Positions 1 through 64,000 of a stretch of DNA of 64,000 nucleotides are shown one piece after another (position 1 is the first letter of the stretch; every line of letters begins with the position of its first letter). The notes beneath the pieces were generated by a model. It had not been told where the DNA came from. It worked only from the letters and a program-made list of their open reading frames with translations, and ran no database searches. Source of the DNA: Croceivirga sp. (GTDB lineage Bacteria > Bacteroidota > Bacteroidia > Flavobacteriales > Flavobacteriaceae); assembly GCA_028284285.1 (NCBI GenBank), contig JANQSA010000055.1, positions 62,001 through 126,000 of the forward strand, given 5' to 3'. A program made the translations under genes and the position numbers.

Positions 1-594
1 CTCAATTTCAGGATACTCTTTGGCAATCTCCTCAAAGGTGTTATGAAACAGCCCGTCGGTTAATTTCATAATGTTATCCTTGGTAAAACAGGTCACTTTT
101 TTTCTACCGTAGGTTTTCGCGTACTCAAAAGCAAATCGTATGATCTTTTCGGTTCCGGGTTTGGTAATCAACTTTAGGCATTGGGTTACCTCCTGGGTTT
201 GTCTATGCTCAATACCGGCGTATAGATCTTCTTCATTCTCCCGGATAATGACCACATCCATCACGGGATGTTTAGTGGTTACAAAAGGATGATACGAAAT
301 GCAGGGGCGCACATTGGCGTAGAGGCCCAGCGACTTTCTAATGGTAACATTTAAGCTTTTGTAGCCCCCCCCTTGTGGCGTTGTAATGGGGGCTTTTAGA
401 AAAACCCGGGTACGTTTGAGTGAGTCCCAGGCACCTGGCTCTATACCAGCAGTGTGGCCACGTTTGTACACATTTTCACCAATTTCAATCTCTTCGGTCC
501 TTATTTTGGCGCCTGCCGCAAATAGAATTTTTAGGGTGGCATCCATGATTTCAGGGCCGATACCATCTCCCTTTGCAACGGTTATATCTTTCAT
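1..594 (-). CDS. icd: isocitrate dehydrogenase, 5' part (cut by window edge)
   Basis: The first 198 codons of a minus-strand gene start at the ATG at 594 and run off the left edge. The product is the TCA-cycle enzyme converting isocitrate to 2-oxoglutarate and CO2, probably NADP-linked. The N-terminus carries GDGIGPEI, the cofactor/substrate loop of the isocitrate/isopropylmalate dehydrogenase family, followed by NVTIRKSLGLYANVRP (substrate phosphate and carboxylate contacts) and RENEEDLYAGIEH, then KDNIMKLTDG. This pattern resembles the Thermus/Rickettsia-type IDH better than the E. coli type. Cofactor choice cannot be seen because the C-terminal half lies outside the window. Confidence 0.9.
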   Translation of the reverse strand, partial: MKDITVAKGDGIGPEIMDATLKILFAAGAKIRTEEIEIGENVYKRGHTAGIEPGAWDSLKRTRVFLKAPITTPQGGGYKSLNVTIRKSLGLYANVRPCISYHPFVTTKHPVMDVVIIRENEEDLYAGIEHRQTQEVTQCLKLITKPGTEKIIRFAFEYAKTYGRKKVTCFTKDNIMKLTDGLFHNTFEEIAKEYPEIE

Positions 595-636
595 GTTATT
601 ATTTTGGCTGCAAAATAAATGAGATTAAACACTTAA

Positions 637-644
637 CAAAATTA
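637..644 (-). promoter_or_regulatory. putative -7 element of icd promoter
   Basis: On the minus strand this reads TAATTTTG, an exact match to the Bacteroidota -7 consensus TAnnTTTG, 42 bp upstream of the icd ATG. A TTG lies 15 bp further upstream (660-662), which is shorter than the usual 19-bp spacing, so the assignment is tentative. Confidence 0.35.
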
Positions 645-708
645 ACCGCTATGTAAACCCAAGAAATCTTATACAGACCTAAAAAGTCGTAGTTTTTTAG
701 TGTAAAAC

Positions 709-1710
709 TTACCGACCTTTTATTCGTTGCCACAATTCATGGAATAAATATTGGGCGTCTCCGCCGGTCTTGGGAACTTCCTCGGCGGTAATGTGTCCGT
801 TTTCGTTGTGTAAGCGGTAAGAAAATGCAAAAAACGGTTCGGCATCTTTTCTGGGGATCAATCCAAACCGTAGATCGTAAAAGTACCATTGGCCGTTTTT
901 CTGTTCCAGAATAAACCATCCTTCGGTTATGGCCATCAGGCGCTGTACATTAGGGAAGGCCATCATTTGAGCGGAAGCTTTGCGATTTTTAGGATATTCG
1001 GTAAAGAGAATCGGTGCGGTATCCAAAAAGGAATAATCCGCAATAAGATAGCTGTCCGGAGTTTCAATATTGGCATTCCACAATACGGTGTTCATTGGTG
1101 CCGGACGGGTGCTGATGTTAGCATACCGGATGTTTTGGGCGTTAAGGGCTTGCTCAAATCTTTGGTTCACCACCCCTTTAAGGACCAGGGTGAGCAGAAG
1201 GTAGGTAGTTGAAATTGTTAGTCCGGCTATGTTCAATCGCCTTCTGATTTTTGAATCCCGTTTATAAAACAGTACCAGTATGGTCAATATTAAAAAAGGG
1301 AGCGTATATAACGGGTCAATAACAAAAATGGAATTATAGGCGAGACGTGTTTTTAAGGGCCAGAAAAGCTGTGTGCCCCAGGTGGTAAAGGCGTCCAATA
1401 GCGGATGGGTAAAAAGGCACCAAAAGAAGAGGATAGCCCAGGGCCTCCAACCCAGGTTTAGCTTTCGCTCAATCCTATTCACCAATACCCCTAACAACGG
1501 AGCCAGCAAAACACTGAAAACAATGGAATGGCTAAAACCCCTGTGCCACTCAATAGCGGTTATGGTATCTGTAAAATAATTGCACAAGACGTCCAGATCG
1601 GGGATAGTACCGGCAATGGCGCCATACAACAACGCTTTGTTCCCTACTTTTTTTCCTAAGGTAGCCTCGCCTACCGCAGCGCCTAAAACAATTTGGGTGA
1701 GTGAATCCAG
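709..1710 (-). CDS. YdjM/DUF457-like membrane-bound metal-dependent hydrolase, probable CTG start
   Basis: A 333-residue polytopic membrane protein. The N-terminal part holds TIPDLDVL, then HRGFSHS and FTHPLLDAFTTWGTQ, the His/Asp-rich pattern of the LexA-regulated YdjM/DUF457 family annotated as membrane-bound metal-dependent hydrolases; the physiological substrate is unknown. Four or five membrane segments fill residues 45-160, and a soluble domain of about 170 residues follows. The family's usual N-terminus (DSLTQIVLGAAVGEATLGKK) is fully encoded upstream of the first possible TTG start (1632), in frame, with no ATG, GTG or TTG before it and an in-frame stop shortly further upstream. The codon standing where family members have Met is CTG (1708-1710). 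I therefore place the start there; ATT at 1720 is a less likely option. Confidence 0.75.
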   Translation of the reverse strand: MDSLTQIVLGAAVGEATLGKKVGNKALLYGAIAGTIPDLDVLCNYFTDTITAIEWHRGFSHSIVFSVLLAPLLGVLVNRIERKLNLGWRPWAILFFWCLFTHPLLDAFTTWGTQLFWPLKTRLAYNSIFVIDPLYTLPFLILTILVLFYKRDSKIRRRLNIAGLTISTTYLLLTLVLKGVVNQRFEQALNAQNIRYANISTRPAPMNTVLWNANIETPDSYLIADYSFLDTAPILFTEYPKNRKASAQMMAFPNVQRLMAITEGWFILEQKNGQWYFYDLRFGLIPRKDAEPFFAFSYRLHNENGHITAEEVPKTGGDAQYLFHELWQRIKGR

Positions 1711-1797
1711 AACACAAATGTTTACCTGCTAAAATAAGGATTCCCAAAGTTTTCCGTAAACCGGGCTGCCCAATCGATGGGTTAAAAATAAAAGGAT

Positions 1798-2901
1798 TTA
1801 AGGTTCTGCCTTGTTTTTCCTAAACGCAGATGGTGTTATACCTTCAAATTTTTTAAAAGCGCTGTTAAATGAGGATAAACTACTAAAGCCAACATCAAAG
1901 GCAATAGAGGAAATGGTGTATTTTTCGCTTTCAGAAGCTGAAAGTAATCTTTTGGCGTGTTCAATACGGTGGAAGTTTACAAAATCGTTAAAGTTGCGCC
2001 TGGCATACTGATTAACGGCTGAAGATATTTCCTGTGTGCTCTTCCCCAGCATCCTACTAAGCCTGGGAAGGGACAAATCGGATTCAAGGTACAACATGCG
2101 TTCCGTAATCAAGGCTGAAATCTTGCTAAATAAGAGATCATTGCTATTGTTTTTGAATACGTTGCCATCTAAATCTATAGTCTTTCGCTGAAAAGCTTTG
2201 TAGCTTAAATAATAGATAACTATGGAATACATTAACGGCCCAATAATATAAGGGACTGTATCATCCAGGATGTTTAAAACATAGGATCCCCAAATAATAC
2301 CAAAACCTACAAGTAAAAAATATAGCCAATCCAATACGGCTTTTTGTGATTTTGTTTGGGGCTCTTGTTGCTGTTTTCTTTTTGCCAACCTAAAGGCGCG
2401 CCACGCTAAAACGATATAAAAAAGCAGGTGGAGATAGATAAAGATGAGCCCACTGGAAAAAACAATAATGACCCCTTTACTGTTTTCAAACCAGGCTTTG
2501 GTGACAAAAAGACTCGCTATGAAAACGATGGCAAAAGGAACAAACTCTAACCTATACTGCCCGGGAAGCTCAAAATCCGGTTGTGTCATGCTTAACACAT
2601 ACCACCGTAGAAGCGGCCCGATTAGTAACAGGAGCGCCAACCCAAGAAATATAAAGACGGGTTCTAAATTGTCCCCAAAATTTAGCATAACCGATTTACC
2701 GATCCGAAACGCCATAAAGATCAAAATCAGGCCTAACAGTAGATTGGATAAACGTTTTTTCTTTTTAAAAACAACCAGGTAAAAAGCAAAAAGAATACCA
2801 TGCAAAAGACCTGCACTACTAAGAAGAATCAATACAATATCTGAAACTTTCAATAGACTATTTTTGGTGAAAGTAGGAATATTTGATGTAGTGAAAAGCA
2901 T
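1798..2901 (-). CDS. AraC-family transcriptional regulator with N-terminal membrane domain
   Basis: A 367-residue protein with two parts. Residues about 20-235 contain seven hydrophobic segments separated by short basic loops, for example KKKKR after the first. Residues about 265-365 form an AraC-type double helix-turn-helix, ending with the conserved second motif GFSSLSSFNSAFKKFEGITPSAFRK split over the last 35 residues. Such membrane AraC proteins are common in Flavobacteriia and probably sense an envelope or membrane ligand directly, with the DNA-binding domain in the cytoplasm. The ATG at 2901 is used. The next minus-strand gene upstream (DJ-1-like) ends 50 bp away, so the two could be co-transcribed. 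Target genes are unknown. Confidence 0.85.
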   Translation of the reverse strand: MLFTTSNIPTFTKNSLLKVSDIVLILLSSAGLLHGILFAFYLVVFKKKKRLSNLLLGLILIFMAFRIGKSVMLNFGDNLEPVFIFLGLALLLLIGPLLRWYVLSMTQPDFELPGQYRLEFVPFAIVFIASLFVTKAWFENSKGVIIVFSSGLIFIYLHLLFYIVLAWRAFRLAKRKQQQEPQTKSQKAVLDWLYFLLVGFGIIWGSYVLNILDDTVPYIIGPLMYSIVIYYLSYKAFQRKTIDLDGNVFKNNSNDLLFSKISALITERMLYLESDLSLPRLSRMLGKSTQEISSAVNQYARRNFNDFVNFHRIEHAKRLLSASESEKYTISSIAFDVGFSSLSSFNSAFKKFEGITPSAFRKNKAEP

Positions 2902-2950
2902 ACCCTTACGTGGCTTATGCTGTGTACATCAAAAAAGTATTCCTACACCC

Positions 2951-4057
2951 CTATGCAGCCTTGGACACTTTTTTCGCATATGCCGTTAAGCGAACCAAAG
3001 CAAAAAAACGACCCATATCACCTTGCATAACCGCAATAACACTATGCTTTGCAATGAGTAACCTGGCAATTTCGTTTCTTTCTTCAAAATACGAGTGTTT
3101 AATAAGCTCCTTAGCCTTTTGAAAACCTTCGGTCTCGTACATTTTTAATACCGCTACAGCATTTTCTTCGGCAGTTGTTTCCCTGAACTTAGGTGTAAAC
3201 CCTAATTGTTTTACCATGGTTTCCGCTAACTTCCAGGTGGACCAGGGATTTTGACCCGTTACTAAATTTTTATCATGGCTTACATGCTCCAAATACATGG
3301 CACCTTCACTAAAACGAGCACCCTGTGCCACCAGTTTATCCTGCAAAAGAAAAGGAAACAGGGTCGCAGCGTCGGGTATAAGAAGTAATTCTTCGGCATT
3401 GGTAAATCCACTCACACTTTTATTCTCTAATAAATGACGACCGTCATCAAGCGTAACATTGACCAGGGCAGCCGGACCATGACATACGGCGCCCACAACT
3501 TTATTGGATTGATACAGTTGGCGTACGATGGACTGTATGGCCTTATTTTCCGGAAAATCGAACATAGCCCCCTTGCCACCAACAAAGAATACTGCCTGAT
3601 AGTCTTCTGCGACAATATTGTTTACCGGAAGGGTATGTTTGGCCTTGTACTGTGCAGTACTATCGTTTAAAAAGGCATAATCAAATTTTCCCATATCTTC
3701 ATTATCGATCACCACCTGTGGTTCACCTCCCAGCGGACTGGCAATATCAACCTCAAAACCATTGGCCTGAAATACGTAATATGCACGAGACAGTTCGGTC
3801 AGTTCATAACCGGTTACTTTATCCGTATCCCCCATGGTTTCAGCACTGGTTACCACGGCCAGGATCTTTCCTCTAAACGGAGGGATATTTTGGGTTACAT
3901 ACGGTAAATCACTTACTTGAATAGTGGTCAGATCACCGGCCTCATCTTCTGATGGCAGTAGGCCCATAAACCACCAACCGAAGGCAAAAAGAATCACAAT
4001 CAAAGTGGTAAGGACAATTAAACTCCACTTGAGGACAGGGTATTTTTTAAGCATCAT
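2951..4057 (-). CDS. membrane-anchored DJ-1/PfpI (class I glutamine amidotransferase-like) protein
   Basis: The reading frame is open up to 4219, but the ATG pair at 4057/4054 gives a sensible N-terminus: a basic stretch LKKYP followed by one membrane helix (about residues 9-30). The remaining domain is DJ-1/PfpI-like: GKILAVVTS, GYELTEL, then the nucleophile elbow GAVCHGPAAL with Cys at about residue 192, the pattern of Hsp31-like glyoxalase III and deglycase homologues. The catalytic domain would lie outside the inner membrane. About 85 C-terminal residues after FTPKFRE form a helical, charged extension not seen in the short family members. Substrate is unknown; methylglyoxal detoxification or a chaperone role are family-based guesses. 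Confidence 0.75.
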   Translation of the reverse strand: MMLKKYPVLKWSLIVLTTLIVILFAFGWWFMGLLPSEDEAGDLTTIQVSDLPYVTQNIPPFRGKILAVVTSAETMGDTDKVTGYELTELSRAYYVFQANGFEVDIASPLGGEPQVVIDNEDMGKFDYAFLNDSTAQYKAKHTLPVNNIVAEDYQAVFFVGGKGAMFDFPENKAIQSIVRQLYQSNKVVGAVCHGPAALVNVTLDDGRHLLENKSVSGFTNAEELLLIPDAATLFPFLLQDKLVAQGARFSEGAMYLEHVSHDKNLVTGQNPWSTWKLAETMVKQLGFTPKFRETTAEENAVAVLKMYETEGFQKAKELIKHSYFEERNEIARLLIAKHSVIAVMQGDMGRFFALVRLTAYAKKVSKAA

Positions 4058-4246
4058 CGTAATCGTTAAAAATCTGCTGCGAAATACGATGATCCTTTTC
4101 ATAAAAACTGTCGGAATGATAATTCCGTCAGAGCGAAAGATGATCCCGGAACTAAAAAGAGTTTGAAGAATGCGTTGAAATACTAATGAAATGTAGACCA
4201 AAACCCAATGGGAGGTCATCCGTAATGGAATATCTTCGGATAGGTT

Positions 4247-4654
4247 TTAGACCAATTCCAGTTTCTCCCAAACGTAATCCGAACCCAGCCGGAAGCTCCC
4301 GATATGATCAAAATTGCACTCCTCGGGGACCAGAATGGATAAAAAAGGAGCTCCATCTTTGTTTTTATACAAATGATAGGTATGTCCTACCATCGGTTGA
4401 AAACTGAACCTGGCTGAATACACCAGGGTGTTGTACTCAAAACGTTCCTGTAAACTTTGATATTGCTTCCGTATTTCTTCGTATTCTGCAGCCATGGCAG
4501 CGTTCACCATGCCCACCCCTTTGTGCTTCCAGGGTACCAGATTTTCAGCAATAATTACCGGTGCACCCACATGGGTAGGATAGGGCTTTAGGGAAGCATC
4601 GTACTTATCCTCTGCGGTATTATACACTACATTATCGGGCTTTTTGTCCTTCAT
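4247..4654 (-). CDS. DUF2452 domain protein
   Basis: A 135-residue cytoplasmic protein without signal peptide or membrane segment. The sequence (YNTAEDKYDASLKPYPTHVGAP near the start, FSFQPMVGHTYHLY in the middle, LGSDYVWEKLEL at the end) matches what I remember of the DUF2452 family, a single-domain family common in Bacteroidota with no assigned biochemical role. It lies just downstream (25 bp) of glutathione peroxidase and folE on the same strand, so it is probably the distal gene of that operon. Confidence 0.75.
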   Translation of the reverse strand: MKDKKPDNVVYNTAEDKYDASLKPYPTHVGAPVIIAENLVPWKHKGVGMVNAAMAAEYEEIRKQYQSLQERFEYNTLVYSARFSFQPMVGHTYHLYKNKDGAPFLSILVPEECNFDHIGSFRLGSDYVWEKLELV

Positions 4655-4679
4655 GGTACTACAATAATAGGCGTGTGCG

Positions 4680-5225
4680 TTAGGTGATAATATTCCTGGT
4701 GATTTTAGAACTTAAGGGATGGGTAGTGGAGTAATAGAAATCGAGGAGTTGTCCTTCGGGTCCTACCAGATACTTTTGAAAATTCCATCGCACCCTACTG
4801 TTTAACTTTCCATTCCGCCGTTTTTGAGTCAACCATTGGTACAGGGGATGTTGGTTTGTTCCTTTTACATCAACCTTTTCCGTAATACTAAAACTGACTC
4901 CATAATTGATCGCACAAAAGTTTTTGATCTCTTCTGCAGACCCGGGCTCCTGGGCACCAAACTGATTGCAGGGTACCCCTACTACCATAAGCTGTTCTTT
5001 ATAGCGTTGGTATAATTTCTCCAGGTCCTTATACTGCCCGGTAAATCCACATTTGGAGGCCACATTAACGAAAAGGATATACTTTCCTTTATACCTGGAA
5101 AAGGCAAGGGGTTCACCGTTTATATCATCCATCCTAATATCGTAGATAGTAGTGGTGGATAAACCAGGGTTCGGATTGGTTTTTGGAGCAACCGCTTTCT
5201 TGCTCAGGGATTCTAGAAATCTCAA
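4680..5225 (-). CDS. glutathione peroxidase-family thiol peroxidase
   Basis: A 181-residue thioredoxin-fold peroxidase reducing H2O2 and organic hydroperoxides. The peroxidatic Cys59 sits in NVASKCGFTGQY, followed by VPCNQFGAQEPGS (Cys86 and the catalytic Gln) and the WNF motif (Trp147). A third Cys (Cys104, in NFCAINYG) occupies the position of the resolving cysteine of plant and yeast enzymes, so thioredoxin rather than glutathione is the likely reductant. There is Cys rather than selenocysteine. No convincing signal peptide is present, though the first 22 residues form a basic extension before the domain. It follows folE by 11 bp on the same strand and is probably co-transcribed with it. 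Confidence 0.92.
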   Translation of the reverse strand: MRFLESLSKKAVAPKTNPNPGLSTTTIYDIRMDDINGEPLAFSRYKGKYILFVNVASKCGFTGQYKDLEKLYQRYKEQLMVVGVPCNQFGAQEPGSAEEIKNFCAINYGVSFSITEKVDVKGTNQHPLYQWLTQKRRNGKLNSRVRWNFQKYLVGPEGQLLDFYYSTTHPLSSKITRNIIT

Positions 5226-5236
5226 AATGAACAGGC

Positions 5237-5941
5237 TTAGTTATTGATGTAGTTGTATAACTCCTGGATCTTTTCAGGGGTATTAAACTTTCCTCCATAG
5301 AAGGAAGTCACCGTAGCCGAGGTATCATCTTGTATCCCTCGGGAAGATACACATAAATGCTTCGCATCGATAATGACGGCAACATCCGGGGTTTCCAAAA
5401 TAGTTTGCAATTCCACAGCAATTTGATTCGTTAGCCTTTCCTGTACCTGAGGCCGTTTGGCAAAGTATTGCACGATCCGGTTTAATTTGGAAAGTCCGAT
5501 CACCTTACCGGAAGAGATATAGGCCACATGCGCCTTACCAATTATCGGCACAAAATGATGCTCACAATTGGAATAAAACGTGATGTCCTTTTCAACCAAC
5601 ATTTGGTTGTACTGATACTTGTTTTCAAACAGGGCCACCTTGGGTTTGTTGGCCGGGTTAAGTCCGGAATAGATCTCATCAATGAACATTTTGGCCACCC
5701 GCTGCGGAGTACCACGTAATGAATCATCGTTAAGATCCAATCCCATCACATCCATAATCTGCGCAAATAATTGCGCTATATTTTCCTTTTTTTCCTTATC
5801 ACTTAAGGCAAAAGCATTGGGTTTCATTGGGGTATCAATCCCGGTAGATAAATGATCATCACCTATCTCTTCATGTGAATAGCCATTTAGTAATTCCTTG
5901 GCGTCTAGTAAACTTTCTAATACGGTATTTTGATTTTCCAT
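5237..5941 (-). CDS. folE: GTP cyclohydrolase I
   Basis: A 234-residue enzyme that converts GTP to 7,8-dihydroneopterin triphosphate, the first step of folate (or tetrahydrobiopterin) synthesis. The zinc ligands are visible: Cys126 and His129 in SNCEHHFVPI and Cys197 in KHLCVSSRGIQ. The dihydrofolate-type signature RPQVQERLT is intact. The first 45 residues are a poorly conserved acidic extension, as in other Bacteroidota enzymes. The start ATG at 5941 gives MENQNTV. It is the first gene of a tight minus-strand set with glutathione peroxidase and DUF2452. The upstream 230 bp are non-coding. Confidence 0.97.
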   Translation of the reverse strand: MENQNTVLESLLDAKELLNGYSHEEIGDDHLSTGIDTPMKPNAFALSDKEKKENIAQLFAQIMDVMGLDLNDDSLRGTPQRVAKMFIDEIYSGLNPANKPKVALFENKYQYNQMLVEKDITFYSNCEHHFVPIIGKAHVAYISSGKVIGLSKLNRIVQYFAKRPQVQERLTNQIAVELQTILETPDVAVIIDAKHLCVSSRGIQDDTSATVTSFYGGKFNTPEKIQELYNYINN

Positions 5942-6094
5942 TAATATGTACTGGATTTATTAGCATTTTAATTTTACTGCGCTACCTGGTCCGCCAGATA
6001 ACGTTTAAGAATCGTAAAACTATTTATTTTGTTTAATATTAATTGTTAAAGTTTAAACAAAATTTAATGCTTGAAACGTCTACGGGTGATAAGC

Positions 6095-6146
6095 GCTGTT
6101 CATCGTCTGAATGGAGTGAATAGAAATTCCCCTGACGATGAACAGC
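6095..6146. repeat. perfect 13-bp inverted repeat between folE and the BNR gene
   Basis: GCTGTTCATCGTC at 6095-6107 and its exact reverse complement at 6134-6146, with a 26-base loop. It lies 27 bp past the stop of the BNR-repeat gene and about 150 bp before folE, both minus strand. There is no T-run after either arm, so it is not a classical intrinsic terminator; an operator or RNA-stabilising 3' hairpin are possible. Confidence 0.7.
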
Positions 6147-6172
6147 TTGATGTAAATGACGGGTGGAAAAGC

Positions 6173-9100
6173 CTATTCCACTATAATACGGTTTGGTGTA
6201 TACGGAGCTCTGGCATCTTCCAATTGTTGCTGTAACCCTTTTAAATCATTTGTAATCAAACTTCTTAGTTGTGCTCGTAATGGTTCAAATGCTTCCTTTA
6301 CGATTTGCAGGCTTTCCAGGTTGGTTTTTGTGGTTTCGGATGTTGAATTAAACATTGCGTATTGAATATTTCCCAAACGCCAGGCTATGGGCATTGGTTT
6401 ATCAATATCCAATTGGGCGGCCACACGATCTCCGTTGAGTTTTTCCTCAATCGCTGCCATTTTTTTTCGTATTTCCAAATAGGTTAAGGTGAGGTCTTCC
6501 TGGGCTGATGGAGTTCGATCTATCGCTTTTTTGATGTAACCCATCTCATCGTTGACTTCCCTGATACTTCTTTGAAGCCCTCTGACTAATCTTGCCATCT
6601 GCAGTACTTCTTCCTGAAAAGCGGCCAGTGCATCACGATCTCTGGCAGGCAAAACGGTATTGTTAAGTGATTTCACTGTAAAGGATACGGGACCCGCCAG
6701 CTCTGTAAATACACCATCTACAAATTTGGACATACTTACAGAATACTTTCCCGGAGGGACTAAAGTGCCTGCATCCGGACCCGAAAAAGGATTATAAAAA
6801 GCAGGAGGCTTAAGTGAAATAGGGTCGGTGGAAGGCAATCTCAAATCCCACTGGATCCGATTCACTCCCTTTTTCGGTTTTGTGGTTAGTTTTCGTACCA
6901 CTTCGCCACCGGAATTTTTTATGGTGAACAGCAGATACGGAGGCTCTTCATTTTTTTCGGCTTTTAATGCTTCATAGGAGGGATAGTTGTCATCTGTAGT
7001 TTTCTTCTCTCGTTCCAATCGTTGTTCCTTTTTAGAGGAGATCCCTTCCTTTAGGTAATAGGTGAAAATGGCGTCAGCGCCTAAATTATCTCCCAGATAG
7101 TAACTATCGCCCTGAAAAGATTTCCCCGGAAGTCCAAGCGGATACCTGTATTCAAAAGCGAACGCGTCACGGATTGGGAACAGCTCCGCTGTTTTGTTTT
7201 CCAGTTTGTGTGCCTGGCGTAGACTGGAGTAATCGTCCAAAACATAAAACCCCCTGCCAAAGGTACCCAGTACCAGGTCTTCCTCCCTTTCCTGGATAGC
7301 AATATCCCGAACTGCAATCGTAGGTACACCAGCCTTTAGGGGTATCCATTTTTCACCCCCATCGTTCGAAAAAAACACGCCGAACTCTGTGCCGGCAAAG
7401 AGCAGGTTGGGATCTACATGATCTTCTTCCAAAGCGTATACAGATCCCCTGAGCGGTAAATCACTACTAATGGAAGACCAGCTCCTGCCGCGGTCCGCAC
7501 TCTTGTAAATGTAGGGTTTGAAATCACCATACTTGTGATGATTGAACGCTGCGTATACTACATTTTCGTCATGTTTAGATGCCATAAGTTCATTGACATA
7601 CGTAGCGTTGGGAACCCCTTTTATCCCTGCTACTTTTCTCCAATTCTCACCTCCATCCTCAGTAACCTGAATCAAGCCGTCATCGGTTCCTGCGTAAAGT
7701 AAGTTCTCGTTTTTAGGAGACTCCGAGAAAGCCACAATAGTACCGTAGGGAGAAGTGGAACGGTTCTTGGCCACCGCATCCGTACTCCACACCTGCCCCA
7801 TGACTTTTAGTTCATTCCGGTTGATTTGGGCCGTTAAATCGTCGCTGATCACCTGCCAGCTATTGCCGCGATCGTCACTTCTAAAAACTTTGTTAGCTGC
7901 AAAAAAGATCCTGCCCGGGCGGTGTGCACTGACTTGCAGTGGAGCGTCCCAATTCCATCTGTAGGCATTTTCATCTTTTCCGGGCTGGGGTTGAATTCCC
8001 AATTCTTCTCCACTCAGTTTATCATAACGTACTAGATATCCGTATTGGGATTGTGCATAGACAATATTGGGATTATCAGGATCTATGGCAGATTCAAAAC
8101 CATCTCCGCCATGGGTCATGAACCATTCAGAATTGGCAATCCCGTTCCCGCTGGTTGTCCTGGAGGGCCCTCCCATGCTAAAATTATCCTGGGTCCCCCC
8201 ATAGATAAAATAGAAAGGCTCCGCATTGTCCACAGCTACTTTATAAAATTGTGTAATGGGCAGGTTGGCTTTAAATTGCCAGGTGGCAGCGGCATCAAAG
8301 GTTTCGTAAATACCGCCGTCACATCCTGCCAGTAAGTGATCGGTATCTTTAGGGTTTATCCACAGACAATGATTATCCACATGTTTGAAATCTTCCCCTA
8401 AATTCTTGAACGTTTGCCCACCATCACGGGATACCTGCATCCAGGTATCCATTCCATAGATCACATTCTCATCCAGAGGGTCAACCACAATTTCCTGATA
8501 ATAGTTGCCCGAGGAATTATACTTACCCCTTTTGGTCCAGGATGCCCCGCCGTTACGGGATCGGTAGAAGCCTCCTTTACCCTGTGCAGCTTCCACTATG
8601 GCATATACGGTCTCGGGATTTGATGGAGCAATGGCCAAACCTATCCTGCCAAGATCAACTTTGGGCAGTCCTTTGTTTACCTTAACCCAGTTCGCTCCGC
8701 CATCTATCGACTTATAAATTCCTGATTGCGGTCCTCCTCCCAAATAGGTAAAGACATGCCGCCTCCTTTGGAAGGCAGAGGCATACAATACATCCGGGTT
8801 TCTTGGGTCCATGACTATTTCATTAACTCCGGTGTGTTCATCTATGGTGAGTACGGCCGTCCATGTCTCACCCCCGTCAGTGGTTTTATACACGCCGCGT
8901 TCGCCACCACTACTCCATAGCGGTCCTATGGCTGCCACAAAGACCACATCCGAATTCTCAGGATGGACAATAATATTACCGATATGCCCGCTGGTAGTTA
9001 ACCCCTTATTTTCCCAGCTTTGACCGCCATCAACCGATTTATAAATACCGTCGCCGTAGGCAACGCTTCGTTGATTGTTGTTTTCCCCGGAACCTACCCA

Positions 9101-9430
9101 AATAACACTGCTGTTGTTGGGATCCATGGTTACACAGCCAATAGAATAGCTCTTCTGACTATCGAAAACAGGGGTATAAGTGGTTCCTGAATTTGTAGTC
9201 TTCCATACCCCACCAGAGGCTACGGCCACATAATACTCCTTAGGATTGTTGGGGTTTACCGCAAAATCGGCGATTCTTCCTGAAGTAATTGCCGGTCCGA
9301 TCGACCGGAACGTAAGCCCGCTTAGATCAAGACTTTCTTCTTTGTTATCGGATGTCTTGCTGTTATTGCGTTGTGCAATGAGTGTAAAACAAAGCAATAG
9401 TACTAATGGTAATAGTATTGATTTTTTCAT
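6173..9430 (-). CDS. secreted VPS10/sortilin-like BNR (Asp-box) beta-propeller protein
   Basis: A 1085-residue exported protein. A Sec signal peptide (KKSILLPLVLLLCFTLIAQ) is followed by about ten Asp-box repeats of the type S/T-x-D-x-G-x-x-W, for example SVDGGQSW, TTDGGETW, SIDGGANW, TEDGGENW and SNDGGEKW, spread over residues 80-720. These form one or two multi-bladed beta-propellers as in glycosyl-hydrolase-like and sortilin domains. The last 350 residues hold a beta-rich segment (KKGVNRIQWDLRLP) and a helical tail. Large proteins of this kind are frequent in Flavobacteriia and are often labelled glycosyl hydrolase, but no catalytic residues are evident and the ligand is unknown. It stands alone; the next gene upstream is divergent. 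Confidence 0.85.
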   Translation of the reverse strand: MKKSILLPLVLLLCFTLIAQRNNSKTSDNKEESLDLSGLTFRSIGPAITSGRIADFAVNPNNPKEYYVAVASGGVWKTTNSGTTYTPVFDSQKSYSIGCVTMDPNNSSVIWVGSGENNNQRSVAYGDGIYKSVDGGQSWENKGLTTSGHIGNIIVHPENSDVVFVAAIGPLWSSGGERGVYKTTDGGETWTAVLTIDEHTGVNEIVMDPRNPDVLYASAFQRRRHVFTYLGGGPQSGIYKSIDGGANWVKVNKGLPKVDLGRIGLAIAPSNPETVYAIVEAAQGKGGFYRSRNGGASWTKRGKYNSSGNYYQEIVVDPLDENVIYGMDTWMQVSRDGGQTFKNLGEDFKHVDNHCLWINPKDTDHLLAGCDGGIYETFDAAATWQFKANLPITQFYKVAVDNAEPFYFIYGGTQDNFSMGGPSRTTSGNGIANSEWFMTHGGDGFESAIDPDNPNIVYAQSQYGYLVRYDKLSGEELGIQPQPGKDENAYRWNWDAPLQVSAHRPGRIFFAANKVFRSDDRGNSWQVISDDLTAQINRNELKVMGQVWSTDAVAKNRSTSPYGTIVAFSESPKNENLLYAGTDDGLIQVTEDGGENWRKVAGIKGVPNATYVNELMASKHDENVVYAAFNHHKYGDFKPYIYKSADRGRSWSSISSDLPLRGSVYALEEDHVDPNLLFAGTEFGVFFSNDGGEKWIPLKAGVPTIAVRDIAIQEREEDLVLGTFGRGFYVLDDYSSLRQAHKLENKTAELFPIRDAFAFEYRYPLGLPGKSFQGDSYYLGDNLGADAIFTYYLKEGISSKKEQRLEREKKTTDDNYPSYEALKAEKNEEPPYLLFTIKNSGGEVVRKLTTKPKKGVNRIQWDLRLPSTDPISLKPPAFYNPFSGPDAGTLVPPGKYSVSMSKFVDGVFTELAGPVSFTVKSLNNTVLPARDRDALAAFQEEVLQMARLVRGLQRSIREVNDEMGYIKKAIDRTPSAQEDLTLTYLEIRKKMAAIEEKLNGDRVAAQLDIDKPMPIAWRLGNIQYAMFNSTSETTKTNLESLQIVKEAFEPLRAQLRSLITNDLKGLQQQLEDARAPYTPNRIIVE

Positions 9431-9626
9431 AAAGTGTGTTATTTGCCGGTTTGGTCAAACAATCTACTAAATATTTGGTAGTCGCTGAAATGAATTTTCA
9501 CATACACCCCGGGACTTCTGTTGATCTTAAAACATATTCTGTTGTCTTTACTGCCCAACGAGCGCATGAAAGGAAATTCTTTTTTAAATCACTATTTTAA
9601 CGGTTCTAATTGACCAAGCCTTACCG

Positions 9627-11819
9627 ATGGAGAAACCGGTAAAACACCTTAAAAAGTTCGGCACCTTTGGAGGGGTCTTTACTCCTACCCTGTTAACTAT
9701 CCTTGGGGTGATCATGTACCTGCGTCTGGGTTGGGTAGTAGGTAACGCCGGACTTTTAGGAACATGGTTGATCATCGCCATTTCCTTTTTAATCACATTG
9801 TGTACCGCCCTTTCCATGTCAGCCATTACCACTAATATTCGAATCGGAGCAGGCGGTGCTTATGCTATAGTCTCCCAGGCCCTGGGCCTGGAAGTAGGGG
9901 GAAGTTTAGGCATCCCGCGATACATTTCACAAGGTTTGGCAGTAACCATGTATATTTTTGGTTTTAGAGAAGGTTGGTTAGGTATTTTTCCCGGTCATAA
10001 CGCTTTTTTGGTAGATATCATCGTTTTTGCCGTGCTTATTACGATTGCCTATATCAGTGCAAATCTTGCCATTAAGACCCAGTATATTATCATGGGCATT
10101 ATTGCGCTCTCCCTGATTTCAATCATTGTTGCCGCTTATGAAGGTTCAATGTTCATTCCCACGAGTGATGCTTTAGGGTGGGGATCCTTTAAAGGTTCCA
10201 TCGAGAATGAATTTAGCGGTAGTGATTTTTGGTTGGTTTTTGCGGTCTTCTTTCCGGCAGCTACGGGGATCATGGCGGGTGCCAATATGTCCGGGGAATT
10301 GAAAAATCCGAAACGGAGCATTCCTGCCGGAACACTTTGGGCTATAGGGGTAAGCTTTGTTATCTACATGCTTATTGCCTTTTGGATTGCCCGAAGCGCT
10401 ACAGAAGAAGAATTATTAAACAACTATTACATTATGGTAGATAAGGCCTATATAGGGCCATTGATCCTTGCGGGAATACTGGGGGCCACTTTTTCTTCGG
10501 CTTTGGCCTCCATAGTGGGTTCTTCCCGGATCTTGTTTGCCATGGGGGAACATAAGGTGCTTCCTTTTTCCAAGTTTTTAGCGGGGCAAAGTGCCAACGG
10601 GCAGCCCAGAAATGCCATGATTGTTACCGGCATTCTGATTTTCGTCACACTTTTGCTGCGCAACATTAACGCTGTTGCCCCTTTGGTAACCCTCTTCTTC
10701 CTGATTACCTATGCTATGATCAATATCGTGGTCATTATCGAACAAAACCTGGGGTTGATCAGCTATCGGCCTCTGTTCAAAATTCATAGGTGGGTACCGT
10801 GGTTTGGCCTGGTTTCCTCGGTTTTTGCCATGTTCATTATTAACCCTGCAGTGAGTTTGGTGTCTATTATGATTGTTTTGATCGTTTACTGGTATTTATC
10901 CCAACAAAATTTAGAAACTCCCTTTGAAGATGTACGTTCCGGTTTGTTTTTCTCCTTTGCGGAATGGGCGGCCAAACACACCTGGGGTATGAAAAAAATG
11001 CAACAGCGTGCCTGGAAGGCTAATCTTATGGTACCCGTACGGGATATTAACGGCTTAAGGGGCACTTTTGAGTTTTTACGAAATATTGCCCGGCCCAGGG
11101 GTTCTATAAAATTATTGGGTATCGAATCCTTTTCCGAAAGCAGCACGCTGACGGAAGAATTGGAGGCTATTTCCAAAGCGTTTCGCGAAAAAGATGTTTT
11201 TTCCTCTTCTTCGGTGATTCATACGGACGAGTTTGCCAAAGGCATCAATTACGGTAATCAGGCGCTTCAGGGTGCTTTTTTCAGACCTAATATTGTTTTT
11301 CTGAATTTACAGCATCACGATGATTATGAGAATGAATTGCGCCCTGTAATGAAGGAAGCCATTCGCCTGGAGGTCGGTGTACTGTTGTATTTGTCCCATC
11401 CTACTGCTTTATTGGGCCAGCGCAATACCATTAATGTCTGGGTGAGCGATAGGAAAACCCATTGGGATTTGGGTTGGGATATCGGCAACCTGGACCTTTC
11501 CATGTTGGTGGCCTATAAGCTGAAGATGAACTGGGGGGCGCGTATTCGCATCATCACGGTGATCCGCGACCCCAAGGAAGAGAACAATGCCCGGAAATTT
11601 TTGAATTTATTGATCAATCTGGCACGACTTCCGGAAACACTCACTCAAGTGCATGTAGGTGATTTCCATTCCGTGGTTCAAAAAGCACCTTCGGCCGATC
11701 TCAATATTTTTGGAATGGATGCAGATCTTAAATTTGAGTTTGTAGAAGAAATGTCGGCCAAAACCCAAAGTTCCTGTTTGTTTGTCAAGGATTCAGGGCA
11801 CGAAAGCATTTTAGCCTGA
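9627..11819 (+). CDS. SLC12-type cation-chloride cotransporter / APC-superfamily permease
   Basis: A 730-residue inner-membrane transporter. Residues 10-430 contain about twelve hydrophobic helices, beginning with FGTFGGVFTPTLLTILGVIMY, very similar to the first helix of eukaryotic Na-K-Cl cotransporters, and including GAGGAYAIVSQALGLEVGG and FFPAATGIMAGANMSGEL, which are hallmarks of the SLC12 branch of the APC superfamily. The C-terminal 290 residues are a soluble domain (HTWGMKKMQQRAWKANLMVPVRD onward) comparable to the regulatory tail of the archaeal homologue. Likely substrates are Cl- with Na+ and/or K+, which would fit a marine lifestyle; an amino-acid substrate cannot be excluded. ATG at 9627, preceded by a 196-bp divergent intergenic region. 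Confidence 0.85.
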   Translation: MEKPVKHLKKFGTFGGVFTPTLLTILGVIMYLRLGWVVGNAGLLGTWLIIAISFLITLCTALSMSAITTNIRIGAGGAYAIVSQALGLEVGGSLGIPRYISQGLAVTMYIFGFREGWLGIFPGHNAFLVDIIVFAVLITIAYISANLAIKTQYIIMGIIALSLISIIVAAYEGSMFIPTSDALGWGSFKGSIENEFSGSDFWLVFAVFFPAATGIMAGANMSGELKNPKRSIPAGTLWAIGVSFVIYMLIAFWIARSATEEELLNNYYIMVDKAYIGPLILAGILGATFSSALASIVGSSRILFAMGEHKVLPFSKFLAGQSANGQPRNAMIVTGILIFVTLLLRNINAVAPLVTLFFLITYAMINIVVIIEQNLGLISYRPLFKIHRWVPWFGLVSSVFAMFIINPAVSLVSIMIVLIVYWYLSQQNLETPFEDVRSGLFFSFAEWAAKHTWGMKKMQQRAWKANLMVPVRDINGLRGTFEFLRNIARPRGSIKLLGIESFSESSTLTEELEAISKAFREKDVFSSSSVIHTDEFAKGINYGNQALQGAFFRPNIVFLNLQHHDDYENELRPVMKEAIRLEVGVLLYLSHPTALLGQRNTINVWVSDRKTHWDLGWDIGNLDLSMLVAYKLKMNWGARIRIITVIRDPKEENNARKFLNLLINLARLPETLTQVHVGDFHSVVQKAPSADLNIFGMDADLKFEFVEEMSAKTQSSCLFVKDSGHESILA

Positions 11820-11825
11820 TCCTCA

Positions 11826-12275
11826 TCAACTGACTAACGTAACCTTCACAGCATTCATACCTCTTTGCCCTTTTTCCAACTCAAAAGTGACCTGGTCATT
11901 TTCATGAATCTCATCCACTAATCCGCTTACATGGCAAAAGTATTTTTCGTTGTTTTCATTGTCTATTATGAATCCGAAGCCTTTGGAGTGATCAAAAAAA
12001 GAAACTTTTCCTACACGTATCGGATCTTCTTCAACTTCTTCTTTTTTTGGAATGCCTAATACAATATCCTCAGCTTCTATAGCCGCTTTTTCCGAAGGAT
12101 CCGGTGGTGTATCGGTCAAATTCCCATCCTTATCTACATAAGCAAAAGGGATACCCCCATCCCCGTCCTTTGCCTCTGCTTTTCGGGCAGCTTTCTTCTT
12201 TTGCTTTTCCTCTCTTTTCTTTGCGCGTTGTTTTTCCTTTTCTCGTTTGTTAAAGGATTGTTGTGATTTTGCCAT
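11826..12275 (-). CDS. cold-shock-domain protein with charged N-terminal arm
   Basis: A 149-residue protein. Residues 1-40 are extremely basic and Lys/Arg/Glu-rich (KREKEKQRAKKREEKQKKK), residues 41-80 are acidic and probably disordered, and residues 85-149 are a cold-shock OB-fold with RNP1 KGFGFI and RNP2 YFCHVSGL. The start at 12275 (MAKSQQSF) is preferred over an upstream in-frame start at 12293. The charged arm suggests a nucleic-acid clamp or RNA chaperone role beyond that of a 65-residue Csp. It converges on the SLC12 transporter gene, with only 6 bp between the stops, and lies downstream of the short csp gene. Confidence 0.88.
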   Translation of the reverse strand: MAKSQQSFNKREKEKQRAKKREEKQKKKAARKAEAKDGDGGIPFAYVDKDGNLTDTPPDPSEKAAIEAEDIVLGIPKKEEVEEDPIRVGKVSFFDHSKGFGFIIDNENNEKYFCHVSGLVDEIHENDQVTFELEKGQRGMNAVKVTLVS

Positions 12276-12333
12276 ACCTATTATTGCACCCAAAAGATAG
12301 GACTATTCTTAGGAAAAATTGTCCTTCTGTTAA

Positions 12334-12363
12334 ACAAAAAAACCTACCTGAAAACAGATAGGC
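12334..12363 (-). terminator. intrinsic terminator after the cold-shock gene
   Basis: On the minus strand CCTATCTG, loop TTTT, CAGGTAGG (8-bp stem with one G-U pair) is followed by seven T. It lies 24 bp past the stop of the csp gene at 12387, separating it from the next csp-domain gene. Confidence 0.8.
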
Positions 12364-12386
12364 CTTGTTACTTAGGATGTATATTT

Positions 12387-12578
12387 TCAGATAACCCTTA
12401 CGTTTACTGCGTTTAATCCCTTTTTTCCCTGCTCTAAATCAAACTCAACGTGGTCACCTTCGCGAACTTCGTCAATTAATCCAGAAACATGTACAAAGTG
12501 CTCTTTGTCTACACCTTCTTCATTAATGAAACCAAAACCTTTAGTGTCATTGAAGAATTTTACTGTTCCTTTACTCAT
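12387..12578 (-). CDS. cold-shock protein (Csp family)
   Basis: A 63-residue single cold-shock domain, MSKGTVKFFNDTKGFGFI with RNP1 KGFGFI and RNP2 HFVHVSGL. It binds single-stranded RNA and DNA and acts as an RNA chaperone in the cytoplasm. Its own terminator follows. The upstream non-coding stretch (12579-12831) is long enough to hold both its promoter and leader as well as the promoter of the divergent gene at 12832; a cold-responsive leader is plausible but I cannot show one. Confidence 0.96.
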   Translation of the reverse strand: MSKGTVKFFNDTKGFGFINEEGVDKEHFVHVSGLIDEVREGDHVEFDLEQGKKGLNAVNVRVI

Positions 12579-12831
12579 TTTGCTTCTATTAAATAATTCA
12601 TAATAGCCACAAAGGTGATGCTAATATTCGGTTTTCACTCTTTTATTTCATTTATTTTAAGATTCCATAGGGTAAAACAATTATTCTGGATGCTGATCAA
12701 GTCCACTAGGAGACCACCCATGAAAATAGGATAACCTATTTTTATGAGGCCATTTTTTTAGTACTCTGCAGAAACTGTGTTCTACTTAAAAGGTTTAAAG
12801 ATTACTCTATCTTTACGCAAAGTCAGCCTCC

Positions 12832-13659
12832 ATGCGAGTGTGTTCCGTTGTTATTCTATTATGTGGTTTTTGGTGGGGCACATTCCGGATTTGTGCGCAA
12901 AACACCCGGTTTGATCCGGACAAGGATTTGTTGCTGGCGCAATTCGATTGCAAAACGGATGTGGACGACCTGCATACTGTGGCGGCACTTGCCACAGTGT
13001 TAAATCATCCTGATTACCGCAATGTGAACTACTACGCGGTAGCCGGTACCTATGGGATTCAAAAAGGACGGTATGTTCCTGCCAATGAATTGTTCCAACT
13101 GGCCTTTAACAACCGTTGGTCCAGTGCGCATGAAGATGAGAACTTAACGGCGCAAAAGATACTTTCAATAGTAGAAAGAACTTTGAAAAAGGGCGGAGAC
13201 ATCTGGGTAGCCGAGGCCGGCCAATCCGATTTTTCTGCGCAATGGATACGGACACTTTTGGCATTACAACCCCAACTCTCTCCCAAAAAACGTATTCACA
13301 TTATACAGCATAGCGATTGGAATGAAGAAGTCACCTCCCCGGAAAACCTACAATTTGTGAAGGAAACGACGGATTATAGAAAGATCCCAGATGGTAATGC
13401 CAGGGGAAATGGTTCGCCCGGCTTTCGTTCTGAAGAAAAAATTGATTGGGAACACCGGATCACAGATCCTAAGCTTAGGAAGATCTGGGAAACCGCATTG
13501 CGCATTGGGAACCAATACAACGGAAAGGAAGGTCGTTACTTAAACACGGCTATCGCTGGTGGGGGGCTGGACTTTTCCGACCTGGTGGAAACCTGTTATA
13601 TTCTGGGATTAGATGATCTAAAGGATGCGAATGCATTTTTTGTTTTTTTTGCCCAATAG
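12832..13659 (+). CDS. secreted nucleoside-hydrolase-like protein
   Basis: A 275-residue protein with a Sec signal peptide ending near ICAQ (residue 23). Just after, LLAQFDCKTDVDDLHTVAAL resembles the DTDxGxDDAxAL calcium-binding loop of inosine-uridine nucleoside hydrolases, with Asp residues kept at spaced positions although the first Gly is lost. Later motifs include DIWVAEAGQSDFSA and HIIQHSDWNEE. I place it in or near the nucleoside-hydrolase/DUF1593-like fold with an exported location. The substrate, nucleoside or glycoside, is not predictable. It is single on the plus strand and ends 9 bp from the stop of the converging S41-like gene. Confidence 0.6.
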   Translation: MRVCSVVILLCGFWWGTFRICAQNTRFDPDKDLLLAQFDCKTDVDDLHTVAALATVLNHPDYRNVNYYAVAGTYGIQKGRYVPANELFQLAFNNRWSSAHEDENLTAQKILSIVERTLKKGGDIWVAEAGQSDFSAQWIRTLLALQPQLSPKKRIHIIQHSDWNEEVTSPENLQFVKETTDYRKIPDGNARGNGSPGFRSEEKIDWEHRITDPKLRKIWETALRIGNQYNGKEGRYLNTAIAGGGLDFSDLVETCYILGLDDLKDANAFFVFFAQ

Positions 13660-13668
13660 TACTTGTTG

Positions 13669-15312
13669 TTATTTTTCCCGGATTGCCTCGAGCTTTTCTT
13701 TGGCATACCCTCCATAAAGCCCTTTCGGATCAAGGTCCAGGGTTTTGGCAAAACAGGACCGTGCTTTTTGGTAGTTTCCCGCTTTGGCATAGGCCTCTCC
13801 GAGAGCATACCATCCGTAAGCAGATTCTGGAAAGAGATTGGCAATCAATTCAAAAACATATATGGCTTCTTCCGTTTGATCGGAATCCAACAGTCTATAT
13901 CCCACCCTGGCAAATTCCGCTTCAAAAGGAAAGGCGGCATAAAGGGGGTCGCTTACCAAACGCTTTGCCTCACTTTCCAAAAAATCCAGTTTTTTTTCCA
14001 TAAACAGCCCACTTAGATAGCCTAAAGGATCTCTCACATAGCGCTCCCCTTCCATAGTCAATGCCTTTTCCAACACGGGATCCTTGTTAGCAGCATACTC
14101 GGCAAAACTGGGTTCCACTGCGATATCCGGTCGGGTATACGGGCCGTTCTCCCATTGGGGTTTGTCCTGCCACCAGGCAAAAGAAAGATAAACCGGCATT
14201 TTACTGTTGGGCAACACTACCTTCTTATTGTCCCCGTAAAAATTGATGTTTTCCGCTGTAGGCTCCCCAATAAAAATGACATTGGTGTAGTTGCTCAATT
14301 CGTTTACAAGATTTTGACAGGCCGAAAATGTCCTTCTCCCTATGATTACGTAGAGTTTTCCCGTTTTATTGATCTTTTGGGTTTCGATGATTCCCGTAAT
14401 TACGGGTTTGTTTTTGTAATTGTTGCCGCCACCATTCAGACGTAGGTCCAGGATAAAACGCTCTACCTCGTTCTCCCGAATAAACCGAAAGACACGATCG
14501 TAAAAATCAGGGATAGGCTCTGAAGGGTCGTCCTGAATCTGACTCTGGCGCACATACAGCGCTTTTTGTTTAGGAAGGTATTCATAATAGTAGATCTTAT
14601 CCAGGTTTTTAAGGTAATATGGAGGATTTGACAGGTCCCTGGCACTTACCCAATCACTTTCCGGTTGTACCTCACCGTACTGCAAAGGGAAATCCATATC
14701 TGCAGTAGCGGTTATACTTCGTAAGAAGCGCTTACCTTCCTTTTCCAGGGTAACTTCCAATTCCTTTTTCAAGCTATCCGTGATTCCCTGTGCATGTAAT
14801 ACTTCCGGTAGTAGCGCAGAATTTATACCGTATGCTTTAAAAAACTGCTCATTTTCCACGGGGACAACGGGATAGACGGCCTCCATCACCTTTTCGATGG
14901 GCTTACCTTCGATTTCCAATAGTTTTGCTCCCACTACATCTGCATGCACCTTATGGCCACTTACAATGAAAATTCCATCCGAGAACTGCTGCAACCGCAG
15001 CGGAAGTTTGTGAAACGGGGTAGGTCCATCATTCAACCCCATACGGGTATGCCCGTATTGGAACAGGGCGATGATCCTGGCAAAGCCCACTATTATTTCA
15101 TGTTCTTGTAGTTCCGGAATTGCCGCATGGAAATCGGTAACAGCAGCATCAAACTTTTGAGCAGTGACTTTTTTAAAAAGGAAGGGATAGTCGGTATGCA
15201 CTGTCTTCTGCAGGAACTTTAGATCGTCCTGCCACTGGAGGGCTGTTATGGTCTGAGAAGACAATGTCAACCCGAAGAGGCACAAGACTATAAAAAAAGC
15301 TGATTTCATCAT
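13669..15312 (-). CDS. exported S41-family (C-terminal processing-type) peptidase-like protein with TPRs
   Basis: The ATG at 15312 gives a 547-residue protein with a signal peptide (MKSAFFIVLCLFGLTLSSQ). An N-terminal helical region is followed by the S41 core: FILDLRLNGGGN, then GRRTFSACQNLVNELSN, where Ser stands in the usual nucleophile position, and VIFIGEPTAEN. The substrate-clamping DxxP region (RPDIAVEPS) is also present. The last 100 residues hold at least two TPR units (YGWYALGEAYAKAGNYQKA, then SCFAKTLDLDPKGLYGG). The combination of protease core and TPR tail is typical of secreted Bacteroidota S41 paralogues; a canonical PDZ domain is not evident. Target proteins are unknown. Confidence 0.8.
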   Translation of the reverse strand: MMKSAFFIVLCLFGLTLSSQTITALQWQDDLKFLQKTVHTDYPFLFKKVTAQKFDAAVTDFHAAIPELQEHEIIVGFARIIALFQYGHTRMGLNDGPTPFHKLPLRLQQFSDGIFIVSGHKVHADVVGAKLLEIEGKPIEKVMEAVYPVVPVENEQFFKAYGINSALLPEVLHAQGITDSLKKELEVTLEKEGKRFLRSITATADMDFPLQYGEVQPESDWVSARDLSNPPYYLKNLDKIYYYEYLPKQKALYVRQSQIQDDPSEPIPDFYDRVFRFIRENEVERFILDLRLNGGGNNYKNKPVITGIIETQKINKTGKLYVIIGRRTFSACQNLVNELSNYTNVIFIGEPTAENINFYGDNKKVVLPNSKMPVYLSFAWWQDKPQWENGPYTRPDIAVEPSFAEYAANKDPVLEKALTMEGERYVRDPLGYLSGLFMEKKLDFLESEAKRLVSDPLYAAFPFEAEFARVGYRLLDSDQTEEAIYVFELIANLFPESAYGWYALGEAYAKAGNYQKARSCFAKTLDLDPKGLYGGYAKEKLEAIREK

Positions 15313-15463
15313 TCTGGTTTTGGAAGGTGATTGCAAACATTAGTAGTCAGTACTTCCTCTATGTTACAGAAATATCCAGGGAATCATTAATGAGCATAAC
15401 AAAATCTCACTACAAGTAAAGTAGTATAGCACATTGATTTATAGCGATATAGTAAATTGTTTG

Positions 15464-16231
15464 CTAACGTACTAACAATACGTTAGTTTTAAATTTATGA
15501 AGCTTTTTCTTGGGGAACTGCGCCTGCATTCCTTTAGGGATACAAAACAACTGCGTATTGGTTTTTGCAGTGTAGGAAACAAGATTGTCCATCGCATTGG
15601 TCCCGCTTGAGAAAACATAGTGATTGTGTCCCTCCTGGCTTACTACAGGTACTGCTTGGGCTTGCTGTTCAATGCTGAAATAGTTGATACGTTCGGAATT
15701 ATCCTCCAATAAGGCGCCCAGTACCCCGTAATCGGCGGCCTCTTCTCCTTTCAGTACTCCTATAGAAAGTACCCCGGAACCCGGAATGGGTTGCCGCTCG
15801 TCTACGATCAAAACCGAAGCCGTACTGTTTGAAGTGAGAATTGCATCCGTTACCCGATCTCCCACAAAACCCCCTAGTTTCTTTGAACGTTTTCCCAAAA
15901 CAATAATGTCCGGTTGCATCCGCGCCACGGTTTCAAGAATGCTATGCTTAACATTCCCATAGACTACTTCATAGGCCGCGGTTTTGGAAAACCGTTTTAC
16001 AAGGCTGGCCAATTGGCCTTGTGTGGTTCGAAGATCCTCATAAAGCTCTTTTTTAGCAGAGAGCTGATTCTCTCGCCGAATGACATTTAATGGTCCTTTG
16101 GCATGTAAGACCTTAAGCGTACCCCGCAATTTTTTGGTGATATTACTGGCAACGGTAACAAGGTTTTCGGCCTGTTGATCCAAATCCACTAAGGCCAATA
16201 TGCTGGGAGCAGTAGGGTTGGATGGTGTCAT
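15464..16231 (-). CDS. universal stress protein (UspA-like) family protein
   Basis: A 255-residue cytoplasmic protein with two halves. The first (residues 10-147) is a clear Usp Rossmann-like domain: SILALVDLDQQAENLVTVA, IIVLGKRSKK and STASVLIVDE, with a partial ATP-binding GxxG pattern (GKRSKKLGGFVGD). The second half (residues 155-255) is a diverged, shorter copy ending in LHKFKTNVLLVR. Tandem Usp proteins in Flavobacteriia are usually linked to stress and stationary phase. It is monocistronic as far as spacing shows. Confidence 0.8.
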   Translation of the reverse strand: MTPSNPTAPSILALVDLDQQAENLVTVASNITKKLRGTLKVLHAKGPLNVIRRENQLSAKKELYEDLRTTQGQLASLVKRFSKTAAYEVVYGNVKHSILETVARMQPDIIVLGKRSKKLGGFVGDRVTDAILTSNSTASVLIVDERQPIPGSGVLSIGVLKGEEAADYGVLGALLEDNSERINYFSIEQQAQAVPVVSQEGHNHYVFSSGTNAMDNLVSYTAKTNTQLFCIPKGMQAQFPKKKLHKFKTNVLLVR

Positions 16232-16383
16232 TCTACATGAATTGGTTAATTACTTTTGGGCTCAACTTGAAAAGATTCCCCGTGCGATACCTTTTCCCTT
16301 AATAGGAAAACTTTCAAATAAACGAGAAAAATTTAAGACCGGAGGGATCTTTAACCTTTTATTATAAGGATTTTAGGGCAGAG

Positions 16384-17265
16384 TTATTTATCAGACGATT
16401 TATTTACTATCACCAACTCGTCATCTTCCCAAAGACCGCTGGCCACCACATCCCCTTTTTTGCCGTAAAACACGCCTTCGCCGGTACGTTCATCATTTTC
16501 CCAAAGTCCAACAAACTTTTCCCCATTAGGCCAGTAATAGGTTCCCTCACCGCTACGCTTGTCATTTTGAAAATGTCCAACATAATATTCACCATCAGAC
16601 CAATAGAAACGTCCTTGTCCATGTCTACGATTATCTTTCCATTGCCCTTCATACCGGCTTCCCGTACTAAGTATGGCAATTCCATAACCATTGGCTTTTC
16701 CATTTTTTACCTCGCCTACATAATCTATTTTACTTCCTTTGCTACTGGTGAAGGTCAGGTAATCTCCGGAAGCTCTTTTTTGTGTTTGCCCTTGCAATTG
16801 AGTTAACCTCACCTTTGCTTTTTCCAGGGCAAACGCTAAAGAATCTATTTGTTGAAGCGCTTTCTCCCTTGAAAAGGCCTCTTGGGCTTGCTGCAGTGAA
16901 TCTATCTGAGGTAATTGATCCGATCCGATGGTTTTATTATCATGTTCATCCTGTAGCTGTTGTAATTTTTTAGCCAGTGCCACCCGCAATTCAATACCCA
17001 TAAAATCATCTTCTATCGGTTGATTGAACTGAGTGGTCGTATAGGCCTCCACTGCTTCACTATAATTTTCTCCTTCTACCAACATGGAATCAATATGCCG
17101 TAGTTGCTCCTGCAATTCCCGTTGCTGTGCAAAGGCTATTTTTTCTTTTTCCATGTCGCCCAATCGCAGCCTTAGCTGCTGGTTGCTAATGAAGTAAAAG
17201 CAAGTACTCCCTATAGAGAGTACCAATAAAACATAAAGCAATCGAAGGTGTTTTTTTGTTGTCAT
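16384..17265 (-). CDS. membrane-anchored MORN-repeat protein
   Basis: A 293-residue protein with one N-terminal membrane helix (residues 8-28), a coiled-coil region rich in Gln and Leu (residues 33-165), and at least four MORN repeats at residues 185-285: YVGEVKNGKANGYG, YEGQWKDNRRHGQG, YVGHFQNDKRSGEG, FVGLWENDERTGEG. MORN repeats form elongated beta-hairpin arrays that bind lipid or protein partners. It is the last gene of a three-gene minus-strand operon with a DUF2490 barrel (38 bp upstream) and a large exported helical protein, so the repeats probably face the periplasm and act with that envelope system. Confidence 0.88.
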   Translation of the reverse strand: MTTKKHLRLLYVLLVLSIGSTCFYFISNQQLRLRLGDMEKEKIAFAQQRELQEQLRHIDSMLVEGENYSEAVEAYTTTQFNQPIEDDFMGIELRVALAKKLQQLQDEHDNKTIGSDQLPQIDSLQQAQEAFSREKALQQIDSLAFALEKAKVRLTQLQGQTQKRASGDYLTFTSSKGSKIDYVGEVKNGKANGYGIAILSTGSRYEGQWKDNRRHGQGRFYWSDGEYYVGHFQNDKRSGEGTYYWPNGEKFVGLWENDERTGEGVFYGKKGDVVASGLWEDDELVIVNKSSDK

Positions 17266-17303
17266 GGATGGTGCACTTATTGCAAAACAGAAGATATACG
17301 TTA

Positions 17304-18131
17304 TTAATCACCAAAATGGATTGTGGGCAGCTTGGCTTTTACCCTTCTAATATCCGGAGAAAAGTAAACATGGAACCGCAGGGTCCAATTCTGATTGAAA
17401 ATTCCTGCATTTTCCAGGGTTTGCCCTTGCGAATACATGAGCCCGGCAGCCACTTGTAACCTGGGATTGATAATATACCCCAGCGTGGTGGTCAATCGAA
17501 GATCCTCCATTACGCTTCCTACCACTTCCTTACCACTTTGCATGATCAACTCTGCCTCAGGGGAAACATAGACTGTTCCGGGTTCCAATTTTGTGCTGGT
17601 CAAAGGGACTTTGGCCCTTAACATATACCGCCACCGGTTTCTAAAGATAAAATCACTATTCTCAGCAAAACCTCTGCTCCAGCGATGTTCGATCCGAATG
17701 CGGTGATAAATCATAGCAGTATACACCGGCATGGCAAATTGGTACTGATGCCAAATACGCCATTCAGGTACCACATTACGGTCATCGGAAGACTCGTTGG
17801 TATTGAAGTTCACCCGGAGGACCCCACCTAAACTAAAGTTGATATTTTTGGAGTAGATGTAACCAATAGCATGTCGATTGTATATCTGCCCTACTTGACC
17901 AATAAAAGGAGTAGAGGTCGATTCTTCGAATCGAAAATGGGTTTGGGCATCCCAAAATAGTCGTTTTGATATCCTTATATTACCATAGGTATTGAACCAT
18001 ACCCGGGTATTCGGGTCCCTAAATTCAGAAGCTTCCGGTAAAACTTCTCCTTCTTGCGCCAGGGCCATCGTAACTATCCCCATGAATAAAAGCATCCCAA
18101 GCCAAAGGCTGTTGTGATAACGGTATTTCAT
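17304..18131 (-). CDS. DUF2490 outer-membrane beta-barrel protein
   Basis: A 275-residue exported protein: signal peptide through MALAQ (residue 26), then alternating amphipathic beta strands with many aromatic residues (VWFNTYGNIRISKRLFWDAQ, IRIEHRWSRGF, NRWRYMLRAKVPL), ending with an aromatic strand and a short tail. This fits DUF2490, a predicted outer-membrane barrel family with no defined transport substrate. It starts 3 bp after the stop of the 658-residue upstream gene and is probably translationally coupled to it. Confidence 0.85.
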   Translation of the reverse strand: MKYRYHNSLWLGMLLFMGIVTMALAQEGEVLPEASEFRDPNTRVWFNTYGNIRISKRLFWDAQTHFRFEESTSTPFIGQVGQIYNRHAIGYIYSKNINFSLGGVLRVNFNTNESSDDRNVVPEWRIWHQYQFAMPVYTAMIYHRIRIEHRWSRGFAENSDFIFRNRWRYMLRAKVPLTSTKLEPGTVYVSPEAELIMQSGKEVVGSVMEDLRLTTTLGYIINPRLQVAAGLMYSQGQTLENAGIFNQNWTLRFHVYFSPDIRRVKAKLPTIHFGD

Positions 18132-18134
18132 TGC

Positions 18135-20111
18135 TTAGTCCTGGTTAGCGGTATCCATTAGGTTGAACAATGTGAGTATTTCGATGGGGTCCTGGGTTTT
18201 CTTTAATTTTCGCTCCAACTTTCGGGTTTCTTCCTCCTTAAGCGCCAACATCTTCTGATAGGTGTTTTCTAAAAGCTCCGAGAGTGGCTGGGCATTTTCG
18301 CAATCCAGAGTAGTGGTAATCTGATTGAGCATATAAGGGACAATGACCTTGCGATAGGCATTGGTAATTCGCTTTTTAATGCGCTCATTCATGATGGTGG
18401 CCGTAAAAGGATTCCAAACGGCATCCTGATAGGCTTCTTCAATACCTTGTACTCGCTGCGGCAAGGCCACCACCTGCTTTGCCAGGGTATCCATAGTGCC
18501 CAGGCATTGGAGTAACTGATTGCCAAAATCTGCTTTTTGAGACAGCTCTCTCCGTGAAGAATACTCGGATAGCTGTGCTTCTACCACAGTTTTAATGTTT
18601 TGAACAGCGTTTCTATATACTTCCGGAAGCTCCTGCTCAGCAGACCTCAAAAACCGGTTTATGCTGTCTGATCGGGAAAGCAGTTGTTCTTCCAACCGCA
18701 CGATCTCTTGTTGGCGTTGTTCTCTAACTAGTTTATCGCCTAATGCTCTGTTTATGGCATCCAGGCTCAAGGCGGCGTATTCCGCTAGTTGCCGTAAAGC
18801 CTCAAAGCTATTTTGCTCCCAAACCAATTCCCCATTTTTTGGCCCGTTGTAATTCCGAATAGTGTCCTTCTCCAACCCTGTATTCACCCGTATTGTAGCA
18901 CTTGGTTTCCCACTAGGCCATAAGGCGTTAATCAGCTTATCCCGGGAAACATGGGCAATCACTTCTTGAGAATCGTACCGGACAAGTTGCTCCAATGGCG
19001 TAAGAAACTGTTCTGAAAAAGCTTCAACTACCTGATACAAAAAGTGAGCTTCTTCATCGGACCGTTTTAGAATATTCAGTTGGGTGTTGTCTAAAAGGGA
19101 TGCTCCCAGTTGCTGCGCGTTGTTAAAGTGAACTTTCAGGGTATCTAATTGTCGCCGTTCCAGCGTATCCAGAGGATAATACGGTACTTTGACTTTGAAT
19201 TCCGGTTGAAATTCCGAGGTACCCAGCTGTGATAGGATGTCGTCTATTTTCTGGTAGTATTTGGCGTTTTGCGTCAATAAATCCGCGACGGCACTTTTCG
19301 ATAGGGCAATAGTGTCTTTGGGTACCAGCCATAGTCTTAAGATCTGAAGGTAACGCTCATCCAGAAGGATGATTTTAGCATTTTTCATGGAAGGGTCCAA
19401 TATCCTGAAGCTGCGATCTTTTTCCGGGAATCGTCCTTGTATCTTTGTCAGAACCCCTTCGGAAAACTGCCAGCTTTCGGTAGTTTCAGCGGCCCCCTCG
19501 GAATACAATTCCCAAACGTCGTGAGCTACGCCATCCCTCAAAAACCTTCCTACCAGTGTATTGGAAGTATCCGCAATTTTAAAGCTCTGCTGTGGTATGC
19601 CCTGTTCAAAATTGATTTCACTATCAAACAAGGTTTTTACCACCAAAGAACCTTTTACCTCACTTGTAGTGAACTTCCAATCTCCTTGTGGTTTTCCCAT
19701 TTGTAGCGTTCCTCTGGCATCTGTCTGGATCCCACTAACGTTTAAAGTGTATTGATAGTCCACAACCTGGGTTTGACTATCGGATTGAAATTCCCCAAAC
19801 TGAAAGATCCACGCTCCCTGCGGATACCCCGATCGAAACCCACCGCGAAATACAAATGAGGCATCCCCTTTTTCCAATAAGGCGGCCAGGTTGGAACGCT
19901 GTAGCGAGAACGGACCATCTAGAATAGTATCGCCTTGCGCTAACAAATAATAGTACTCCGCCTCTCCCAGATAGTCTCCTACCTGAAGGGGGCCGGTGTA
20001 CCGTTCTCTTTGTTGGCCTATAAGGACGGCGGAAGACATACAGGCCATTAGTACAAGGAAAAAGGAAAGTCTTCTTATGCTGTTGGTATGCATTACTGTT
20101 TTAAAATCCAT
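18135..20111 (-). CDS. large exported protein of unknown function with YwqK/MORN-like repeats and helical C-terminus
   Basis: A 658-residue protein I do not recognise as a whole. The N-terminus (start 20111, or the ATG at 20093) has a basic segment and a hydrophobic stretch ending at either LMAC, a possible lipobox, or VLIGQ, a Sec site. Residues about 40-230 contain repeated G-x-x-x-G-x-W units (SGYPQGAWIFQFG, MGKPQGDWKFTT, RDGVAHDVWELYS), similar to the MORN-like YwqK repeat. Residues about 240-650 are predicted almost entirely helical, with long charged heptad-like stretches (VREQRQQEIVRLEEQLLSRS). It is the first gene of the operon with the DUF2490 barrel and the MORN protein, so the three may build one envelope complex. 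Confidence 0.7.
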   Translation of the reverse strand: MDFKTVMHTNSIRRLSFFLVLMACMSSAVLIGQQRERYTGPLQVGDYLGEAEYYYLLAQGDTILDGPFSLQRSNLAALLEKGDASFVFRGGFRSGYPQGAWIFQFGEFQSDSQTQVVDYQYTLNVSGIQTDARGTLQMGKPQGDWKFTTSEVKGSLVVKTLFDSEINFEQGIPQQSFKIADTSNTLVGRFLRDGVAHDVWELYSEGAAETTESWQFSEGVLTKIQGRFPEKDRSFRILDPSMKNAKIILLDERYLQILRLWLVPKDTIALSKSAVADLLTQNAKYYQKIDDILSQLGTSEFQPEFKVKVPYYPLDTLERRQLDTLKVHFNNAQQLGASLLDNTQLNILKRSDEEAHFLYQVVEAFSEQFLTPLEQLVRYDSQEVIAHVSRDKLINALWPSGKPSATIRVNTGLEKDTIRNYNGPKNGELVWEQNSFEALRQLAEYAALSLDAINRALGDKLVREQRQQEIVRLEEQLLSRSDSINRFLRSAEQELPEVYRNAVQNIKTVVEAQLSEYSSRRELSQKADFGNQLLQCLGTMDTLAKQVVALPQRVQGIEEAYQDAVWNPFTATIMNERIKKRITNAYRKVIVPYMLNQITTTLDCENAQPLSELLENTYQKMLALKEEETRKLERKLKKTQDPIEILTLFNLMDTANQD

Positions 20112-20324
20112 GAAACAGGTTAACCCGATTTAATTCGAATGAATCGTATTGACAATTCTTTTACGTTAAAGTGGCCGGAATGGATTACGGAATAGTAAAA
20201 TATTTACTTCTACTTTTTTGGAGGGTTGCTGATGCGATACCCCATCATACGACGCGAGGGGTGTTTAGCAAGGTTCCATCGCAGATAGTTGATCCAATTT
20301 TCGCAAACATAAGCACCCAGGTGT

Positions 20325-21524
20325 TTATTCATACCCCGCAACTACAGGTTCACCTGTATAGGTTACTCTGTAGATGGCATCGCCATAGTCATCTGAAATA
20401 AGCATAGAACCGTCCGGCAAGAACAAGATATCCACCGGTCTTCCAAACTGTTCTTGTGTGGCCTCATCCAGCCAACCATCAATAAAGGTTTCGTAACCCA
20501 CCGCTGTATTCCCTTCCAATTGCACCAGGGAAATCCGGTAGCCCACTTTGGAAGAACGGTTCCACGAACCATGCTCTGCAATAAAAGCGTATTCTCTAAA
20601 TTTTTCCGGAAACATTGCGCCATTGTAAAACTTAACCGCGAGGGGCGCAACATGAGCGCCCAAAGATCGTACGGGTGGCACAAAATCCGAACAGGGTCTT
20701 TTATCCCCGAACTCAGGGTCTCTTATTGTATCACCATGGCAATAAGGATATCCAAAATGTTGACCTGCCGCTGTTACTCTATTGAGTTCACAGGGAGGGA
20801 TATCGTCCCCCATCAAATCCCGACCATTGTCCGTAAACCATAACTCCCCAGTACTTGGGTGCCAGGTAAATCCTACCGTATTTCGCACGCCATGCGCGTA
20901 AATCTCACGTTCACTGCCGTCCGGATTCATACGGGTAATACTGGCAAAGATGGCCTCATCACTTTCACATACATTACAGGGCGCACCAACGGGAACGTAA
21001 AGCTTGCCATCCGGGCCAAAGGCAATATATTTATGCCCATGGTGGAATTTATCCGGATAATCGTCATAAATTATTTGCGGACTGGAAAGGTTCTCCAAAT
21101 TTTGCTCAATATCCGGGTATTTTAAGAGGCTATTTATTGTTGCAACGTAAAGTGCACCATTTTTAAATGCTACGCCATTAGGTACTTCCAGTGTAGAATC
21201 CAACACGATTACCCTATCCGCCTTGTAATCCCCATCAGTATCGCTTATTGCATACAATTTGTTTTCCGTCCGGGTTCCTACAAATAAGGTACCCTCATCC
21301 CCCAGGGTCATGGATCTCGCACCATCAAGATCCTCAACATAGGTGTCTATTTGAAATCCGGGAGGAAGCTGTAAACGATGAAGGGGTAAGGTCGATACGG
21401 CAGTTTCCTTTTTTTCCTCTTTTCCCTTAGCTTCTTTCTCTTTTGGTTTACACGAAAAGGTCAAAACAAGTAGTAAAGTGAGTAGCACTGAAGTGTTGTG
21501 GCCCTTCCTTCCCCTAAGATTCAT
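20325..21524 (-). CDS. lipoprotein, PQQ-dependent sugar (sorbosone) dehydrogenase family
   Basis: A 399-residue lipoprotein: the signal peptide ends at LTFSC (Cys25), followed by a Lys/Glu-rich linker and a six-bladed propeller. Family signatures include GFQIDTYVEDLDGARSM, DVPNGVAFKNGALYVA-type blades (here EVPNGVAFKNG), GHKYIAFGPDGKLYVPVGAPCN and FTDNGRDLMGDDIPPCELN, with the conserved Cys-containing NVCESDE segment, matching L-sorbosone/soluble glucose dehydrogenase-type PQQ enzymes. No PQQ synthesis genes are in the window, so the organism would depend on scavenged PQQ or the protein may have another role. The 213 bp upstream of its neighbour's start (20112-20324) contain nothing I can name. 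Confidence 0.82.
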   Translation of the reverse strand: MNLRGRKGHNTSVLLTLLLVLTFSCKPKEKEAKGKEEKKETAVSTLPLHRLQLPPGFQIDTYVEDLDGARSMTLGDEGTLFVGTRTENKLYAISDTDGDYKADRVIVLDSTLEVPNGVAFKNGALYVATINSLLKYPDIEQNLENLSSPQIIYDDYPDKFHHGHKYIAFGPDGKLYVPVGAPCNVCESDEAIFASITRMNPDGSEREIYAHGVRNTVGFTWHPSTGELWFTDNGRDLMGDDIPPCELNRVTAAGQHFGYPYCHGDTIRDPEFGDKRPCSDFVPPVRSLGAHVAPLAVKFYNGAMFPEKFREYAFIAEHGSWNRSSKVGYRISLVQLEGNTAVGYETFIDGWLDEATQEQFGRPVDILFLPDGSMLISDDYGDAIYRVTYTGEPVVAGYE

Positions 21525-21588
21525 GATAACAGCTTTTGCTCCTAAAGTACAATTTTAGGAACAAACATTTGACGGTAAAGGACAAAGG

Positions 21589-21918
21589 CTAGCAATTTTT
21601 GGCTTCCAAAATATAGGAAGCCATATCATTCTCCAATTGATGGAAACGCAGTAGAAGCGTATCTATTTTCTTTTCAGCGCTTTCGAAAATCAGGCTGCGA
21701 TGTTGAATTTCATCAAACAAAACCATTTGATCTTGTGCTAATTCGTCCAATCCACTTCGCAAATCCCTTAACCGGATGAAACATTCATAGTTTCTAGGTT
21801 CATATTTATAGGAATTCAATTTTCTCGCCAAACGCAACACCCATTTATGATTGCGTTCCAGCCGAATGACCAGTTGGTCAAAATCTTTTACTACAGAATT
21901 AGACACAACAAACTGCAT
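21589..21918 (-). CDS. small helical protein of unknown function
   Basis: A 109-residue all-helical, charged protein with no signal peptide, beginning at the ATG at 21918 and ending with YILEAKNC. The heptad-like pattern (FDEIQHRSLIFESAEKKIDT) suggests a coiled-coil dimer. It is not recognised. The upstream region is AT-rich and shared divergently with the HPF-like gene at 22111, so it may be expressed with stress or growth-phase functions, but this is context only. Confidence 0.6.
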   Translation of the reverse strand: MQFVVSNSVVKDFDQLVIRLERNHKWVLRLARKLNSYKYEPRNYECFIRLRDLRSGLDELAQDQMVLFDEIQHRSLIFESAEKKIDTLLLRFHQLENDMASYILEAKNC

Positions 21919-22021
21919 TTAACAAAAATTTTTGTTTAATGTAAAAATCCAAGCTAAAAATACGAATAATCTGATATAATATTTCCTGACAACTGTCATG
22001 TTTTTAAATTTTAACATCCCG

Positions 22022-22029
22022 TACTTTTG
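22022..22029 (+). promoter_or_regulatory. putative -7 element of the HPF-like gene promoter
   Basis: TACTTTTG matches TAnnTTTG exactly, 81 bp before the ATG at 22111. No clear TTG is seen at -33. Confidence 0.35.
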
Positions 22030-22110
22030 TTTTTAGTATTTTATAACAATCTGATCTTAGGTATTTTACCGTATTTTTTTTAAGATTGGTCACAGTAAAA
22101 CTTTTGATAC

Positions 22111-22413
22111 ATGGATGTAACTTTTGAATACGACGGAATTCAATCCAGCAACCGCCTGGAAATGATGATTTTAGAAAAGTTAAACAAACTTGAGGCCAAA
22201 TATGACTTTATAGTACGGGCCAGAGTATTTCTCAAAACCTCAAATACAAGTTCGCCCGAAACCGGAAAAATTTGTAAAATTCAGCTAAGTGTTCCGGGGC
22301 CTCTTCTTTTTGCAGAGTCCAATCTTTCCGGCTTTGAGGCCGCAATCTCTGAAACCATTAATGATTTGGATCGCCAATTAGTGAAGAAAAAAGAAAAGAT
22401 GAAAGCCCATTAA
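22111..22413 (+). CDS. HPF/RaiA-family ribosome-associated protein, short form
   Basis: A 100-residue protein with the beta-alpha-beta-beta-beta-alpha order of hibernation-promoting factor: VTFEYDGIQSSNRLEMMILEKLNKLEAKYDFIVRARVF split across the first helix and strands, a PETGKICKIQLSVPGP strand pair and a final helix ending in KKKEKMKAH, which supplies the basic ribosome-binding tail. It would bind the 30S decoding region and inhibit or preserve ribosomes in stationary phase. It lacks the C-terminal dimerisation domain of long HPF. A strong hairpin follows 61 bp downstream. Confidence 0.85.
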   Translation: MDVTFEYDGIQSSNRLEMMILEKLNKLEAKYDFIVRARVFLKTSNTSSPETGKICKIQLSVPGPLLFAESNLSGFEAAISETINDLDRQLVKKKEKMKAH

Positions 22414-22740
22414 GGGGTTAACTTTTTGACCATAGCGAAAAGCGCTAATCAAACGACCTTCTAGTCGAACAACCAAAGCAATGCCTTGCTGGCATTGCTT
22501 TTGTGTTTCCGGGGGTTACCCCTGGAGGCATTGCCTTTTGTCTGACAAAAACTCTTTTCCAAAACTTCTGCCTTAATCAACAGCACCCTACCGGCTACTA
22601 CATCGCATAGCGAAAAAGCACCTAAAAGATCCATAAGTACCAGGATTTTAAAACCTGTTTCCAATAGCCCTATAAGTGCCAAAACCCAATACCAAGGCTC
22701 CGGATCCCTACAGTAAGCACTATTGTTTACATTTGGATAT
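22414..22740. other. 327-bp intergenic stretch with hairpins and short repeats
   Basis: Between the HPF-like stop and the acyl carrier protein stop (minus strand) I see three inverted repeats (TAGCG/CGCTA near 22435, the strong hairpin at 22475-22501, GGGG-GTTA-CCCC near 22512), two copies of GGCATTGC(C)TTTTGT at 22491 and 22527, and two copies of ATAGCGAAAA(A)GC at about 22431 and 22607. A minus-strand 73-codon frame at 22461-22682 exists but is not supported by anything else. No tRNA was recognised. Confidence 0.5.
22475..22502 (+). terminator. terminator-like hairpin after the HPF-like gene
   Basis: AAAGCAATGCC (22475-22485), loop TTGCT, and the exact complement GGCATTGCTTT (22491-22501): an 11-bp perfect stem running into a short T-run. 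It probably ends HPF transcription and may also limit transcription coming from the converging polyketide operon. Confidence 0.65.
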
Positions 22741-23007
22741 TTACGCTTCCTTTTCTTTGATCTTACGTTCTACAATGGCCATAGCATCCTGAACGGTCTG
22801 CATGCCATCCATGTCTTCATTCTCCAACATGATATCAAAAGCATCCTCTACATCCAGTACAATATCTACCAGGTTAGCTGAGTTAATATTCAATTCTTGT
22901 GTAAAGTTACTATCCAATTGAATGTTAGTAACTGATACATCTTCAGGCAAATAATTCACTATTATTTCCTTTAGTTTTGGATAAATCTCTCCGTTTTCTT
23001 TTTTCAT
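22741..23007 (-). CDS. acyl carrier protein of the type III PKS operon
   Basis: An 88-residue helical acidic protein of ACP size. The phosphopantetheine serine is Ser43 in LNINSANLVDIVLDVEDAF; the usual DSL tripeptide is changed to NSA, while the helix II pattern (LVDIVLDVED) is kept. It would carry acyl intermediates for the ketosynthase directly upstream, whose stop is 3 bp from this start. It is the last gene of the seven-gene operon; a different ACP outside this window must serve housekeeping fatty acid synthesis. Confidence 0.88.
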   Translation of the reverse strand: MKKENGEIYPKLKEIIVNYLPEDVSVTNIQLDSNFTQELNINSANLVDIVLDVEDAFDIMLENEDMDGMQTVQDAMAIVERKIKEKEA

Positions 23008-23010
23008 AGC

Positions 23011-24282
23011 TTAAGCGGAATACGCCTTAAAAATAACACAGGCGTTGACATCACCAAAACCAAAACTGGCTTTTGCGATAACCTTTGGTGTAAAAGGGAT
23101 GGTTTGTTGAAGAATTTTAGAGGGGTGCGCCCAATTTAGGATATCCGGATGGATCACCTTGCAATTCAATGTGCCAAACAAACGTCTTTTTTTGAATTGC
23201 AGCACGGTTCCAACACATTCAATACTACCTGATGCAGCCAGGCAATGCCCTATATGACCTTTAAAGCTATTGACATACGGAAAATCTTCCGAAGAGCGAT
23301 TGAGTGCCTTGGCCCAGTTTTCAATTTCGATTGGGTCGCCCTGAGTCGCCGTAAGATGGCCATTAACCGCATCCACCACATCTGAGGTAATCCCTGAAAT
23401 GGCAATAGCCTGTTGAATACATCGTTGCACACCCTCTTTGTTGGCGGCAGTCATACTGCCTCCCTGACGTTGTCCTCCGCTGTTGACAAATCCTCCCAGT
23501 ACTTCGCAATAAATTGGGGCTCCTCTGGCTATTGCACTATTCAAAGATTCCAACACCAAGGCTCCTGCACCACTGCCGGGAACAAAACCGGAGGCGGTAG
23601 CACTCATAGGTTGACTTGCTTTTTCCGGTTCCATGTTAAATTTTCGGGGCAGGATGCGCATAGCATCAAAACCTCCCCAAACATAAGGGCCACTATCGCT
23701 ACAACTCCCTACCAGTATTCGGGTAGCTTTGCCGGAAGCGATACGATCAAAGCCCATGATCAATGCCTCTGTACCCGTGCTGCACGCAGAAGAATTGGTG
23801 GTAACCTGATTTCCAACCCCCAACTTTCCCCCTAAAAAAGCGCTAATACCGCTGGCCATAGTTTGCGCTACCGCAGTACTTCCCAAACGCCTTACCTCGC
23901 CTCTGTCTACCTGGTAGATAGCTTCCCGAAACTTATCCACCCCCAAAACACCGGTTCCGAAAACAATACCACTGTTCCAATCCGGTTCCTCTTCACGCGC
24001 TTCCAAACCAGCATCCGTCCAGGCATCTACACCGGCGATTACGCCATATATTAACCCATTGGCATTTAGTCCTTTACGCTCAACTTTGGTGAAGTATTCA
24101 TTTAAGTCTAAACTTTGAATGTTCGGACTTCCTGCAATTTGGCATGAAAAATTTAAATCTTCTAATTGTTTGTGGAAAGTAATACCCGATTTACCTTTTG
24201 AAAGCGCATCGGAAAAAGTGGATACCCCTGTACCGTTGGGTGCACACACGCCTAAACCGGTTACTACCACCCTATTGTTCAT
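23011..24282 (-). CDS. beta-ketoacyl-ACP synthase (KAS II-like) of the type III PKS operon
   Basis: A 423-residue thiolase-fold condensing enzyme. The full Cys-His-His triad is readable: Cys167 in NSSACSTGTEAL, His309 in NGHLTATQGD, and His346 in KGHIGHCLAASG with the supporting Lys341. The motif spacing matches FabF-type decarboxylating condensing enzymes, so it should extend ACP-bound acyl chains with malonyl units. It diverges from canonical FabF around NAHGTST, which here reads NGHLTAT. It lies between the dehydratase (1-bp gap) and the ACP (3-bp gap), forming a minimal chain-building set for the lipid starter of the polyketide synthase. Confidence 0.9.
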   Translation of the reverse strand: MNNRVVVTGLGVCAPNGTGVSTFSDALSKGKSGITFHKQLEDLNFSCQIAGSPNIQSLDLNEYFTKVERKGLNANGLIYGVIAGVDAWTDAGLEAREEEPDWNSGIVFGTGVLGVDKFREAIYQVDRGEVRRLGSTAVAQTMASGISAFLGGKLGVGNQVTTNSSACSTGTEALIMGFDRIASGKATRILVGSCSDSGPYVWGGFDAMRILPRKFNMEPEKASQPMSATASGFVPGSGAGALVLESLNSAIARGAPIYCEVLGGFVNSGGQRQGGSMTAANKEGVQRCIQQAIAISGITSDVVDAVNGHLTATQGDPIEIENWAKALNRSSEDFPYVNSFKGHIGHCLAASGSIECVGTVLQFKKRRLFGTLNCKVIHPDILNWAHPSKILQQTIPFTPKVIAKASFGFGDVNACVIFKAYSA

Positions 24283-24283
24283 A

Positions 24284-24718
24284 CTATGATGCTTTTAGCA
24301 TTCCTGAGATCCGGCCTTTACACACTAACTCGTCTTTGCTATTCATCATCCGGACCGCACATTTTAATTTTTGAAACCGAAAATAGATTTTCCTGGAGAT
24401 AACCGTTACCGTCTCCTCCGGATATACCGCTTGTAGAAACTCCATTTCTGTGCTCGTGAGGGCAATGGTTGGATTTGCCAGGGTAGTTTCTTTCATCAGG
24501 TATATTCCCAGACACACCAGGCCAATCTGTGCACAGCATTCCGTAAGTAAAACCCCTGGCGTAACCGGAAACGCTTTAAAATGCCCCTGGTAGAACTCGG
24601 AAGTAGACCGAAAGGTATATTTTCCCACTACGCCATCATCCGTAATCTCTTCCAGCTTATCTACAAAGAGAAAGGGCTGTGTATAAGGCAACTGGAGTAC
24701 GATTTGTTCTTTTGTCAT
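24284..24718 (-). CDS. FabZ-like 3-hydroxyacyl-ACP dehydratase (hotdog fold)
   Basis: A 144-residue single hotdog domain. Catalytic residues are in place: His46 in QGHFKAFPVTPGVLL (FabZ consensus GHFPxxPVMPG) and Glu60 in LTECCAQIG. It should remove water from 3-hydroxyacyl-ACP made by the ketosynthase and a ketoreductase. Its start codon overlaps the stop of the upstream SDR gene (shared base 24718), and the ketosynthase begins one base after its stop. No separate ketoreductase is encoded in the operon, so that step may be borrowed from housekeeping FabG or performed by the SDR. Confidence 0.88.
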   Translation of the reverse strand: MTKEQIVLQLPYTQPFLFVDKLEEITDDGVVGKYTFRSTSEFYQGHFKAFPVTPGVLLTECCAQIGLVCLGIYLMKETTLANPTIALTSTEMEFLQAVYPEETVTVISRKIYFRFQKLKCAVRMMNSKDELVCKGRISGMLKAS

Positions 24719-25509
24719 TAGCGTAAACTTTCCCCTCCATCGACTTTTATGACCGTCCCGTTAATCCATTTGGCCTCGGGCCGGGTAAGCAAATAGACTG
24801 TATTCGCTACATCCTCCGGGAGGGTAAGTCGTCCGTAGGGATTTCGTTTCAACGTTTCCGCTATTAAGTGTTTATAGCCGGGAATTTTGCGGAACGATGG
24901 GGTATCTGTAACACCCGCTTGAATACAATTCGCTTTAAGCCCTATTGGTGCAAATTCCAAGGCAATACTTCTGACCATCGCTTCCAAGCCGGCTTTTGCG
25001 GTGGAAACAGCAGCGTAATTGGGCCATGCCTTGCTACTTCCTTCACTGGTGAAGGCAATTATCCGGGCATCCCTGGCAAACAACTCTTGTACTACCAACT
25101 GTTGCGTCCATTCGTACAAACTGGTCGCCATGGCACCTATGGTTATCTCAAAATCAGTACGATCCAGAACACTATCTCCTGTGGAATACATAGGTTTTAA
25201 ATTTCCTTTGGCAATACTGTGTAGCAACACCTTAATCCTTCCCAAGCCAAAATGGCCTTTAAGCTCAGCAGTAATTTCTTTTTGTCTTTCTTTATGGGTA
25301 GCATCACTGTTGAAGGATATCAAATCGCTTCCCATTTGTCGGATGGCTTTAAACGCATCCTCAATACTTTCCAGACCTGCTCTCCTATCCCGGTGCACAA
25401 TACAAAGATCAAAACCCTCATTCGCAAGTTTTCGGGCCGAGGCTAATCCTAAACCACTGCTACCTCCCAAAATTAACGCCACCGGTCTTTTTGCTTGCAT
25501 TACTGCCAT
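24718..25509 (-). CDS. short-chain dehydrogenase, enoyl-ACP-reductase-like
   Basis: A 263-residue NAD(P)-dependent Rossmann protein. The nucleotide loop is GGSSGLGLA (residues 15-23). The active-site tyrosine and lysine are Tyr165 and Lys172, spaced Y-x6-K as in FabI/FabL enoyl reductases rather than Y-x3-K of ketoreductases; LLHSIAKGN also resembles the FabI HSIA motif, and the C-terminus ends INGTVIKVDGG. It probably reduces 2-enoyl-ACP in the dedicated chain-building pathway of this operon. Its N-terminus overlaps the end of the type III PKS gene by 10 bp. Confidence 0.85.
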   Translation of the reverse strand: MAVMQAKRPVALILGGSSGLGLASARKLANEGFDLCIVHRDRRAGLESIEDAFKAIRQMGSDLISFNSDATHKERQKEITAELKGHFGLGRIKVLLHSIAKGNLKPMYSTGDSVLDRTDFEITIGAMATSLYEWTQQLVVQELFARDARIIAFTSEGSSKAWPNYAAVSTAKAGLEAMVRSIALEFAPIGLKANCIQAGVTDTPSFRKIPGYKHLIAETLKRNPYGRLTLPEDVANTVYLLTRPEAKWINGTVIKVDGGESLR

Positions 25510-26558
25510 TCAATTAAAACGCGCTGTGCGGAGAATCCCGGTCCAAAACTCAGCATAAGCCCTTGTTCTCCCGAAGCAATTGTGCGGTTTAAAAAACGCT
25601 CCAAAACATAGAGCACGGTAGCACTACTCATGTTGCCAAATTTTTGCAATACCTGCCGGGTATCGTCAATATTTTTCCCCATCTGACCAAACAAATGTTC
25701 GACGGTTTGGATGATTTTTTTACCGCCCGGATGAAAAATAAAATGATTTACTTTCTCCATGGTAGAATCCAGACCGGTTAAAAAGGGTTGGGTTAGTTTT
25801 GGAAAGTGATCCGCGATCATTTTAGGCACATCGGGGTCCAGTATCATTTTTAAACCGGTATTGGTTAAATCAAACCCCATCAGGTGGGTTGCGTTAAAGA
25901 AATGATACATCCCCTCTCCTACTATTGTAGGCCCGTTGTCCGTAGTTTTTGAAGAAAGCAGCACACAAGCCGCACCATCTCCGAAAAGTGCTGCACTAAC
26001 CATATTAGCCATTGAAAAATCATTGAGTTGAAAAGTGGCCGTTGGACTTTCCACCGCAATAACTGCTGCCCGTTTTTCCGGGTTGGCTCGTAAAAAGTTG
26101 GCGGCATAAATAATTCCGGAAACACCGGCAGCACACCCCATTTCCGTAACGGGAAGACGCACCACATCCTGCTTGAGTCCCAATTCGTTTACCAAATAGG
26201 CATCCAACGAAGGAATCATAATACCGGTGCAGCTTACGGTGATGATATAATCCAGACTATCACTTTGCCAATTCTCTTGCTCCAAAGCCGATTGCAGGGC
26301 ATTACGGCCTAATTGTTTTACCCCACGGACATAGCTTTCATTTTTGGCTTCAAAGGAAGTCGCCGTAAACACTTCCTCAATGGACATGATCCCAAATCGT
26401 TTCTCCACCCCAGAGGCTTCAAAGATCTTTATGACCTTTCTACGATAGCGTTCTTCCTGTCCGAAGAGCCAGGCATCCACATAAGGGATGATCTCTTCCG
26501 TAGTCCTGCTATAAGGAGGAAGTGCTTTCGCAACACTAACAATTTTTGCTGTTGTCAT
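25500..26558 (-). CDS. type III polyketide synthase (chalcone/stilbene synthase-like)
   Basis: A 352-residue homodimeric condensing enzyme. The catalytic triad of the family is intact: Cys142 in TEMGCAAGVSG, His276 in FHPGGKKI and Asn309 in FGNMSSATV; the GFGPG-type loop near the C-terminus reads SFGPGFSA. Type III PKSs extend acyl-CoA or acyl-ACP starters with malonyl-CoA and cyclise to resorcinols, pyrones or phloroglucinols. Since the gene sits in one operon with ACP, ketosynthase, dehydratase and enoyl reductase on one side and a methyltransferase and flavoprotein on the other, I infer a fatty-acyl starter and a methylated, oxidised alkyl-aromatic product. Specificity of ring closure cannot be read from sequence by eye. 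Confidence 0.93.
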   Translation of the reverse strand: MTTAKIVSVAKALPPYSRTTEEIIPYVDAWLFGQEERYRRKVIKIFEASGVEKRFGIMSIEEVFTATSFEAKNESYVRGVKQLGRNALQSALEQENWQSDSLDYIITVSCTGIMIPSLDAYLVNELGLKQDVVRLPVTEMGCAAGVSGIIYAANFLRANPEKRAAVIAVESPTATFQLNDFSMANMVSAALFGDGAACVLLSSKTTDNGPTIVGEGMYHFFNATHLMGFDLTNTGLKMILDPDVPKMIADHFPKLTQPFLTGLDSTMEKVNHFIFHPGGKKIIQTVEHLFGQMGKNIDDTRQVLQKFGNMSSATVLYVLERFLNRTIASGEQGLMLSFGPGFSAQRVLIEWQ

Positions 26559-26570
26559 ATACCTAATTTA

Positions 26571-27272
26571 TCAAACTGGTTGGATAATCCACAAATAACG
26601 AAAAGCCCATTTCCATCGTATGTTGTGCCTGTAATGATGCAAAGGTTGGGCCCAGGCGTTCAATTCCTGTTTCTGAAAGCCCCGTCGTATAGATACTAAT
26701 CCATCATTCCTGGCCACAGGGGAGCGTAAAAAAACGAAACTGAACATCTTAAACAGTAGGTGTGCTATTGGACTGCGCTGCAAATCATTGATCACTACAC
26801 CTAGCTTAGCCAGGGTGGCACATTGTTTTAAAAACTGCGGGATTTCAGATTCATCAATATGGTGTAAAGTCAAAGTGCAAAGCAAAATATCACAATTGAA
26901 GGTATCGCCTGCTGCAAATACATCTGTATTGTGGTAGGTAATGTTTGCCATCCCCTCGGATTTTTCCCGGGCAATCGCTAAAATGTTTTCATTCACGTCT
27001 ACCCCAACCAACTTTACCGCAATTCCTCTTTCTTGCAGTCTTTGCGCTAGTTTCCGAAGCATAAAACCATCGCCACAACCGACATCTAAAATCGTATACG
27101 ATTTTTTAGGATGGTTCTTAATCAGTTGATCTACTGCGGAGAAAGAAATGGCCAGACCTCCCAGCCAACGATTGCAACGATTAATATCTGCCAAAGCCAA
27201 TTGTAGCGCGATGATATCCAAATCCGGGGCATCCATCAGCTCCATTTCCGTACTTCTAATGGAAACATCCAT
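26571..27272 (-). CDS. class I SAM-dependent methyltransferase of the type III PKS operon
   Basis: The ATG at 27272 gives 233 residues; longer in-frame extensions upstream overlap the flavoprotein and read as its shadow. Motif I is ILDVGCGDGF (residues 61-70), followed by VGVDVNENIL (motif II acidic residue) and CDILLCTLTLHHI. The C-terminal part is hydrophobic (LLFKMFSFVFL, RWKWAFRYLW), consistent with acting on a lipid substrate at the membrane. The start overlaps the flavoprotein stop as TAATG, implying translational coupling. By analogy with srsB of Streptomyces griseus it may methylate the alkylresorcinol-type product of the adjacent PKS. Confidence 0.88.
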   Translation of the reverse strand: MDVSIRSTEMELMDAPDLDIIALQLALADINRCNRWLGGLAISFSAVDQLIKNHPKKSYTILDVGCGDGFMLRKLAQRLQERGIAVKLVGVDVNENILAIAREKSEGMANITYHNTDVFAAGDTFNCDILLCTLTLHHIDESEIPQFLKQCATLAKLGVVINDLQRSPIAHLLFKMFSFVFLRSPVARNDGLVSIRRGFQKQELNAWAQPLHHYRHNIRWKWAFRYLWIIQPV

Positions 27273-28396
27273 TACACTAAGATAGGTTTTCCGTGAGTAC
27301 GTTGCACAATAGCCTGTACTATTTTTTCCTGGGTAGCCATTGTCCGGATGGCCCATTGTGAAATGGCAGGTTGTAATAGCAACGCCTGAATTTGCCTTCC
27401 AAAGAACAACCTGGACTGGAAATGGCTTTTCCAAAGACGTGCGTATCCCTTTTCCATAGCTTCCCGTCCGTATGCCTTTTCCGCAAAAAACTTAATCACA
27501 CTTTCAGCCGCTAATTTCCCGGCATGAATTGCCATTGCCATACCATTCCCGCAAAGCGGATGAATTAGCCCGGCGCTGTCTCCACACATAAGAATGTGGT
27601 TTTCTACCGCCTTCTTTTTGGAAAAAGAAATCTGTGCAATACTCAAGGGTTTTTCAAATATCGGACGGGCATTTTCCAGAAAATGGTTCAAAAAAGGGTT
27701 TTGCGCCACCACCTTTGTGTTAAATTCCCGGACTCCGGATTGGGCTTTGAAGCTATTATAGTGTGCCAAATAACAAAAATTGACCGCGCCATCCTCCGTC
27801 ATGGATAACCCCCCATATCCACCGGGAAAGCTGTGAAGTGCTACGGTATCCTGAGGAAAATCAGGGTAGTCATAATGGCATTTTATACCCAGCCATGGTG
27901 ATTTTTTTTGCATAAAACCGCGATGCAACGCTTTGTCTATATTAGAACGCTTTCCAAAAGCCCCGATGACCACTTTGGTGGAATAGACCTCATTTGATGT
28001 CCGAACCCTAAAAAGATCCCGTTCGAAGGTTGTTTCCAAAGCCGTTTCAAATCTAAAAACAACTCCGGCATCCTTCGCCAATTGAAATAACGCCTCGTCC
28101 AGAACATAGCGACTTATGCCAAATCCTCCCAGGGGTAAAACCGTTTCCAAATGCTTTCCATCTGCAGCGCTGACCACCAAGGTGTCAATACTCTTGGCTC
28201 CCAGTGCTGACAGAGATAACCCCATAAACTCCAGGAGCGGAGCAACCTCTTTGGAGACATACTCTCCACAAACTTTGTGATTGGGATAGGGGTTTTTCTC
28301 GAGTACCACAACAGGAATGCCGGACTTAGCCATAACTATAGCGGCTGTTAAACCCGCCAATCCCCCACCTACAATAATCACCTCTGTCTTTTGCAC
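27272..28396 (-). CDS. FAD-dependent oxidoreductase (geranylgeranyl-reductase/hydroxylase family), first gene of the PKS operon
   Basis: A 374-residue flavoprotein. The Rossmann loop VIIVGGGLAGLTAA is at residues 6-19, an ELEK-type ribose contact follows (VVVLEKNPYPNHKVCGEY), and the second FAD motif is MCGDSAGLIHPLCGNGMAMA. This matches the geranylgeranyl reductase / PHBH-like monooxygenase superfamily. In the srsABC phenolic-lipid locus the third component is a flavoprotein hydroxylase, so ring hydroxylation is the leading guess; a reductase acting on a lipid chain is the alternative. It starts at 28396, just after the terminator of the OmpA gene, and is therefore the likely first gene of its own transcript. 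Confidence 0.85.
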   Translation of the reverse strand: MQKTEVIIVGGGLAGLTAAIVMAKSGIPVVVLEKNPYPNHKVCGEYVSKEVAPLLEFMGLSLSALGAKSIDTLVVSAADGKHLETVLPLGGFGISRYVLDEALFQLAKDAGVVFRFETALETTFERDLFRVRTSNEVYSTKVVIGAFGKRSNIDKALHRGFMQKKSPWLGIKCHYDYPDFPQDTVALHSFPGGYGGLSMTEDGAVNFCYLAHYNSFKAQSGVREFNTKVVAQNPFLNHFLENARPIFEKPLSIAQISFSKKKAVENHILMCGDSAGLIHPLCGNGMAMAIHAGKLAAESVIKFFAEKAYGREAMEKGYARLWKSHFQSRLFFGRQIQALLLQPAISQWAIRTMATQEKIVQAIVQRTHGKPILV

Positions 28397-28426
28397 TGCT
28401 CTAAGATACAGGATATCACAAAAACA

Positions 28427-28452
28427 AAGTCCCGGATTGCGGCCCGGGACTT
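28427..28452 (-). terminator. intrinsic terminator after the OmpA-type lipoprotein gene
   Basis: AAGTCCCGG (28427-28435) pairs with CCGGGACTT (28444-28452). Read on the minus strand, the 9-bp stem is followed by TGTTTTTGTG. It lies between the OmpA stop at 28488 and the flavoprotein start at 28396 and separates the two units. Confidence 0.75.
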
Positions 28453-28487
28453 CAATAGATATTTGTGTATGTCTGTTTGTATATTAC

Positions 28488-29177
28488 TTAATTGGTATTT
28501 TGGTAAGCCTCTTGTTTTAGGGATTCACTGGCCACAATGGCTAACTCTACCCTTCTGTTTTTGGCCTTTCCTTCGGAAGTTTCATTACTGGCCCTGGGTT
28601 GGGTCTCGCCGTACCATTTTGTAGTAAAGCGGTTGGCACTGATTCCTTTGGCGATCAGGTACTGCGTTACTGATTCTGCCCGTTGCTGGGATAGATTCCA
28701 ATTGTATTCCTCGCTGCCAGCACTGTCTGTGTGCCCTTCTATCAAAATACTGGATTTAGGGTATTCCTGGAAGATCCCGGCTAATTTATCCAAGGTCGCT
28801 GCAGAGGCACCTTTTACATCGGATCTGTTGGTGTCAAAAAACACTCCTGCATCCTGGGTAAAGGTAACATTGATCCCCTCACCTACCCGTTGCACTTCCG
28901 CTCCGGGGATCTCTTCTTCTATACGTTCTGCCTGACGGTCCATCCTGCTCCCGATATATCCCCCGGCTGCTCCTCCCACTACGGCGCCTATAATGGCACC
29001 AAGAGCGGTATTTCCTTTGCCAACGTTGTTCCCTATTACACCTCCTATTACGGCGCCCCCTGCAGCACCTATAGCACCGCCCTTTTGAGCATTGTTTGCA
29101 TTTTTAACGGCGTTGCAACTCAACAACAGGGACAAGGCCATTACTACGGATATCGTTTTTTTAAAAGTTCTGATCAT
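28488..29177 (-). CDS. OmpA-family lipoprotein with glycine-zipper domain
   Basis: The ATG at 29177 gives 229 residues. The signal peptide ends at the lipobox LLLSC. Residues about 30-80 are a glycine-zipper region (GGAIGAAGGAVIGGVIGNNVG) that can insert in membranes, and residues 105-225 are an OmpA-like peptidoglycan-binding domain with the diagnostic ILIEGHTDSAGSEEYNWNLSQQRA and NRRVELAI split over the domain. It anchors the outer membrane to peptidoglycan. Its start is 5 bp before the end of the lipocalin-like gene, indicating an operon. Confidence 0.93.
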   Translation of the reverse strand: MIRTFKKTISVVMALSLLLSCNAVKNANNAQKGGAIGAAGGAVIGGVIGNNVGKGNTALGAIIGAVVGGAAGGYIGSRMDRQAERIEEEIPGAEVQRVGEGINVTFTQDAGVFFDTNRSDVKGASAATLDKLAGIFQEYPKSSILIEGHTDSAGSEEYNWNLSQQRAESVTQYLIAKGISANRFTTKWYGETQPRASNETSEGKAKNRRVELAIVASESLKQEAYQNTN

Positions 29178-29181
29178 AACA

Positions 29182-29670
29182 CTAGTTTTTTCTTGAAAAT
29201 TCATATACAATGGTAACCATCTCACCATCCACGTTTGCATTGGAACGCAACACCATATTTTGTTCGGTTAAATTTGAGATATTCAGACGATACCCCCTAC
29301 CTCCGGAAATATCTTTGTACTTCTCGTCAATAAATTTAAATTGTAATTGGCTGCTGTAGTTTTGCTGAGGTTCCACTACGGACCATCGAAAGCGGCGATC
29401 CCCACCGTTACAAAGTGTGCTGGACGCTATGGTGTACCTGCCCGTACTGTTATTGTCCCGGAAAAACCATTCACTGCCCTCAAAACAAATATCGCGGGCA
29501 TCTTCAAAAAGTACCGATTGAAAATTTCCCGTATTGTTTTCATACGAAATATTATCCAATGACCAGGTGCCGCTAAACAGGTTACGTTGGGTTCTGGCGG
29601 ACTTACTTACGGTGCATGAAAGCAGTAAACATGCCGTAGTGAGTAGTAAAATGCTAGTTTTTTTCTTCAT
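29182..29670 (-). CDS. lipocalin-like lipoprotein
   Basis: A 162-residue lipoprotein, MKKKTSILLLTTACLLLSC, with lipobox Cys19. Mature residues 34-160 start with the lipocalin-type GTWSLDNISYEN and continue with regular beta strands (FEGSEWFFRDNNSTGRYTIA, FRWSVVEPQQN, LQFKFIDEKYK), fitting an eight-stranded barrel. It is likely bound to the outer membrane facing the periplasm; the ligand is unknown. It is first in the operon with the OmpA-type protein and has a recognisable promoter. Confidence 0.75.
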   Translation of the reverse strand: MKKKTSILLLTTACLLLSCTVSKSARTQRNLFSGTWSLDNISYENNTGNFQSVLFEDARDICFEGSEWFFRDNNSTGRYTIASSTLCNGGDRRFRWSVVEPQQNYSSQLQFKFIDEKYKDISGGRGYRLNISNLTEQNMVLRSNANVDGEMVTIVYEFSRKN

Positions 29671-29701
29671 AGGAAATGGATTAGTTTTTGAATATACGTA
29701 G

Positions 29702-29732
29702 CAAACTTAATTTTTGACTTCGACATTTTCAA
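29702..29732 (-). promoter_or_regulatory. promoter of the lipocalin-ompA operon
   Basis: On the minus strand a TTG at 29732-29730, 20 bp of spacer, and TAAGTTTG at 29709-29702 (exact TAnnTTTG). The ATG at 29670 lies 31 bp downstream. Confidence 0.55.
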
Positions 29733-29793
29733 TTCTCCTATAAAAATCGATAAAATAAATACGCTTTGATATTGGTTGGTACCCTACGCTGCC

Positions 29794-31770
29794 TTAGTAC
29801 GCCAATAGTTCCAAAAGCTCCTTTTTAAAGCGTTGTTTCGGTAGAAAATGCATTTCCAGGTTTTTTGCAAAAGGTACCGGTGTTTCTAAACTCCCCACTC
29901 GTTTTACCGGGGCATCCAAATGTTCAAAACAGTTTTCCATAACCAGAGCAGCAATATCGCTGGCCACCCCTCCAAACAGCGTATCCTCCTGAAGAATGAG
30001 TAGTTTCCCGGTTTTTCGAACCGATGTGTATACTGTGGTTACGTCCAGAGGCATCAAAGTCCTCAAGTCTATCAGATCTGCCTGGATTTCCGGGTGGTTC
30101 TTCAGTACTTCCAAAGCCCAGTGTACTCCGGCACCATAGGTAACAATGGAAACGGTATTTCCTTCTTTTAGCAAATTAGCCTTTCCAAGGGGAAGGGTAT
30201 AGTAATCTGTAGGCACCTCCCCATAAATACTGCGATACAATCCTTTATGTTCAAAAAACAATACCGGATTGGGATCATTAATACTCGTAGCCAACAAGCC
30301 CTTGGCGTCCTCGGGAAATGCCGGATACACCACCTTTAGTCCCGGGGTTTTGGTAAACCAGGCTTCATTCGTCTGTGAATGAAAAGGGCCTGCCCCAACG
30401 CCGCCGCCACAAGGCATCCGAATGACCACATCAGCATTTTGTCCCCAGCGATAATGTATTTTGGCCAAATAATTGACGATAGGGTTAAATCCACTACTCA
30501 CAAAATCCCCAAATTGCATTTCTACCACAGACTTCACTCCCTTTATGGAGAGTCCCATGGCCGTGGAGATAATGATGGACTCGCAAATAGGGGTATTGCG
30601 CACCCGGCTTCTGCCAAATTCTTTGGTAAACCCTTCGGTAATTTTAAAAACCCCGCCGTACTCTGCGATATCCTGCCCCATAATGATCAGATCATCGTGA
30701 CGTTGCATGGACTGTTGTAAACCTTCCGAAATGGCATCTACAAAGCGAATGTTTTTAGTATTCTCATTTGGATTAATGTGCTCATTATTATGATTTTGAA
30801 AAACATCATCTAATTCAGCACTCAAATTAAACTCGGGATCTGCCGCAGAAAAAGCAATTTCCAGATTGGCATTGATTTCCGTAGTAATTTCGGTTTTAAG
30901 CTTATCGATCCATTCCTGATCTATCACGCCTTTCTTTAACAAAAAAGCCTCGTAATTTGCTATAGGATCTTTGGCAGACCACTGTTTCAGGAGTTTTTCG
31001 GGTACGTATTTTGTTCCGCTGGCTTCTTCATGTCCACGCATTCTGAACGTCTTAAATTCCACCAGCACCGGCCGGGGCCGTTTCCGCAAGGCAGCACAGA
31101 GCTCTTTTATCTTGGTGTGCACTTCCAGAATATTATTGCCATTAATAACCCGGCCCTCCATACCGTACCCCTTGGCCCTGTCTGCCAAATCCTCACAATT
31201 ATACTGCTCTTTGGAAGGTGTAGACAGTCCGTATCCATTGTTCTCGATACAGAATAGCACCGGTAGGTTCCAAACAGATGCTACATTTAGCGCTTCATGG
31301 AAATCCCCTTCGCTGGTAGCACCTTCCCCGGTGAAAACCGCAGTCACCCGTTTCTTTCGTCCCAGGGCATCGGCCAGAGCTATTCCATTGGCCACTCCCA
31401 ATTGAGGGCCTAAATGTGAGATCATCCCCACTATCTTATGCTCCTGGCTACCGAAATGAAAACTTCTATCCCTCCCGTTGGTAAAGCCATTTGCTTTCCC
31501 CTGCCATTGGGCAAACAAACGATCCAAAGGGACATTACGGGTGGTAAAAACACCCAGGTTACGATGCATGGGCAGTATATACTCCGACGATTTCAACGCT
31601 TTTGTCACCCCAACGGCAATCGCCTCCTGCCCAATTCCACTAAACCATTTGGATATCCTACCCTGTCGCAATAAGATCAACATTTTCTCTTCTATCATAC
31701 GGGGTTTAAGCATTCCCTCATATAGCTCGATCAATGTTTTATGGTCAAGATTCCCAATATGGTAGCGCAT
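29794..31770 (-). CDS. 2-oxoacid dehydrogenase E1, fused alpha and beta subunits (branched-chain type)
   Basis: A 658-residue thiamine-diphosphate enzyme. The alpha half (1-330) holds the ThDP-binding segment FTGEGATSEGDFHEALN ... ENNGYGLSTP, with MHRNLGVF and RMRGHEEA; the beta half (340-658) holds MGQDIAEYGGVFKITEGF and MQFGDFVSSGFNPIVN, and ends DAPVKRVGSLETPVPF. The fusion of both subunits into one chain is common in Bacteroidota. It decarboxylates branched 2-oxoacids (or pyruvate) and passes acyl groups to lipoyl E2, encoded elsewhere. In this phylum the branched route also feeds iso-fatty acid synthesis. ATG at 31770; the divergent oxygenase gene starts 82 bp away. Confidence 0.92.
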   Translation of the reverse strand: MRYHIGNLDHKTLIELYEGMLKPRMIEEKMLILLRQGRISKWFSGIGQEAIAVGVTKALKSSEYILPMHRNLGVFTTRNVPLDRLFAQWQGKANGFTNGRDRSFHFGSQEHKIVGMISHLGPQLGVANGIALADALGRKKRVTAVFTGEGATSEGDFHEALNVASVWNLPVLFCIENNGYGLSTPSKEQYNCEDLADRAKGYGMEGRVINGNNILEVHTKIKELCAALRKRPRPVLVEFKTFRMRGHEEASGTKYVPEKLLKQWSAKDPIANYEAFLLKKGVIDQEWIDKLKTEITTEINANLEIAFSAADPEFNLSAELDDVFQNHNNEHINPNENTKNIRFVDAISEGLQQSMQRHDDLIIMGQDIAEYGGVFKITEGFTKEFGRSRVRNTPICESIIISTAMGLSIKGVKSVVEMQFGDFVSSGFNPIVNYLAKIHYRWGQNADVVIRMPCGGGVGAGPFHSQTNEAWFTKTPGLKVVYPAFPEDAKGLLATSINDPNPVLFFEHKGLYRSIYGEVPTDYYTLPLGKANLLKEGNTVSIVTYGAGVHWALEVLKNHPEIQADLIDLRTLMPLDVTTVYTSVRKTGKLLILQEDTLFGGVASDIAALVMENCFEHLDAPVKRVGSLETPVPFAKNLEMHFLPKQRFKKELLELLAY

Positions 31771-31819
31771 GATGTTGGCTTTGAAGAGGGGTAAAAGTAG
31801 TAAAAAGCCAAAGATTACG

Positions 31820-31827
31820 TACTTTTG
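31820..31827 (+). promoter_or_regulatory. putative -7 element of the 2OG-oxygenase operon
   Basis: TACTTTTG is an exact TAnnTTTG match 24 bp before the ATG at 31852. No clear -33 TTG at the usual spacing. Confidence 0.45.
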
Positions 31828-31851
31828 GAAGCGCCTTTTAAATACGGAGAT

Positions 31852-32802
31852 ATGAGTGCCATTCCCAGTGTAGACTTGAGCGATTTTTTATCGGATGATC
31901 CTTTAAAAAAGGAAAAATTCGTCCGGGAAATCGGAACTGCTTTTGAAGATATCGGATTTGTTGCGCTTAGCGGTCATTTTCTTTCAGACGCTCTTGTAGC
32001 AGACCTGTATAAGCAAGTTAAGGCATTTTTCGCTTTACCGGAGACCATAAAAAAAGGGTATGAAATACCTGGTGTTGGTGGGCAAAGGGGCTACACTTCT
32101 TTTGGAAAGGAACATGCCAAAGGCAGGAAAGAGGGGGATTTAAAGGAGTTCTGGCATTTTGGACAATACGTGGAAGACAATCCAAAGCTGGCCAAAGAAT
32201 ATCCGGAGAATGTAACGGTGGCTGAACTGCCGGAGTTCAATACAGTGGGAAAAGAGACCTATAAAATGCTGGAAAAAACCGCCCGGTATGTTTTACGAGC
32301 ACTGGCATTGCATTTGCACTTGGAAGAAAACTATTTTGATGCGTTTATCAAAAACGGAAACTCCATATTACGGCCCATCCATTATCCTCCGATTGTAGAA
32401 GCGCCTAAAGCTGCGGTACGGGCGGCCGCTCATGGGGATATCAATCTCATTACTTTGTTAATGGGTGCGCATGGAAAAGGCCTTCAGGTTCAAAATCACA
32501 AAGGAGAATGGGTAGATGCTATAGCGCAACCGGACCAGCTGATGATAAACGTAGGGGATATGTTGTCCAGGCTCACCAACAACAAGCTAAAATCCACCAT
32601 ACATCAGGTAGTTAATCCGCCAAAGGAATTCTGGGGCACTTCCCGTTATTCCATTCCCTTTTTCATGCATCCGGTAAGTGATATGTCGTTGAATTGCTTG
32701 GCGAATTGTATTGACAAGGATCATCCTAAACAATTTGAAGATATCACGGCCGGTGAATACCTCAATGAAAGATTGGTGGAATTGGGTTTGGTAAAAAAAT
32801 AG
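31852..32802 (+). CDS. 2-oxoglutarate/Fe(II)-dependent dioxygenase (isopenicillin N synthase-like)
   Basis: The ATG at 31852 (MSAIPSVDLSDFLSD) is preferred to a TTG nine codons upstream, which overlaps the -7 element. The 316-residue product starts with the IPNS N-domain pattern (IPSVDLSDF, EDIGFVALSGHF) and has the double-stranded beta-helix core with His-x-Asp in AAAHGDINLITLL, the distal His in KSTIHQVV and the 2OG-binding RYSIPFF. All cofactor ligands are therefore present. The substrate is not predictable. It is followed by the SUI1-type gene with a 3-bp gap, an arrangement likely to be one transcript. Confidence 0.88.
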   Translation: MSAIPSVDLSDFLSDDPLKKEKFVREIGTAFEDIGFVALSGHFLSDALVADLYKQVKAFFALPETIKKGYEIPGVGGQRGYTSFGKEHAKGRKEGDLKEFWHFGQYVEDNPKLAKEYPENVTVAELPEFNTVGKETYKMLEKTARYVLRALALHLHLEENYFDAFIKNGNSILRPIHYPPIVEAPKAAVRAAAHGDINLITLLMGAHGKGLQVQNHKGEWVDAIAQPDQLMINVGDMLSRLTNNKLKSTIHQVVNPPKEFWGTSRYSIPFFMHPVSDMSLNCLANCIDKDHPKQFEDITAGEYLNERLVELGLVKK

Positions 32803-32805
32803 ATC

Positions 32806-33135
32806 ATGGACCTGGAAGATCAACTTAAAAAGCTATTTCCCGATCATGTTCCTGAAGAAAAAGAAGAGGAACCACAACCAAAACCAGAGTTTTGGATACA
32901 AGAAGCGCCCATCATTTGTAAATACGAAAAGCGCAAAGGGAAGCCGGTAACCTTGCTGGAAGGCTACAACGGCGCTCCAAAGGATTTTAAACAATTGACC
33001 CGGGCCCTTCAAGCCTTACTCAACGTAGGAGGAAGCTATAAGGATGAAAAAATAATTATTCAGGGAGATTACAGGGATAAAATTATGGCCTTCCTGAAGC
33101 GTCAGGGCTTTTCGGTAAAAAGGGTGGGAGGTTGA
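32806..33135 (+). CDS. SUI1/YciH-type translation initiation factor homologue
   Basis: A 109-residue protein. The first 35 residues are acidic and proline-rich; residues 37-109 form the SUI1 fold, with KGKPVTLLEGYNG, TRALQALLNVGGSYKDEKIIIQGD and the closing FLKRQGFSVKRVGG. Bacterial homologues (YciH) bind the 30S subunit and affect initiation fidelity. It is 3 bp after the dioxygenase stop. Confidence 0.93.
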   Translation: MDLEDQLKKLFPDHVPEEKEEEPQPKPEFWIQEAPIICKYEKRKGKPVTLLEGYNGAPKDFKQLTRALQALLNVGGSYKDEKIIIQGDYRDKIMAFLKRQGFSVKRVGG

Positions 33136-33281
33136 TTTTGAATAATTTACGTTAATTCAATTATATTCGGTCAAGTGTTAAATTTATCGACAACCGGACT
33201 ACCTTTTACATAAAATATTTTTGTTTTTTTTAGGTAACGCTTACTTTTACTTATTCTAACCAACGAAATTTACACTCGAAA

Positions 33282-34214
33282 ATGAAATCACTGCTGCATA
33301 TCACCAATGGGGACAGTTTCACGGAACGCCTAAAAACACTTCATTTAAAAGGGGATATTATTACCTGGCGCGAGATGCTTTGCGAAGGAAAAACGTTGAG
33401 CAATGTGGGCAGCGAGTCTTTCTGGAAAACCCGATTCGAGTTTTTAAACAAAAACTACAAAATAAGTAAGTCCTGGTTTGTAGAAAAGACCCTTAAGGAG
33501 TACCGTTCCTTATGCAACCACAAACAGCAAGACAAAATTGTTTTGTGGTTTGAGTATGACCTTTTTTGCCAAATTAATCTCCTGGCAGTGATTAGCTGGC
33601 TAAAAACCAATAGAAGACATGCGGAAATTTCCCTGGTCTGCAGTGGAAAAGAAGACGATTCCGATAAAATGTACGGACTAAACGAACTGTCCGATGAGCA
33701 ATTGTTTACACTTTATGAAAATCGTGCCATTCTAACCCAGGACGATATTGAATACGCAGATTACGTGTGGCAATTGTACTGCAGTGACAATCCTATACGG
33801 TTGGAAAATCTTATGGATTTTGATAACTACCAATTTGATTATCTCTCAGAGGCCCTCAAAGCACATCTGCAGCGATTTCCAACCATCAAAAATGGTTTGA
33901 ACGCCGTGGAAAATCATATCTTGGAAATTGCAGCTGCTGAAAAACCAAAATCCAAAAGGGAATTAACAGGAAAAATTTTAAAAGACCAGGGCTTATATGG
34001 TTTTGGCGACTCCCAGTACGACAGAATTATTACTACCCTAAGACCACTGTTTTCTTCCTTCAACCCCGTCCGATTGAGCGCAAAGGGTAAGGAAGCTTTG
34101 GAGCATAAAACGAATTTTTATTCTCAATTACGCGACAGTGAGTATTACCTTGGAGGTGCCCTGAAGTATAATTTTTTATATAATACCGATACCGGAAGGA
34201 TCCTAAAACTGTAG
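33282..34214 (+). CDS. DUF1835-domain protein
   Basis: A 310-residue cytoplasmic protein. The start LLHITNGDSFTERLK and the segment DKIVLWFEYDLFCQINLLAV are the conserved parts of DUF1835, a Bacteroidota and Firmicutes family with a nucleotide-binding-like N-terminus and no known activity. The remainder is helical, with a winged-helix-like tail (KSKRELTGKILKDQGLYGFG). Transcribed 146 bp after the SUI1-type gene; the nucleoside phosphorylase follows 10 bp later and may share its transcript. Confidence 0.8.
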   Translation: MKSLLHITNGDSFTERLKTLHLKGDIITWREMLCEGKTLSNVGSESFWKTRFEFLNKNYKISKSWFVEKTLKEYRSLCNHKQQDKIVLWFEYDLFCQINLLAVISWLKTNRRHAEISLVCSGKEDDSDKMYGLNELSDEQLFTLYENRAILTQDDIEYADYVWQLYCSDNPIRLENLMDFDNYQFDYLSEALKAHLQRFPTIKNGLNAVENHILEIAAAEKPKSKRELTGKILKDQGLYGFGDSQYDRIITTLRPLFSSFNPVRLSAKGKEALEHKTNFYSQLRDSEYYLGGALKYNFLYNTDTGRILKL

Positions 34215-34224
34215 CCCCAAGGTT

Positions 34225-35091
34225 ATGCCCGTTGGCGATTCCGAGCTCATTTTAAATGCCGATGGCAGCGTATACCATCTTAATCTCCTTCCCGAGGATA
34301 TAGCGCCTACCATTATTGTGGTGGGTGACCCGGATAGGGTTGAAAAGATTTCACGATACTTCGACCACATTGATACCAGAAAGCGGAAGCGGGAGTTTCT
34401 GACCCATACCGGCACCTATAAGGGTACACAATTGTCTGTAATTTCAACGGGTATTGGTACGGACAATATAGATATTGTATTGAACGAACTAGATGCCCTG
34501 GTCAACATCGATCTCACCACCCGAACGGAAAAGCCTAAAAAAACTACTTTGGACATTGTCCGAATTGGCACTTCCGGGGCATTACAACCCGATATTCCTA
34601 TCGATTCCTTTGTAGCATCCGAATTTGGACTAGGACTTGATGGATTGTTGCATTTTTATGAGCACAAAAACCAGGATGTAGGTGAATTAACCGATAATCT
34701 CAAAAAACATTTGGGTTGGGACCAAAATAGTATACAACCCTACGCCTTTGCCAGCGATCAGACCTTGTTGAAAAAGATGATTTCAGATCGTATACGATTT
34801 GGAATTACCCTCACAAATGCCGGATTTTATGGACCGCAGGGCCGAAAACTTCGTCTTACTCATAAACTACCGGAAATCCATACCGGCATGACCAGTTTTG
34901 TTTTTAAGGGATCAAAAATTACCAATCTGGAGATGGAAACTGCGGCAATTTATGGTTTGGCAAAACTCTTGGGGCACCGCGCTATCTCCATGAATGTCAT
35001 CCTTGCGAACCGTTCCAGGGGCACCTTTTCGCAAGCTCCGGGTAAAGCAGTGGATGCGCTAATACGCTATTGCCTGGAACGACTCTCTTAA
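34225..35091 (+). CDS. nucleoside phosphorylase (uridine phosphorylase-like)
   Basis: A 288-residue PNP/UDP family 1 enzyme. The phosphate loop is IIVVGDPDRVEKIS; STGIGTDNIDIVLNEL and VRIGTSGALQPDI follow; the ribose-binding ITNLEMETAAIYGL near residue 235 contains the conserved Glu-Met-Glu triad. It cleaves a nucleoside with phosphate, releasing base and ribose-1-phosphate. Base preference (uridine versus purines) cannot be settled by eye. Overlap-like spacing with the DUF1835 gene suggests co-expression. Confidence 0.9.
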   Translation: MPVGDSELILNADGSVYHLNLLPEDIAPTIIVVGDPDRVEKISRYFDHIDTRKRKREFLTHTGTYKGTQLSVISTGIGTDNIDIVLNELDALVNIDLTTRTEKPKKTTLDIVRIGTSGALQPDIPIDSFVASEFGLGLDGLLHFYEHKNQDVGELTDNLKKHLGWDQNSIQPYAFASDQTLLKKMISDRIRFGITLTNAGFYGPQGRKLRLTHKLPEIHTGMTSFVFKGSKITNLEMETAAIYGLAKLLGHRAISMNVILANRSRGTFSQAPGKAVDALIRYCLERLS

Positions 35092-35124
35092 CATTGGCTT
35101 TAACTAAATTCTGAACCTTATCGT

Positions 35125-35132
35125 TATTTTTG
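35125..35132 (+). promoter_or_regulatory. putative -7 element of the ppk promoter
   Basis: TATTTTTG matches TAnnTTTG, 12 bp before the ATG at 35145; a very short leader would result. No clear -33 box at standard spacing. Confidence 0.35.
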
Positions 35133-35144
35133 GCGAAACCTACT

Positions 35145-37184
35145 ATGGATCGACCCATCAAAAACAGGGATGTCAATTGGTTATACTTCAATGAAAGGGT
35201 ACTATTGGAGGCCAAAAACAAGTCAACTCCTTTACTTGAACGCCTGAAGTTTCTCGCCATTTTTTCTTCCAATCTGGATGAATACTTCAAAGTCCGTGTT
35301 TCTCAACTCAGGCAACTTAAAACCGTGGATAAAGCGCTTCGGAAGAAACTCATTCTCAAAGCCAACAAAACCCTGAAATTCATCCTGGCTAAAGTGGGTG
35401 AACAGCAACAGCACTTTGGACAGATCATAGAAGAAACCCTGACCGAGCTGAGGGAGCACCAAATTTATGTGAGAAACAGGGTGGAACTAAGCGAAGCGCA
35501 ACGGGCGTACATTACCCGTGTTTTCCAACAAGAAATTAAAGAACATTGCGAAATACTGGAGATTGTCCAACCTTCCCATTTAAAGGATGGACGGCTCTAC
35601 CTTGTCGTGTACTTCGGCGGATCCGATTTTTGCGTAGTACGTATCCCTACAGAGCAATGTTCGAGATTCCAGGAAATTCCGGGAGACGGTCATAACTATG
35701 TTTTTCTTGATGATATTTTAAAGATGAATGTAAAAACCCTATTCCCTGACCGGAATATTCAGGGAACATACGCCATTAAAATGTCAAGGGACGCCGAATT
35801 GTACCTGGAGGATGACTATGAAAATTTGGAGCTGGTGGAAAAAATTTACCAGTCCCTGGGAAAAAGAAAGCATGGACAACCTACCCGGCTATTGTACGAC
35901 ATGAACATGCCAAATCCTTTACTTTCCGCTTTAAAAGCTGCATTGGATTTAGGCGAGGTAGACATGGTTTTGGGTGGGGAATATCACAATATGTCTGATT
36001 TTTTCGGGTTTCCAACACCTCCTGATGCGGACCACTTGAAATATCCTGCAAAACCTCCTTTACAGCACCCTGTACTTTCGTCTTCCCAGGACGTTTTTCA
36101 AAGTATCTTAGAAAAAGACCAATTGGTACACTTTCCATACCAGGAATTTGATGTTGTGGAGCGTTTTATACAGTCCGCCGCCAGGGATCCTCATGTGATA
36201 CGTATCAAAATGTCGTTATACCGCATTGCCAAAACATCTATTCTTACGGATGCTTTGTTAAAAGCCCTGGATGATGGAAAGGAAGTGGTGCTTTTTGTTG
36301 AAGCGCAGGCTCGTTTTGATGAAGAGAACAACATCAAATGGGGACGTATCTTCCAGGACAGAGGGGCAAAGGTATTGTATAGCATTCCTAACATTAAAGT
36401 ACATTCAAAAATTGCTTTGGTAGAGTGGCGGATAAATGAGGTAACACAGCGCCTGGCGTATATTGGCACAGGGAATTTCAATGCTAAAACGGCAAAACTG
36501 TATTGTGATCATGGGTTGTTTACCGCAGATGCCCAAATCACCTTTGATCTTAGCCAGGTTTTTGAAATGTTGGAACGAAAGCTTATACTTCCCAAGACCA
36601 AACGATTACTGGTCTCTCCTTTCACCACACGGACTACCTTCCTGGAACTGATCCAACGTGAGATTGACTTTGCCAAAGCCGGAAAAAGCGCAAAAATTAT
36701 CTTAAAAATGAACGCCCTGGAAGACTCGCGTATGATCCATGCCTTATGTCGGGCCAGCGAAGCCGGGGTTAGCGTGCGATTATTGGTTCGGGGATTTTGC
36801 CGCCTGGTACCGAAGCCACAGGAAGATCTTTTGGATGGCGAAAAACCGATTATGATTACCAGCATCGTAGACCGGTATTTGGAACATGGGCGCATCTACC
36901 TGTTTCAAAATGGAGGAGAAGAAATTATGTACATTGGATCCGCGGATTGGATGACCCGGAATTTGGATCGACGCGTTGAAGTTTTGGTGCCTATCGCAGA
37001 CAACACTGTTTTTAGGGAATTGAAGGATATTCTAGAGATTCAACTCAAAGATAATGTGAAGGCCAGGATCATTGATAGTGGAGACACCAACACTCCGATA
37101 GCGCGGCCATACGGGGAGCCTGAAGTCCGTTCCCAATATGCCATTTACGATTATTTGCAAAAAAAATTAGATGACGTCAGTTAA
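35145..37184 (+). CDS. ppk1: polyphosphate kinase 1
   Basis: A 679-residue enzyme transferring the gamma-phosphate of ATP onto polyphosphate. The ATG at 35145 (MDRPIKNRDVNWLYFNERV) is preferred over an upstream TTG. Domains in order: N-terminal domain (NRDVNWLYFNERVLLEA), head domain, and two phospholipase-D-like catalytic domains. The autophosphorylated His is in NIKVHSKIALV, supported by YIGTGNFNAKTAKLYCDHG and the C2-domain IMYIGSADWMTRNLDRRVE. Length fits the family. The stop codon region overlaps the next gene by 14 bp, an unusual partner for ppk1, since ppx is absent here. Confidence 0.95.
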   Translation: MDRPIKNRDVNWLYFNERVLLEAKNKSTPLLERLKFLAIFSSNLDEYFKVRVSQLRQLKTVDKALRKKLILKANKTLKFILAKVGEQQQHFGQIIEETLTELREHQIYVRNRVELSEAQRAYITRVFQQEIKEHCEILEIVQPSHLKDGRLYLVVYFGGSDFCVVRIPTEQCSRFQEIPGDGHNYVFLDDILKMNVKTLFPDRNIQGTYAIKMSRDAELYLEDDYENLELVEKIYQSLGKRKHGQPTRLLYDMNMPNPLLSALKAALDLGEVDMVLGGEYHNMSDFFGFPTPPDADHLKYPAKPPLQHPVLSSSQDVFQSILEKDQLVHFPYQEFDVVERFIQSAARDPHVIRIKMSLYRIAKTSILTDALLKALDDGKEVVLFVEAQARFDEENNIKWGRIFQDRGAKVLYSIPNIKVHSKIALVEWRINEVTQRLAYIGTGNFNAKTAKLYCDHGLFTADAQITFDLSQVFEMLERKLILPKTKRLLVSPFTTRTTFLELIQREIDFAKAGKSAKIILKMNALEDSRMIHALCRASEAGVSVRLLVRGFCRLVPKPQEDLLDGEKPIMITSIVDRYLEHGRIYLFQNGGEEIMYIGSADWMTRNLDRRVEVLVPIADNTVFRELKDILEIQLKDNVKARIIDSGDTNTPIARPYGEPEVRSQYAIYDYLQKKLDDVS

Positions 37185-38022
37185 GATTTGTGGTGTCCCT
37201 GAGCATTTCAATATGCCCTGGCATCTGGCCCTTGAGGAAGGGGCTTTTGAGGATAAAGGCATCGCTTTGGAATGGATAGATGTTCCCGAAGGAACCGGGC
37301 GAATGTCCAAAATGCTTACCCAGCAGGAAACCGACCTGGCGGTCATACTTACCGAAGGCATAGTCAAAAGTATTTCTGAAGGAAACCCCAGTAAAATTGT
37401 CCAAACCTACGTGACCTCGCCCTTATATTGGGGAATTTATGTCAGTAGCGATAGTAATATCCGTGCTCTTGAGGAGTTGGAAGGAAAAAAAGCAACTGTC
37501 AGCAGGTTGGGAAGTGGAAGCCACCTTATGGCAGTAGTCCACGCCCAACAACGGGGTTGGGATCCGAAACATATGGATTTTGTTGTGGTTCACCATTTGG
37601 AAGGAGCCGTGGAAAGCTTAAGACACGGGGACTCCGATTATTTCATGTGGGAACATTTTACCACCAAACCTTTGGTGGATGACGGTACTTTCCGGTGGCT
37701 TGGGGATTGTCCCACCCCATGGCCTTGTTTTGTAATTGCCGCAACGGAACAATTCATTCTTGACCATACTGCTGCTTTAAAATTGCTATTAGAAACCATT
37801 AATCTGTATACACGCGAATTCAAATGGATTCCCAGCATAGATAGATCCCTTGCCATACGGTACAGTCAACAATTGGAAGATATACAGCTTTGGCTATCCA
37901 AAACCCAATGGGGACAGCAGCAATTGGAGAGCACTACTCTTCAAAGTGTACTTCAAAAATTAGACCTTCTTGAGCTTTTGGGAGAAATCAAGGAACCTAA
38001 GCACTTTTTGAACTCCTTTTAG
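37171..38022 (+). CDS. periplasmic-binding-fold protein without signal peptide (NMT1/THI5- or SsuA-like)
   Basis: A 283-residue protein with the type II solute-binding fold: VKICGVPEHFNMPWHLALEEGAFEDKGIALEW at the start is the common N-terminus of nitrate/sulfonate/thiamine-precursor binding proteins, and KKATVSRLGSGSHLMAV and WEHFTTKPLVDDGTF complete the pocket. Unlike transport components it has no signal peptide or lipobox and no permease or ATPase genes nearby, so a cytoplasmic ligand-binding or enzymatic role is more likely. The start overlaps the end of ppk1 by 14 bp, and the stop overlaps the converging response-regulator gene by 4 bp. Confidence 0.75.
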   Translation: MTSVKICGVPEHFNMPWHLALEEGAFEDKGIALEWIDVPEGTGRMSKMLTQQETDLAVILTEGIVKSISEGNPSKIVQTYVTSPLYWGIYVSSDSNIRALEELEGKKATVSRLGSGSHLMAVVHAQQRGWDPKHMDFVVVHHLEGAVESLRHGDSDYFMWEHFTTKPLVDDGTFRWLGDCPTPWPCFVIAATEQFILDHTAALKLLLETINLYTREFKWIPSIDRSLAIRYSQQLEDIQLWLSKTQWGQQQLESTTLQSVLQKLDLLELLGEIKEPKHFLNSF

Positions 38023-38429
38023 TGAAAATGCTTCTTTATCAGCATTTCGAATTTAAGGTCAGAAAGGGGCTTTTGTGCGGTATCAGAAACACTTGGGTCT
38101 GTCATTGCTTTTTCTATGGCATTTTCAGTATCCATAGCCGTAAGCATAACCACAGTGATCTTTTTTCGAAATTCTGAACTGAAACGTTTTCCAAAGGCAT
38201 TTAGAAATTCCCAGCCATCCATCACCGGCATATTAGTATCCAAAATTAACAAACAAGGTGTGATAGTATCAGTCCCATTCCCGTGTAAATCCAGAAAATC
38301 CAAGGCCTCCTGACCGTTGGATGAGGTATTTACTTCAAGAGTGTCATCCACTTGCTTGATAAAAAATGTATTTAAAAAATTGGTGGTATTGTCATCGTCC
38401 ACCAATAGCACAGATCTTAATTTCCTCAC
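38019..38429 (-). CDS. single-domain response regulator
   Basis: A 136-residue CheY-like receiver: acidic pocket LLVDDDN, phosphoacceptor Asp in CLLILDTNMPVMDGWEF, Thr in VVMLTAMD, and the Lys in SVSDTAQKPLS. No output domain is present, so it acts by protein interaction. No histidine kinase is adjacent. Receivers of this short type are common in Bacteroidota. Confidence 0.92.
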   Translation of the reverse strand: MRKLRSVLLVDDDNTTNFLNTFFIKQVDDTLEVNTSSNGQEALDFLDLHGNGTDTITPCLLILDTNMPVMDGWEFLNAFGKRFSSEFRKKITVVMLTAMDTENAIEKAMTDPSVSDTAQKPLSDLKFEMLIKKHFH

Positions 38430-38513
38430 CTGTATCAGAAATTTCTTAAAGAATACTACGTAACAAACGTAATGTTTTTCTTAATGTTTTGTATATAGAA
38501 AAATATTTATAAT

Positions 38514-39179
38514 TCACCATTTTATTAACGGCTTTCCCATTTGTGCCAGCAAACTATTGGTTTTGCTGAAGTGATTGTTACCGAACCACAACCCGCGATT
38601 AGCGCTTAAGGGAGAAGGATGTCCCGAGGTTAAAATGTGATGCTTAGAGGCATTTATCAAGGTTGCTTTTCTTTTGGCAAAGCCGCCCCACAACAAAAAA
38701 ACAATACCCTCCAGGTGTGTAGAAATTGAAGTTATCACTGCATCCGTGAACTGCTCCCAACCTTTGTTTTGATGACTTCCAGCGGTATTTGCACGGACCG
38801 TTAAGGTAGCGTTTAGCAACAGTACCCCCTGATCGGCCCATCGTTCAAGATTCCCGCTTTTTGGATAAGGGGCGCCAACATCCACCTTTATCTCTTTAAA
38901 AATGTTTACCAAAGAAGGAGGGTGGGGAATAGTATCTTTAACAGAAAAGCAAAGGCCATTGGCCTGGTTTGGACCGTGATAAGGGTCTTGTCCAAGAATT
39001 ACCACTTTGGTCTCATAAAAGGGACAATGATCAAAAGCTGCAAGAATATCCTTTCCTTTCGGATAGCAGGTGTACTTTTTGTATTCCATCCTCACAAAAT
39101 TGGTTAATTCAGCAAAATACGGTTTGTTGAATTCAGGGCTTAGTTTCTCCTTCCAGGACGGTTCTATAGCAACATTCAT
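38514..39179 (-). CDS. ung: uracil-DNA glycosylase (family 1)
   Basis: A 221-residue base-excision repair enzyme removing uracil from DNA. Water-activating Asp65 in LGQDPYHGPNQANGL, Asn-containing LLLNATLTVR, and the catalytic His187 in HPSPLSANRG are all present. Length and motifs are standard. Confidence 0.97.
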   Translation of the reverse strand: MNVAIEPSWKEKLSPEFNKPYFAELTNFVRMEYKKYTCYPKGKDILAAFDHCPFYETKVVILGQDPYHGPNQANGLCFSVKDTIPHPPSLVNIFKEIKVDVGAPYPKSGNLERWADQGVLLLNATLTVRANTAGSHQNKGWEQFTDAVITSISTHLEGIVFLLWGGFAKRKATLINASKHHILTSGHPSPLSANRGLWFGNNHFSKTNSLLAQMGKPLIKW

Positions 39180-39346
39180 AGACTACTACTATTTTTAGTT
39201 TTATAAACTCCATACTACTACTACACCATCGGGTGGCCGTTTCTACGTCTTTCTCGAAGTATCGTTTTGCAGTAAAAGTTTTGTTTTGGAAATGATCCAA
39301 ATTTAAGAATAGAACCTATATTTATGGGGACCAGGAAAAAAGAAAT

Positions 39347-40393
39347 ATGAAGGTTTCCTTTGATATCCGTTATTTAAAAAAACGCTTTCCTCTACGGATA
39401 AGCCGTGGTGTCCGTGATGGCCAGTCTAACCTATTTGTTTCTGTAAGTGATGGCGCCTTTACCGGGTGGGGCGAAACTTCTCCAGGTGAAACGGAGGGAG
39501 CGGCAACGGCGGAAGAAGCGCAACAACAATTGGAAACGTTTTTACAGGATATTAATGATTTGGATTCGCCTTTTAGGGTACATGATGCGGCATTACAAGC
39601 CGGAGTGGGACCTTGCGCCCTCGCTGCCCTGGATATTGCGCTTTGGGATTTAAAGGCCAAACAAGCAAAAATGCCTTTGTACCGTTTTTTAGGTTTTCCG
39701 AAACCGACACGGCCTACTTCCATCACCCTGGGAATAATGTCGCCCGGGGAAGCTTCAGAACGACTACCCTTGATCCTGGAGAACGAAGGGATTACTACCT
39801 TAAAGGTAAAACTGGGCAGTCCGGAAGGCATAGCGGCGGATAAAGCCATGTATGAAGCCGTTTTACAGTACCATAAAACGTATCCCATCAGTATCCGGGT
39901 GGATGCTAATGGAGGTTGGCATGCTGAAGATGCAAAAAAAATGATGCAATGGCTCGCTGAGCGCCACTGCGAATATGTAGAACAACCCCTTAAAGAAGGG
40001 CAGGAAGAGGGCCTTCCTTATATCTTCAAAAACAGGCCATTACCTATTTTTTTGGATGAAAGTTGCCGATTCGCTACTGCTATTCCAAACTGGGCCCATA
40101 CAGTGGATGGCGTGAATATGAAATTGATGAAATGCGGGGGTATAACCGGGGCGTTACGGATACTATCCACGGCTTATGCTCATGGGCTCAAGACCATGAT
40201 CGGTTGTATGGGGGAAACGGCAATATCCATTGCAGCGGGAGCTGCGATTTCCGGAGTACTGGATCATATTGATCTGGATTCTCATCTTAACCTTAATCCT
40301 GATCCTTGTGAGGGAGCCCCCCTGGTAAATGGGATTACCACACCCATGGAAGTTCCCGGTCATGGAGGACGATTTAAAAAACCGGAAGCTTGA
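39347..40393 (+). CDS. enolase-superfamily epimerase (L-Ala-D/L-Glu epimerase or N-acetyl-D-Glu racemase DgcA-like)
   Basis: A 348-residue MR/MLE-subgroup enzyme. Catalytic Lys in TLKVKLGSP, metal ligands in RVDANGGW, YVEQPL and FLDESC, and the second Lys in NMKLMKCGG are visible. By itself the sequence fits a dipeptide epimerase acting on murein dipeptides. The partner 90 bp downstream is a DUF1611 protein; in the DgcN-DgcA pathway of marine bacteria an enolase-superfamily protein of this type racemises N-acetyl-D-glutamate. Both readings link it to D-Glu recovery, probably from peptidoglycan. Confidence 0.88.
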   Translation: MKVSFDIRYLKKRFPLRISRGVRDGQSNLFVSVSDGAFTGWGETSPGETEGAATAEEAQQQLETFLQDINDLDSPFRVHDAALQAGVGPCALAALDIALWDLKAKQAKMPLYRFLGFPKPTRPTSITLGIMSPGEASERLPLILENEGITTLKVKLGSPEGIAADKAMYEAVLQYHKTYPISIRVDANGGWHAEDAKKMMQWLAERHCEYVEQPLKEGQEEGLPYIFKNRPLPIFLDESCRFATAIPNWAHTVDGVNMKLMKCGGITGALRILSTAYAHGLKTMIGCMGETAISIAAGAAISGVLDHIDLDSHLNLNPDPCEGAPLVNGITTPMEVPGHGGRFKKPEA

Positions 40394-40482
40394 GATACGA
40401 AGTACAAAACAGGGATACCTTTACAGGGTCGGTTAAAATCGATATTTTTAATAGGGGCACATATATATGAATGAGATAGGAA

Positions 40483-41517
40483 ATGTTTGACCCATCGCAA
40501 AAGTTGGCTATTTACATGGAAGGTGCCCTGGATAACGATTCCGGGAAGATGGGTTTTGGCCTGATGCGTTTTTCCAAACACCCCATTGTTTGCGTTATCG
40601 ATAGCAAATACAAAAACCAATCGGTACAAAAAGCAGTAGGATTACCCTATGAAATTCCCGTAGTAGGAAGCGTAGAAGAAGCTATAGCGGAACAAGCGGA
40701 AATCATGGTGTTGGGCATTGCACCCAGTGGGGGACGCTTCCCTGCGGAATGGGATACTCCTATTGCCTATGCTCTGTCACATGGGCTTTCTTTAATCAAT
40801 GGCCTGCATGACGATTTAAATGCACGCTTTGGGCACCTTTTAACCACCAATAGTATATGGGACGTTCGCAAACCGCAACATGCCTACCCTATAGCCACCG
40901 GCAAAGCGGCAACACTCCCCAACAAGCGAATCCTAATGATCGGTACAGATATGGCCGCCGGAAAGATGACCGCCGGACTGGAACTCTACGCCGCCTTAAA
41001 GCAAAAAGAGATAAGAACAGGATTTGTTCCTACGGGGCAAATAGGGATTACCCTTATGGGGAATGGCATTCCGTTAGATGCTATAAAAGTGGATCAGGCA
41101 GCGGGTGCTGTGGAACAAGCGGTAATGGAAGAAGCTAATAAAGACATTGTGATCATAGAAGGTCAGGGTTCCCTGGCCCATCCGGGCAGTACCGCTACCC
41201 TACCCTTAATACGGGGGGCGCAACCCACTCATTTTATACTATGCCATAAGGCCGCCTATTCTTACTTGCGGTATCCGGTTTCCCATATTCCCATTCCGCC
41301 CCTGGATGATTTTATTCAACTCAATGAAGCGGTTGCCACCGTTTGCGGTTCACAACAGGCCGCCAAAACTATTGGTATTGCGCTCAATACGGTGGGACTG
41401 GATGAAACAACAGCCAAGGCTAAAATTGAGGAAATAGTCCAGCTCACCGGTTTACCTACCACCGATGTGGTCCGTTTCGGGGTTGAGGAGTTAGTGGATG
41501 CCATAGAAAAGTGTTAG
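40483..41517 (+). CDS. DUF1611 protein, DgcN-like (D-glutamate N-acetyltransferase family)
   Basis: A 344-residue cytoplasmic protein. The N-terminal third resembles a Rossmann-type domain (HPIVCVIDSKYKN ... EIMVLGIAPSGG); the C-terminal domain begins with the P-loop-like LMIGTDMAAGKMTAGLEL and continues IIEGQGSLAHPGSTATLPLI. These are the conserved parts of DUF1611, some members of which (DgcN) acetylate D-glutamate. The pairing with the preceding epimerase supports that assignment; the activity is not proven for this lineage. Confidence 0.8.
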   Translation: MFDPSQKLAIYMEGALDNDSGKMGFGLMRFSKHPIVCVIDSKYKNQSVQKAVGLPYEIPVVGSVEEAIAEQAEIMVLGIAPSGGRFPAEWDTPIAYALSHGLSLINGLHDDLNARFGHLLTTNSIWDVRKPQHAYPIATGKAATLPNKRILMIGTDMAAGKMTAGLELYAALKQKEIRTGFVPTGQIGITLMGNGIPLDAIKVDQAAGAVEQAVMEEANKDIVIIEGQGSLAHPGSTATLPLIRGAQPTHFILCHKAAYSYLRYPVSHIPIPPLDDFIQLNEAVATVCGSQQAAKTIGIALNTVGLDETTAKAKIEEIVQLTGLPTTDVVRFGVEELVDAIEKC

Positions 41518-41640
41518 GGGTTTGGGGAATCTGTACTCCAGTTGAATTTGAGAACTACCGGAAAAACCATACGATCTGTTCTTTCAATAGGACTTACTTC
41601 TTTGAACACCGACACTCCTAAATCCTTACTATTCTAACTT

Positions 41641-41670
41641 TTTGGCTACTTAAGTAATACCGTATCTTTG
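41641..41670 (+). promoter_or_regulatory. promoter of mutS2
   Basis: TTTG at 41641-41644, 18-bp spacer, TATCTTTG at 41663-41670, close to the Bacteroidota consensus TTTG-N19-TAnnTTTG. The ATG at 41689 follows 18 bp later. Confidence 0.65.
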
Positions 41671-41688
41671 CTCCGCTAGAAAAGAAAA

Positions 41689-43860
41689 ATGCAGGTCATT
41701 CATACCAAAACCCTTCAAGATTTAGAATTTCCGGAAGTAGTTGCGCAGCTTTCTGTCCGATGTGTAACCGAACTGGGAAAATCCGCTGCTTTGGAAATCA
41801 CCCCTTTGACAGATAAAGCGGCTTTGTTGAATTTACTTGGGCAAACTTCAGAATACCTGGCCTCCTTTGCCAATGACAATCGCATTCCAAATCATGGTTT
41901 CGAAAGTATTGCCAGGGAACTAAAGCTATTACCGATTGAGAATACCGTGTTGGAGATTTCCGGTTTTCGGCGGATCGCCCATATCTGTACAACAATAACA
42001 CTGCACAAAAAATTCTTTAAAAAGTTTAAAGACTATTACCCCCTACTCTTCGCTGCCACTGAAAAAATCGAGGAAAATACGCTTATCCCTGAATCAATTG
42101 CGGATATCATTGACAAATTTGGTGAGATACGGGACACGGCCTCAGTGGATTTGAAGCAGATCAGAATGAGTATCAATACCGTTCGCGGCAAAATCAACCA
42201 AAGTTTTGGGGCGGCCCTTTCCAGGTATCAATCGGCGGACTTTTTAGACGACATTAAAGAATCCATTGTGGACAACCGGCGTGTACTTGCCGTAAAGGCT
42301 ATGCACCGCCGAAAGGTTAAGGGAACGGTAATGGGCAATTCCAAAACCGGTAGCATTGTCTACATTGTACCCGAAACCACCTTACAGTACAGCACGGAAC
42401 TCAGCAATCTGGAATTTGAGGAAAAAGAAGAAATACGGCGTATTTTGCTGGAATTGACCAATTCCATCCGGCCGGAAGTTTCACTTTTAGCGACTTATCA
42501 GTATTTTTTGATCCACCTGGATATCACCGCGGCCAAAGCAAAGTACGCTTCAGAGATGAATGCCCTATTGCCCGAGATCAATGAAAACAAAAAACTCACT
42601 CTCCGCAATGCTTACCATCCCCTGCTCTATCTGACCAACAAACAGAAAAAAGAAAAGACCTGGCCACAGACGATAGCGCTACATCCGCAAAACCGGATTA
42701 TTGTGATCTCCGGACCGAATGCCGGGGGGAAAAGTATAACCCTTAAAACCATAGGATTGCTTCAGGTTATGCTGCAAGCCGGATTTTTAATCCCGGTGCA
42801 TGAACGCAGTTCGGTTTGTTTCTTTGATAAAATTCTGACAGATATCGGCGACAATCAATCCATTGAAAACCATTTGAGTACGTATAGCTATCGCTTAAAG
42901 AACATGAACCAGTTTTTAAAGCGATGCAACAGTAACACCTTATTTCTTATTGATGAATTTGGCACCGGTTCCGATCCCGAATTGGGAGGCGCCCTGGCCG
43001 AAGCTTTCCTGGAGGTTTTCTACGAACGGGAAGCCTTTGGTGTAATTACTACGCATTACGCCAATCTAAAACTGCTGGCGAATGAATTACCCAATATGAC
43101 AAATGCCAATATGCAGTTTGATAACCATAGCCTGGAGCCCACATTTCAGCTAGTAATGGGGGAAGCAGGAAGTTCGTTCACCTTTGAAGTAGCCCAAAAA
43201 AATGGTATTCCTTACAGCCTTATCAACAAAGCAAAAAAGAAAATAGACCGGGGCAAGGTCCGCTTTGATGCTACCATTTCCAAATTGCAACAGGAACGTT
43301 CCAAGATGTCCAAAACCGAGTCCCGCTTGCAGGACAAGGAGACCAAAGCCAAAGAAGAAGCGGAACGACTGGAAAAATTGAACGCCAGGATCAAGAGCAA
43401 GCTAGAAAACTACCAGGAATTGTACGATCATAACCAACGCATGATCCATTTGGGCAACAAGGTGAATGATATTGCCGAAAGGTATTTTCATGACAAAAAG
43501 AAACGCCCGTTGATCTCCGAACTACTCCGTATTGTAGAGACCGAGAACAGCAAACGGAAAAAGTCTTCTGTGAAGGAAGCTAAAGTGAAAAAAGCCGTTA
43601 AAAAGCAAACGGCTAATGAGCTGGAGCAGAAAATGGTAAAGGTACGGGAAGAGAAAAAAGCCAGGAAGAAAAAAGCCATTCGGGAAGAAAAGGAAAAACC
43701 CCGTCCTGTTTTTAAGATCGGAGACCGGGTGCGCATGCATGATGGTAAGGCCGTGGGTAGTATAGACACTTTGGAAAAAGGAAAGGCTGTGGTCAACTAC
43801 GGCATATTTACCACCAATGTTAGTGTGGATTTGTTAGAGTTGGTGGAAGCAAAAAAGTAA
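41689..43860 (+). CDS. MutS2-family DNA-binding ATPase lacking an Smr domain
   Basis: A 723-residue protein of the MutS2 type: no N-terminal mismatch-recognition domain, core and clamp helices first, then the ATPase with Walker A GPNAGGKSIT, Walker B LFLIDEFGTGSDP and signature region DNQSIENHLSTYSYRLK. A coiled-coil rich in Lys/Glu follows (about 500-660), and the chain ends with a KOW-like segment KIGDRVRMHDGKAVGSI. The C-terminal Smr nuclease domain of Thermus/Helicobacter MutS2 is missing. It may act on branched DNA or collided ribosomes without cutting. Confidence 0.9.
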   Translation: MQVIHTKTLQDLEFPEVVAQLSVRCVTELGKSAALEITPLTDKAALLNLLGQTSEYLASFANDNRIPNHGFESIARELKLLPIENTVLEISGFRRIAHICTTITLHKKFFKKFKDYYPLLFAATEKIEENTLIPESIADIIDKFGEIRDTASVDLKQIRMSINTVRGKINQSFGAALSRYQSADFLDDIKESIVDNRRVLAVKAMHRRKVKGTVMGNSKTGSIVYIVPETTLQYSTELSNLEFEEKEEIRRILLELTNSIRPEVSLLATYQYFLIHLDITAAKAKYASEMNALLPEINENKKLTLRNAYHPLLYLTNKQKKEKTWPQTIALHPQNRIIVISGPNAGGKSITLKTIGLLQVMLQAGFLIPVHERSSVCFFDKILTDIGDNQSIENHLSTYSYRLKNMNQFLKRCNSNTLFLIDEFGTGSDPELGGALAEAFLEVFYEREAFGVITTHYANLKLLANELPNMTNANMQFDNHSLEPTFQLVMGEAGSSFTFEVAQKNGIPYSLINKAKKKIDRGKVRFDATISKLQQERSKMSKTESRLQDKETKAKEEAERLEKLNARIKSKLENYQELYDHNQRMIHLGNKVNDIAERYFHDKKKRPLISELLRIVETENSKRKKSSVKEAKVKKAVKKQTANELEQKMVKVREEKKARKKKAIREEKEKPRPVFKIGDRVRMHDGKAVGSIDTLEKGKAVVNYGIFTTNVSVDLLELVEAKK

Positions 43861-43861
43861 C

Positions 43862-44022
43862 CTCCTATCCATTAGAAATGATCCTGGTAATAACACCATT
43901 AAGGAAATTGCCGCCTTACTCAATACCCTTCCTACAAGCATATTGCCTTCTACATATCGTTTAAAAAACAATTGGGATTGGAGGAGGACACGGATTTGAC
44001 CAATTTCTTAAATACGTTATAA
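43862..44022 (+). pseudogene. remnant of a LuxR-type HTH regulator C-terminus, frameshifted
   Basis: Directly after mutS2 the plus strand reads, without a start codon, NNTIKEIAALLNTLPTS followed by STYRLKK in one frame, then QLGLEEDTDLTNFLNTL and a TAA (44020-44022) in the next. Joined, this matches the C-terminal pattern of Bacteroidota LuxR/GerE helix-turn-helix domains (…KEIAxLLxIxxxSVxxxRYRLRKKLGL…). The frames join at a run of six A (about 43972-43977); one further A would restore the frame. Everything upstream of the HTH is absent. Confidence 0.55.
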
Positions 44023-44140
44023 AAACTAGGCGATCCTTTTCCCCTGCCCTATCTTTGTATCTGTGATTGTCGTTTCAAAATGAGTAAGATAGTTCCTGCC
44101 AGGTATCGGAATGGAATAACCGCCTGTCTGCCTCGCTAGG

Positions 44141-44180
44141 GAAATCCAGATTTCTCGTCGCTTCGCTCACTCGAAATGAC
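44141..44180. repeat. REP-like palindromic element upstream of the DCC gene
   Basis: A hairpin GAAATC-CA-GATTTC (44141-44154) is followed by CTCGTCGCTTCGCTCACTCG and AAATGAC. Sequences of the form GTCATTTCGAG...GCGAAGCGACGAG are dispersed intergenic repeats familiar from many Bacteroidota genomes. Copy number in this genome cannot be judged from one window. Confidence 0.55.
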
Positions 44181-44194
44181 CGACAAACCAAGTT

Positions 44195-44605
44195 ATGGTA
44201 GAAGAAGGTAAAAAAATCATTCTTTTTGACGGCGTCTGCAACCTGTGTAATGGTGCCATCCAATTTATCATCAAGCGGGATAAAAAGGATATGTTCCGTT
44301 ATGCGCCTTTGCAAAGTGAACTTGGGGCGAAACTTGTTAGCGAACGTGGAATAGACACTTCCAAAGTAGATTCTTTTGTCCTGATTGAACCGGGGACCGC
44401 CTATTACATTAAATCCACTGCGGCATTGGAGATTGCCAATGGGTTTGGTGGACTTTGGAAACTTACGCAGCTTTTTAAGTGGATCCCTGAAGGGATACGG
44501 AATTCCGTATACGATCTTGTAGCCCGCAACCGGTACAAATGGTTTGGTCGTAAGGATCAGTGTATGATCCCTACCCCGGAACTGCAAGCCAAGTTTTTAG
44601 GTTAG
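44195..44605 (+). CDS. DCC-family (DUF393) thiol-disulfide oxidoreductase-like protein
   Basis: A 136-residue protein with the defining N-terminal DGVCNLCN (CxxC preceded by Asp) in IILFDGVCNLCNGAIQFIIKRD, then MFRYAPLQSELG. The family is thioredoxin-like and presumed redox-active, with no firm physiological role. No signal peptide. It is flanked by REP-like DNA on both sides: the element at 44141-44180 and a CGCTACGCTCACT fragment at 44620-44632. A short hairpin GGTTAG/CTAACC overlaps the stop codon. Confidence 0.9.
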   Translation: MVEEGKKIILFDGVCNLCNGAIQFIIKRDKKDMFRYAPLQSELGAKLVSERGIDTSKVDSFVLIEPGTAYYIKSTAALEIANGFGGLWKLTQLFKWIPEGIRNSVYDLVARNRYKWFGRKDQCMIPTPELQAKFLG

Positions 44606-44713
44606 CTCATTAAACTAACCGCTACGCTCACTCAACTGCCTGCCACAAGTATTTCGTATTTCAGATGATCGCTTTTCATACGAAGTTTGGTAAGAACTCT
44701 AAAACCAAACGAT

Positions 44714-46762
44714 ATGAAAAACATCATTATTCTTTTTTTGCTGGTTGTTTCCCCTATCTTTTCCAACACTCAAAAAGTTCCTTCCCAAATCAAGGAGGTT
44801 ACCGTATACCTGAGTGGAGCAGAAATCACCCGGACAGCGTTATGCCTACTGAAAGAAGGTTCCAACGAGATTGTTTTTACGGGGCTATCCCATAAAATTG
44901 ATGAAAGTAGTATTCAGGTTTCCGGTTTAAATGCCGTCTCAATTCTTTCGTTGAATTACAACATTAATTATCTGGAAAAAGTGGAAAGTGAGCCTCAGTT
45001 TAAAGCCTGGGAAGAGGAGCTTAAGCGACTGGAACACCAAATTTCATTACTAAAAAATCAGATTTTGGGATGGGAAGAAGAGGAAAAGGTCATCACCACT
45101 AACCGGATGGTAAGCACAGATAACCAGGCCCTCAGTTTAGAAAAGGTCAAAGAAATAAGCCGGTACTATCGGGAACGCATCACGGCCATTAAAAACGAGA
45201 TTTTCGAAACCAATCTGGAAATCAATCGGTTAAATCTGGAAACTATGGCCCTTCAACGTCAAATGGCTGAAGTAAACAACGCCCCGGAAAAGGAACAGGG
45301 AGAGATTACCATAAAATTTGATGCACCCATCGCGACTCAACTTGAGGTAACCTTAAAGTATTTGGTCAAAGACGCAGGTTGGGTCCCTAACTATGATATT
45401 AAATCTAAGGCCATAAACACCCCATTGAAGCTTACGTACAAGGCCAATGTTTATCAAAAAACCGGACAAGATTGGAACAATGTTAAGGTGGTATTGTCTA
45501 CGGGCAATCCGCAGTATAACATTGCTAAACCAAAACTAGAGTCCCATTATCTAAATTTTGTAAGCGCTTATAAAAAGCGATACGCGCCTTCATTGAAGAA
45601 AAAGGGATATGCGTACAATCCCAGCGTTAAAAAGGTAGTTGGCGTGGTAACTGATGCTTCAGGTATGCCACTCCCCGGGGCAAATGTGGTGATAAAAGGT
45701 ACAACTCATGGCACTACAACTGATTTTGACGGTAATTATACGCTGAATATCCCTTATGGACAAGAACTGGTATTCTCCTACATTGGTCAGGTAACACAGG
45801 AACTGCCACTGTATTCCTCGATCATCAACGTGCAAATGGAAGAAGATGCCACCGCTTTGGATGAGGTAGTGGTTGTGGGATATGGTGAGGCCGACTCATC
45901 GGTTAGTGCGGAACAGTTGATTCAGGGCCGGACGGCTGGAATACAAGTTAGGGGAATTTCCACTATGAAATCCCAACCTGAACCTTTGTATATCATTGAT
46001 GGTGTGCCTGTGGACGATTTTGTGGAAGGCGACCTGGATGCCAGTGAAATTCAGGATATTGAGATACTAAAGGGTGCCGGCACGGCAATATATGGCAGTC
46101 GCGGAATCCATGGTGTGGTGGTGATCACTACTAAAAAAAGTACTGCTGAAGAAGGTGCCACCAAAACGGAATTCGCGATTAAGAAAAACTACTCCATACC
46201 CAGTAACGGAGATATTACAGCTGTGGAAATCAATTCCTTTTCCCTTGTTGCTACCTATGAGTATTTTGCGGCCCCGATTATAAACGAAAACGTTTTTCTA
46301 ACGGCCGGTTTTACCAATTGGGAAAAACATCAACTCTTACCCGGAGAGGCCAATATCTACTTTGAAGGCACTTATGCCGGAAAGACCGTGTTGGACCCTT
46401 ATGTGACAAAAAAGGAAATGATACTCTCCTTAGGGATAGATCCTAACATAACGGTAACCCGAAAACAGGAACGCAATTTTAAGAGTAAGTCGTTCACGGG
46501 AAGTAACCGCATACTGAATAGAACCTACAATTTGGAAATCAAGAACAACAAAGGCATCGCAATTGATCTAAGGCTATTGGATAGGATTCCCAAATCTCAA
46601 AATAAGGAAATAAGGGTTAGTGACATAGTGATCAATGAGGCGACCTACGAAACTAAAAAGGGGATATTGACCTGGACAATGCATCTAAAGCCCAAAGAAA
46701 ATAAAACAGTGGATTTCTCTTTTCAGGTGAAGTATCCTCGTGGAAAATATATTTCGCTTTAA
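44714..46762 (+). CDS. MuiA/DUF4139 surface protein with inserted SusC-like regulatory and plug module
   Basis: The ATG at 44714 gives 682 residues with signal peptide MKNIIILFLLVVSPIFSN. Residues 20-100 are the DUF4140 domain (EVTVYLSGAEITRTA), 95-190 a coiled coil, and 195-280 the start of DUF4139 (LKYLVKDAGWVPNYDIKSK). Then comes an insertion: a carboxypeptidase-D regulatory-like beta sandwich (307-380; GVVTDASGMPLPGANV, TDFDGNYTL), the SusC signature LDEVVVVGYGEA (382-393) and part of a TonB-dependent receptor plug (400-474; EPLYIIDGVPVD, IEILKGAGTAIYGSRG). DUF4139 resumes at about 485 and runs to the end. No 22-stranded barrel is present, so it is not itself a receptor. Confidence 0.88.
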   Translation: MKNIIILFLLVVSPIFSNTQKVPSQIKEVTVYLSGAEITRTALCLLKEGSNEIVFTGLSHKIDESSIQVSGLNAVSILSLNYNINYLEKVESEPQFKAWEEELKRLEHQISLLKNQILGWEEEEKVITTNRMVSTDNQALSLEKVKEISRYYRERITAIKNEIFETNLEINRLNLETMALQRQMAEVNNAPEKEQGEITIKFDAPIATQLEVTLKYLVKDAGWVPNYDIKSKAINTPLKLTYKANVYQKTGQDWNNVKVVLSTGNPQYNIAKPKLESHYLNFVSAYKKRYAPSLKKKGYAYNPSVKKVVGVVTDASGMPLPGANVVIKGTTHGTTTDFDGNYTLNIPYGQELVFSYIGQVTQELPLYSSIINVQMEEDATALDEVVVVGYGEADSSVSAEQLIQGRTAGIQVRGISTMKSQPEPLYIIDGVPVDDFVEGDLDASEIQDIEILKGAGTAIYGSRGIHGVVVITTKKSTAEEGATKTEFAIKKNYSIPSNGDITAVEINSFSLVATYEYFAAPIINENVFLTAGFTNWEKHQLLPGEANIYFEGTYAGKTVLDPYVTKKEMILSLGIDPNITVTRKQERNFKSKSFTGSNRILNRTYNLEIKNNKGIAIDLRLLDRIPKSQNKEIRVSDIVINEATYETKKGILTWTMHLKPKENKTVDFSFQVKYPRGKYISL

Positions 46763-46769
46763 GCCTACC

Positions 46770-46793
46770 TGGGGCGATACTTGCGTCGCCCCA
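46770..46793. terminator. bidirectional terminator hairpin
   Basis: TGGGGCGA and its exact complement TCGCCCCA with an 8-base loop, between the convergent stops at 46762 (plus) and 46801 (minus). The T-run after it is imperfect (ATTCTATTTATT). Confidence 0.6.
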
Positions 46794-46800
46794 ATTCTAT

Positions 46801-47511
46801 TTATTCGAACGAAACGGAGGCAGTCAACAATTTGATCACCTCTTCGTCTCCTTCAAATTGTTTTTCAAAATTGTACGGCACTTGTTTATACGGGTTGTAC
46901 CCCAATTCAATGAACTTTTGCTGGGCTTTGACTTCAACAAACCGATACAGACGCGACGGTTTTGTATCCGGGTGTTCTTCTACATATGCCTTTAGCATCG
47001 GACTGATCTCTTCCCGAATCGACAGTGCTTCAAGAATAGCTTCCCGGGTGACTTCATCATAGCCGGGAGCACTTTCCAATGTTTTGGTTTGCCCTTCTGA
47101 AAAAACCCATCTTGTAGTGAGTGTATTCCAAATAGGCAATCCCTCCCGGGCATACAGAGTTTCCACTGCTTCTATTGTTTCGGATGGATAATAGATCCCT
47201 ATTGATTTGATCGCTCCATCCCTAATCCCGGTATTTGCCATTAAAGCAAATTCTCCATCTCGCCTTTGATGGGTTATGATGTATATGGAATCATTTAGCC
47301 GTTTTTCAATGCTAACAGTATCGATTCGGGCTGGGTAGGGGCTATCTTCCTCTTTGACCTCTTCGTACAAAACAACCTCTTTTAACTCGGTTATTTTTTG
47401 TTTGTCACCGTATAAACTGTACGCATACCAAGTGCTATTTTCCTGGCTTTGCGATGTGAAAAAGGATGAAAGGCAGACAGCAAGTACCATCAGGGAGGTT
47501 GTATTTTTCAT
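46801..47511 (-). CDS. exported protein of unknown function
   Basis: A 236-residue protein with a signal peptide (SLMVLAVCLSSFFTSQSQ). The mature part has mixed strands and helices: WYAYSLYGDKQKITELKEVVLYEE, TVSIEKRLNDSIYIITHQRRDG, then a helical C-terminus. No family is recognised and no catalytic pattern is evident. It converges on the MuiA-like gene with a shared hairpin terminator. Confidence 0.7.
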   Translation of the reverse strand: MKNTTSLMVLAVCLSSFFTSQSQENSTWYAYSLYGDKQKITELKEVVLYEEVKEEDSPYPARIDTVSIEKRLNDSIYIITHQRRDGEFALMANTGIRDGAIKSIGIYYPSETIEAVETLYAREGLPIWNTLTTRWVFSEGQTKTLESAPGYDEVTREAILEALSIREEISPMLKAYVEEHPDTKPSRLYRFVEVKAQQKFIELGYNPYKQVPYNFEKQFEGDEEVIKLLTASVSFE

Positions 47512-47978
47512 TATTCTATTTTAAATGATCCAATATAGCACCTAAAGTGATGGCAGTATCCTATTTCTGTACAAATGAATCGGATTCATGTACCATTGGT
47601 TGCTTGTTTTTTGCCTGAAAGTGTTTCCTCTTTTTTTCGCCGTAAAACGGTATATCCCAACAAAATGAATGCAATGGTTTTTTTATATCTTTCCAGGTAG
47701 AAGCACATTATCGAAAATAAGTCCTTCGCCCTGTATAAAAAGGTGATACTAGTGGTGAACAGCTCCTTTTTGTAGCTTTTCATCGAATTTATTATTCAAT
47801 TCATCATTTTTTAAGAATAAAATTATCCCTCAAACTCATTTTAACAAGGGCTGGCACACAATTTGTGCTACTTTTTTGATGCCGGTATGGATTCCATAGG
47901 GGGTATCTCTTATGAGTCCCAGGCCAATCACTACCTTTTAATGGTATACTGCTAATATTAATTCAAAATAAAGATGCT
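47512..47978. other. 467-bp intergenic stretch
   Basis: Divergent region between two exported-protein genes, more AT-rich than its surroundings. It contains a minus-strand 65-codon frame (47586-47783) with no recognisable features and a short inverted repeat GCACA/TGTGC about 47850-47870, followed by TACTTTTTTG, which may belong to the promoter of the gene at 47979. I see no RNA gene or repeat family. Confidence 0.4.
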
Positions 47979-48812
47979 ATGAAAAATCTTGCTCTATTTT
48001 TATTTGTACTGAGCTCCTTTATGGCTTTAGGACAGGGAAACACTACTAAAAACGATATCATTGTAACCAAAAACGGTGAATTGATCCAGGCCAAAGTGGT
48101 TAAAGTGACTGCTGATGTGGTAAGTTTCAACTATCCCGGGGAAACCGTGATCAATGAAGTGGCTAAAGATCAATTGGAAAAAATTGTTTTTTCCAGTGGC
48201 AGGACACAAACTTTTGGAAAAGGGGCTGCCAGTGCCAGCACCGGCGTTCCGATTATAACCGAAAGCAAAAAAGAACTTCCTATACCCGAAGAGGAAATTT
48301 CGCTATTTCCCAGTGTTGCCAAAAACAGTGTCGCCGTTGTTCCGGCATCTTTCACCAAAAATAATAGCTACAGTAAGGAGTTATCCAGTGAGCTGAGCAG
48401 CTTTGTTTCGGGCTATTTGGCTAAAAACACTTCCGGAAAAGGAATTATGGTACAGGATATGACCATGACCATACGTAGCTTAGTGGACAACGGTATTGGC
48501 TATCAGGAGCTGAAAACAGCCTCCACAGCAACCTTACGCAAGGCTTTGGGTGCCGAATTTTTAGTTATGGTACAATTGGAGGAGGGTCAAAACAGCACCG
48601 CCAAAAAAGGATTTTATGGCGATGAGCAATCCACCGCTACCAACGGTAATACCACAAAACTACTGTTAACTGTTTATGGTTCGGAAAGTGAAGCACCGCT
48701 CTTTTCCCTGGAAGTTTCTCAGGCAAGCAAAGGGCAACCCAATGATCCAAATAGTTGGCGAGTACTTACCGAATATGTTTTGGATCAGTTTTTAGCCTCG
48801 AACAAAATTTAA
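47979..48812 (+). CDS. exported protein of unknown function
   Basis: A 277-residue protein with signal peptide MKNLALFLFVLSSFMALGQ. The first mature segment, NDIIVTKNGELIQAKVVKVTADVVSFNY, is a small beta motif often seen at the start of Bacteroidota periplasmic proteins. The second half (about 110-275) resembles a lipoprotein-like alpha/beta domain (NSVAVVPASFTKNNSYSKELS, LRKALGAEFLVMVQL), somewhat reminiscent of proteins that assemble or report on envelope state, but no family assignment is safe. A terminator follows. Confidence 0.7.
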   Translation: MKNLALFLFVLSSFMALGQGNTTKNDIIVTKNGELIQAKVVKVTADVVSFNYPGETVINEVAKDQLEKIVFSSGRTQTFGKGAASASTGVPIITESKKELPIPEEEISLFPSVAKNSVAVVPASFTKNNSYSKELSSELSSFVSGYLAKNTSGKGIMVQDMTMTIRSLVDNGIGYQELKTASTATLRKALGAEFLVMVQLEEGQNSTAKKGFYGDEQSTATNGNTTKLLLTVYGSESEAPLFSLEVSQASKGQPNDPNSWRVLTEYVLDQFLASNKI

Positions 48813-48827
48813 GGATATATCCAAAAT

Positions 48828-48862
48828 ACTCCCAGAAAAGCTTTCTCCTGGGAGTTTTAGAT
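48828..48862 (+). terminator. intrinsic terminator
   Basis: ACTCCCAG (48828-48835) pairs with CTGGGAGT (48848-48855), then TTTAGATTTT. It follows the exported-protein stop at 48812 and faces the converging DUF1704 gene. Confidence 0.75.
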
Positions 48863-48900
48863 TTTACGATGATCCGAAAGCCGCTCAGGAAGCCAAAGGA

Positions 48901-50082
48901 TCATTGTAAATTCCGTAAAATGAACTCCAACGTTTTATTGGTGTTCAGTTTTTGGTTAAAAGAAAGGCTTTTGTACGCTATGGGTTGGACCAAACCTCGG
49001 CTTTTTAAATAGTGTATGGTGTCTTCTTGATCCAAACACACTTTTCCAAGGAATAACATTTCCATTTCCTCCACCGTGTTATAGCGCTTGTAAATTTTAC
49101 GCAATCCGCTCAAATACAACCGATCCTTGGTAAAACCCCCGCCTCGGTGGGCTCGAAGTGTAATTCCAAAAGCTTCATCCCTGTCTAATTTGTAATGCCC
49201 GTGAATCAGGTCAAAAGTATCGGCAAAGGAATAGCCTTTAATCAAACTGTCCACTGCCAGTACCCTATAGGCCAACTCTTTTAAACGCTTTAACGTAAGG
49301 GCGCCCCCCATGTATTCACTGAAAACCGCCAGCCCCTCCTGGGTTTCCACATTTTTCGGTAATCCGTTGGAGAATATTTTCAAGGGCTGTTCCAGCCCGT
49401 TATAGGTGGTCACCAGGTGCACCCCAATTTCATGATTGGCCAAGGTCAGTAACTGGTTTTTACTGAAACGGGCATTCTTTTTGATGATCAAACTGCGTTC
49501 GCTATTACTTACCATAGCATCTGCCGCAATATGTGTGGACAATTTGATGTTCAACGGAAAGTTATACCGCGCCATGAAGTCCTCAAAATACGTTTTGGCG
49601 GCCTCCGCAGAACAGAAAGGTTCCATGTCTTCGGAATAGGGTTCGTCTCCAAAATGCAGGATGAATTTGGCATTTTGCACGTCTCGTTCAGTGGGTGTAC
49701 CAAAAACCCGCAGGGAGTTGTAATAAAACTGTTGTCCTTTACCTATGGTCTCAATACACTGGATCATATTGGCATAGTAGTAAATCACATCTTCATAGAG
49801 ATCGTGAAGCACTTCATCCTTTATGCGTTCGAGCCGTTGCGAGAAAAAAAGACGGTGTAACTTGTAGGGATTAAATCTTAACTTGGGATACTTGAACCTT
49901 GGGGTGTAGGTATATTTTGAAGCATAAAACTGCTGTTTTTCCTTCTCAATATTGATCGGATTCACATACGCTAACAATTCTATTCTTCGCACGAGACGAT
50001 CCAGATTGCCGTCAATCTCGAAAACATTTGGATATAATTCCTGTAATTCTTGTAATTCCTGCTGTCGCTTCGTTGCTAGCAT
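48901..50082 (-). CDS. DUF1704 / MATCAP-like metallopeptidase (QEGLA-motif protein)
   Basis: A 393-residue protein with the family's HExxxH zinc motif (His217-Glu218, His222 in NHEIGVHLVTTYN) and the QEGLA motif at residues 248-252 (ETQEGLAVFSEYMGG), annotated in bacteria as flavohemoglobin-expression-modulating QEGLA protein. Eukaryotic members (MATCAP) remove C-terminal tyrosine from alpha-tubulin, so a carboxypeptidase-like role is possible; the bacterial substrate is unknown. ATG at 50082 overlaps the stop of the N-formylglutamate-amidohydrolase gene by 7 bp. It is third in an operon with that gene and an ATP-grasp ligase. Confidence 0.88.
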   Translation of the reverse strand: MLATKRQQELQELQELYPNVFEIDGNLDRLVRRIELLAYVNPINIEKEKQQFYASKYTYTPRFKYPKLRFNPYKLHRLFFSQRLERIKDEVLHDLYEDVIYYYANMIQCIETIGKGQQFYYNSLRVFGTPTERDVQNAKFILHFGDEPYSEDMEPFCSAEAAKTYFEDFMARYNFPLNIKLSTHIAADAMVSNSERSLIIKKNARFSKNQLLTLANHEIGVHLVTTYNGLEQPLKIFSNGLPKNVETQEGLAVFSEYMGGALTLKRLKELAYRVLAVDSLIKGYSFADTFDLIHGHYKLDRDEAFGITLRAHRGGGFTKDRLYLSGLRKIYKRYNTVEEMEMLFLGKVCLDQEDTIHYLKSRGLVQPIAYKSLSFNQKLNTNKTLEFILRNLQ

Positions 50083-50903
50083 AGTGTTTCTTCAAATTCT
50101 CTGGCCTGCAAAGGTATCAAATCTTTTAACTGCTGTTCCACCGCTTCTACCACTTCAGGAAAGACAATTCCGGTAAGCTCATCACAATAGATCTTGGCAA
50201 TTTCGGTGGCAAGTACCAGGGTATTTTCAAACTTTTTGGTTATGGACTTTAGAAAGTAGCCGTTGCCAAAAAAAGTATCATTAACGCGCGAAGTAGTGGT
50301 ATGGGTATGGGGCAAATGTACTCCCTCCAGTTTGGCCCTCCAGGACTCCACCACCCTACCAAAGCGGTCGTTATCTATATTTATGGTCCCCAAATTCCAT
50401 ACAGGTACTTCACGGTCCCATCTTTTCCAATTATAACTATGCATATCAAAAACAATCACTTTTCTGTGTAGCGACTCTAATTTTTCGATCAAAGTATGTG
50501 CAACAGTGTAAAAGTTAGTGTGCTTTTGAAGGCTGATTTCCTTTTCCTTTACGGATAAAGGGGTTTTCCAGAGTTGTTTTCCCCAGGCAGTATCAAAAAT
50601 CGCTTCTTCCAGGGGACGATTTAGGTCATATTCAAACCTGCTGTCCCTACCCGCAATCACTATAGGATGGGATTGTACCATTTGCCTGGTGCAAGGGTCT
50701 TCTTCGTACCAGCGTTCGTAGGTCGAGTGTAGGCAATTCTCCCACAAGGACCTTCTGAACTGATGCCCATCATGAATAGCGGCGCAAACATAGGGTACAT
50801 ACTCAGAAATTTTTACCGTAAACGAGTAGTCCTCACTAACCGCTTCAAAAGGTTCTTCCGAATGTATCTTTTGCAGGATCTCCTGCACGGAATACCTATG
50901 CAT
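50076..50903 (-). CDS. N-formylglutamate amidohydrolase-family protein
   Basis: The ATG at 50903 gives 275 residues. The HutG-like fold is suggested by YVPYVCAAIHDGHQFR (metal-binding His near the start), VFDMHSYNWKRW and HLPHTHTTTSRVND. The classic reaction is hydrolysis of N-formyl-L-glutamate in histidine degradation, but no histidine-catabolism genes lie nearby; instead the gene overlaps the ATP-grasp ligase upstream by 8 bp and the DUF1704 peptidase downstream. The operon partners imply a peptide- or amide-directed deacylase. Confidence 0.85.
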   Translation of the reverse strand: MHRYSVQEILQKIHSEEPFEAVSEDYSFTVKISEYVPYVCAAIHDGHQFRRSLWENCLHSTYERWYEEDPCTRQMVQSHPIVIAGRDSRFEYDLNRPLEEAIFDTAWGKQLWKTPLSVKEKEISLQKHTNFYTVAHTLIEKLESLHRKVIVFDMHSYNWKRWDREVPVWNLGTINIDNDRFGRVVESWRAKLEGVHLPHTHTTTSRVNDTFFGNGYFLKSITKKFENTLVLATEIAKIYCDELTGIVFPEVVEAVEQQLKDLIPLQAREFEETLC

Positions 50904-51927
50904 CCTCCACCTCTTTTCTAAGCCTTGATCTGCGGTCAAAGGCCTGGAGTTTGGCGGTTACTTTGCTTTCGATAAAATCAATCACCTGACACTGGATTTT
51001 AGTTTTATACACCTTATTCATGTAGGTAATTCCTCCAGGAGACATTACGTTCACTTCCACCAATTTTCCTCCAATAACATCAATCCCTACAAAATACAAA
51101 CCGTCCTTCACCAATTTAGGACCTATTTGCTTACAAAGCGCTTTTTCTTCTTTGGTCAGGGTATGTTTGGCTACCGAGCCTCCCGCGGAAACATTTGAAC
51201 GATGATCATCACTTCCCGGAACACGCCGCATGGCGCCCAGAGGTTCTCCATTCAGTAAAAGAATACGGATATCCCCTTGATCCGCTCCTTCAATATATTC
51301 CTGAAGTATAACATAGTTAGAGCTTCCATCCGAGTTGGTTACATAAAAATCCAATAACGATTTGATATTATTCATCGCTGATTTTTCAATCAAAATAACC
51401 CCGGACCCCCCAAAACCGTTTAATGGCTTTAAGATCATCTTTTCAGCCTGAGATTCTTTTATTTGTTGTACCAGATATTTTTTGTTCTTGGATACATGGG
51501 TCACCGGAATGATATTGCTATGGCTATCTCCAAAAGCTGCGGTATATAGCTTGTTATTGGCCTCGCGCAGACCCTGAAGGGAATTAACAATAAAGACATC
51601 GTCCTTAACGGAATCCAAAAAATTGAGCATCAAAGGGTCCAAAGGGGGATTGGCCCGCATAAATATCACATCAAAGCCTGCCAGAGGAAGCATTTCTTCC
51701 CGGGTTTTAGCTTGCTTATAGAAGGATTTTAAACTACTCGGGATTTTATCCATTCTACCCACTACGGTGCAAAAAGCACTGGTAACACTGTTCCGGATGG
51801 TAAGATTTGCCGGCGTGCATAGTGCTACCCCATGATTCCGTTTAACACATTCGTGAATTAAAGCAAGACTGGTATCATTCTCAGGAATAATCTCATCCCA
51901 GGGATACATCAAAAAACATATATTCAT
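50896..51927 (-). CDS. ATP-grasp ligase, glutathione synthetase-like
   Basis: A 343-residue protein. N-terminal substrate domain (MNICFLMYPWDEIIPENDTS), then the ATP-grasp core: EKMILKPLNGFGGSGVILI (ATP-binding lysine and glycine loop), VILQEYIEGADQGDIRILLLN and IGGKLVEVNVMSPGGITYM with the Mg-binding Glu/Asn. It resembles GshB, but glutathione synthesis normally pairs with GshA, which is absent here, so it may ligate amino acids to another peptide or protein tail. First gene of the three-gene operon. Confidence 0.88.
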   Translation of the reverse strand: MNICFLMYPWDEIIPENDTSLALIHECVKRNHGVALCTPANLTIRNSVTSAFCTVVGRMDKIPSSLKSFYKQAKTREEMLPLAGFDVIFMRANPPLDPLMLNFLDSVKDDVFIVNSLQGLREANNKLYTAAFGDSHSNIIPVTHVSKNKKYLVQQIKESQAEKMILKPLNGFGGSGVILIEKSAMNNIKSLLDFYVTNSDGSSNYVILQEYIEGADQGDIRILLLNGEPLGAMRRVPGSDDHRSNVSAGGSVAKHTLTKEEKALCKQIGPKLVKDGLYFVGIDVIGGKLVEVNVMSPGGITYMNKVYKTKIQCQVIDFIESKVTAKLQAFDRRSRLRKEVEDA

Positions 51928-52013
51928 GGCCCTTCCGATTAGTTGATTGCCTTAAATTAATGGATGTCCGGGAACTATACAAAGAATACGGCCTTGAACG
52001 GGAAAATATAGGA

Positions 52014-53339
52014 TTATTTTACCTCCTTATAATGGTCATCCCATTCCTTAACATGGGGTTCCCCTAATTTTCCGGTAGACTTGGCGACCACCATAGAAAC
52101 CGTGGCGTCTCCGGTTACGTTAACTACTGTGCGACACATATCCAGAGGGCGGTCCACGGCGAATATCAATGCCAACCCTATGGCAAGCTTATCTCCCGGG
52201 AATCCTATGGATTCCAGAACGATCACTAACATTACCATACCGGCTCCCGGCACAGCGGCAGAACCGATAGAGGCTAATAAGGCGGTGAGCACAATGGTGA
52301 GCTGATCCGAAAAGGTGAGATCAAATCCTAAGGCCTGGGAAATAAAGACGGCGGCAACGCCCTGATACAAACTGGTCCCATCCATGTTAATGGTTGCCCC
52401 AACAGGAAGCACAAAACTGGAAACCTCTTTATCTACCCCAATATGCTCCTCAACCCGTTCCATGGTAACCGGTAGGGTCGCGGCACTGGAACTCGTAGAA
52501 AACGCCAGTAACTGGGCAGGACTTATTTCCCTTAAGAACCAAAACGGATTTTTCTTGGTAAAGGATCCCACAACGGTAGCATAAAAAACGATCATAAGCA
52601 ACAATCCACCCACAACCACCCCGGCGTACTTTAGTAAGGCCAATAGTAAATCAGGATCACTGGAGGAAACTACAACCCCGGCTAAAAGGGCAAAAACTGC
52701 ATAGGGAGCGGTAAGCATGATCAAATCCACCATTTTAAGTACCACATCATTCAGGGAGTCAAAAAAGCTCTTGAGTGGTTTTGCATTTTCTTCGCCTATA
52801 AGCAACATGGAAATACCCAGGAAAATAGTAAAAAAGATGACCTGAAGCATTAAGGCATTATTGCTCATGGCGTTAAGGGCATTGTCCGGAACCATATCTA
52901 CCAAAAACTGCAATGGGCCACTGTCCTTTTGGCGGGAAGCCTCTTCCAGTTTAGACGTCACCCCGGCATCACTGGCGTAAGTCTCTGTAAGCTTGGTTAT
53001 GGTTTCATTGGAAATACCTTCTCCGGGTTGCAGAACATTTACCAGTAACAATCCTATGGTAATAGCCACCACGGTGGTCATTATGTAGATTACAATGGTA
53101 CGTATTCCAATATCCCTAAACTTTGAAATATCCTTTAAGTCGGAAATCCCTTTTACGAGGGAGGCGATGATAAGGGGAATTGCAATTAGCTTTAGCAGTT
53201 TCACAAATATGGTCCCCAAAGGCTGGATCCAGTCAGAAACCACCTCTTTTCCCCAGGAAAATCCTGTCATTACAAATCCAAATACAATCCCCAGCACCAT
53301 CCCAATCAGGATTTGCCAATGAAGTTCCAATTTGCGCAT
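52014..53339 (-). CDS. dicarboxylate/amino acid:cation symporter (DAACS/GltP-type)
   Basis: A 441-residue inner-membrane transporter with eight helices plus two re-entrant loops. The family signature is readable: SSSAATLPVTMERVEE (first serine-rich loop) and MDGTSLYQGVAAVFISQALG (second loop), followed by GSAAVPGAGMVM and the metal-binding VDRPLDMCRTVVNVTGDA. Uses Na+ or H+ to import aspartate, glutamate or C4-dicarboxylates; the exact substrate is not predictable. Transcribed alone. Confidence 0.94.
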   Translation of the reverse strand: MRKLELHWQILIGMVLGIVFGFVMTGFSWGKEVVSDWIQPLGTIFVKLLKLIAIPLIIASLVKGISDLKDISKFRDIGIRTIVIYIMTTVVAITIGLLLVNVLQPGEGISNETITKLTETYASDAGVTSKLEEASRQKDSGPLQFLVDMVPDNALNAMSNNALMLQVIFFTIFLGISMLLIGEENAKPLKSFFDSLNDVVLKMVDLIMLTAPYAVFALLAGVVVSSSDPDLLLALLKYAGVVVGGLLLMIVFYATVVGSFTKKNPFWFLREISPAQLLAFSTSSSAATLPVTMERVEEHIGVDKEVSSFVLPVGATINMDGTSLYQGVAAVFISQALGFDLTFSDQLTIVLTALLASIGSAAVPGAGMVMLVIVLESIGFPGDKLAIGLALIFAVDRPLDMCRTVVNVTGDATVSMVVAKSTGKLGEPHVKEWDDHYKEVK

Positions 53340-53391
53340 AGATTATGTTTTGATGGTGAATATAAGGTTTTGAAGTAAAACCTCAAGCCGG

Positions 53392-54456
53392 TTAGATTCT
53401 GTTGGTTTTGGCTAATAACAAAAAATCAGCCAACACCAGGGCTGCCATAGCTTCCACAATAGGTACAGCTCTGGGTACAACGCAAGGATCATGCCGCCCT
53501 TTGCCATGGGTCTCCACTTTATTCCCCTCTTTATCTATGGTTTCATAGCCTTGTAGTAGGGTAGCCACCGGTTTAAAGGCTACCTTAAAATAGATGTCCA
53601 TGCCATTGCTGATACCCCCTTGTACCCCTCCGCTGTTGTTGGTTTTGGTGGTGCCGTCCGGATTAAAGGCATCATTGTGTTCACTTCCTTTTAACTGCAC
53701 CCCGGCAAATCCACTTCCAAATTCAAAACCTTTCACTGCATTAATGGACAGCATGGCTTTCCCCAGATCGGCATGTAATTTGTCAAAAACAGGTTCTCCT
53801 AAACCGATGGGTACATTTTGTATGACACAACTGATCACACCCCCAATGGTGTCCCCCTCCTTTTTAATTTTCTTGATGTATGCTTCCATTTCCGAAGCGG
53901 TTCCGGGTTCAGGACAACGCACCGGATTGGATTCAACTAAGGTAAGATCGAGTTCCTGGTACGATTTTGTCAGTTTCATGGTTCCCACCTGGGAAACATA
54001 AGCACTAATTTGAACTTTTCCGAGTATTTGTTTGGCAATAGCACCGGCCACTACCCTGCTAGCCGTTTCCCTGGCAGAGCTCCTTCCTCCTCCGCGATAG
54101 TCCCGGAAACCGTATTTCTTGTCATACACGTAATCTGCATGCGAAGGGCGGTAAGAATCTTTGATATGGGAATAGTCCCTTGGTTTTTGATTGGTGTTGT
54201 AAATGGCAAAACCAATAGGTGTACCGGTGGTTTTCCCCTCAAAGATACCGGAGAAAAACTCCACCGTATCAGGCTCTTTTCTTTGGGTAACAATAGCAGA
54301 TTGCCCGGGTTTTCTACGATCCAATTCGTGCTGTATCGCCTCCAGATCCAATTGCAATCCTGCCGGACACCCCTCAAGTATTCCTCCAATTGCCTTCCCA
54401 TGGGATTCCCCAAAGGTAGTTAGCTTAAATAACGTGCCAAAAGTGTTGCCTGCCAT
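53392..54456 (-). CDS. aroC: chorismate synthase
   Basis: A 354-residue FMN-dependent enzyme of the shikimate pathway converting EPSP to chorismate. Signatures: [18 protein letters not shown] at the N-terminus, [19 protein letters not shown], and the C-terminal [15 protein letters not shown]. The ATG at 54456 ([15 protein letters not shown]) is preferred to one three codons upstream. Confidence 0.97.
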
Positions 54457-54647
54457 AGCGTACAAACCTCTAAGGCGTAAAGGTAGGTGTTATCCCCCTT
54501 TTACAAAAACAAGTATCAGCTTAAAGATTTGGAAACATTTGCAATAATTAATTGATGTTTAGTTAACAGTTATCTGACAAACAATTCACTTACAATTGAT
54601 TTTCAGTTTATTCCCACACGTTTATTTTGCAGTTAAACTATTTTGTA

Positions 54648-55553
54648 TTGAAGAAACGTAAGATTGAATTGGCCGTAATCTCGGATGTCCACCTAGGAAC
54701 TTACGGCTGTCATGCGGATGAGCTAATTGCCTACCTCAATAGTATTCAGCCTAAAAAACTCATCCTTAACGGTGATATTATCGATATCTGGCAATTTAGC
54801 AAACGCTATTTCCCCGCTTCACACCTAAAAGTGTTGAAAAAGGTAATTGGTATGGCTTCCAAGGGTACGGAGGTGTACTACATTACCGGCAACCATGATG
54901 AAATGCTTCGCAAATTTGCGTCAACCTCAATGGGTAATTTTAAGATCGTCAACAAACTGGTAGTGAACCTGGATGGAAAAAAAGCGTGGATATTTCATGG
55001 TGATGTCTTTGACATTTCCATTCAAAAGGCGAAATGGTTGGCGAAACTGGGAGGTTATGGGTATGACCTGCTTATATTGATAAACAGTCTTGTGAATTGG
55101 TGGCTGGTCAAAATGGGAAAGGAAAAATATTCCTTATCCAAGAAAATAAAGAACAGTGTAAAGGGTGCCGTTAAATATATTAACGATTTTGAACGTGTAG
55201 CTGCAGAGCTCGCCATTGAAAATGACTACGATTATGTGATTTGCGGACATATTCATCAACCCAAAAAAGAGATTTTCCAGAATAAATACGGGAAGACCAC
55301 CTATCTGAATTCAGGGGATTGGGTAGAAAATCTAACGGCTTTGGAATACTCTTTTAAGCGATGGCGGGTCTACTACTATAATCATGACAAGTTATCTCCA
55401 TTTTTTGTGGACGAAGACCTAAAGGAAATGGATATGAATGAACTAATTGCCTCGATCACGGACCAATCGGACATCGAAAATATGGAAGTCCATGAAGAGG
55501 AGGAAGAATCAGTGGACAAGCAGAGCCGCTCTGAGAATGGAGACGGGGTGTAA
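54648..55553 (+). CDS. LpxH-like metallophosphatase (UDP-2,3-diacylglucosamine diphosphatase family)
   Basis: A 301-residue calcineurin-like phosphatase. All metal-binding motifs are present: ISDVHLGTYG, LNGDIIDIW, GNHDEML, FHGDVFDIS and CGHIHQPK. Members hydrolyse UDP-2,3-diacylglucosamine in lipid A synthesis; this acidic-tailed type is common in Bacteroidota. No ATG precedes the fold; the TTG at 54648 (LKKRKIELAVISDVHLG) fits the family start better than the TTG at 54627. The last 45 bp overlap the 3' end of the converging FAD/Fe-S gene. Confidence 0.85.
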   Translation: MKKRKIELAVISDVHLGTYGCHADELIAYLNSIQPKKLILNGDIIDIWQFSKRYFPASHLKVLKKVIGMASKGTEVYYITGNHDEMLRKFASTSMGNFKIVNKLVVNLDGKKAWIFHGDVFDISIQKAKWLAKLGGYGYDLLILINSLVNWWLVKMGKEKYSLSKKIKNSVKGAVKYINDFERVAAELAIENDYDYVICGHIHQPKKEIFQNKYGKTTYLNSGDWVENLTALEYSFKRWRVYYYNHDKLSPFFVDEDLKEMDMNELIASITDQSDIENMEVHEEEEESVDKQSRSENGDGV

Positions 55554-58439
55554 CGCCTTTCTTCCCGTTCCGTCAAAGATCTGATGTCTGCAACTGGTGC
55601 CATTTGCTGCAATAAGCGTTGCTTCAGGAGACTTTCGTACCGAAGGAAAGAGCTTTAACTCTCCTATTTGCATACTAATGCTATAATGCTCCTTTTCATA
55701 CCCAAAAGAACCGGCCATACCGCAACAGCCGGAAGGGATAATGGTCACCTCATAGTTCTTGGGTAGGTTAAGCATATCAAAAGTGACCTTTTGATTGGAT
55801 AATGCCTTCTGGTGGCAATGTCCATGGATCTTTATCTTTTGCATGGCTGTCGTAAACTGATCGGAACGTACCCTTCCCTTTTCAATCTCCGAAGCCAAAA
55901 ACTCTTCGATCAAATAGGCGCTCTCTTTTAATTTTTCCGCCTTATCCTTTTGATCAATCAGCCTGCCGTACTCATCCCTGAAAGAAAGTATTGCAGAGGG
56001 TTCCAAACCAACGATGGGTAGCTCTTTTTCCAGAAAAGGCCATAGTTGTTCCATGTTTTTTTGGGCCAGTTGCTTTGCCTGTTTTAAGAATCCTTTGGAA
56101 AGGTAGGTCCTTCCACTTTCTGCATAGAACAGGGTGATATTGTAGCCCAATCCGGAAAAGAGGGCTATGGCATCCTTTCCTACTTCCACATCCAGGTAGC
56201 GCGTAAACTCATCCAAGTAAAGTACAACCTGCTTTCCGGAGGTGTTATCGGGTAATTTTGCCAAATATTTTTCAAAATTGAAAGCATACACCTTTGGCAA
56301 TTCTCTTTCCCGGGCTACTCCATTCATGTATTTGATCAATTTGCCTAATGGAGAGGCAAATGCCGCATTAGCTAACCCGGATATTTTACTGGCCATGGCA
56401 TTCGCTTTTGTGCTATTGGCAAATAACCTGTTCCGGAAAGAATAGCCGTTTGCTTCCTGATATTGGTACAAAAACTCTGATTTTAAGGTAGCTACATCCA
56501 CATTGCTTGGACATTCACTGGAACAGGCTTTACAAGCCAAACACAGGTCAAATACGTCTTTTAGTTCTTCGTGATCAAATCGATTGACCTTTTCGGAATG
56601 GGTCAGGAATTCCCTGAGGGCATTGGCCCTACCGCGAGTAGTATCCTTTTCATTCTTCGTAGCGTGATAACTGGGGCACATACCCCCTTTCATAGTGTGA
56701 TCTTTTCTGCAATCCCCGCTACCATTGCATTTCTCAGTGGCTCTTAGGATCCCCTTGTCATCTGAAAAATCAAGAAGTGTTGGGATCACCGGCTCTTCCC
56801 TATCGATCTGATACCGCAGGAATTCATCCATCGGATAAGGATCAACAATTTTTCCCGGGTTAAAAATACCATTAGGGTCAAAATATGTTTTTATGCGTTT
56901 GAGTAATTCATAATTCTTTTCTCCAATCATGGTAGGTATGAACTCCGCCCTTACGATACCATCGCCGTGCTCTCCGCTAAAGCTTCCACGATATTTCTTT
57001 GTAAGCTGGGCCACTTTGGTAGTGATCTGCCGAAATAATTGGACGTCTTCCGATCTTTTGAGATTTAGAATTGGGCGAAGATGAAGTTCCCCTGCACCGG
57101 CATGGGCATAGTACACCGCCTTTTGACCGTATCCATCCATAATTCCGGTGAACTCTCCAATAAAATCCTTTAAGTCTTCAAGGGCCACTGCCGTATCTTC
57201 TATACAGGCCACTGCTTTCTTATCGCCCACCATATTCCCCAAAAGCCCTAATCCGGCTTTTCTAAGTTCTACGGCTTTTTGGATATCCTGATCATGCAAA
57301 ACAGGATGAGCATAGCTATTTCCCGAACTATGGATCGTTTTCAACAATGCCGAAATTTCCTGCTCAAGTGCTTTTTGGGAATCGGCACGAACTTCTAACA
57401 TCAGTATTCCTTCCGGATCCCCGTCTACAAAGAACCGGTTAGCCAACTGTTGTCTGTTATTTTTAGTACAGTCCAGGATCACCTTGTCCATCATCTCACA
57501 CAAGTGGAGCGGGTGCTTCATCACAACAGCCACATCGGAGAGGCAATCCTCCAATGTCCGGTAATGGGTACACACCATTGCCGCATACTGTGGAGGTAAA
57601 GGATCCAATTGCAAGGTGATTTCCGTGGTAAAGGCCAGAGTGCCTTCGCTGCCACATAACAGCTTGCACATATTAAAGGAGGCTTCAGAGTTGCCGAATA
57701 CTTCATTATTAAGTATTTCATCTACCGCGTATCCGGTATTCCTCCGGTGGATCTCCGGACGGGGAAATTCTGCCCGGATTTCCCGGGCGACCGCTTCATT
57801 GGAAAGCTCCTTCTTTATCTCGCGATAAATACTTCCTTCCAATGTATCGAGATGGGTTTTACCTTCAAATTCCTGTGCCTTTAAAGGATGAAACACGGCT
57901 TTGCTCCCGTCGGATAACAAGGTGGCAAGCCCTATCACTTTGTCCCGGGTTACGCCATACTGAATAGATGTCGTACCGGAAGAATTATTGCCTACCATGC
58001 CCCCCATCATACAACGGTTAGAGGTGGAGGTGTTTGGACCAAAAAAGAGACCAAATGGTTGCAGGTATTGATTCAACTCATCCCTGACCACTCCGGGCTG
58101 GACTACTACTTGCCGTTTTTCCTGATCCAGGTGTAAAATACGGGTAAAGTACTTTGAGGTATCTACTACAATACCATCTCCAACGCACTGTCCCGCAAGA
58201 GAAGTCCCGGCTGTCCTGGGAATTAATCCAACTTTGTGCTCGTTCGCAAAATAGATAAGGTTTTGCAGATCTTGCCCGTCCTTTGGGAAAGCCACTGCCA
58301 TAGGTGTTCTGCGATATACGGAGGCGTCTGTGGCATACAGGGATTGTGTTAGTGCATCCCATTGCAATTCCCCATCAAGCACGTCGGAAAGTTCAGAAAG
58401 CAAAGAATTCTTCAACTTGGAACAATTTTTGGTCAACAA
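55509..58439 (-). CDS. FAD-linked and Fe-S dehydrogenase (D-lactate/glycolate dehydrogenase-like fusion)
   Basis: A 976-residue fusion of an FAD-binding oxidase (PCMH fold; VGLIPRTAGTSLAGQCVGDGIVVDTSKY, GSEGTLAF, YFDPNGIFNPGKIVDPY) with an iron-sulfur part: CNGSGDCRKD, CLACKACSSECPSNVD (ferredoxin-like clusters) and a C-terminal CCG domain (HGHCHQKALSN, PSGCCGMAGSFGYEKEHY). The order matches single-chain D-lactate dehydrogenases and related 2-hydroxyacid oxidases passing electrons to the quinone pool. The only start near the family N-terminus is TTG (58439 or 58436). D-lactate is the leading substrate. Confidence 0.9.
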   Translation of the reverse strand: MLTKNCSKLKNSLLSELSDVLDGELQWDALTQSLYATDASVYRRTPMAVAFPKDGQDLQNLIYFANEHKVGLIPRTAGTSLAGQCVGDGIVVDTSKYFTRILHLDQEKRQVVVQPGVVRDELNQYLQPFGLFFGPNTSTSNRCMMGGMVGNNSSGTTSIQYGVTRDKVIGLATLLSDGSKAVFHPLKAQEFEGKTHLDTLEGSIYREIKKELSNEAVAREIRAEFPRPEIHRRNTGYAVDEILNNEVFGNSEASFNMCKLLCGSEGTLAFTTEITLQLDPLPPQYAAMVCTHYRTLEDCLSDVAVVMKHPLHLCEMMDKVILDCTKNNRQQLANRFFVDGDPEGILMLEVRADSQKALEQEISALLKTIHSSGNSYAHPVLHDQDIQKAVELRKAGLGLLGNMVGDKKAVACIEDTAVALEDLKDFIGEFTGIMDGYGQKAVYYAHAGAGELHLRPILNLKRSEDVQLFRQITTKVAQLTKKYRGSFSGEHGDGIVRAEFIPTMIGEKNYELLKRIKTYFDPNGIFNPGKIVDPYPMDEFLRYQIDREEPVIPTLLDFSDDKGILRATEKCNGSGDCRKDHTMKGGMCPSYHATKNEKDTTRGRANALREFLTHSEKVNRFDHEELKDVFDLCLACKACSSECPSNVDVATLKSEFLYQYQEANGYSFRNRLFANSTKANAMASKISGLANAAFASPLGKLIKYMNGVARERELPKVYAFNFEKYLAKLPDNTSGKQVVLYLDEFTRYLDVEVGKDAIALFSGLGYNITLFYAESGRTYLSKGFLKQAKQLAQKNMEQLWPFLEKELPIVGLEPSAILSFRDEYGRLIDQKDKAEKLKESAYLIEEFLASEIEKGRVRSDQFTTAMQKIKIHGHCHQKALSNQKVTFDMLNLPKNYEVTIIPSGCCGMAGSFGYEKEHYSISMQIGELKLFPSVRKSPEATLIAANGTSCRHQIFDGTGRKALHPVSILRAALLVH

Positions 58440-58505
58440 AATAAGTTTTGTTTCCAGAGAAAAGAAACAAAGCTATTTTATTATTTTCAACTAAAACGAA
58501 ATTAT

Positions 58506-59003
58506 ATGAAGATTACCACTTTTTTTGCCGGACTGTTTATGTTTGCCATCTTCTTTACCCAAGCCCAAAGTATTTCGGAACACACTCTTGGTCTTCGCCT
58601 GGGTGATAGCGACGGCTTTGGTGCGGAGATTTCTTATCAAAAGTCGATAGGAAGGTTTAACAGAGCGGAATTTAACCTGGGTTGGCGGGATAGCCGGGAA
58701 TTTGATGCCTTTAAACTAACCGGAGTGTATCACTGGGTGCATAATTTGGATGGCGGTTTTAATTGGTATTATGGCTTTGGAGGCGGTATTGGAAGTGTTG
58801 ATTTTGAAGCTGTCCCGAATGACGACAATGACGATGACGGGCTTTTTGTTTTTGCCGCCGGAAATATCGGGATAGAATACGATTTTGACATTCCCTTATT
58901 AATATCCCTTGATTTCAGGCCGGAACTTGGCATTTTGGGGTATGACGGTTTTGACGACAATCTGGATTTTGATATTGCCCTTGGCCTGCGTTACCAATTT
59001 TGA
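58506..59003 (+). CDS. small outer-membrane beta-barrel-like protein
   Basis: The ATG at 58506 gives 165 residues: signal peptide ending AQS, then alternating strands rich in glycine and aromatics (TLGLRLGDSDGFGAEISY, FNLGWRDSREFDAFKLTGVY, WYYGFGGGIG) and the closing LDFDIALGLRYQF with a terminal Phe, typical of barrels inserted by BamA. An acidic loop (DDNDDDG) may bind Ca2+. It fits an eight-stranded opacity/OmpW-like porin. The terminator at 59029 follows. Confidence 0.82.
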   Translation: MKITTFFAGLFMFAIFFTQAQSISEHTLGLRLGDSDGFGAEISYQKSIGRFNRAEFNLGWRDSREFDAFKLTGVYHWVHNLDGGFNWYYGFGGGIGSVDFEAVPNDDNDDDGLFVFAAGNIGIEYDFDIPLLISLDFRPELGILGYDGFDDNLDFDIALGLRYQF

Positions 59004-59028
59004 TATCGCGATTTTGACAACCATTTGC

Positions 59029-59053
59029 AAAAGTGCCTGTGGGCACTTTTTTT
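59029..59053 (+). terminator. intrinsic terminator after the small barrel gene
   Basis: AAAAGTGCC (59029-59037), loop TGTG, GGCACTTTT (59042-59050), then more T. It lies 26 bp past the stop of the barrel gene. Confidence 0.85.
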
Positions 59054-59096
59054 ATGCTTTTTAATATATGTACCTTTACGCAAAATTAAAGGAAGT

Positions 59097-60209
59097 ATGA
59101 AAAGAATTGGATTTGCTATTGTTCTGACTGTGCTACTTGTGGGGTGTTCTTCTACACCGGAAGCGTTCCGGATTACCGGAGAACTTACCGGAGAAGTGGA
59201 AAATGGGACTAAAGTGTTCCTTAAAACCACAGATTCCTTACGCAGGAATATGATTGATGTGGATACGGCAATAGTAGAAAATGGAAAATTTACTTTTTCG
59301 GGCACATCCGAAGTTCCTGAACTCTATTACCTTTTTGTTGACGGTGTGCGTGGCAACTCTCCAATCATTCTGGAAAACGGAGAGATTAGCTTCAAAGCGC
59401 AAAAGGATAGTCTTGCGTTTTCCAAACTGCGGGGTACTCTACAAAACGAGCTATTTATGGAATATTTGGAAGAATCCAGAACGCTGGCGTCAATGTCCCG
59501 TTCCATGAATGATGATTTTCGGAAAGCCAGTGCAGCTCGTGATACCGCCACCATTGATGCGTTACGGGAAGAATTCACAGAACTCCAGGAAAAGGCAAAA
59601 AACTTTGATCTGGATTATCTAAAAGCGCATCCTGACGCTTTGATTTCTGCTTTAATTTTGGATAAAGTGATGGCCGGAAAAGCGCTTCCTCTTGAAGAAA
59701 TTGAGGCGCTTTTTGAAGCCTTTACCCCTGAAATTAAAGCCTCCAAACCCGGACAACGCGTAAAAGAACAGTTGGAAAGAGCAAAAGCCACTGCAATAGG
59801 AACGGTAGCGCCGGAATTCTCCGGACCAACCCCGGAGGGCGAGGTGTTAGCGCTAAATGATGTGAAGGGAAAGGTAACTTTAATTGACTTCTGGGCGGCA
59901 TGGTGCAGACCCTGCCGTATGGAAAACCCAAATATCGTTTCGGTGTATCAAAAATACAAGGACAAGGGATTGCATATTGTGGGCGTTTCCCTGGACAGAA
60001 AGAAAGACGATTGGTTAAACGCTATAGCCGCGGATAGTTTGGATTGGAATCATGTTTCCCACCTGCAATATTTTCAGGGGCCTATTGCCCAGCTTTATAA
60101 TATTAATGCTATTCCGGCCGCTTTTTTGTTAGATGAAAACGGCGTAATCATTGCCAAAAATCTTAGGGGTAAGGCATTGGAAGAAAAAGTGGCGGAACTG
60201 CTGAATTAA
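59097..60209 (+). CDS. TlpA/ResA-like lipoprotein with DUF4369 domain
   Basis: The ATG at 59097 gives a 370-residue lipoprotein (lipobox LLVGC). Residues about 25-125 form the DUF4369 beta domain (FRITGELTGEVENGTKVFLKTT), 130-220 are helical, and 230-370 are a thioredoxin fold with Cys270/Cys273 in FWAAWCRPCRMENP and cis-Pro in INAIPAAF. It should reduce disulfides in the periplasm, in cytochrome c maturation or stress. A terminator ends the gene. Confidence 0.92.
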   Translation: MKRIGFAIVLTVLLVGCSSTPEAFRITGELTGEVENGTKVFLKTTDSLRRNMIDVDTAIVENGKFTFSGTSEVPELYYLFVDGVRGNSPIILENGEISFKAQKDSLAFSKLRGTLQNELFMEYLEESRTLASMSRSMNDDFRKASAARDTATIDALREEFTELQEKAKNFDLDYLKAHPDALISALILDKVMAGKALPLEEIEALFEAFTPEIKASKPGQRVKEQLERAKATAIGTVAPEFSGPTPEGEVLALNDVKGKVTLIDFWAAWCRPCRMENPNIVSVYQKYKDKGLHIVGVSLDRKKDDWLNAIAADSLDWNHVSHLQYFQGPIAQLYNINAIPAAFLLDENGVIIAKNLRGKALEEKVAELLN

Positions 60210-60230
60210 AAAGAACATAGTACAAGAAAG

Positions 60231-60257
60231 CCCCGAAGTTCTAATCGGGGTTTTTTT
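60231..60257 (+). terminator. intrinsic terminator after the TlpA-like gene
   Basis: CCCCGA (60231-60236), 8-base loop, TCGGGG (60245-60250), then seven T. It also faces the 3' end of the converging rhomboid gene. Confidence 0.88.
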
Positions 60258-60302
60258 ATTTGTTTATTTGATGCTGTTTTTTAAGGACACGTTTACCGTA
60301 TA

Positions 60303-60953
60303 TCAGATTTTACCCATTTTTTCCAAAACGAATAGTATTACAATAGGAATTGCTAAAAGCAGCACCATCATCGTATCTGTAACCAGGAGCGAAGGCCGGA
60401 ACAGTAAGGTAGTTGCATACCCTCCAATGGCACCTCCAAAATGCGCGGTATGTCCTATGTTACCTAACCTGCTTTTCATCCCGTAAATAGAATACAGCAA
60501 ATAGGCAATCCCCAATACATAGGCGGGCAGAGGGATAGGAATAAACATGATCCCCAACCGCATATCGGGCTCTAGTAAGATCGCGGCATACAGCACTCCG
60601 GTAACCGCTCCACTAGCCCCAACAGCGCTGTAATACGGTTCGTCCTTATGAAAGAAAAGTGCCAACAGACTACCGGCTATTAAGCTGATGAAATAAAGGA
60701 TCAAAAATTTCGTGGGACCAAACCAATTAATGACCACATTGGCAAAAAAGAAGAGGGTAAACATGTTAAAGAATAGATGGGAGAAATCTACATGTAAAAA
60801 GCCTGAAGTAACCGTGCGCTCTTTTTGCCCGGATACAATAGCACCGATGTTGAACTTATAGCGTTCAAAAAAAACCTGATCGCTAAACCCTCTTAATGAC
60901 ACTAACACATTAGCCGCCATAATGGCAATTGTGGCCACGTGCAAATTATACAT
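60303..60953 (-). CDS. rhomboid-family intramembrane serine protease
   Basis: The ATG at 60953 gives 216 residues with six membrane segments. Catalytic Ser114 in GASGAVTGV and His171 in HTAHFGGAIGGY are both present, as is HLFFNMFTLFFF. Cleaves transmembrane substrates. A TTG further upstream overlaps the divergent promoter palindrome and is unlikely to be used. Confidence 0.92.
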   Translation of the reverse strand: MYNLHVATIAIMAANVLVSLRGFSDQVFFERYKFNIGAIVSGQKERTVTSGFLHVDFSHLFFNMFTLFFFANVVINWFGPTKFLILYFISLIAGSLLALFFHKDEPYYSAVGASGAVTGVLYAAILLEPDMRLGIMFIPIPLPAYVLGIAYLLYSIYGMKSRLGNIGHTAHFGGAIGGYATTLLFRPSLLVTDTMMVLLLAIPIVILFVLEKMGKI

Positions 60954-60971
60954 ACCTATCCGGTTTGGCGG

Positions 60972-60989
60972 CAAATATAGCTATATTTG
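60972..60989. promoter_or_regulatory. palindromic divergent promoter between rhomboid and acyltransferase genes
   Basis: CAAATATAGCTATATTTG is an exact 18-bp palindrome carrying TATATTTG (TAnnTTTG) on each strand. The plus-strand ATG (61006) and minus-strand ATG (60953) lie 16-18 bp beyond their respective elements. TTTG boxes lie 14 bp (plus) and 16 bp (minus) upstream, slightly short of the usual spacing. Confidence 0.6.
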
Positions 60990-61005
60990 ACCATACAAAT
61001 TTTAG

Positions 61006-61887
61006 ATGCAGTTACTGGTTTACCTGTTGGCCTATCCATTTTTATGGCTAATTTCTAGACTTCCCTTCCCCATTGTTTATATGCTCTCTACTTTAGTATA
61101 CCAGTTGGTTTATTATGGGATTGGATATCGTAAAAAGGTAGTACGAGAAAACCTAAAATTAGTCTTGCCCGAAAAATCAGATCAGGAACGACGGGTAATT
61201 GAAAAAAGATTTTATCAACACATGTGCGACATGTTTCTGGAGATGATCAAAACGATGGGGATTTCCGGGAAAGAACTACAAAAACGTTTTGTTTTTAACA
61301 ATTTAGAGGTGCTACACCAACTGGAAGCAAAGGAAAAAAGTATCATGTTACTCTTCCCTCATTACGCCAGTTGGGAATGGGTAATTGCCCTGGATGCACA
61401 CATAAAATCCAAGGGCTATGCCATTTACCAACCTGTTCAAAACCCGTATTTCGACAAGCTTATTCGAAGAATACGGGAGAAATTTGGCACCACATTGATC
61501 GCCACCACGGAAACCAAAGAAATTGTCGCCCAGAATCGCCTGAAAGGGCGGTTGAGCATGTACGGCATTCTTAGCGATCAGTCGCCTATGGTATCCCGCA
61601 CAAAATACTGGGCGCCTTTTATGGGGATAACCGTTCCCGTTCACGTAGGGGCAGAAATGCTTTGTAAAGGATTGGATTTACCTGCAGTTTACCTGAAAGT
61701 AGAAAAACGAAAACGCGGACATTACCAGGGAACGTTTAAAGTACTTAGTGAAACTCCCAAATCGGTACCGGATTTTGAGATTACCGATGCCTTTCTACGC
61801 GAAGTTGAGGCTTCCATCTCAGAAGCCCCGGAATACTATTTTTGGACACATAAACGCTGGAAGCATAGAAACAAAACCCCGAAATAA
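61006..61887 (+). CDS. lysophospholipid/lipid A acyltransferase (LpxL/HtrB family)
   Basis: A 293-residue inner-membrane acyltransferase. One N-terminal helix (LLVYLLAYPFLWLISRLPFP) anchors it; the motif SIMLLFPHYASWEWV is the family's HxxxxE-type active-site region (His-Tyr-Ala-Ser-Trp-Glu), then MYGILSDQSPM and the closing EYYFWTHKRWKHR, characteristic of LpxL/M. It transfers a secondary acyl chain to lipid A or, in this phylum, to aminolipids. Confidence 0.92.
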   Translation: MQLLVYLLAYPFLWLISRLPFPIVYMLSTLVYQLVYYGIGYRKKVVRENLKLVLPEKSDQERRVIEKRFYQHMCDMFLEMIKTMGISGKELQKRFVFNNLEVLHQLEAKEKSIMLLFPHYASWEWVIALDAHIKSKGYAIYQPVQNPYFDKLIRRIREKFGTTLIATTETKEIVAQNRLKGRLSMYGILSDQSPMVSRTKYWAPFMGITVPVHVGAEMLCKGLDLPAVYLKVEKRKRGHYQGTFKVLSETPKSVPDFEITDAFLREVEASISEAPEYYFWTHKRWKHRNKTPK

Positions 61888-62002
61888 TCGGGTATCCGTT
61901 TCCATACCTTCCACTTTCTGTGGACGAAAGTCCATCAGATACATAACAGGCTACTGGATTTTGACTGTTGAATGATTACCTTTAGGAAGTAATCCTTATA
62001 AC

Positions 62003-63670
62003 ATGACCGACCTGGAAATTGCTCAAAAAGTCCATCTGAAGCCCATTGGGGATATTGCCAAAAGATTAGGACTACCCGAAAACTCCATCGAATATTATGG
62101 TAAGAACAAAGCCAAGATTCCTTTATCCCTGATTGACAAGGATAAAGCAGCAAAATCCAATCTTATCCTGGTTTCTGCGATTTCCCCTACCCCAGCCGGA
62201 GAGGGTAAAACGACCATGTCTATTGGTCTGACAGAAGGGTTGAACCGTTTAGGAAAAAGGGCCACTGTGGTATTACGTGAACCCTCTTTAGGGCCGGTAT
62301 TCGGGATCAAAGGGGGAGCCACAGGCGGAGGATATTCCCAGGTACTGCCCATGGAAGCCATCAACCTACATTTTACCGGGGATTTTTCCGCTATTGAAAA
62401 AGCCCATAATCTCCTGGCAGCACTGATTGATAACAATATCCAGAGCAAAACATCAACGATAGGTCTTGATCCCAGAACTATTTCCTGGAAACGTGTAGTG
62501 GACATGAATGACAGATCCCTGCGCAATATCATTGTAGGTTTAGGGGGAACGGCATCCGGTATTCCCAGGGAAACAGGTTTTGATATCACTGCGGCGTCTG
62601 AAATAATGGCCATTCTCTGCCTTTCCGAAAACCTGATGGACCTCAAGAAAAGGTTAGGCAATATTTTTATTGGCTACACCTTTGATAAAAAACCGATATA
62701 CGCCCGGGATCTAAAGGCCCAGGGAGCAATGACCGCCCTGTTAAAAGAAGCCATTAAGCCTAACCTGGTCCAGACTATGGAAGGTAACCCTGCTATTATC
62801 CACGGGGGGCCTTTTGCGAACATCGCACAGGGAACCAATTCTGTTATTGCTACCCGGATGGGTATGACTTTTTCTGAATATACCATCACGGAAGCCGGTT
62901 TTGGTTTCGATCTTGGCGCAGAAAAGTTTTTTGACATTAAATGCCAAAGTGCAGGCTTATCCCCCAAAGTTGTTGTGCTTACCACCACCATCAGAGCGCT
63001 GAAGTATCATGGAGGCACGCCCCTGGACCAGCTTACCCAACCCGATGTCTCCTCCTTGCAAAAAGGTTTTCCAAATCTGGAAAAACATGTGGAGAACATC
63101 AAGCGCTTTAATGTCACGCCCATTATTGCTATTAACCAATTTACTACTGATTCTCAGGAAGAAATTGATTTCATACGGACCAGTGCCGAAAAAATGAACG
63201 TTCCTGTGGCCCTTGCCAATGTATGGGGAAAAGGAGGAGAAGGCGCCCTTGAACTAGCGGAAAAGGTCATAGCCATTGCTGAAAAAACGGTTGAAAACTA
63301 TACCCCATTGTATAACTGGGATAGCCCGGTAAAAGAAAAGATAGAAACCATAGCTACACAGATCTACGGCGCAGAATATGTGGATTACTCCTATCAGGCG
63401 AAACGGGATTTGAAAAAGATCAACGACCTTAAACTGGACAAATTAGCGATTTGTATTGCCAAGACCCAGAAATCACTTTCGGATAATCCCAAACTTTTAG
63501 GAAGGCCTAAAGATTTTATCATAACGGTACGGGAAATAGAGATCGCAGCAGGAGCCGGTTTTTTAATTCCCATTACCGGGAGTATTATGCGAATGCCAGG
63601 TTTGCCGGCGCACCCTGCATCAGAGCGTATTGATATTGACGAGAACGGCAATATTACCGGTCTCTTTTAG
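62003..63670 (+). CDS. fhs: formate-tetrahydrofolate ligase
   Basis: A 555-residue enzyme making 10-formyl-THF from formate, THF and ATP. The P-loop is TPAGEGKTT, followed by REPSLGPVFGIKGGATGGGYSQV split over the active-site region, ITAASEIMAILCL, GNPAIIHGGPFANIAQGTNS, and GSIMRMPGLPAHPAS at the end. ATG at 62003. Confidence 0.97.
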   Translation: MTDLEIAQKVHLKPIGDIAKRLGLPENSIEYYGKNKAKIPLSLIDKDKAAKSNLILVSAISPTPAGEGKTTMSIGLTEGLNRLGKRATVVLREPSLGPVFGIKGGATGGGYSQVLPMEAINLHFTGDFSAIEKAHNLLAALIDNNIQSKTSTIGLDPRTISWKRVVDMNDRSLRNIIVGLGGTASGIPRETGFDITAASEIMAILCLSENLMDLKKRLGNIFIGYTFDKKPIYARDLKAQGAMTALLKEAIKPNLVQTMEGNPAIIHGGPFANIAQGTNSVIATRMGMTFSEYTITEAGFGFDLGAEKFFDIKCQSAGLSPKVVVLTTTIRALKYHGGTPLDQLTQPDVSSLQKGFPNLEKHVENIKRFNVTPIIAINQFTTDSQEEIDFIRTSAEKMNVPVALANVWGKGGEGALELAEKVIAIAEKTVENYTPLYNWDSPVKEKIETIATQIYGAEYVDYSYQAKRDLKKINDLKLDKLAICIAKTQKSLSDNPKLLGRPKDFIITVREIEIAAGAGFLIPITGSIMRMPGLPAHPASERIDIDENGNITGLF

Positions 63671-63694
63671 CAAGAGGGCAATTTCCCGACAATC

Positions 63695-64000
63695 ATGGGT
63701 AAGATGCGGCGATTCATCTCGGGGAAACCTACGAAAAAGAAGTTTAAAAAAAGGTATCTGGTACTCGTTTTGGGGCTAAGTTATCTCTTCTTTAATTATT
63801 CTTGTCTCTCCTTTCGCAGCACAGCATCCGAAACCCGTACATTTTTTGAGTCGAGAAATGTTACCTATAGCGAGGCTACCTTACCCATTGGAGATCGGGA
63901 AATTCATTATGTCCGAACCGGGAAAGCAGATGCCCCTACCCTTGTTTTTATTCATGGTTCCCCGGGGAGTTGGGATGCCTGGAAAACCTATCTGTCCGAT
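63695..64000 (+). CDS. alpha/beta hydrolase, 5' part (cut by window edge)
   Basis: 102 codons from the ATG at 63695 to the window end. A basic N-terminus and one hydrophobic segment (YLVLVLGLSYLFFNYSC), possibly a lipobox or anchor, precede a canonical alpha/beta hydrolase start: REIHYVRTGKADAPTLVFIHGSPGSWDAW, with HGSPGS as the oxyanion-hole motif. The nucleophile lies outside. It begins 24 bp after fhs. Confidence 0.85.
   Translation, partial: MGKMRRFISGKPTKKKFKKRYLVLVLGLSYLFFNYSCLSFRSTASETRTFFESRNVTYSEATLPIGDREIHYVRTGKADAPTLVFIHGSPGSWDAWKTYLSD

Follow-up and report, generated by a model that had tools for sequence, protein, structure and literature searches.

Within the window, a stretch of Croceivirga sp. 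DNA of 64,000 nucleotides, seven genes at positions 22741-28396 probably couple a type III polyketide synthase (PKS) triad to an acyl-ACP module of discrete enzymes dedicated to it, giving a methylated, redox-modified phenolic lipid of the alkylresorcinol type. The seven-gene operon is real, and its genes are co-directional: in order of transcription, seven open reading frames on the minus strand encode a flavoprotein, a methyltransferase, the type III PKS, an SDR, a dehydratase (DH), a ketosynthase (KS), and an acyl carrier protein (ACP). The junctions measure -1 nt (flavoprotein/methyltransferase), +12 nt (methyltransferase/PKS), -10 nt (PKS/SDR), -1 nt (SDR/DH), +1 nt (DH/KS), and +3 nt (KS/ACP), in agreement with the single-strand operon with overlaps or gaps of 12 bp or less given in a preliminary description. 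The features are listed below, with Pfam matches (all above cut-off) and NCBIfam scores against their cut-offs in parentheses.

28425..28454, minus strand: terminator-like hairpin separating the operon from the gene upstream (12-pair stem, then a T run; a consensus match only)
27272..28396, minus strand: FAD-dependent oxidoreductase with a PHBH-like fold, geranylgeranyl-reductase (GGR)-like family (FAD_binding_3)
26571..27272, minus strand: SAM-dependent methyltransferase (Methyltransf_25; PRK06202, 153 vs 243 bits)
25500..26558, minus strand: type III PKS, Cys142-His276-Asn309 (Chal_sti_synt_N and _C)
24718..25509, minus strand: accessory FabL-like SDR of enoyl-reductase type, Tyr165-x6-Lys172 (adh_short_C2; best NCBIfam match FabL, 159 vs 328 bits)
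24284..24718, minus strand: FabZ-like 3-hydroxyacyl-ACP dehydratase (FabA-like domain; FabZ, 58 vs 113 bits)
23011..24282, minus strand: FabF-like ketosynthase, Cys167-His309-His346 (ketoacyl-synt N and C; FabF, 246 vs 494 bits)
22741..23007, minus strand: acyl carrier protein, Ser43 within an INSA motif (PP-binding; best ACP model, 59 vs 66 bits)

The methyltransferase starts at ATG 27272, not at the upstream TTG of the reading-frame list, and shares 1 nt with the stop codon of the flavoprotein; the flavoprotein start is listed as GTG at 28396. Terminator-like sites in the region number 13 against 7.9 expected, and the promoter scan (5 found, 10.6 expected) was uninformative. There is no ketoreductase among the seven genes and, by Pfam, neither an acyltransferase nor a gene able to load an acid onto the ACP.

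Conservation of the operon and its association with the PKS

A PKS ortholog is present in 48 of the 149 Flavobacteriaceae genera sampled (about one third). The KS follows it, with orthologs in 47 of the 48 PKS-positive and 0 of the 101 PKS-negative genomes (co-occurrence P values ignore relatedness), and lies within 5 kb in 45 of the 47 co-occurring genomes. The earlier proposal that a fatty-acid-like module is tied to the type III PKS is thereby borne out, as is the gene order when searched across relatives. We compared loci from the best 80 of 574 relatives, hence the closest ones; 72 are contig-complete, and contig ends cut the other eight. Among these best 80, the seven-gene order is identical in 61 of the 72 complete loci and the other 11 are without the SDR only, so the operon is a conserved locus and not a set of chance reading frames. 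KS and ACP are kept in all 72. The operon has its own ACP, as first described, and a phosphopantetheinyl transferase (PPTase) gene lies downstream of it in 23 of the best 80 loci of the 574.

In genome G144 the operon comes in two parts, with the break between SDR and DH, which we count in favour of the proposed reading. Exceptions were also found. Genome G138 has the flavoprotein, methyltransferase, PKS, and SDR; a genome-wide KS search (E <= 1e-60) found none, and the 8.6 kb past the SDR contain neither DH nor KS nor ACP. No DH was detected in G118 (locus L196), and L180 and L181 gave no ACP match. As a separate observation, 20 genomes in the family sample, each of them PKS-positive, encode a small membrane protein; in the eight where it is unlinked, its neighbourhood has no match to the operon genes or the PPTase.

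The catalytic residues are intact, as the preliminary description held. In alignments of the window with loci from the best 80 of 574 relatives (one locus gives two rows in the DH set), we found invariant PKS C142-H276-N309 (81/81 rows), KS C167-H309-H346 plus K341 (75/75), DH H46/E60 (79/79), SDR Y165-x6-K172 (68/68), and ACP S43 (61/61). The Tyr-x6-Lys spacing of the SDR is one that we take to be of the enoyl-reductase type.

The PKS belongs to the type III polyketide synthase class, with PF00195 and PF02797 over cut-off and a Cys-His-Asn triad, and it is the only PKS of the genome to pass the PF00195 cut-off. Its best solved relatives by profile and fold are Pks11 and CylI, at 25-30% identity; its structure model is weak at residues 174-187, and we therefore make no cavity argument. 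Two narrower identities were rejected: DarB/StlD dialkylresorcinol (flexirubin) ketosynthase (NF005293, 22.6 bits against 450) and DpgA, the 3,5-dihydroxyphenylacetyl-CoA synthase, which is the best NCBIfam match but scores 174.8 bits against a cut-off of 425 (NF042429).

In trees built from 21 of the loci among the best 80 of 574 relatives (short searches, no bootstrap, long branches), the KS-linked PKSs form one clade (SH-aLRT 98), and the KS is tied to this clade, not to type III PKSs found elsewhere in the phylum. For the PKS tree, 17 hand-picked loci with distant PKSs were added, one of which (L166) gave no row; 15 of the remaining 16 come from 123 lower-scoring genomes and one (L161) from another search, and for three of them the genome has a stand-alone KS at a different place (G245, G223, G271). 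Dedication of the module to the PKS is well supported, and the two very likely act in one pathway.

Composition of the module and the tailoring enzymes

The best solved relative of the SDR is 3oic, an NADPH enoyl-ACP reductase. An enoyl-reductase-like SDR is present, as originally proposed, but it is not a needed part of the module; we call it accessory because it is missing in 11 of the 72 complete loci from the best 80 of 574 relatives. The view of the module as a chain builder likewise stands in part: ACP, KS, DH, and the SDR are there, but the ketoreductase is missing from the operon, so that full cycles would depend on a FabG encoded outside it; one gene exceeds the family cut-off.

The flavoprotein is an FAD oxidoreductase, but the hydroxylase role first assigned to it is uncertain. 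It has a hydroxylase fold and the GD motif; the Asp of the DG motif is replaced by Phe, Tyr, or His in 80/80 rows (best 80 of 574 relatives), and the best NCBIfam match is the geranylgeranyl reductase family (TIGR02032, below cut-off at 121.5 vs 158.8 bits). Foldseek with the AlphaFold model (pLDDT 87) places GGR-like, halogenase, and hydroxylase folds at the top with similar scores, which fits a hydroxylase and a reductase alike.

Known systems and a proposed pathway

Streptomyces srsABC combines a type III PKS, a methyltransferase, and a flavoprotein hydroxylase, and our operon has a type III PKS, a methyltransferase, and a flavoprotein that may or may not be a hydroxylase. Besides srsABC, the closest described triad is that of the hierridin (hidABC) and planctomycete alkylresorcinol operons, in which a methyltransferase and an FAD oxidoreductase are described as preceding the type III PKS (PMC8086630, PMC10896814). 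By gene content, our operon shares this triad, the PKS again being its last member; compared by description only, it differs in that the flavoprotein comes first (the first two genes are swapped) and a KS-DH-SDR-ACP module follows. The PKSs of the planctomycete operon make alkylresorcinols, with no such module in the account given (PMC10896814). The Streptomyces srs and Mycobacterium smegmatis polyketide quinone clusters, likened by description only, also pair a type III PKS with modifying enzymes to give methylated polyketides or quinones; a dedicated acyl module does not figure in the description consulted (PMC5916927).

A dedicated chain-building system beside a type III PKS is described for Azotobacter ars, in which a fatty acid synthase passes ACP-bound chains directly to the PKSs (PMC6274091). 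There it is a multidomain type I synthase (ArsA) beside two type III PKSs; our operon, with its separate type II proteins and single PKS, is not an ars-type system. Type III PKSs described as accepting ACP-bound starters include germicidin synthase (GCS), SCO7671, ArsB/ArsC, and CylI (PMC6274091, PMC8086630). CylI, among the best folds for our PKS, differs in that its supply comes from type I PKSs and a loading ACP, with no discrete KS-DH-SDR-ACP operon.

In the pathway that we propose, a PPTase would activate the ACP, on which KS, DH, usually the FabL-like SDR, and an outside FabG as ketoreductase would build or extend an acyl chain. The acyl group would move from the ACP to Cys142 of the PKS, and malonyl-CoA extensions and cyclisation would give a resorcinol, resorcylate, or pyrone, which the methyltransferase and flavoprotein may methylate and oxidise (or reduce). 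Hand-off from the operon's ACP to the PKS appears likely, and the chances of an alkylresorcinol-derived product are about even; like flow direction, ring type, product, and location, the hand-off is predicted from sequence. Gene content, intact active sites, conservation, co-occurrence, the single clade of linked PKSs, the downstream PPTase genes, PKS-free modules, the type III PKSs known to take ACP-bound starters, the alkylresorcinols of the planctomycete operon, and the Pks11 and CylI fold matches support the pathway; the SDR-less loci, G138, G118, L180 and L181, the lack of a ketoreductase, the module-free planctomycete PKSs, the low PKS identity (25-30%) with the weak stretch of its model, and co-occurrence P values uncorrected for relatedness count against it.

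PKS-free modules and alternative readings

DH, KS, and ACP, often with an SDR or PPTase, are also found without a type III PKS. Examples of what adjoins such stand-alone modules are a FeeM-like (FeeM-family) gene in L178, a GNAT gene in L169 and L170, and a hexapeptide transferase gene in L185; by type, the neighbours include FeeM-like, GNAT, and glycan-assembly genes. Acyl-ACP is described as the substrate of FeeM-kind synthases (PMC8762209). The fee-type clusters are alike in passing acyl-ACP to a dedicated acceptor, but in them an amino acid N-acyltransferase, rather than a type III PKS, plays this part. Because they stand beside other acyl-accepting enzymes, the PKS-free copies look like a portable acyl-ACP cassette, and they suggest that Bacteroidota have a general part for acyl supply.

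Each module gene resembles a fatty-acid synthesis enzyme, and KS, DH, SDR, and ACP might be spare housekeeping type II fatty acid synthase copies beside the PKS by chance. This is highly improbable: the FabF, FabZ, FabL, and ACP models all score below cut-off (values listed above), the KS lies a long branch away from two FabF rows (short search, no bootstrap), and the KS is missing from the 101 PKS-negative genomes. On the scores and the branch, we reject housekeeping membership. Flow could also be reversed: the PKS would make a DpgA-like aromatic acid or CoA ester, which would be transferred to the ACP for elongation by KS, DH, and SDR, much as aromatic starters are elongated on an ACP in aryl polyene synthesis. 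The DpgA match of the PKS fits this idea, as does retention of KS and ACP in 72/72 complete loci (best 80 of 574 relatives), which late elongation would need. We nonetheless judge it quite unlikely, given the DpgA cut-off of 425 bits, the lack of a gene to load an acid on the ACP, the module copies without a PKS, and the alkylresorcinols that described relatives of the triad make from fatty starters (PMC10896814).

It is also unlikely that the two parts work as parallel branches, with the PKS primed by general acyl-CoA or acyl-ACP and the separate chain of the module attached later or modifying another pathway molecule. Planctomycete PKSs are described as working in C. glutamicum without such a module (PMC10896814), and stand-alone modules adjoin acyltransferase-type genes; the operon, however, has no acyltransferase, and its KS goes with this PKS clade rather than with the remaining type III PKSs in the phylum.

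A broader reading, taken as a whole, could equally prove right or wrong: a Bacteroidota cassette (KS, DH, ACP, often SDR and PPTase) would be joined to various acyl acceptors: in Flavobacteriaceae and several further families the type III PKS triad, and elsewhere FeeM-like, GNAT, or glycan-assembly enzymes. In the PKS version the private carrier would deliver its chain directly to the PKS, matching with discrete enzymes what the type I synthase does in Azotobacter, and the small membrane protein would act with the product. If transfer from ACP to PKS is correct, a whole type III PKS clade has a discrete acyl module and carrier of its own; chain transfer from an ACP to a type III PKS could then be tested directly, and a route to programmable phenolic lipids would open.

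The open-licence literature yielded no characterised product for the locus, in line with the preliminary description, and none for any Flavobacteriaceae type III PKS cluster; a lead on Zobellia phloroglucinol gave a brown-algal statement only. The pathway would imply an uncharacterised lipid or quinone across roughly one third of the Flavobacteriaceae genera sampled, a family in which an antiSMASH survey describes type III PKS clusters as the second most frequent class, at 9% (PMC7440613).

Layout and conservation of the operon

The preliminary description proposed a seven-gene, single-strand operon with intact catalytic residues, and both points are confirmed. Gene calls give, on the minus strand, a flavoprotein, a methyltransferase, a type III polyketide synthase (PKS), an enoyl-reductase-type SDR, a FabZ-like dehydratase (DH), a FabF-like ketosynthase (KS), and an acyl carrier protein (ACP), with junctions, 5' to 3', of -1, +12, -10, -1, +1 and +3 nt. 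The PKS Cys-His-Asn (81/81), KS Cys-His-His (75/75), DH His/Glu (79/79), SDR Tyr-x6-Lys (68/68) and ACP Ser (61/61) are invariant in the aligned rows, the window counted in.

Features in and around the operon
22111-22413 (+): ribosome hibernation factor-like gene (Pfam Ribosomal_S30AE), just downstream of the operon
22741-28396 (-): seven-gene operon
28401-28408 (-): TATCTTAG, about 16 nt past a TTTG
28425-28454: terminator-like hairpin separating the operon from the upstream gene
28488-31770 (-): upstream OmpA-like, 162 aa putative lipoprotein, and 2-oxo acid dehydrogenase E1-like genes, named by likeness only

TATCTTAG and the TTTG resemble the Bacteroidota promoter consensus; TATCTTAG ends 4 nt ahead of the listed GTG start, so a start site there would give almost no leader.

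The preliminary description also suggested searching for the gene order elsewhere. A scan of genome contigs for relatives, from which the best 80 of 574 were kept as named loci, yielded 70 loci in 22 named genera (including Maribacter, Arenibacter, Zobellia, Aquimarina, Salinimicrobium, and Flagellimonas) and a further 10 with no genus name; the nearest PKSs, 81% identical, belong to two MAGs, one a Croceivirga and the other an unclassified Flavobacteriaceae. Among the 72 of these best 80 that are not cut by contig ends, 61 share the window's order and 11 lack the SDR alone. Placed on the PKS tree, these absences require 7 changes, and well-supported branches make at least 4 of these unavoidable. 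The chromosomal place of the operon is mostly kept, since 70 of the best 80 loci carry an upstream-gene homolog, a median 2.6 kb ahead of the PKS; homologs of the OmpA-like, lipoprotein, and E1-like genes lie upstream in 70, 69, and 66 of the 80, and likenesses of the Ribosomal_S30AE gene downstream in 31.

Association of the module with one PKS clade

The tie between the KS-DH-SDR-ACP module and its PKS clade is the strongest result of the analysis. Across 149 sampled Flavobacteriaceae genomes, one per genus, 49 have PKS matches (E <= 1e-20), of which 48 are orthologs (identity >= 61%) and one (genome G072) is a distant PKS of 30% identity. KS matches (E <= 1e-60) occur in 47 of the 48 ortholog-bearing genomes and in none of the other 101 (hypergeometric P = 3e-38, relatedness ignored). 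The two genes are at most 5 kb apart in 45 of the 47 and on separate contigs in G066 and G144.

Of 345 genomes sampled across the phylum, 154 have PKS matches (E <= 1e-20), 31 scoring above 630 bits and the rest below 250 bits. KS matches (E <= 1e-50) occur in 35, namely those 31 and four others whose KS is 45-49% identical and has no PKS alongside. In the PKS tree, the 34 sequences of this type, including that of G138, form one clade (SH-aLRT 98), and 16 distant phylum PKSs, none KS-adjacent, fall outside it; the long branches among these 16 call for caution. PKS-linked rows of the KS tree represent two changes of state, and a single origin may also fit. Four f78 loci have the operon, with PKS identities of 49-52%.

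The preliminary description suggested that the module could build an alkyl starter on a private ACP for the PKS. This interpretation is supported in part: the association of module and PKS clade stands; we infer the hand-off from ACP to PKS, and the product. Several observations count against the module reading, however: G138, the sole ortholog-bearing genome of the 48 without a KS match (E <= 1e-60), has flavoprotein, methyltransferase, PKS, and SDR (L153); no DH was detected in G118 (L196); the SDR is repeatedly absent; two f78 loci, L180 and L181, have no ACP match; and planctomycete PKSs reportedly need no such module, yielding pentadecyl- and heptadecylresorcinols when expressed in C. glutamicum (PMC10896814).

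By sequence, the closest solved relative of the PKS is Pks11; by fold, Pks11 and CylI come out best. Identities are 25-30%. ACP-bound starters are reported for GCS, SCO7671, and ArsB/ArsC (PMC6274091), and for CylI (PMC8086630). The flavoprotein-methyltransferase-PKS triad resembles hierridin and planctomycete operons as these are described, and srs-homologous clusters are reported to make methylated polyketides and polyketide quinones (PMC5916927). No product of this locus was found in the open-licence literature, which could miss a description published elsewhere. In the flavoprotein the glycine-rich start and the GD motif are retained, but the Asp of its DG motif is replaced in every row by F, Y, or H (23, 56, and 1 of 80 rows); it may plausibly be a hydroxylase.

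Module copies without the PKS

A class-wide KS-profile search found the KS in 21 of 295 genomes. Sixteen are PKS-linked (seven from the window's family, by adjacent PKS/KS coordinates, and nine read as loci) and five are not (L168; L177 with L178; L179; L184; L185); another family of the phylum has the KS in 4 of 92 genomes (L169-L171, L186). L168-L171, L177-L179, and L184-L186 all carry a KS-DH-ACP set without an adjacent type III PKS, except that only KS and ACP are seen in L184, whose contig begins at the KS with nothing upstream in view. Gene order varies, with the ACP first in L177 and L179. Where neighbours were read (L171 falls outside this survey), the module of L178 adjoins genes for a FeeM-family N-acyltransferase and a KAS III; in L169 and L170 its neighbours are GNAT-family and GT2 glycosyltransferase genes; in L185 it stands next to hexapeptide-transferase, PhyH-type, and glycosyltransferase genes; and L186 has a GNAT-like gene, named by likeness only. 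FeeM-type N-acyl amino acid synthases are reported to use acyl-ACP (PMC8762209).

Among the 80 named loci (the best 80 of 574 relatives), 23 have a phosphopantetheinyl transferase (PPTase) gene after the ACP (one checked by family search), as does L175. PPTase genes are also present in L177 and L185, in L168 as a hit of 24.9 bits, just under the cut-off of 25, and, by likeness only, in L176, L179, and L184. The window's operon has no ketoreductase (KR); elsewhere its genome has one FabG over cut-off and one PPTase. In Salinimicrobium nanhaiense a second SDR with KR-like Tyr-x3-Lys spacing lies between SDR and DH (L061:11976-12758), and G144 carries the operon in two parts, on separate contigs, divided between SDR and DH (L151, L152). 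Together with the PKS-free copies and associated PPTases, these cases fit a portable acyl-ACP cassette of KS, DH, and ACP, often with an SDR or PPTase.

An ORF of about 143 aa (e.g., L076:13854-14285), membrane-protein-like from hydrophobicity judged by eye, matches no Pfam or NCBIfam family. It comes after the ACP in 29 of the 80 named loci (the best 80 of 574 relatives), all 29 lacking the PPTase. Of the 149 family genomes, 20 have a match, and every one of these is PKS-positive (P 5e-12, with relatedness ignored); in eight the ORF lies away from the operon. A search of the window's genome found none (E <= 1e-8). L175 has both the PPTase and, by likeness, the ORF, followed by a second methyltransferase (L175:12096-12818) 33% identical to that of the operon.
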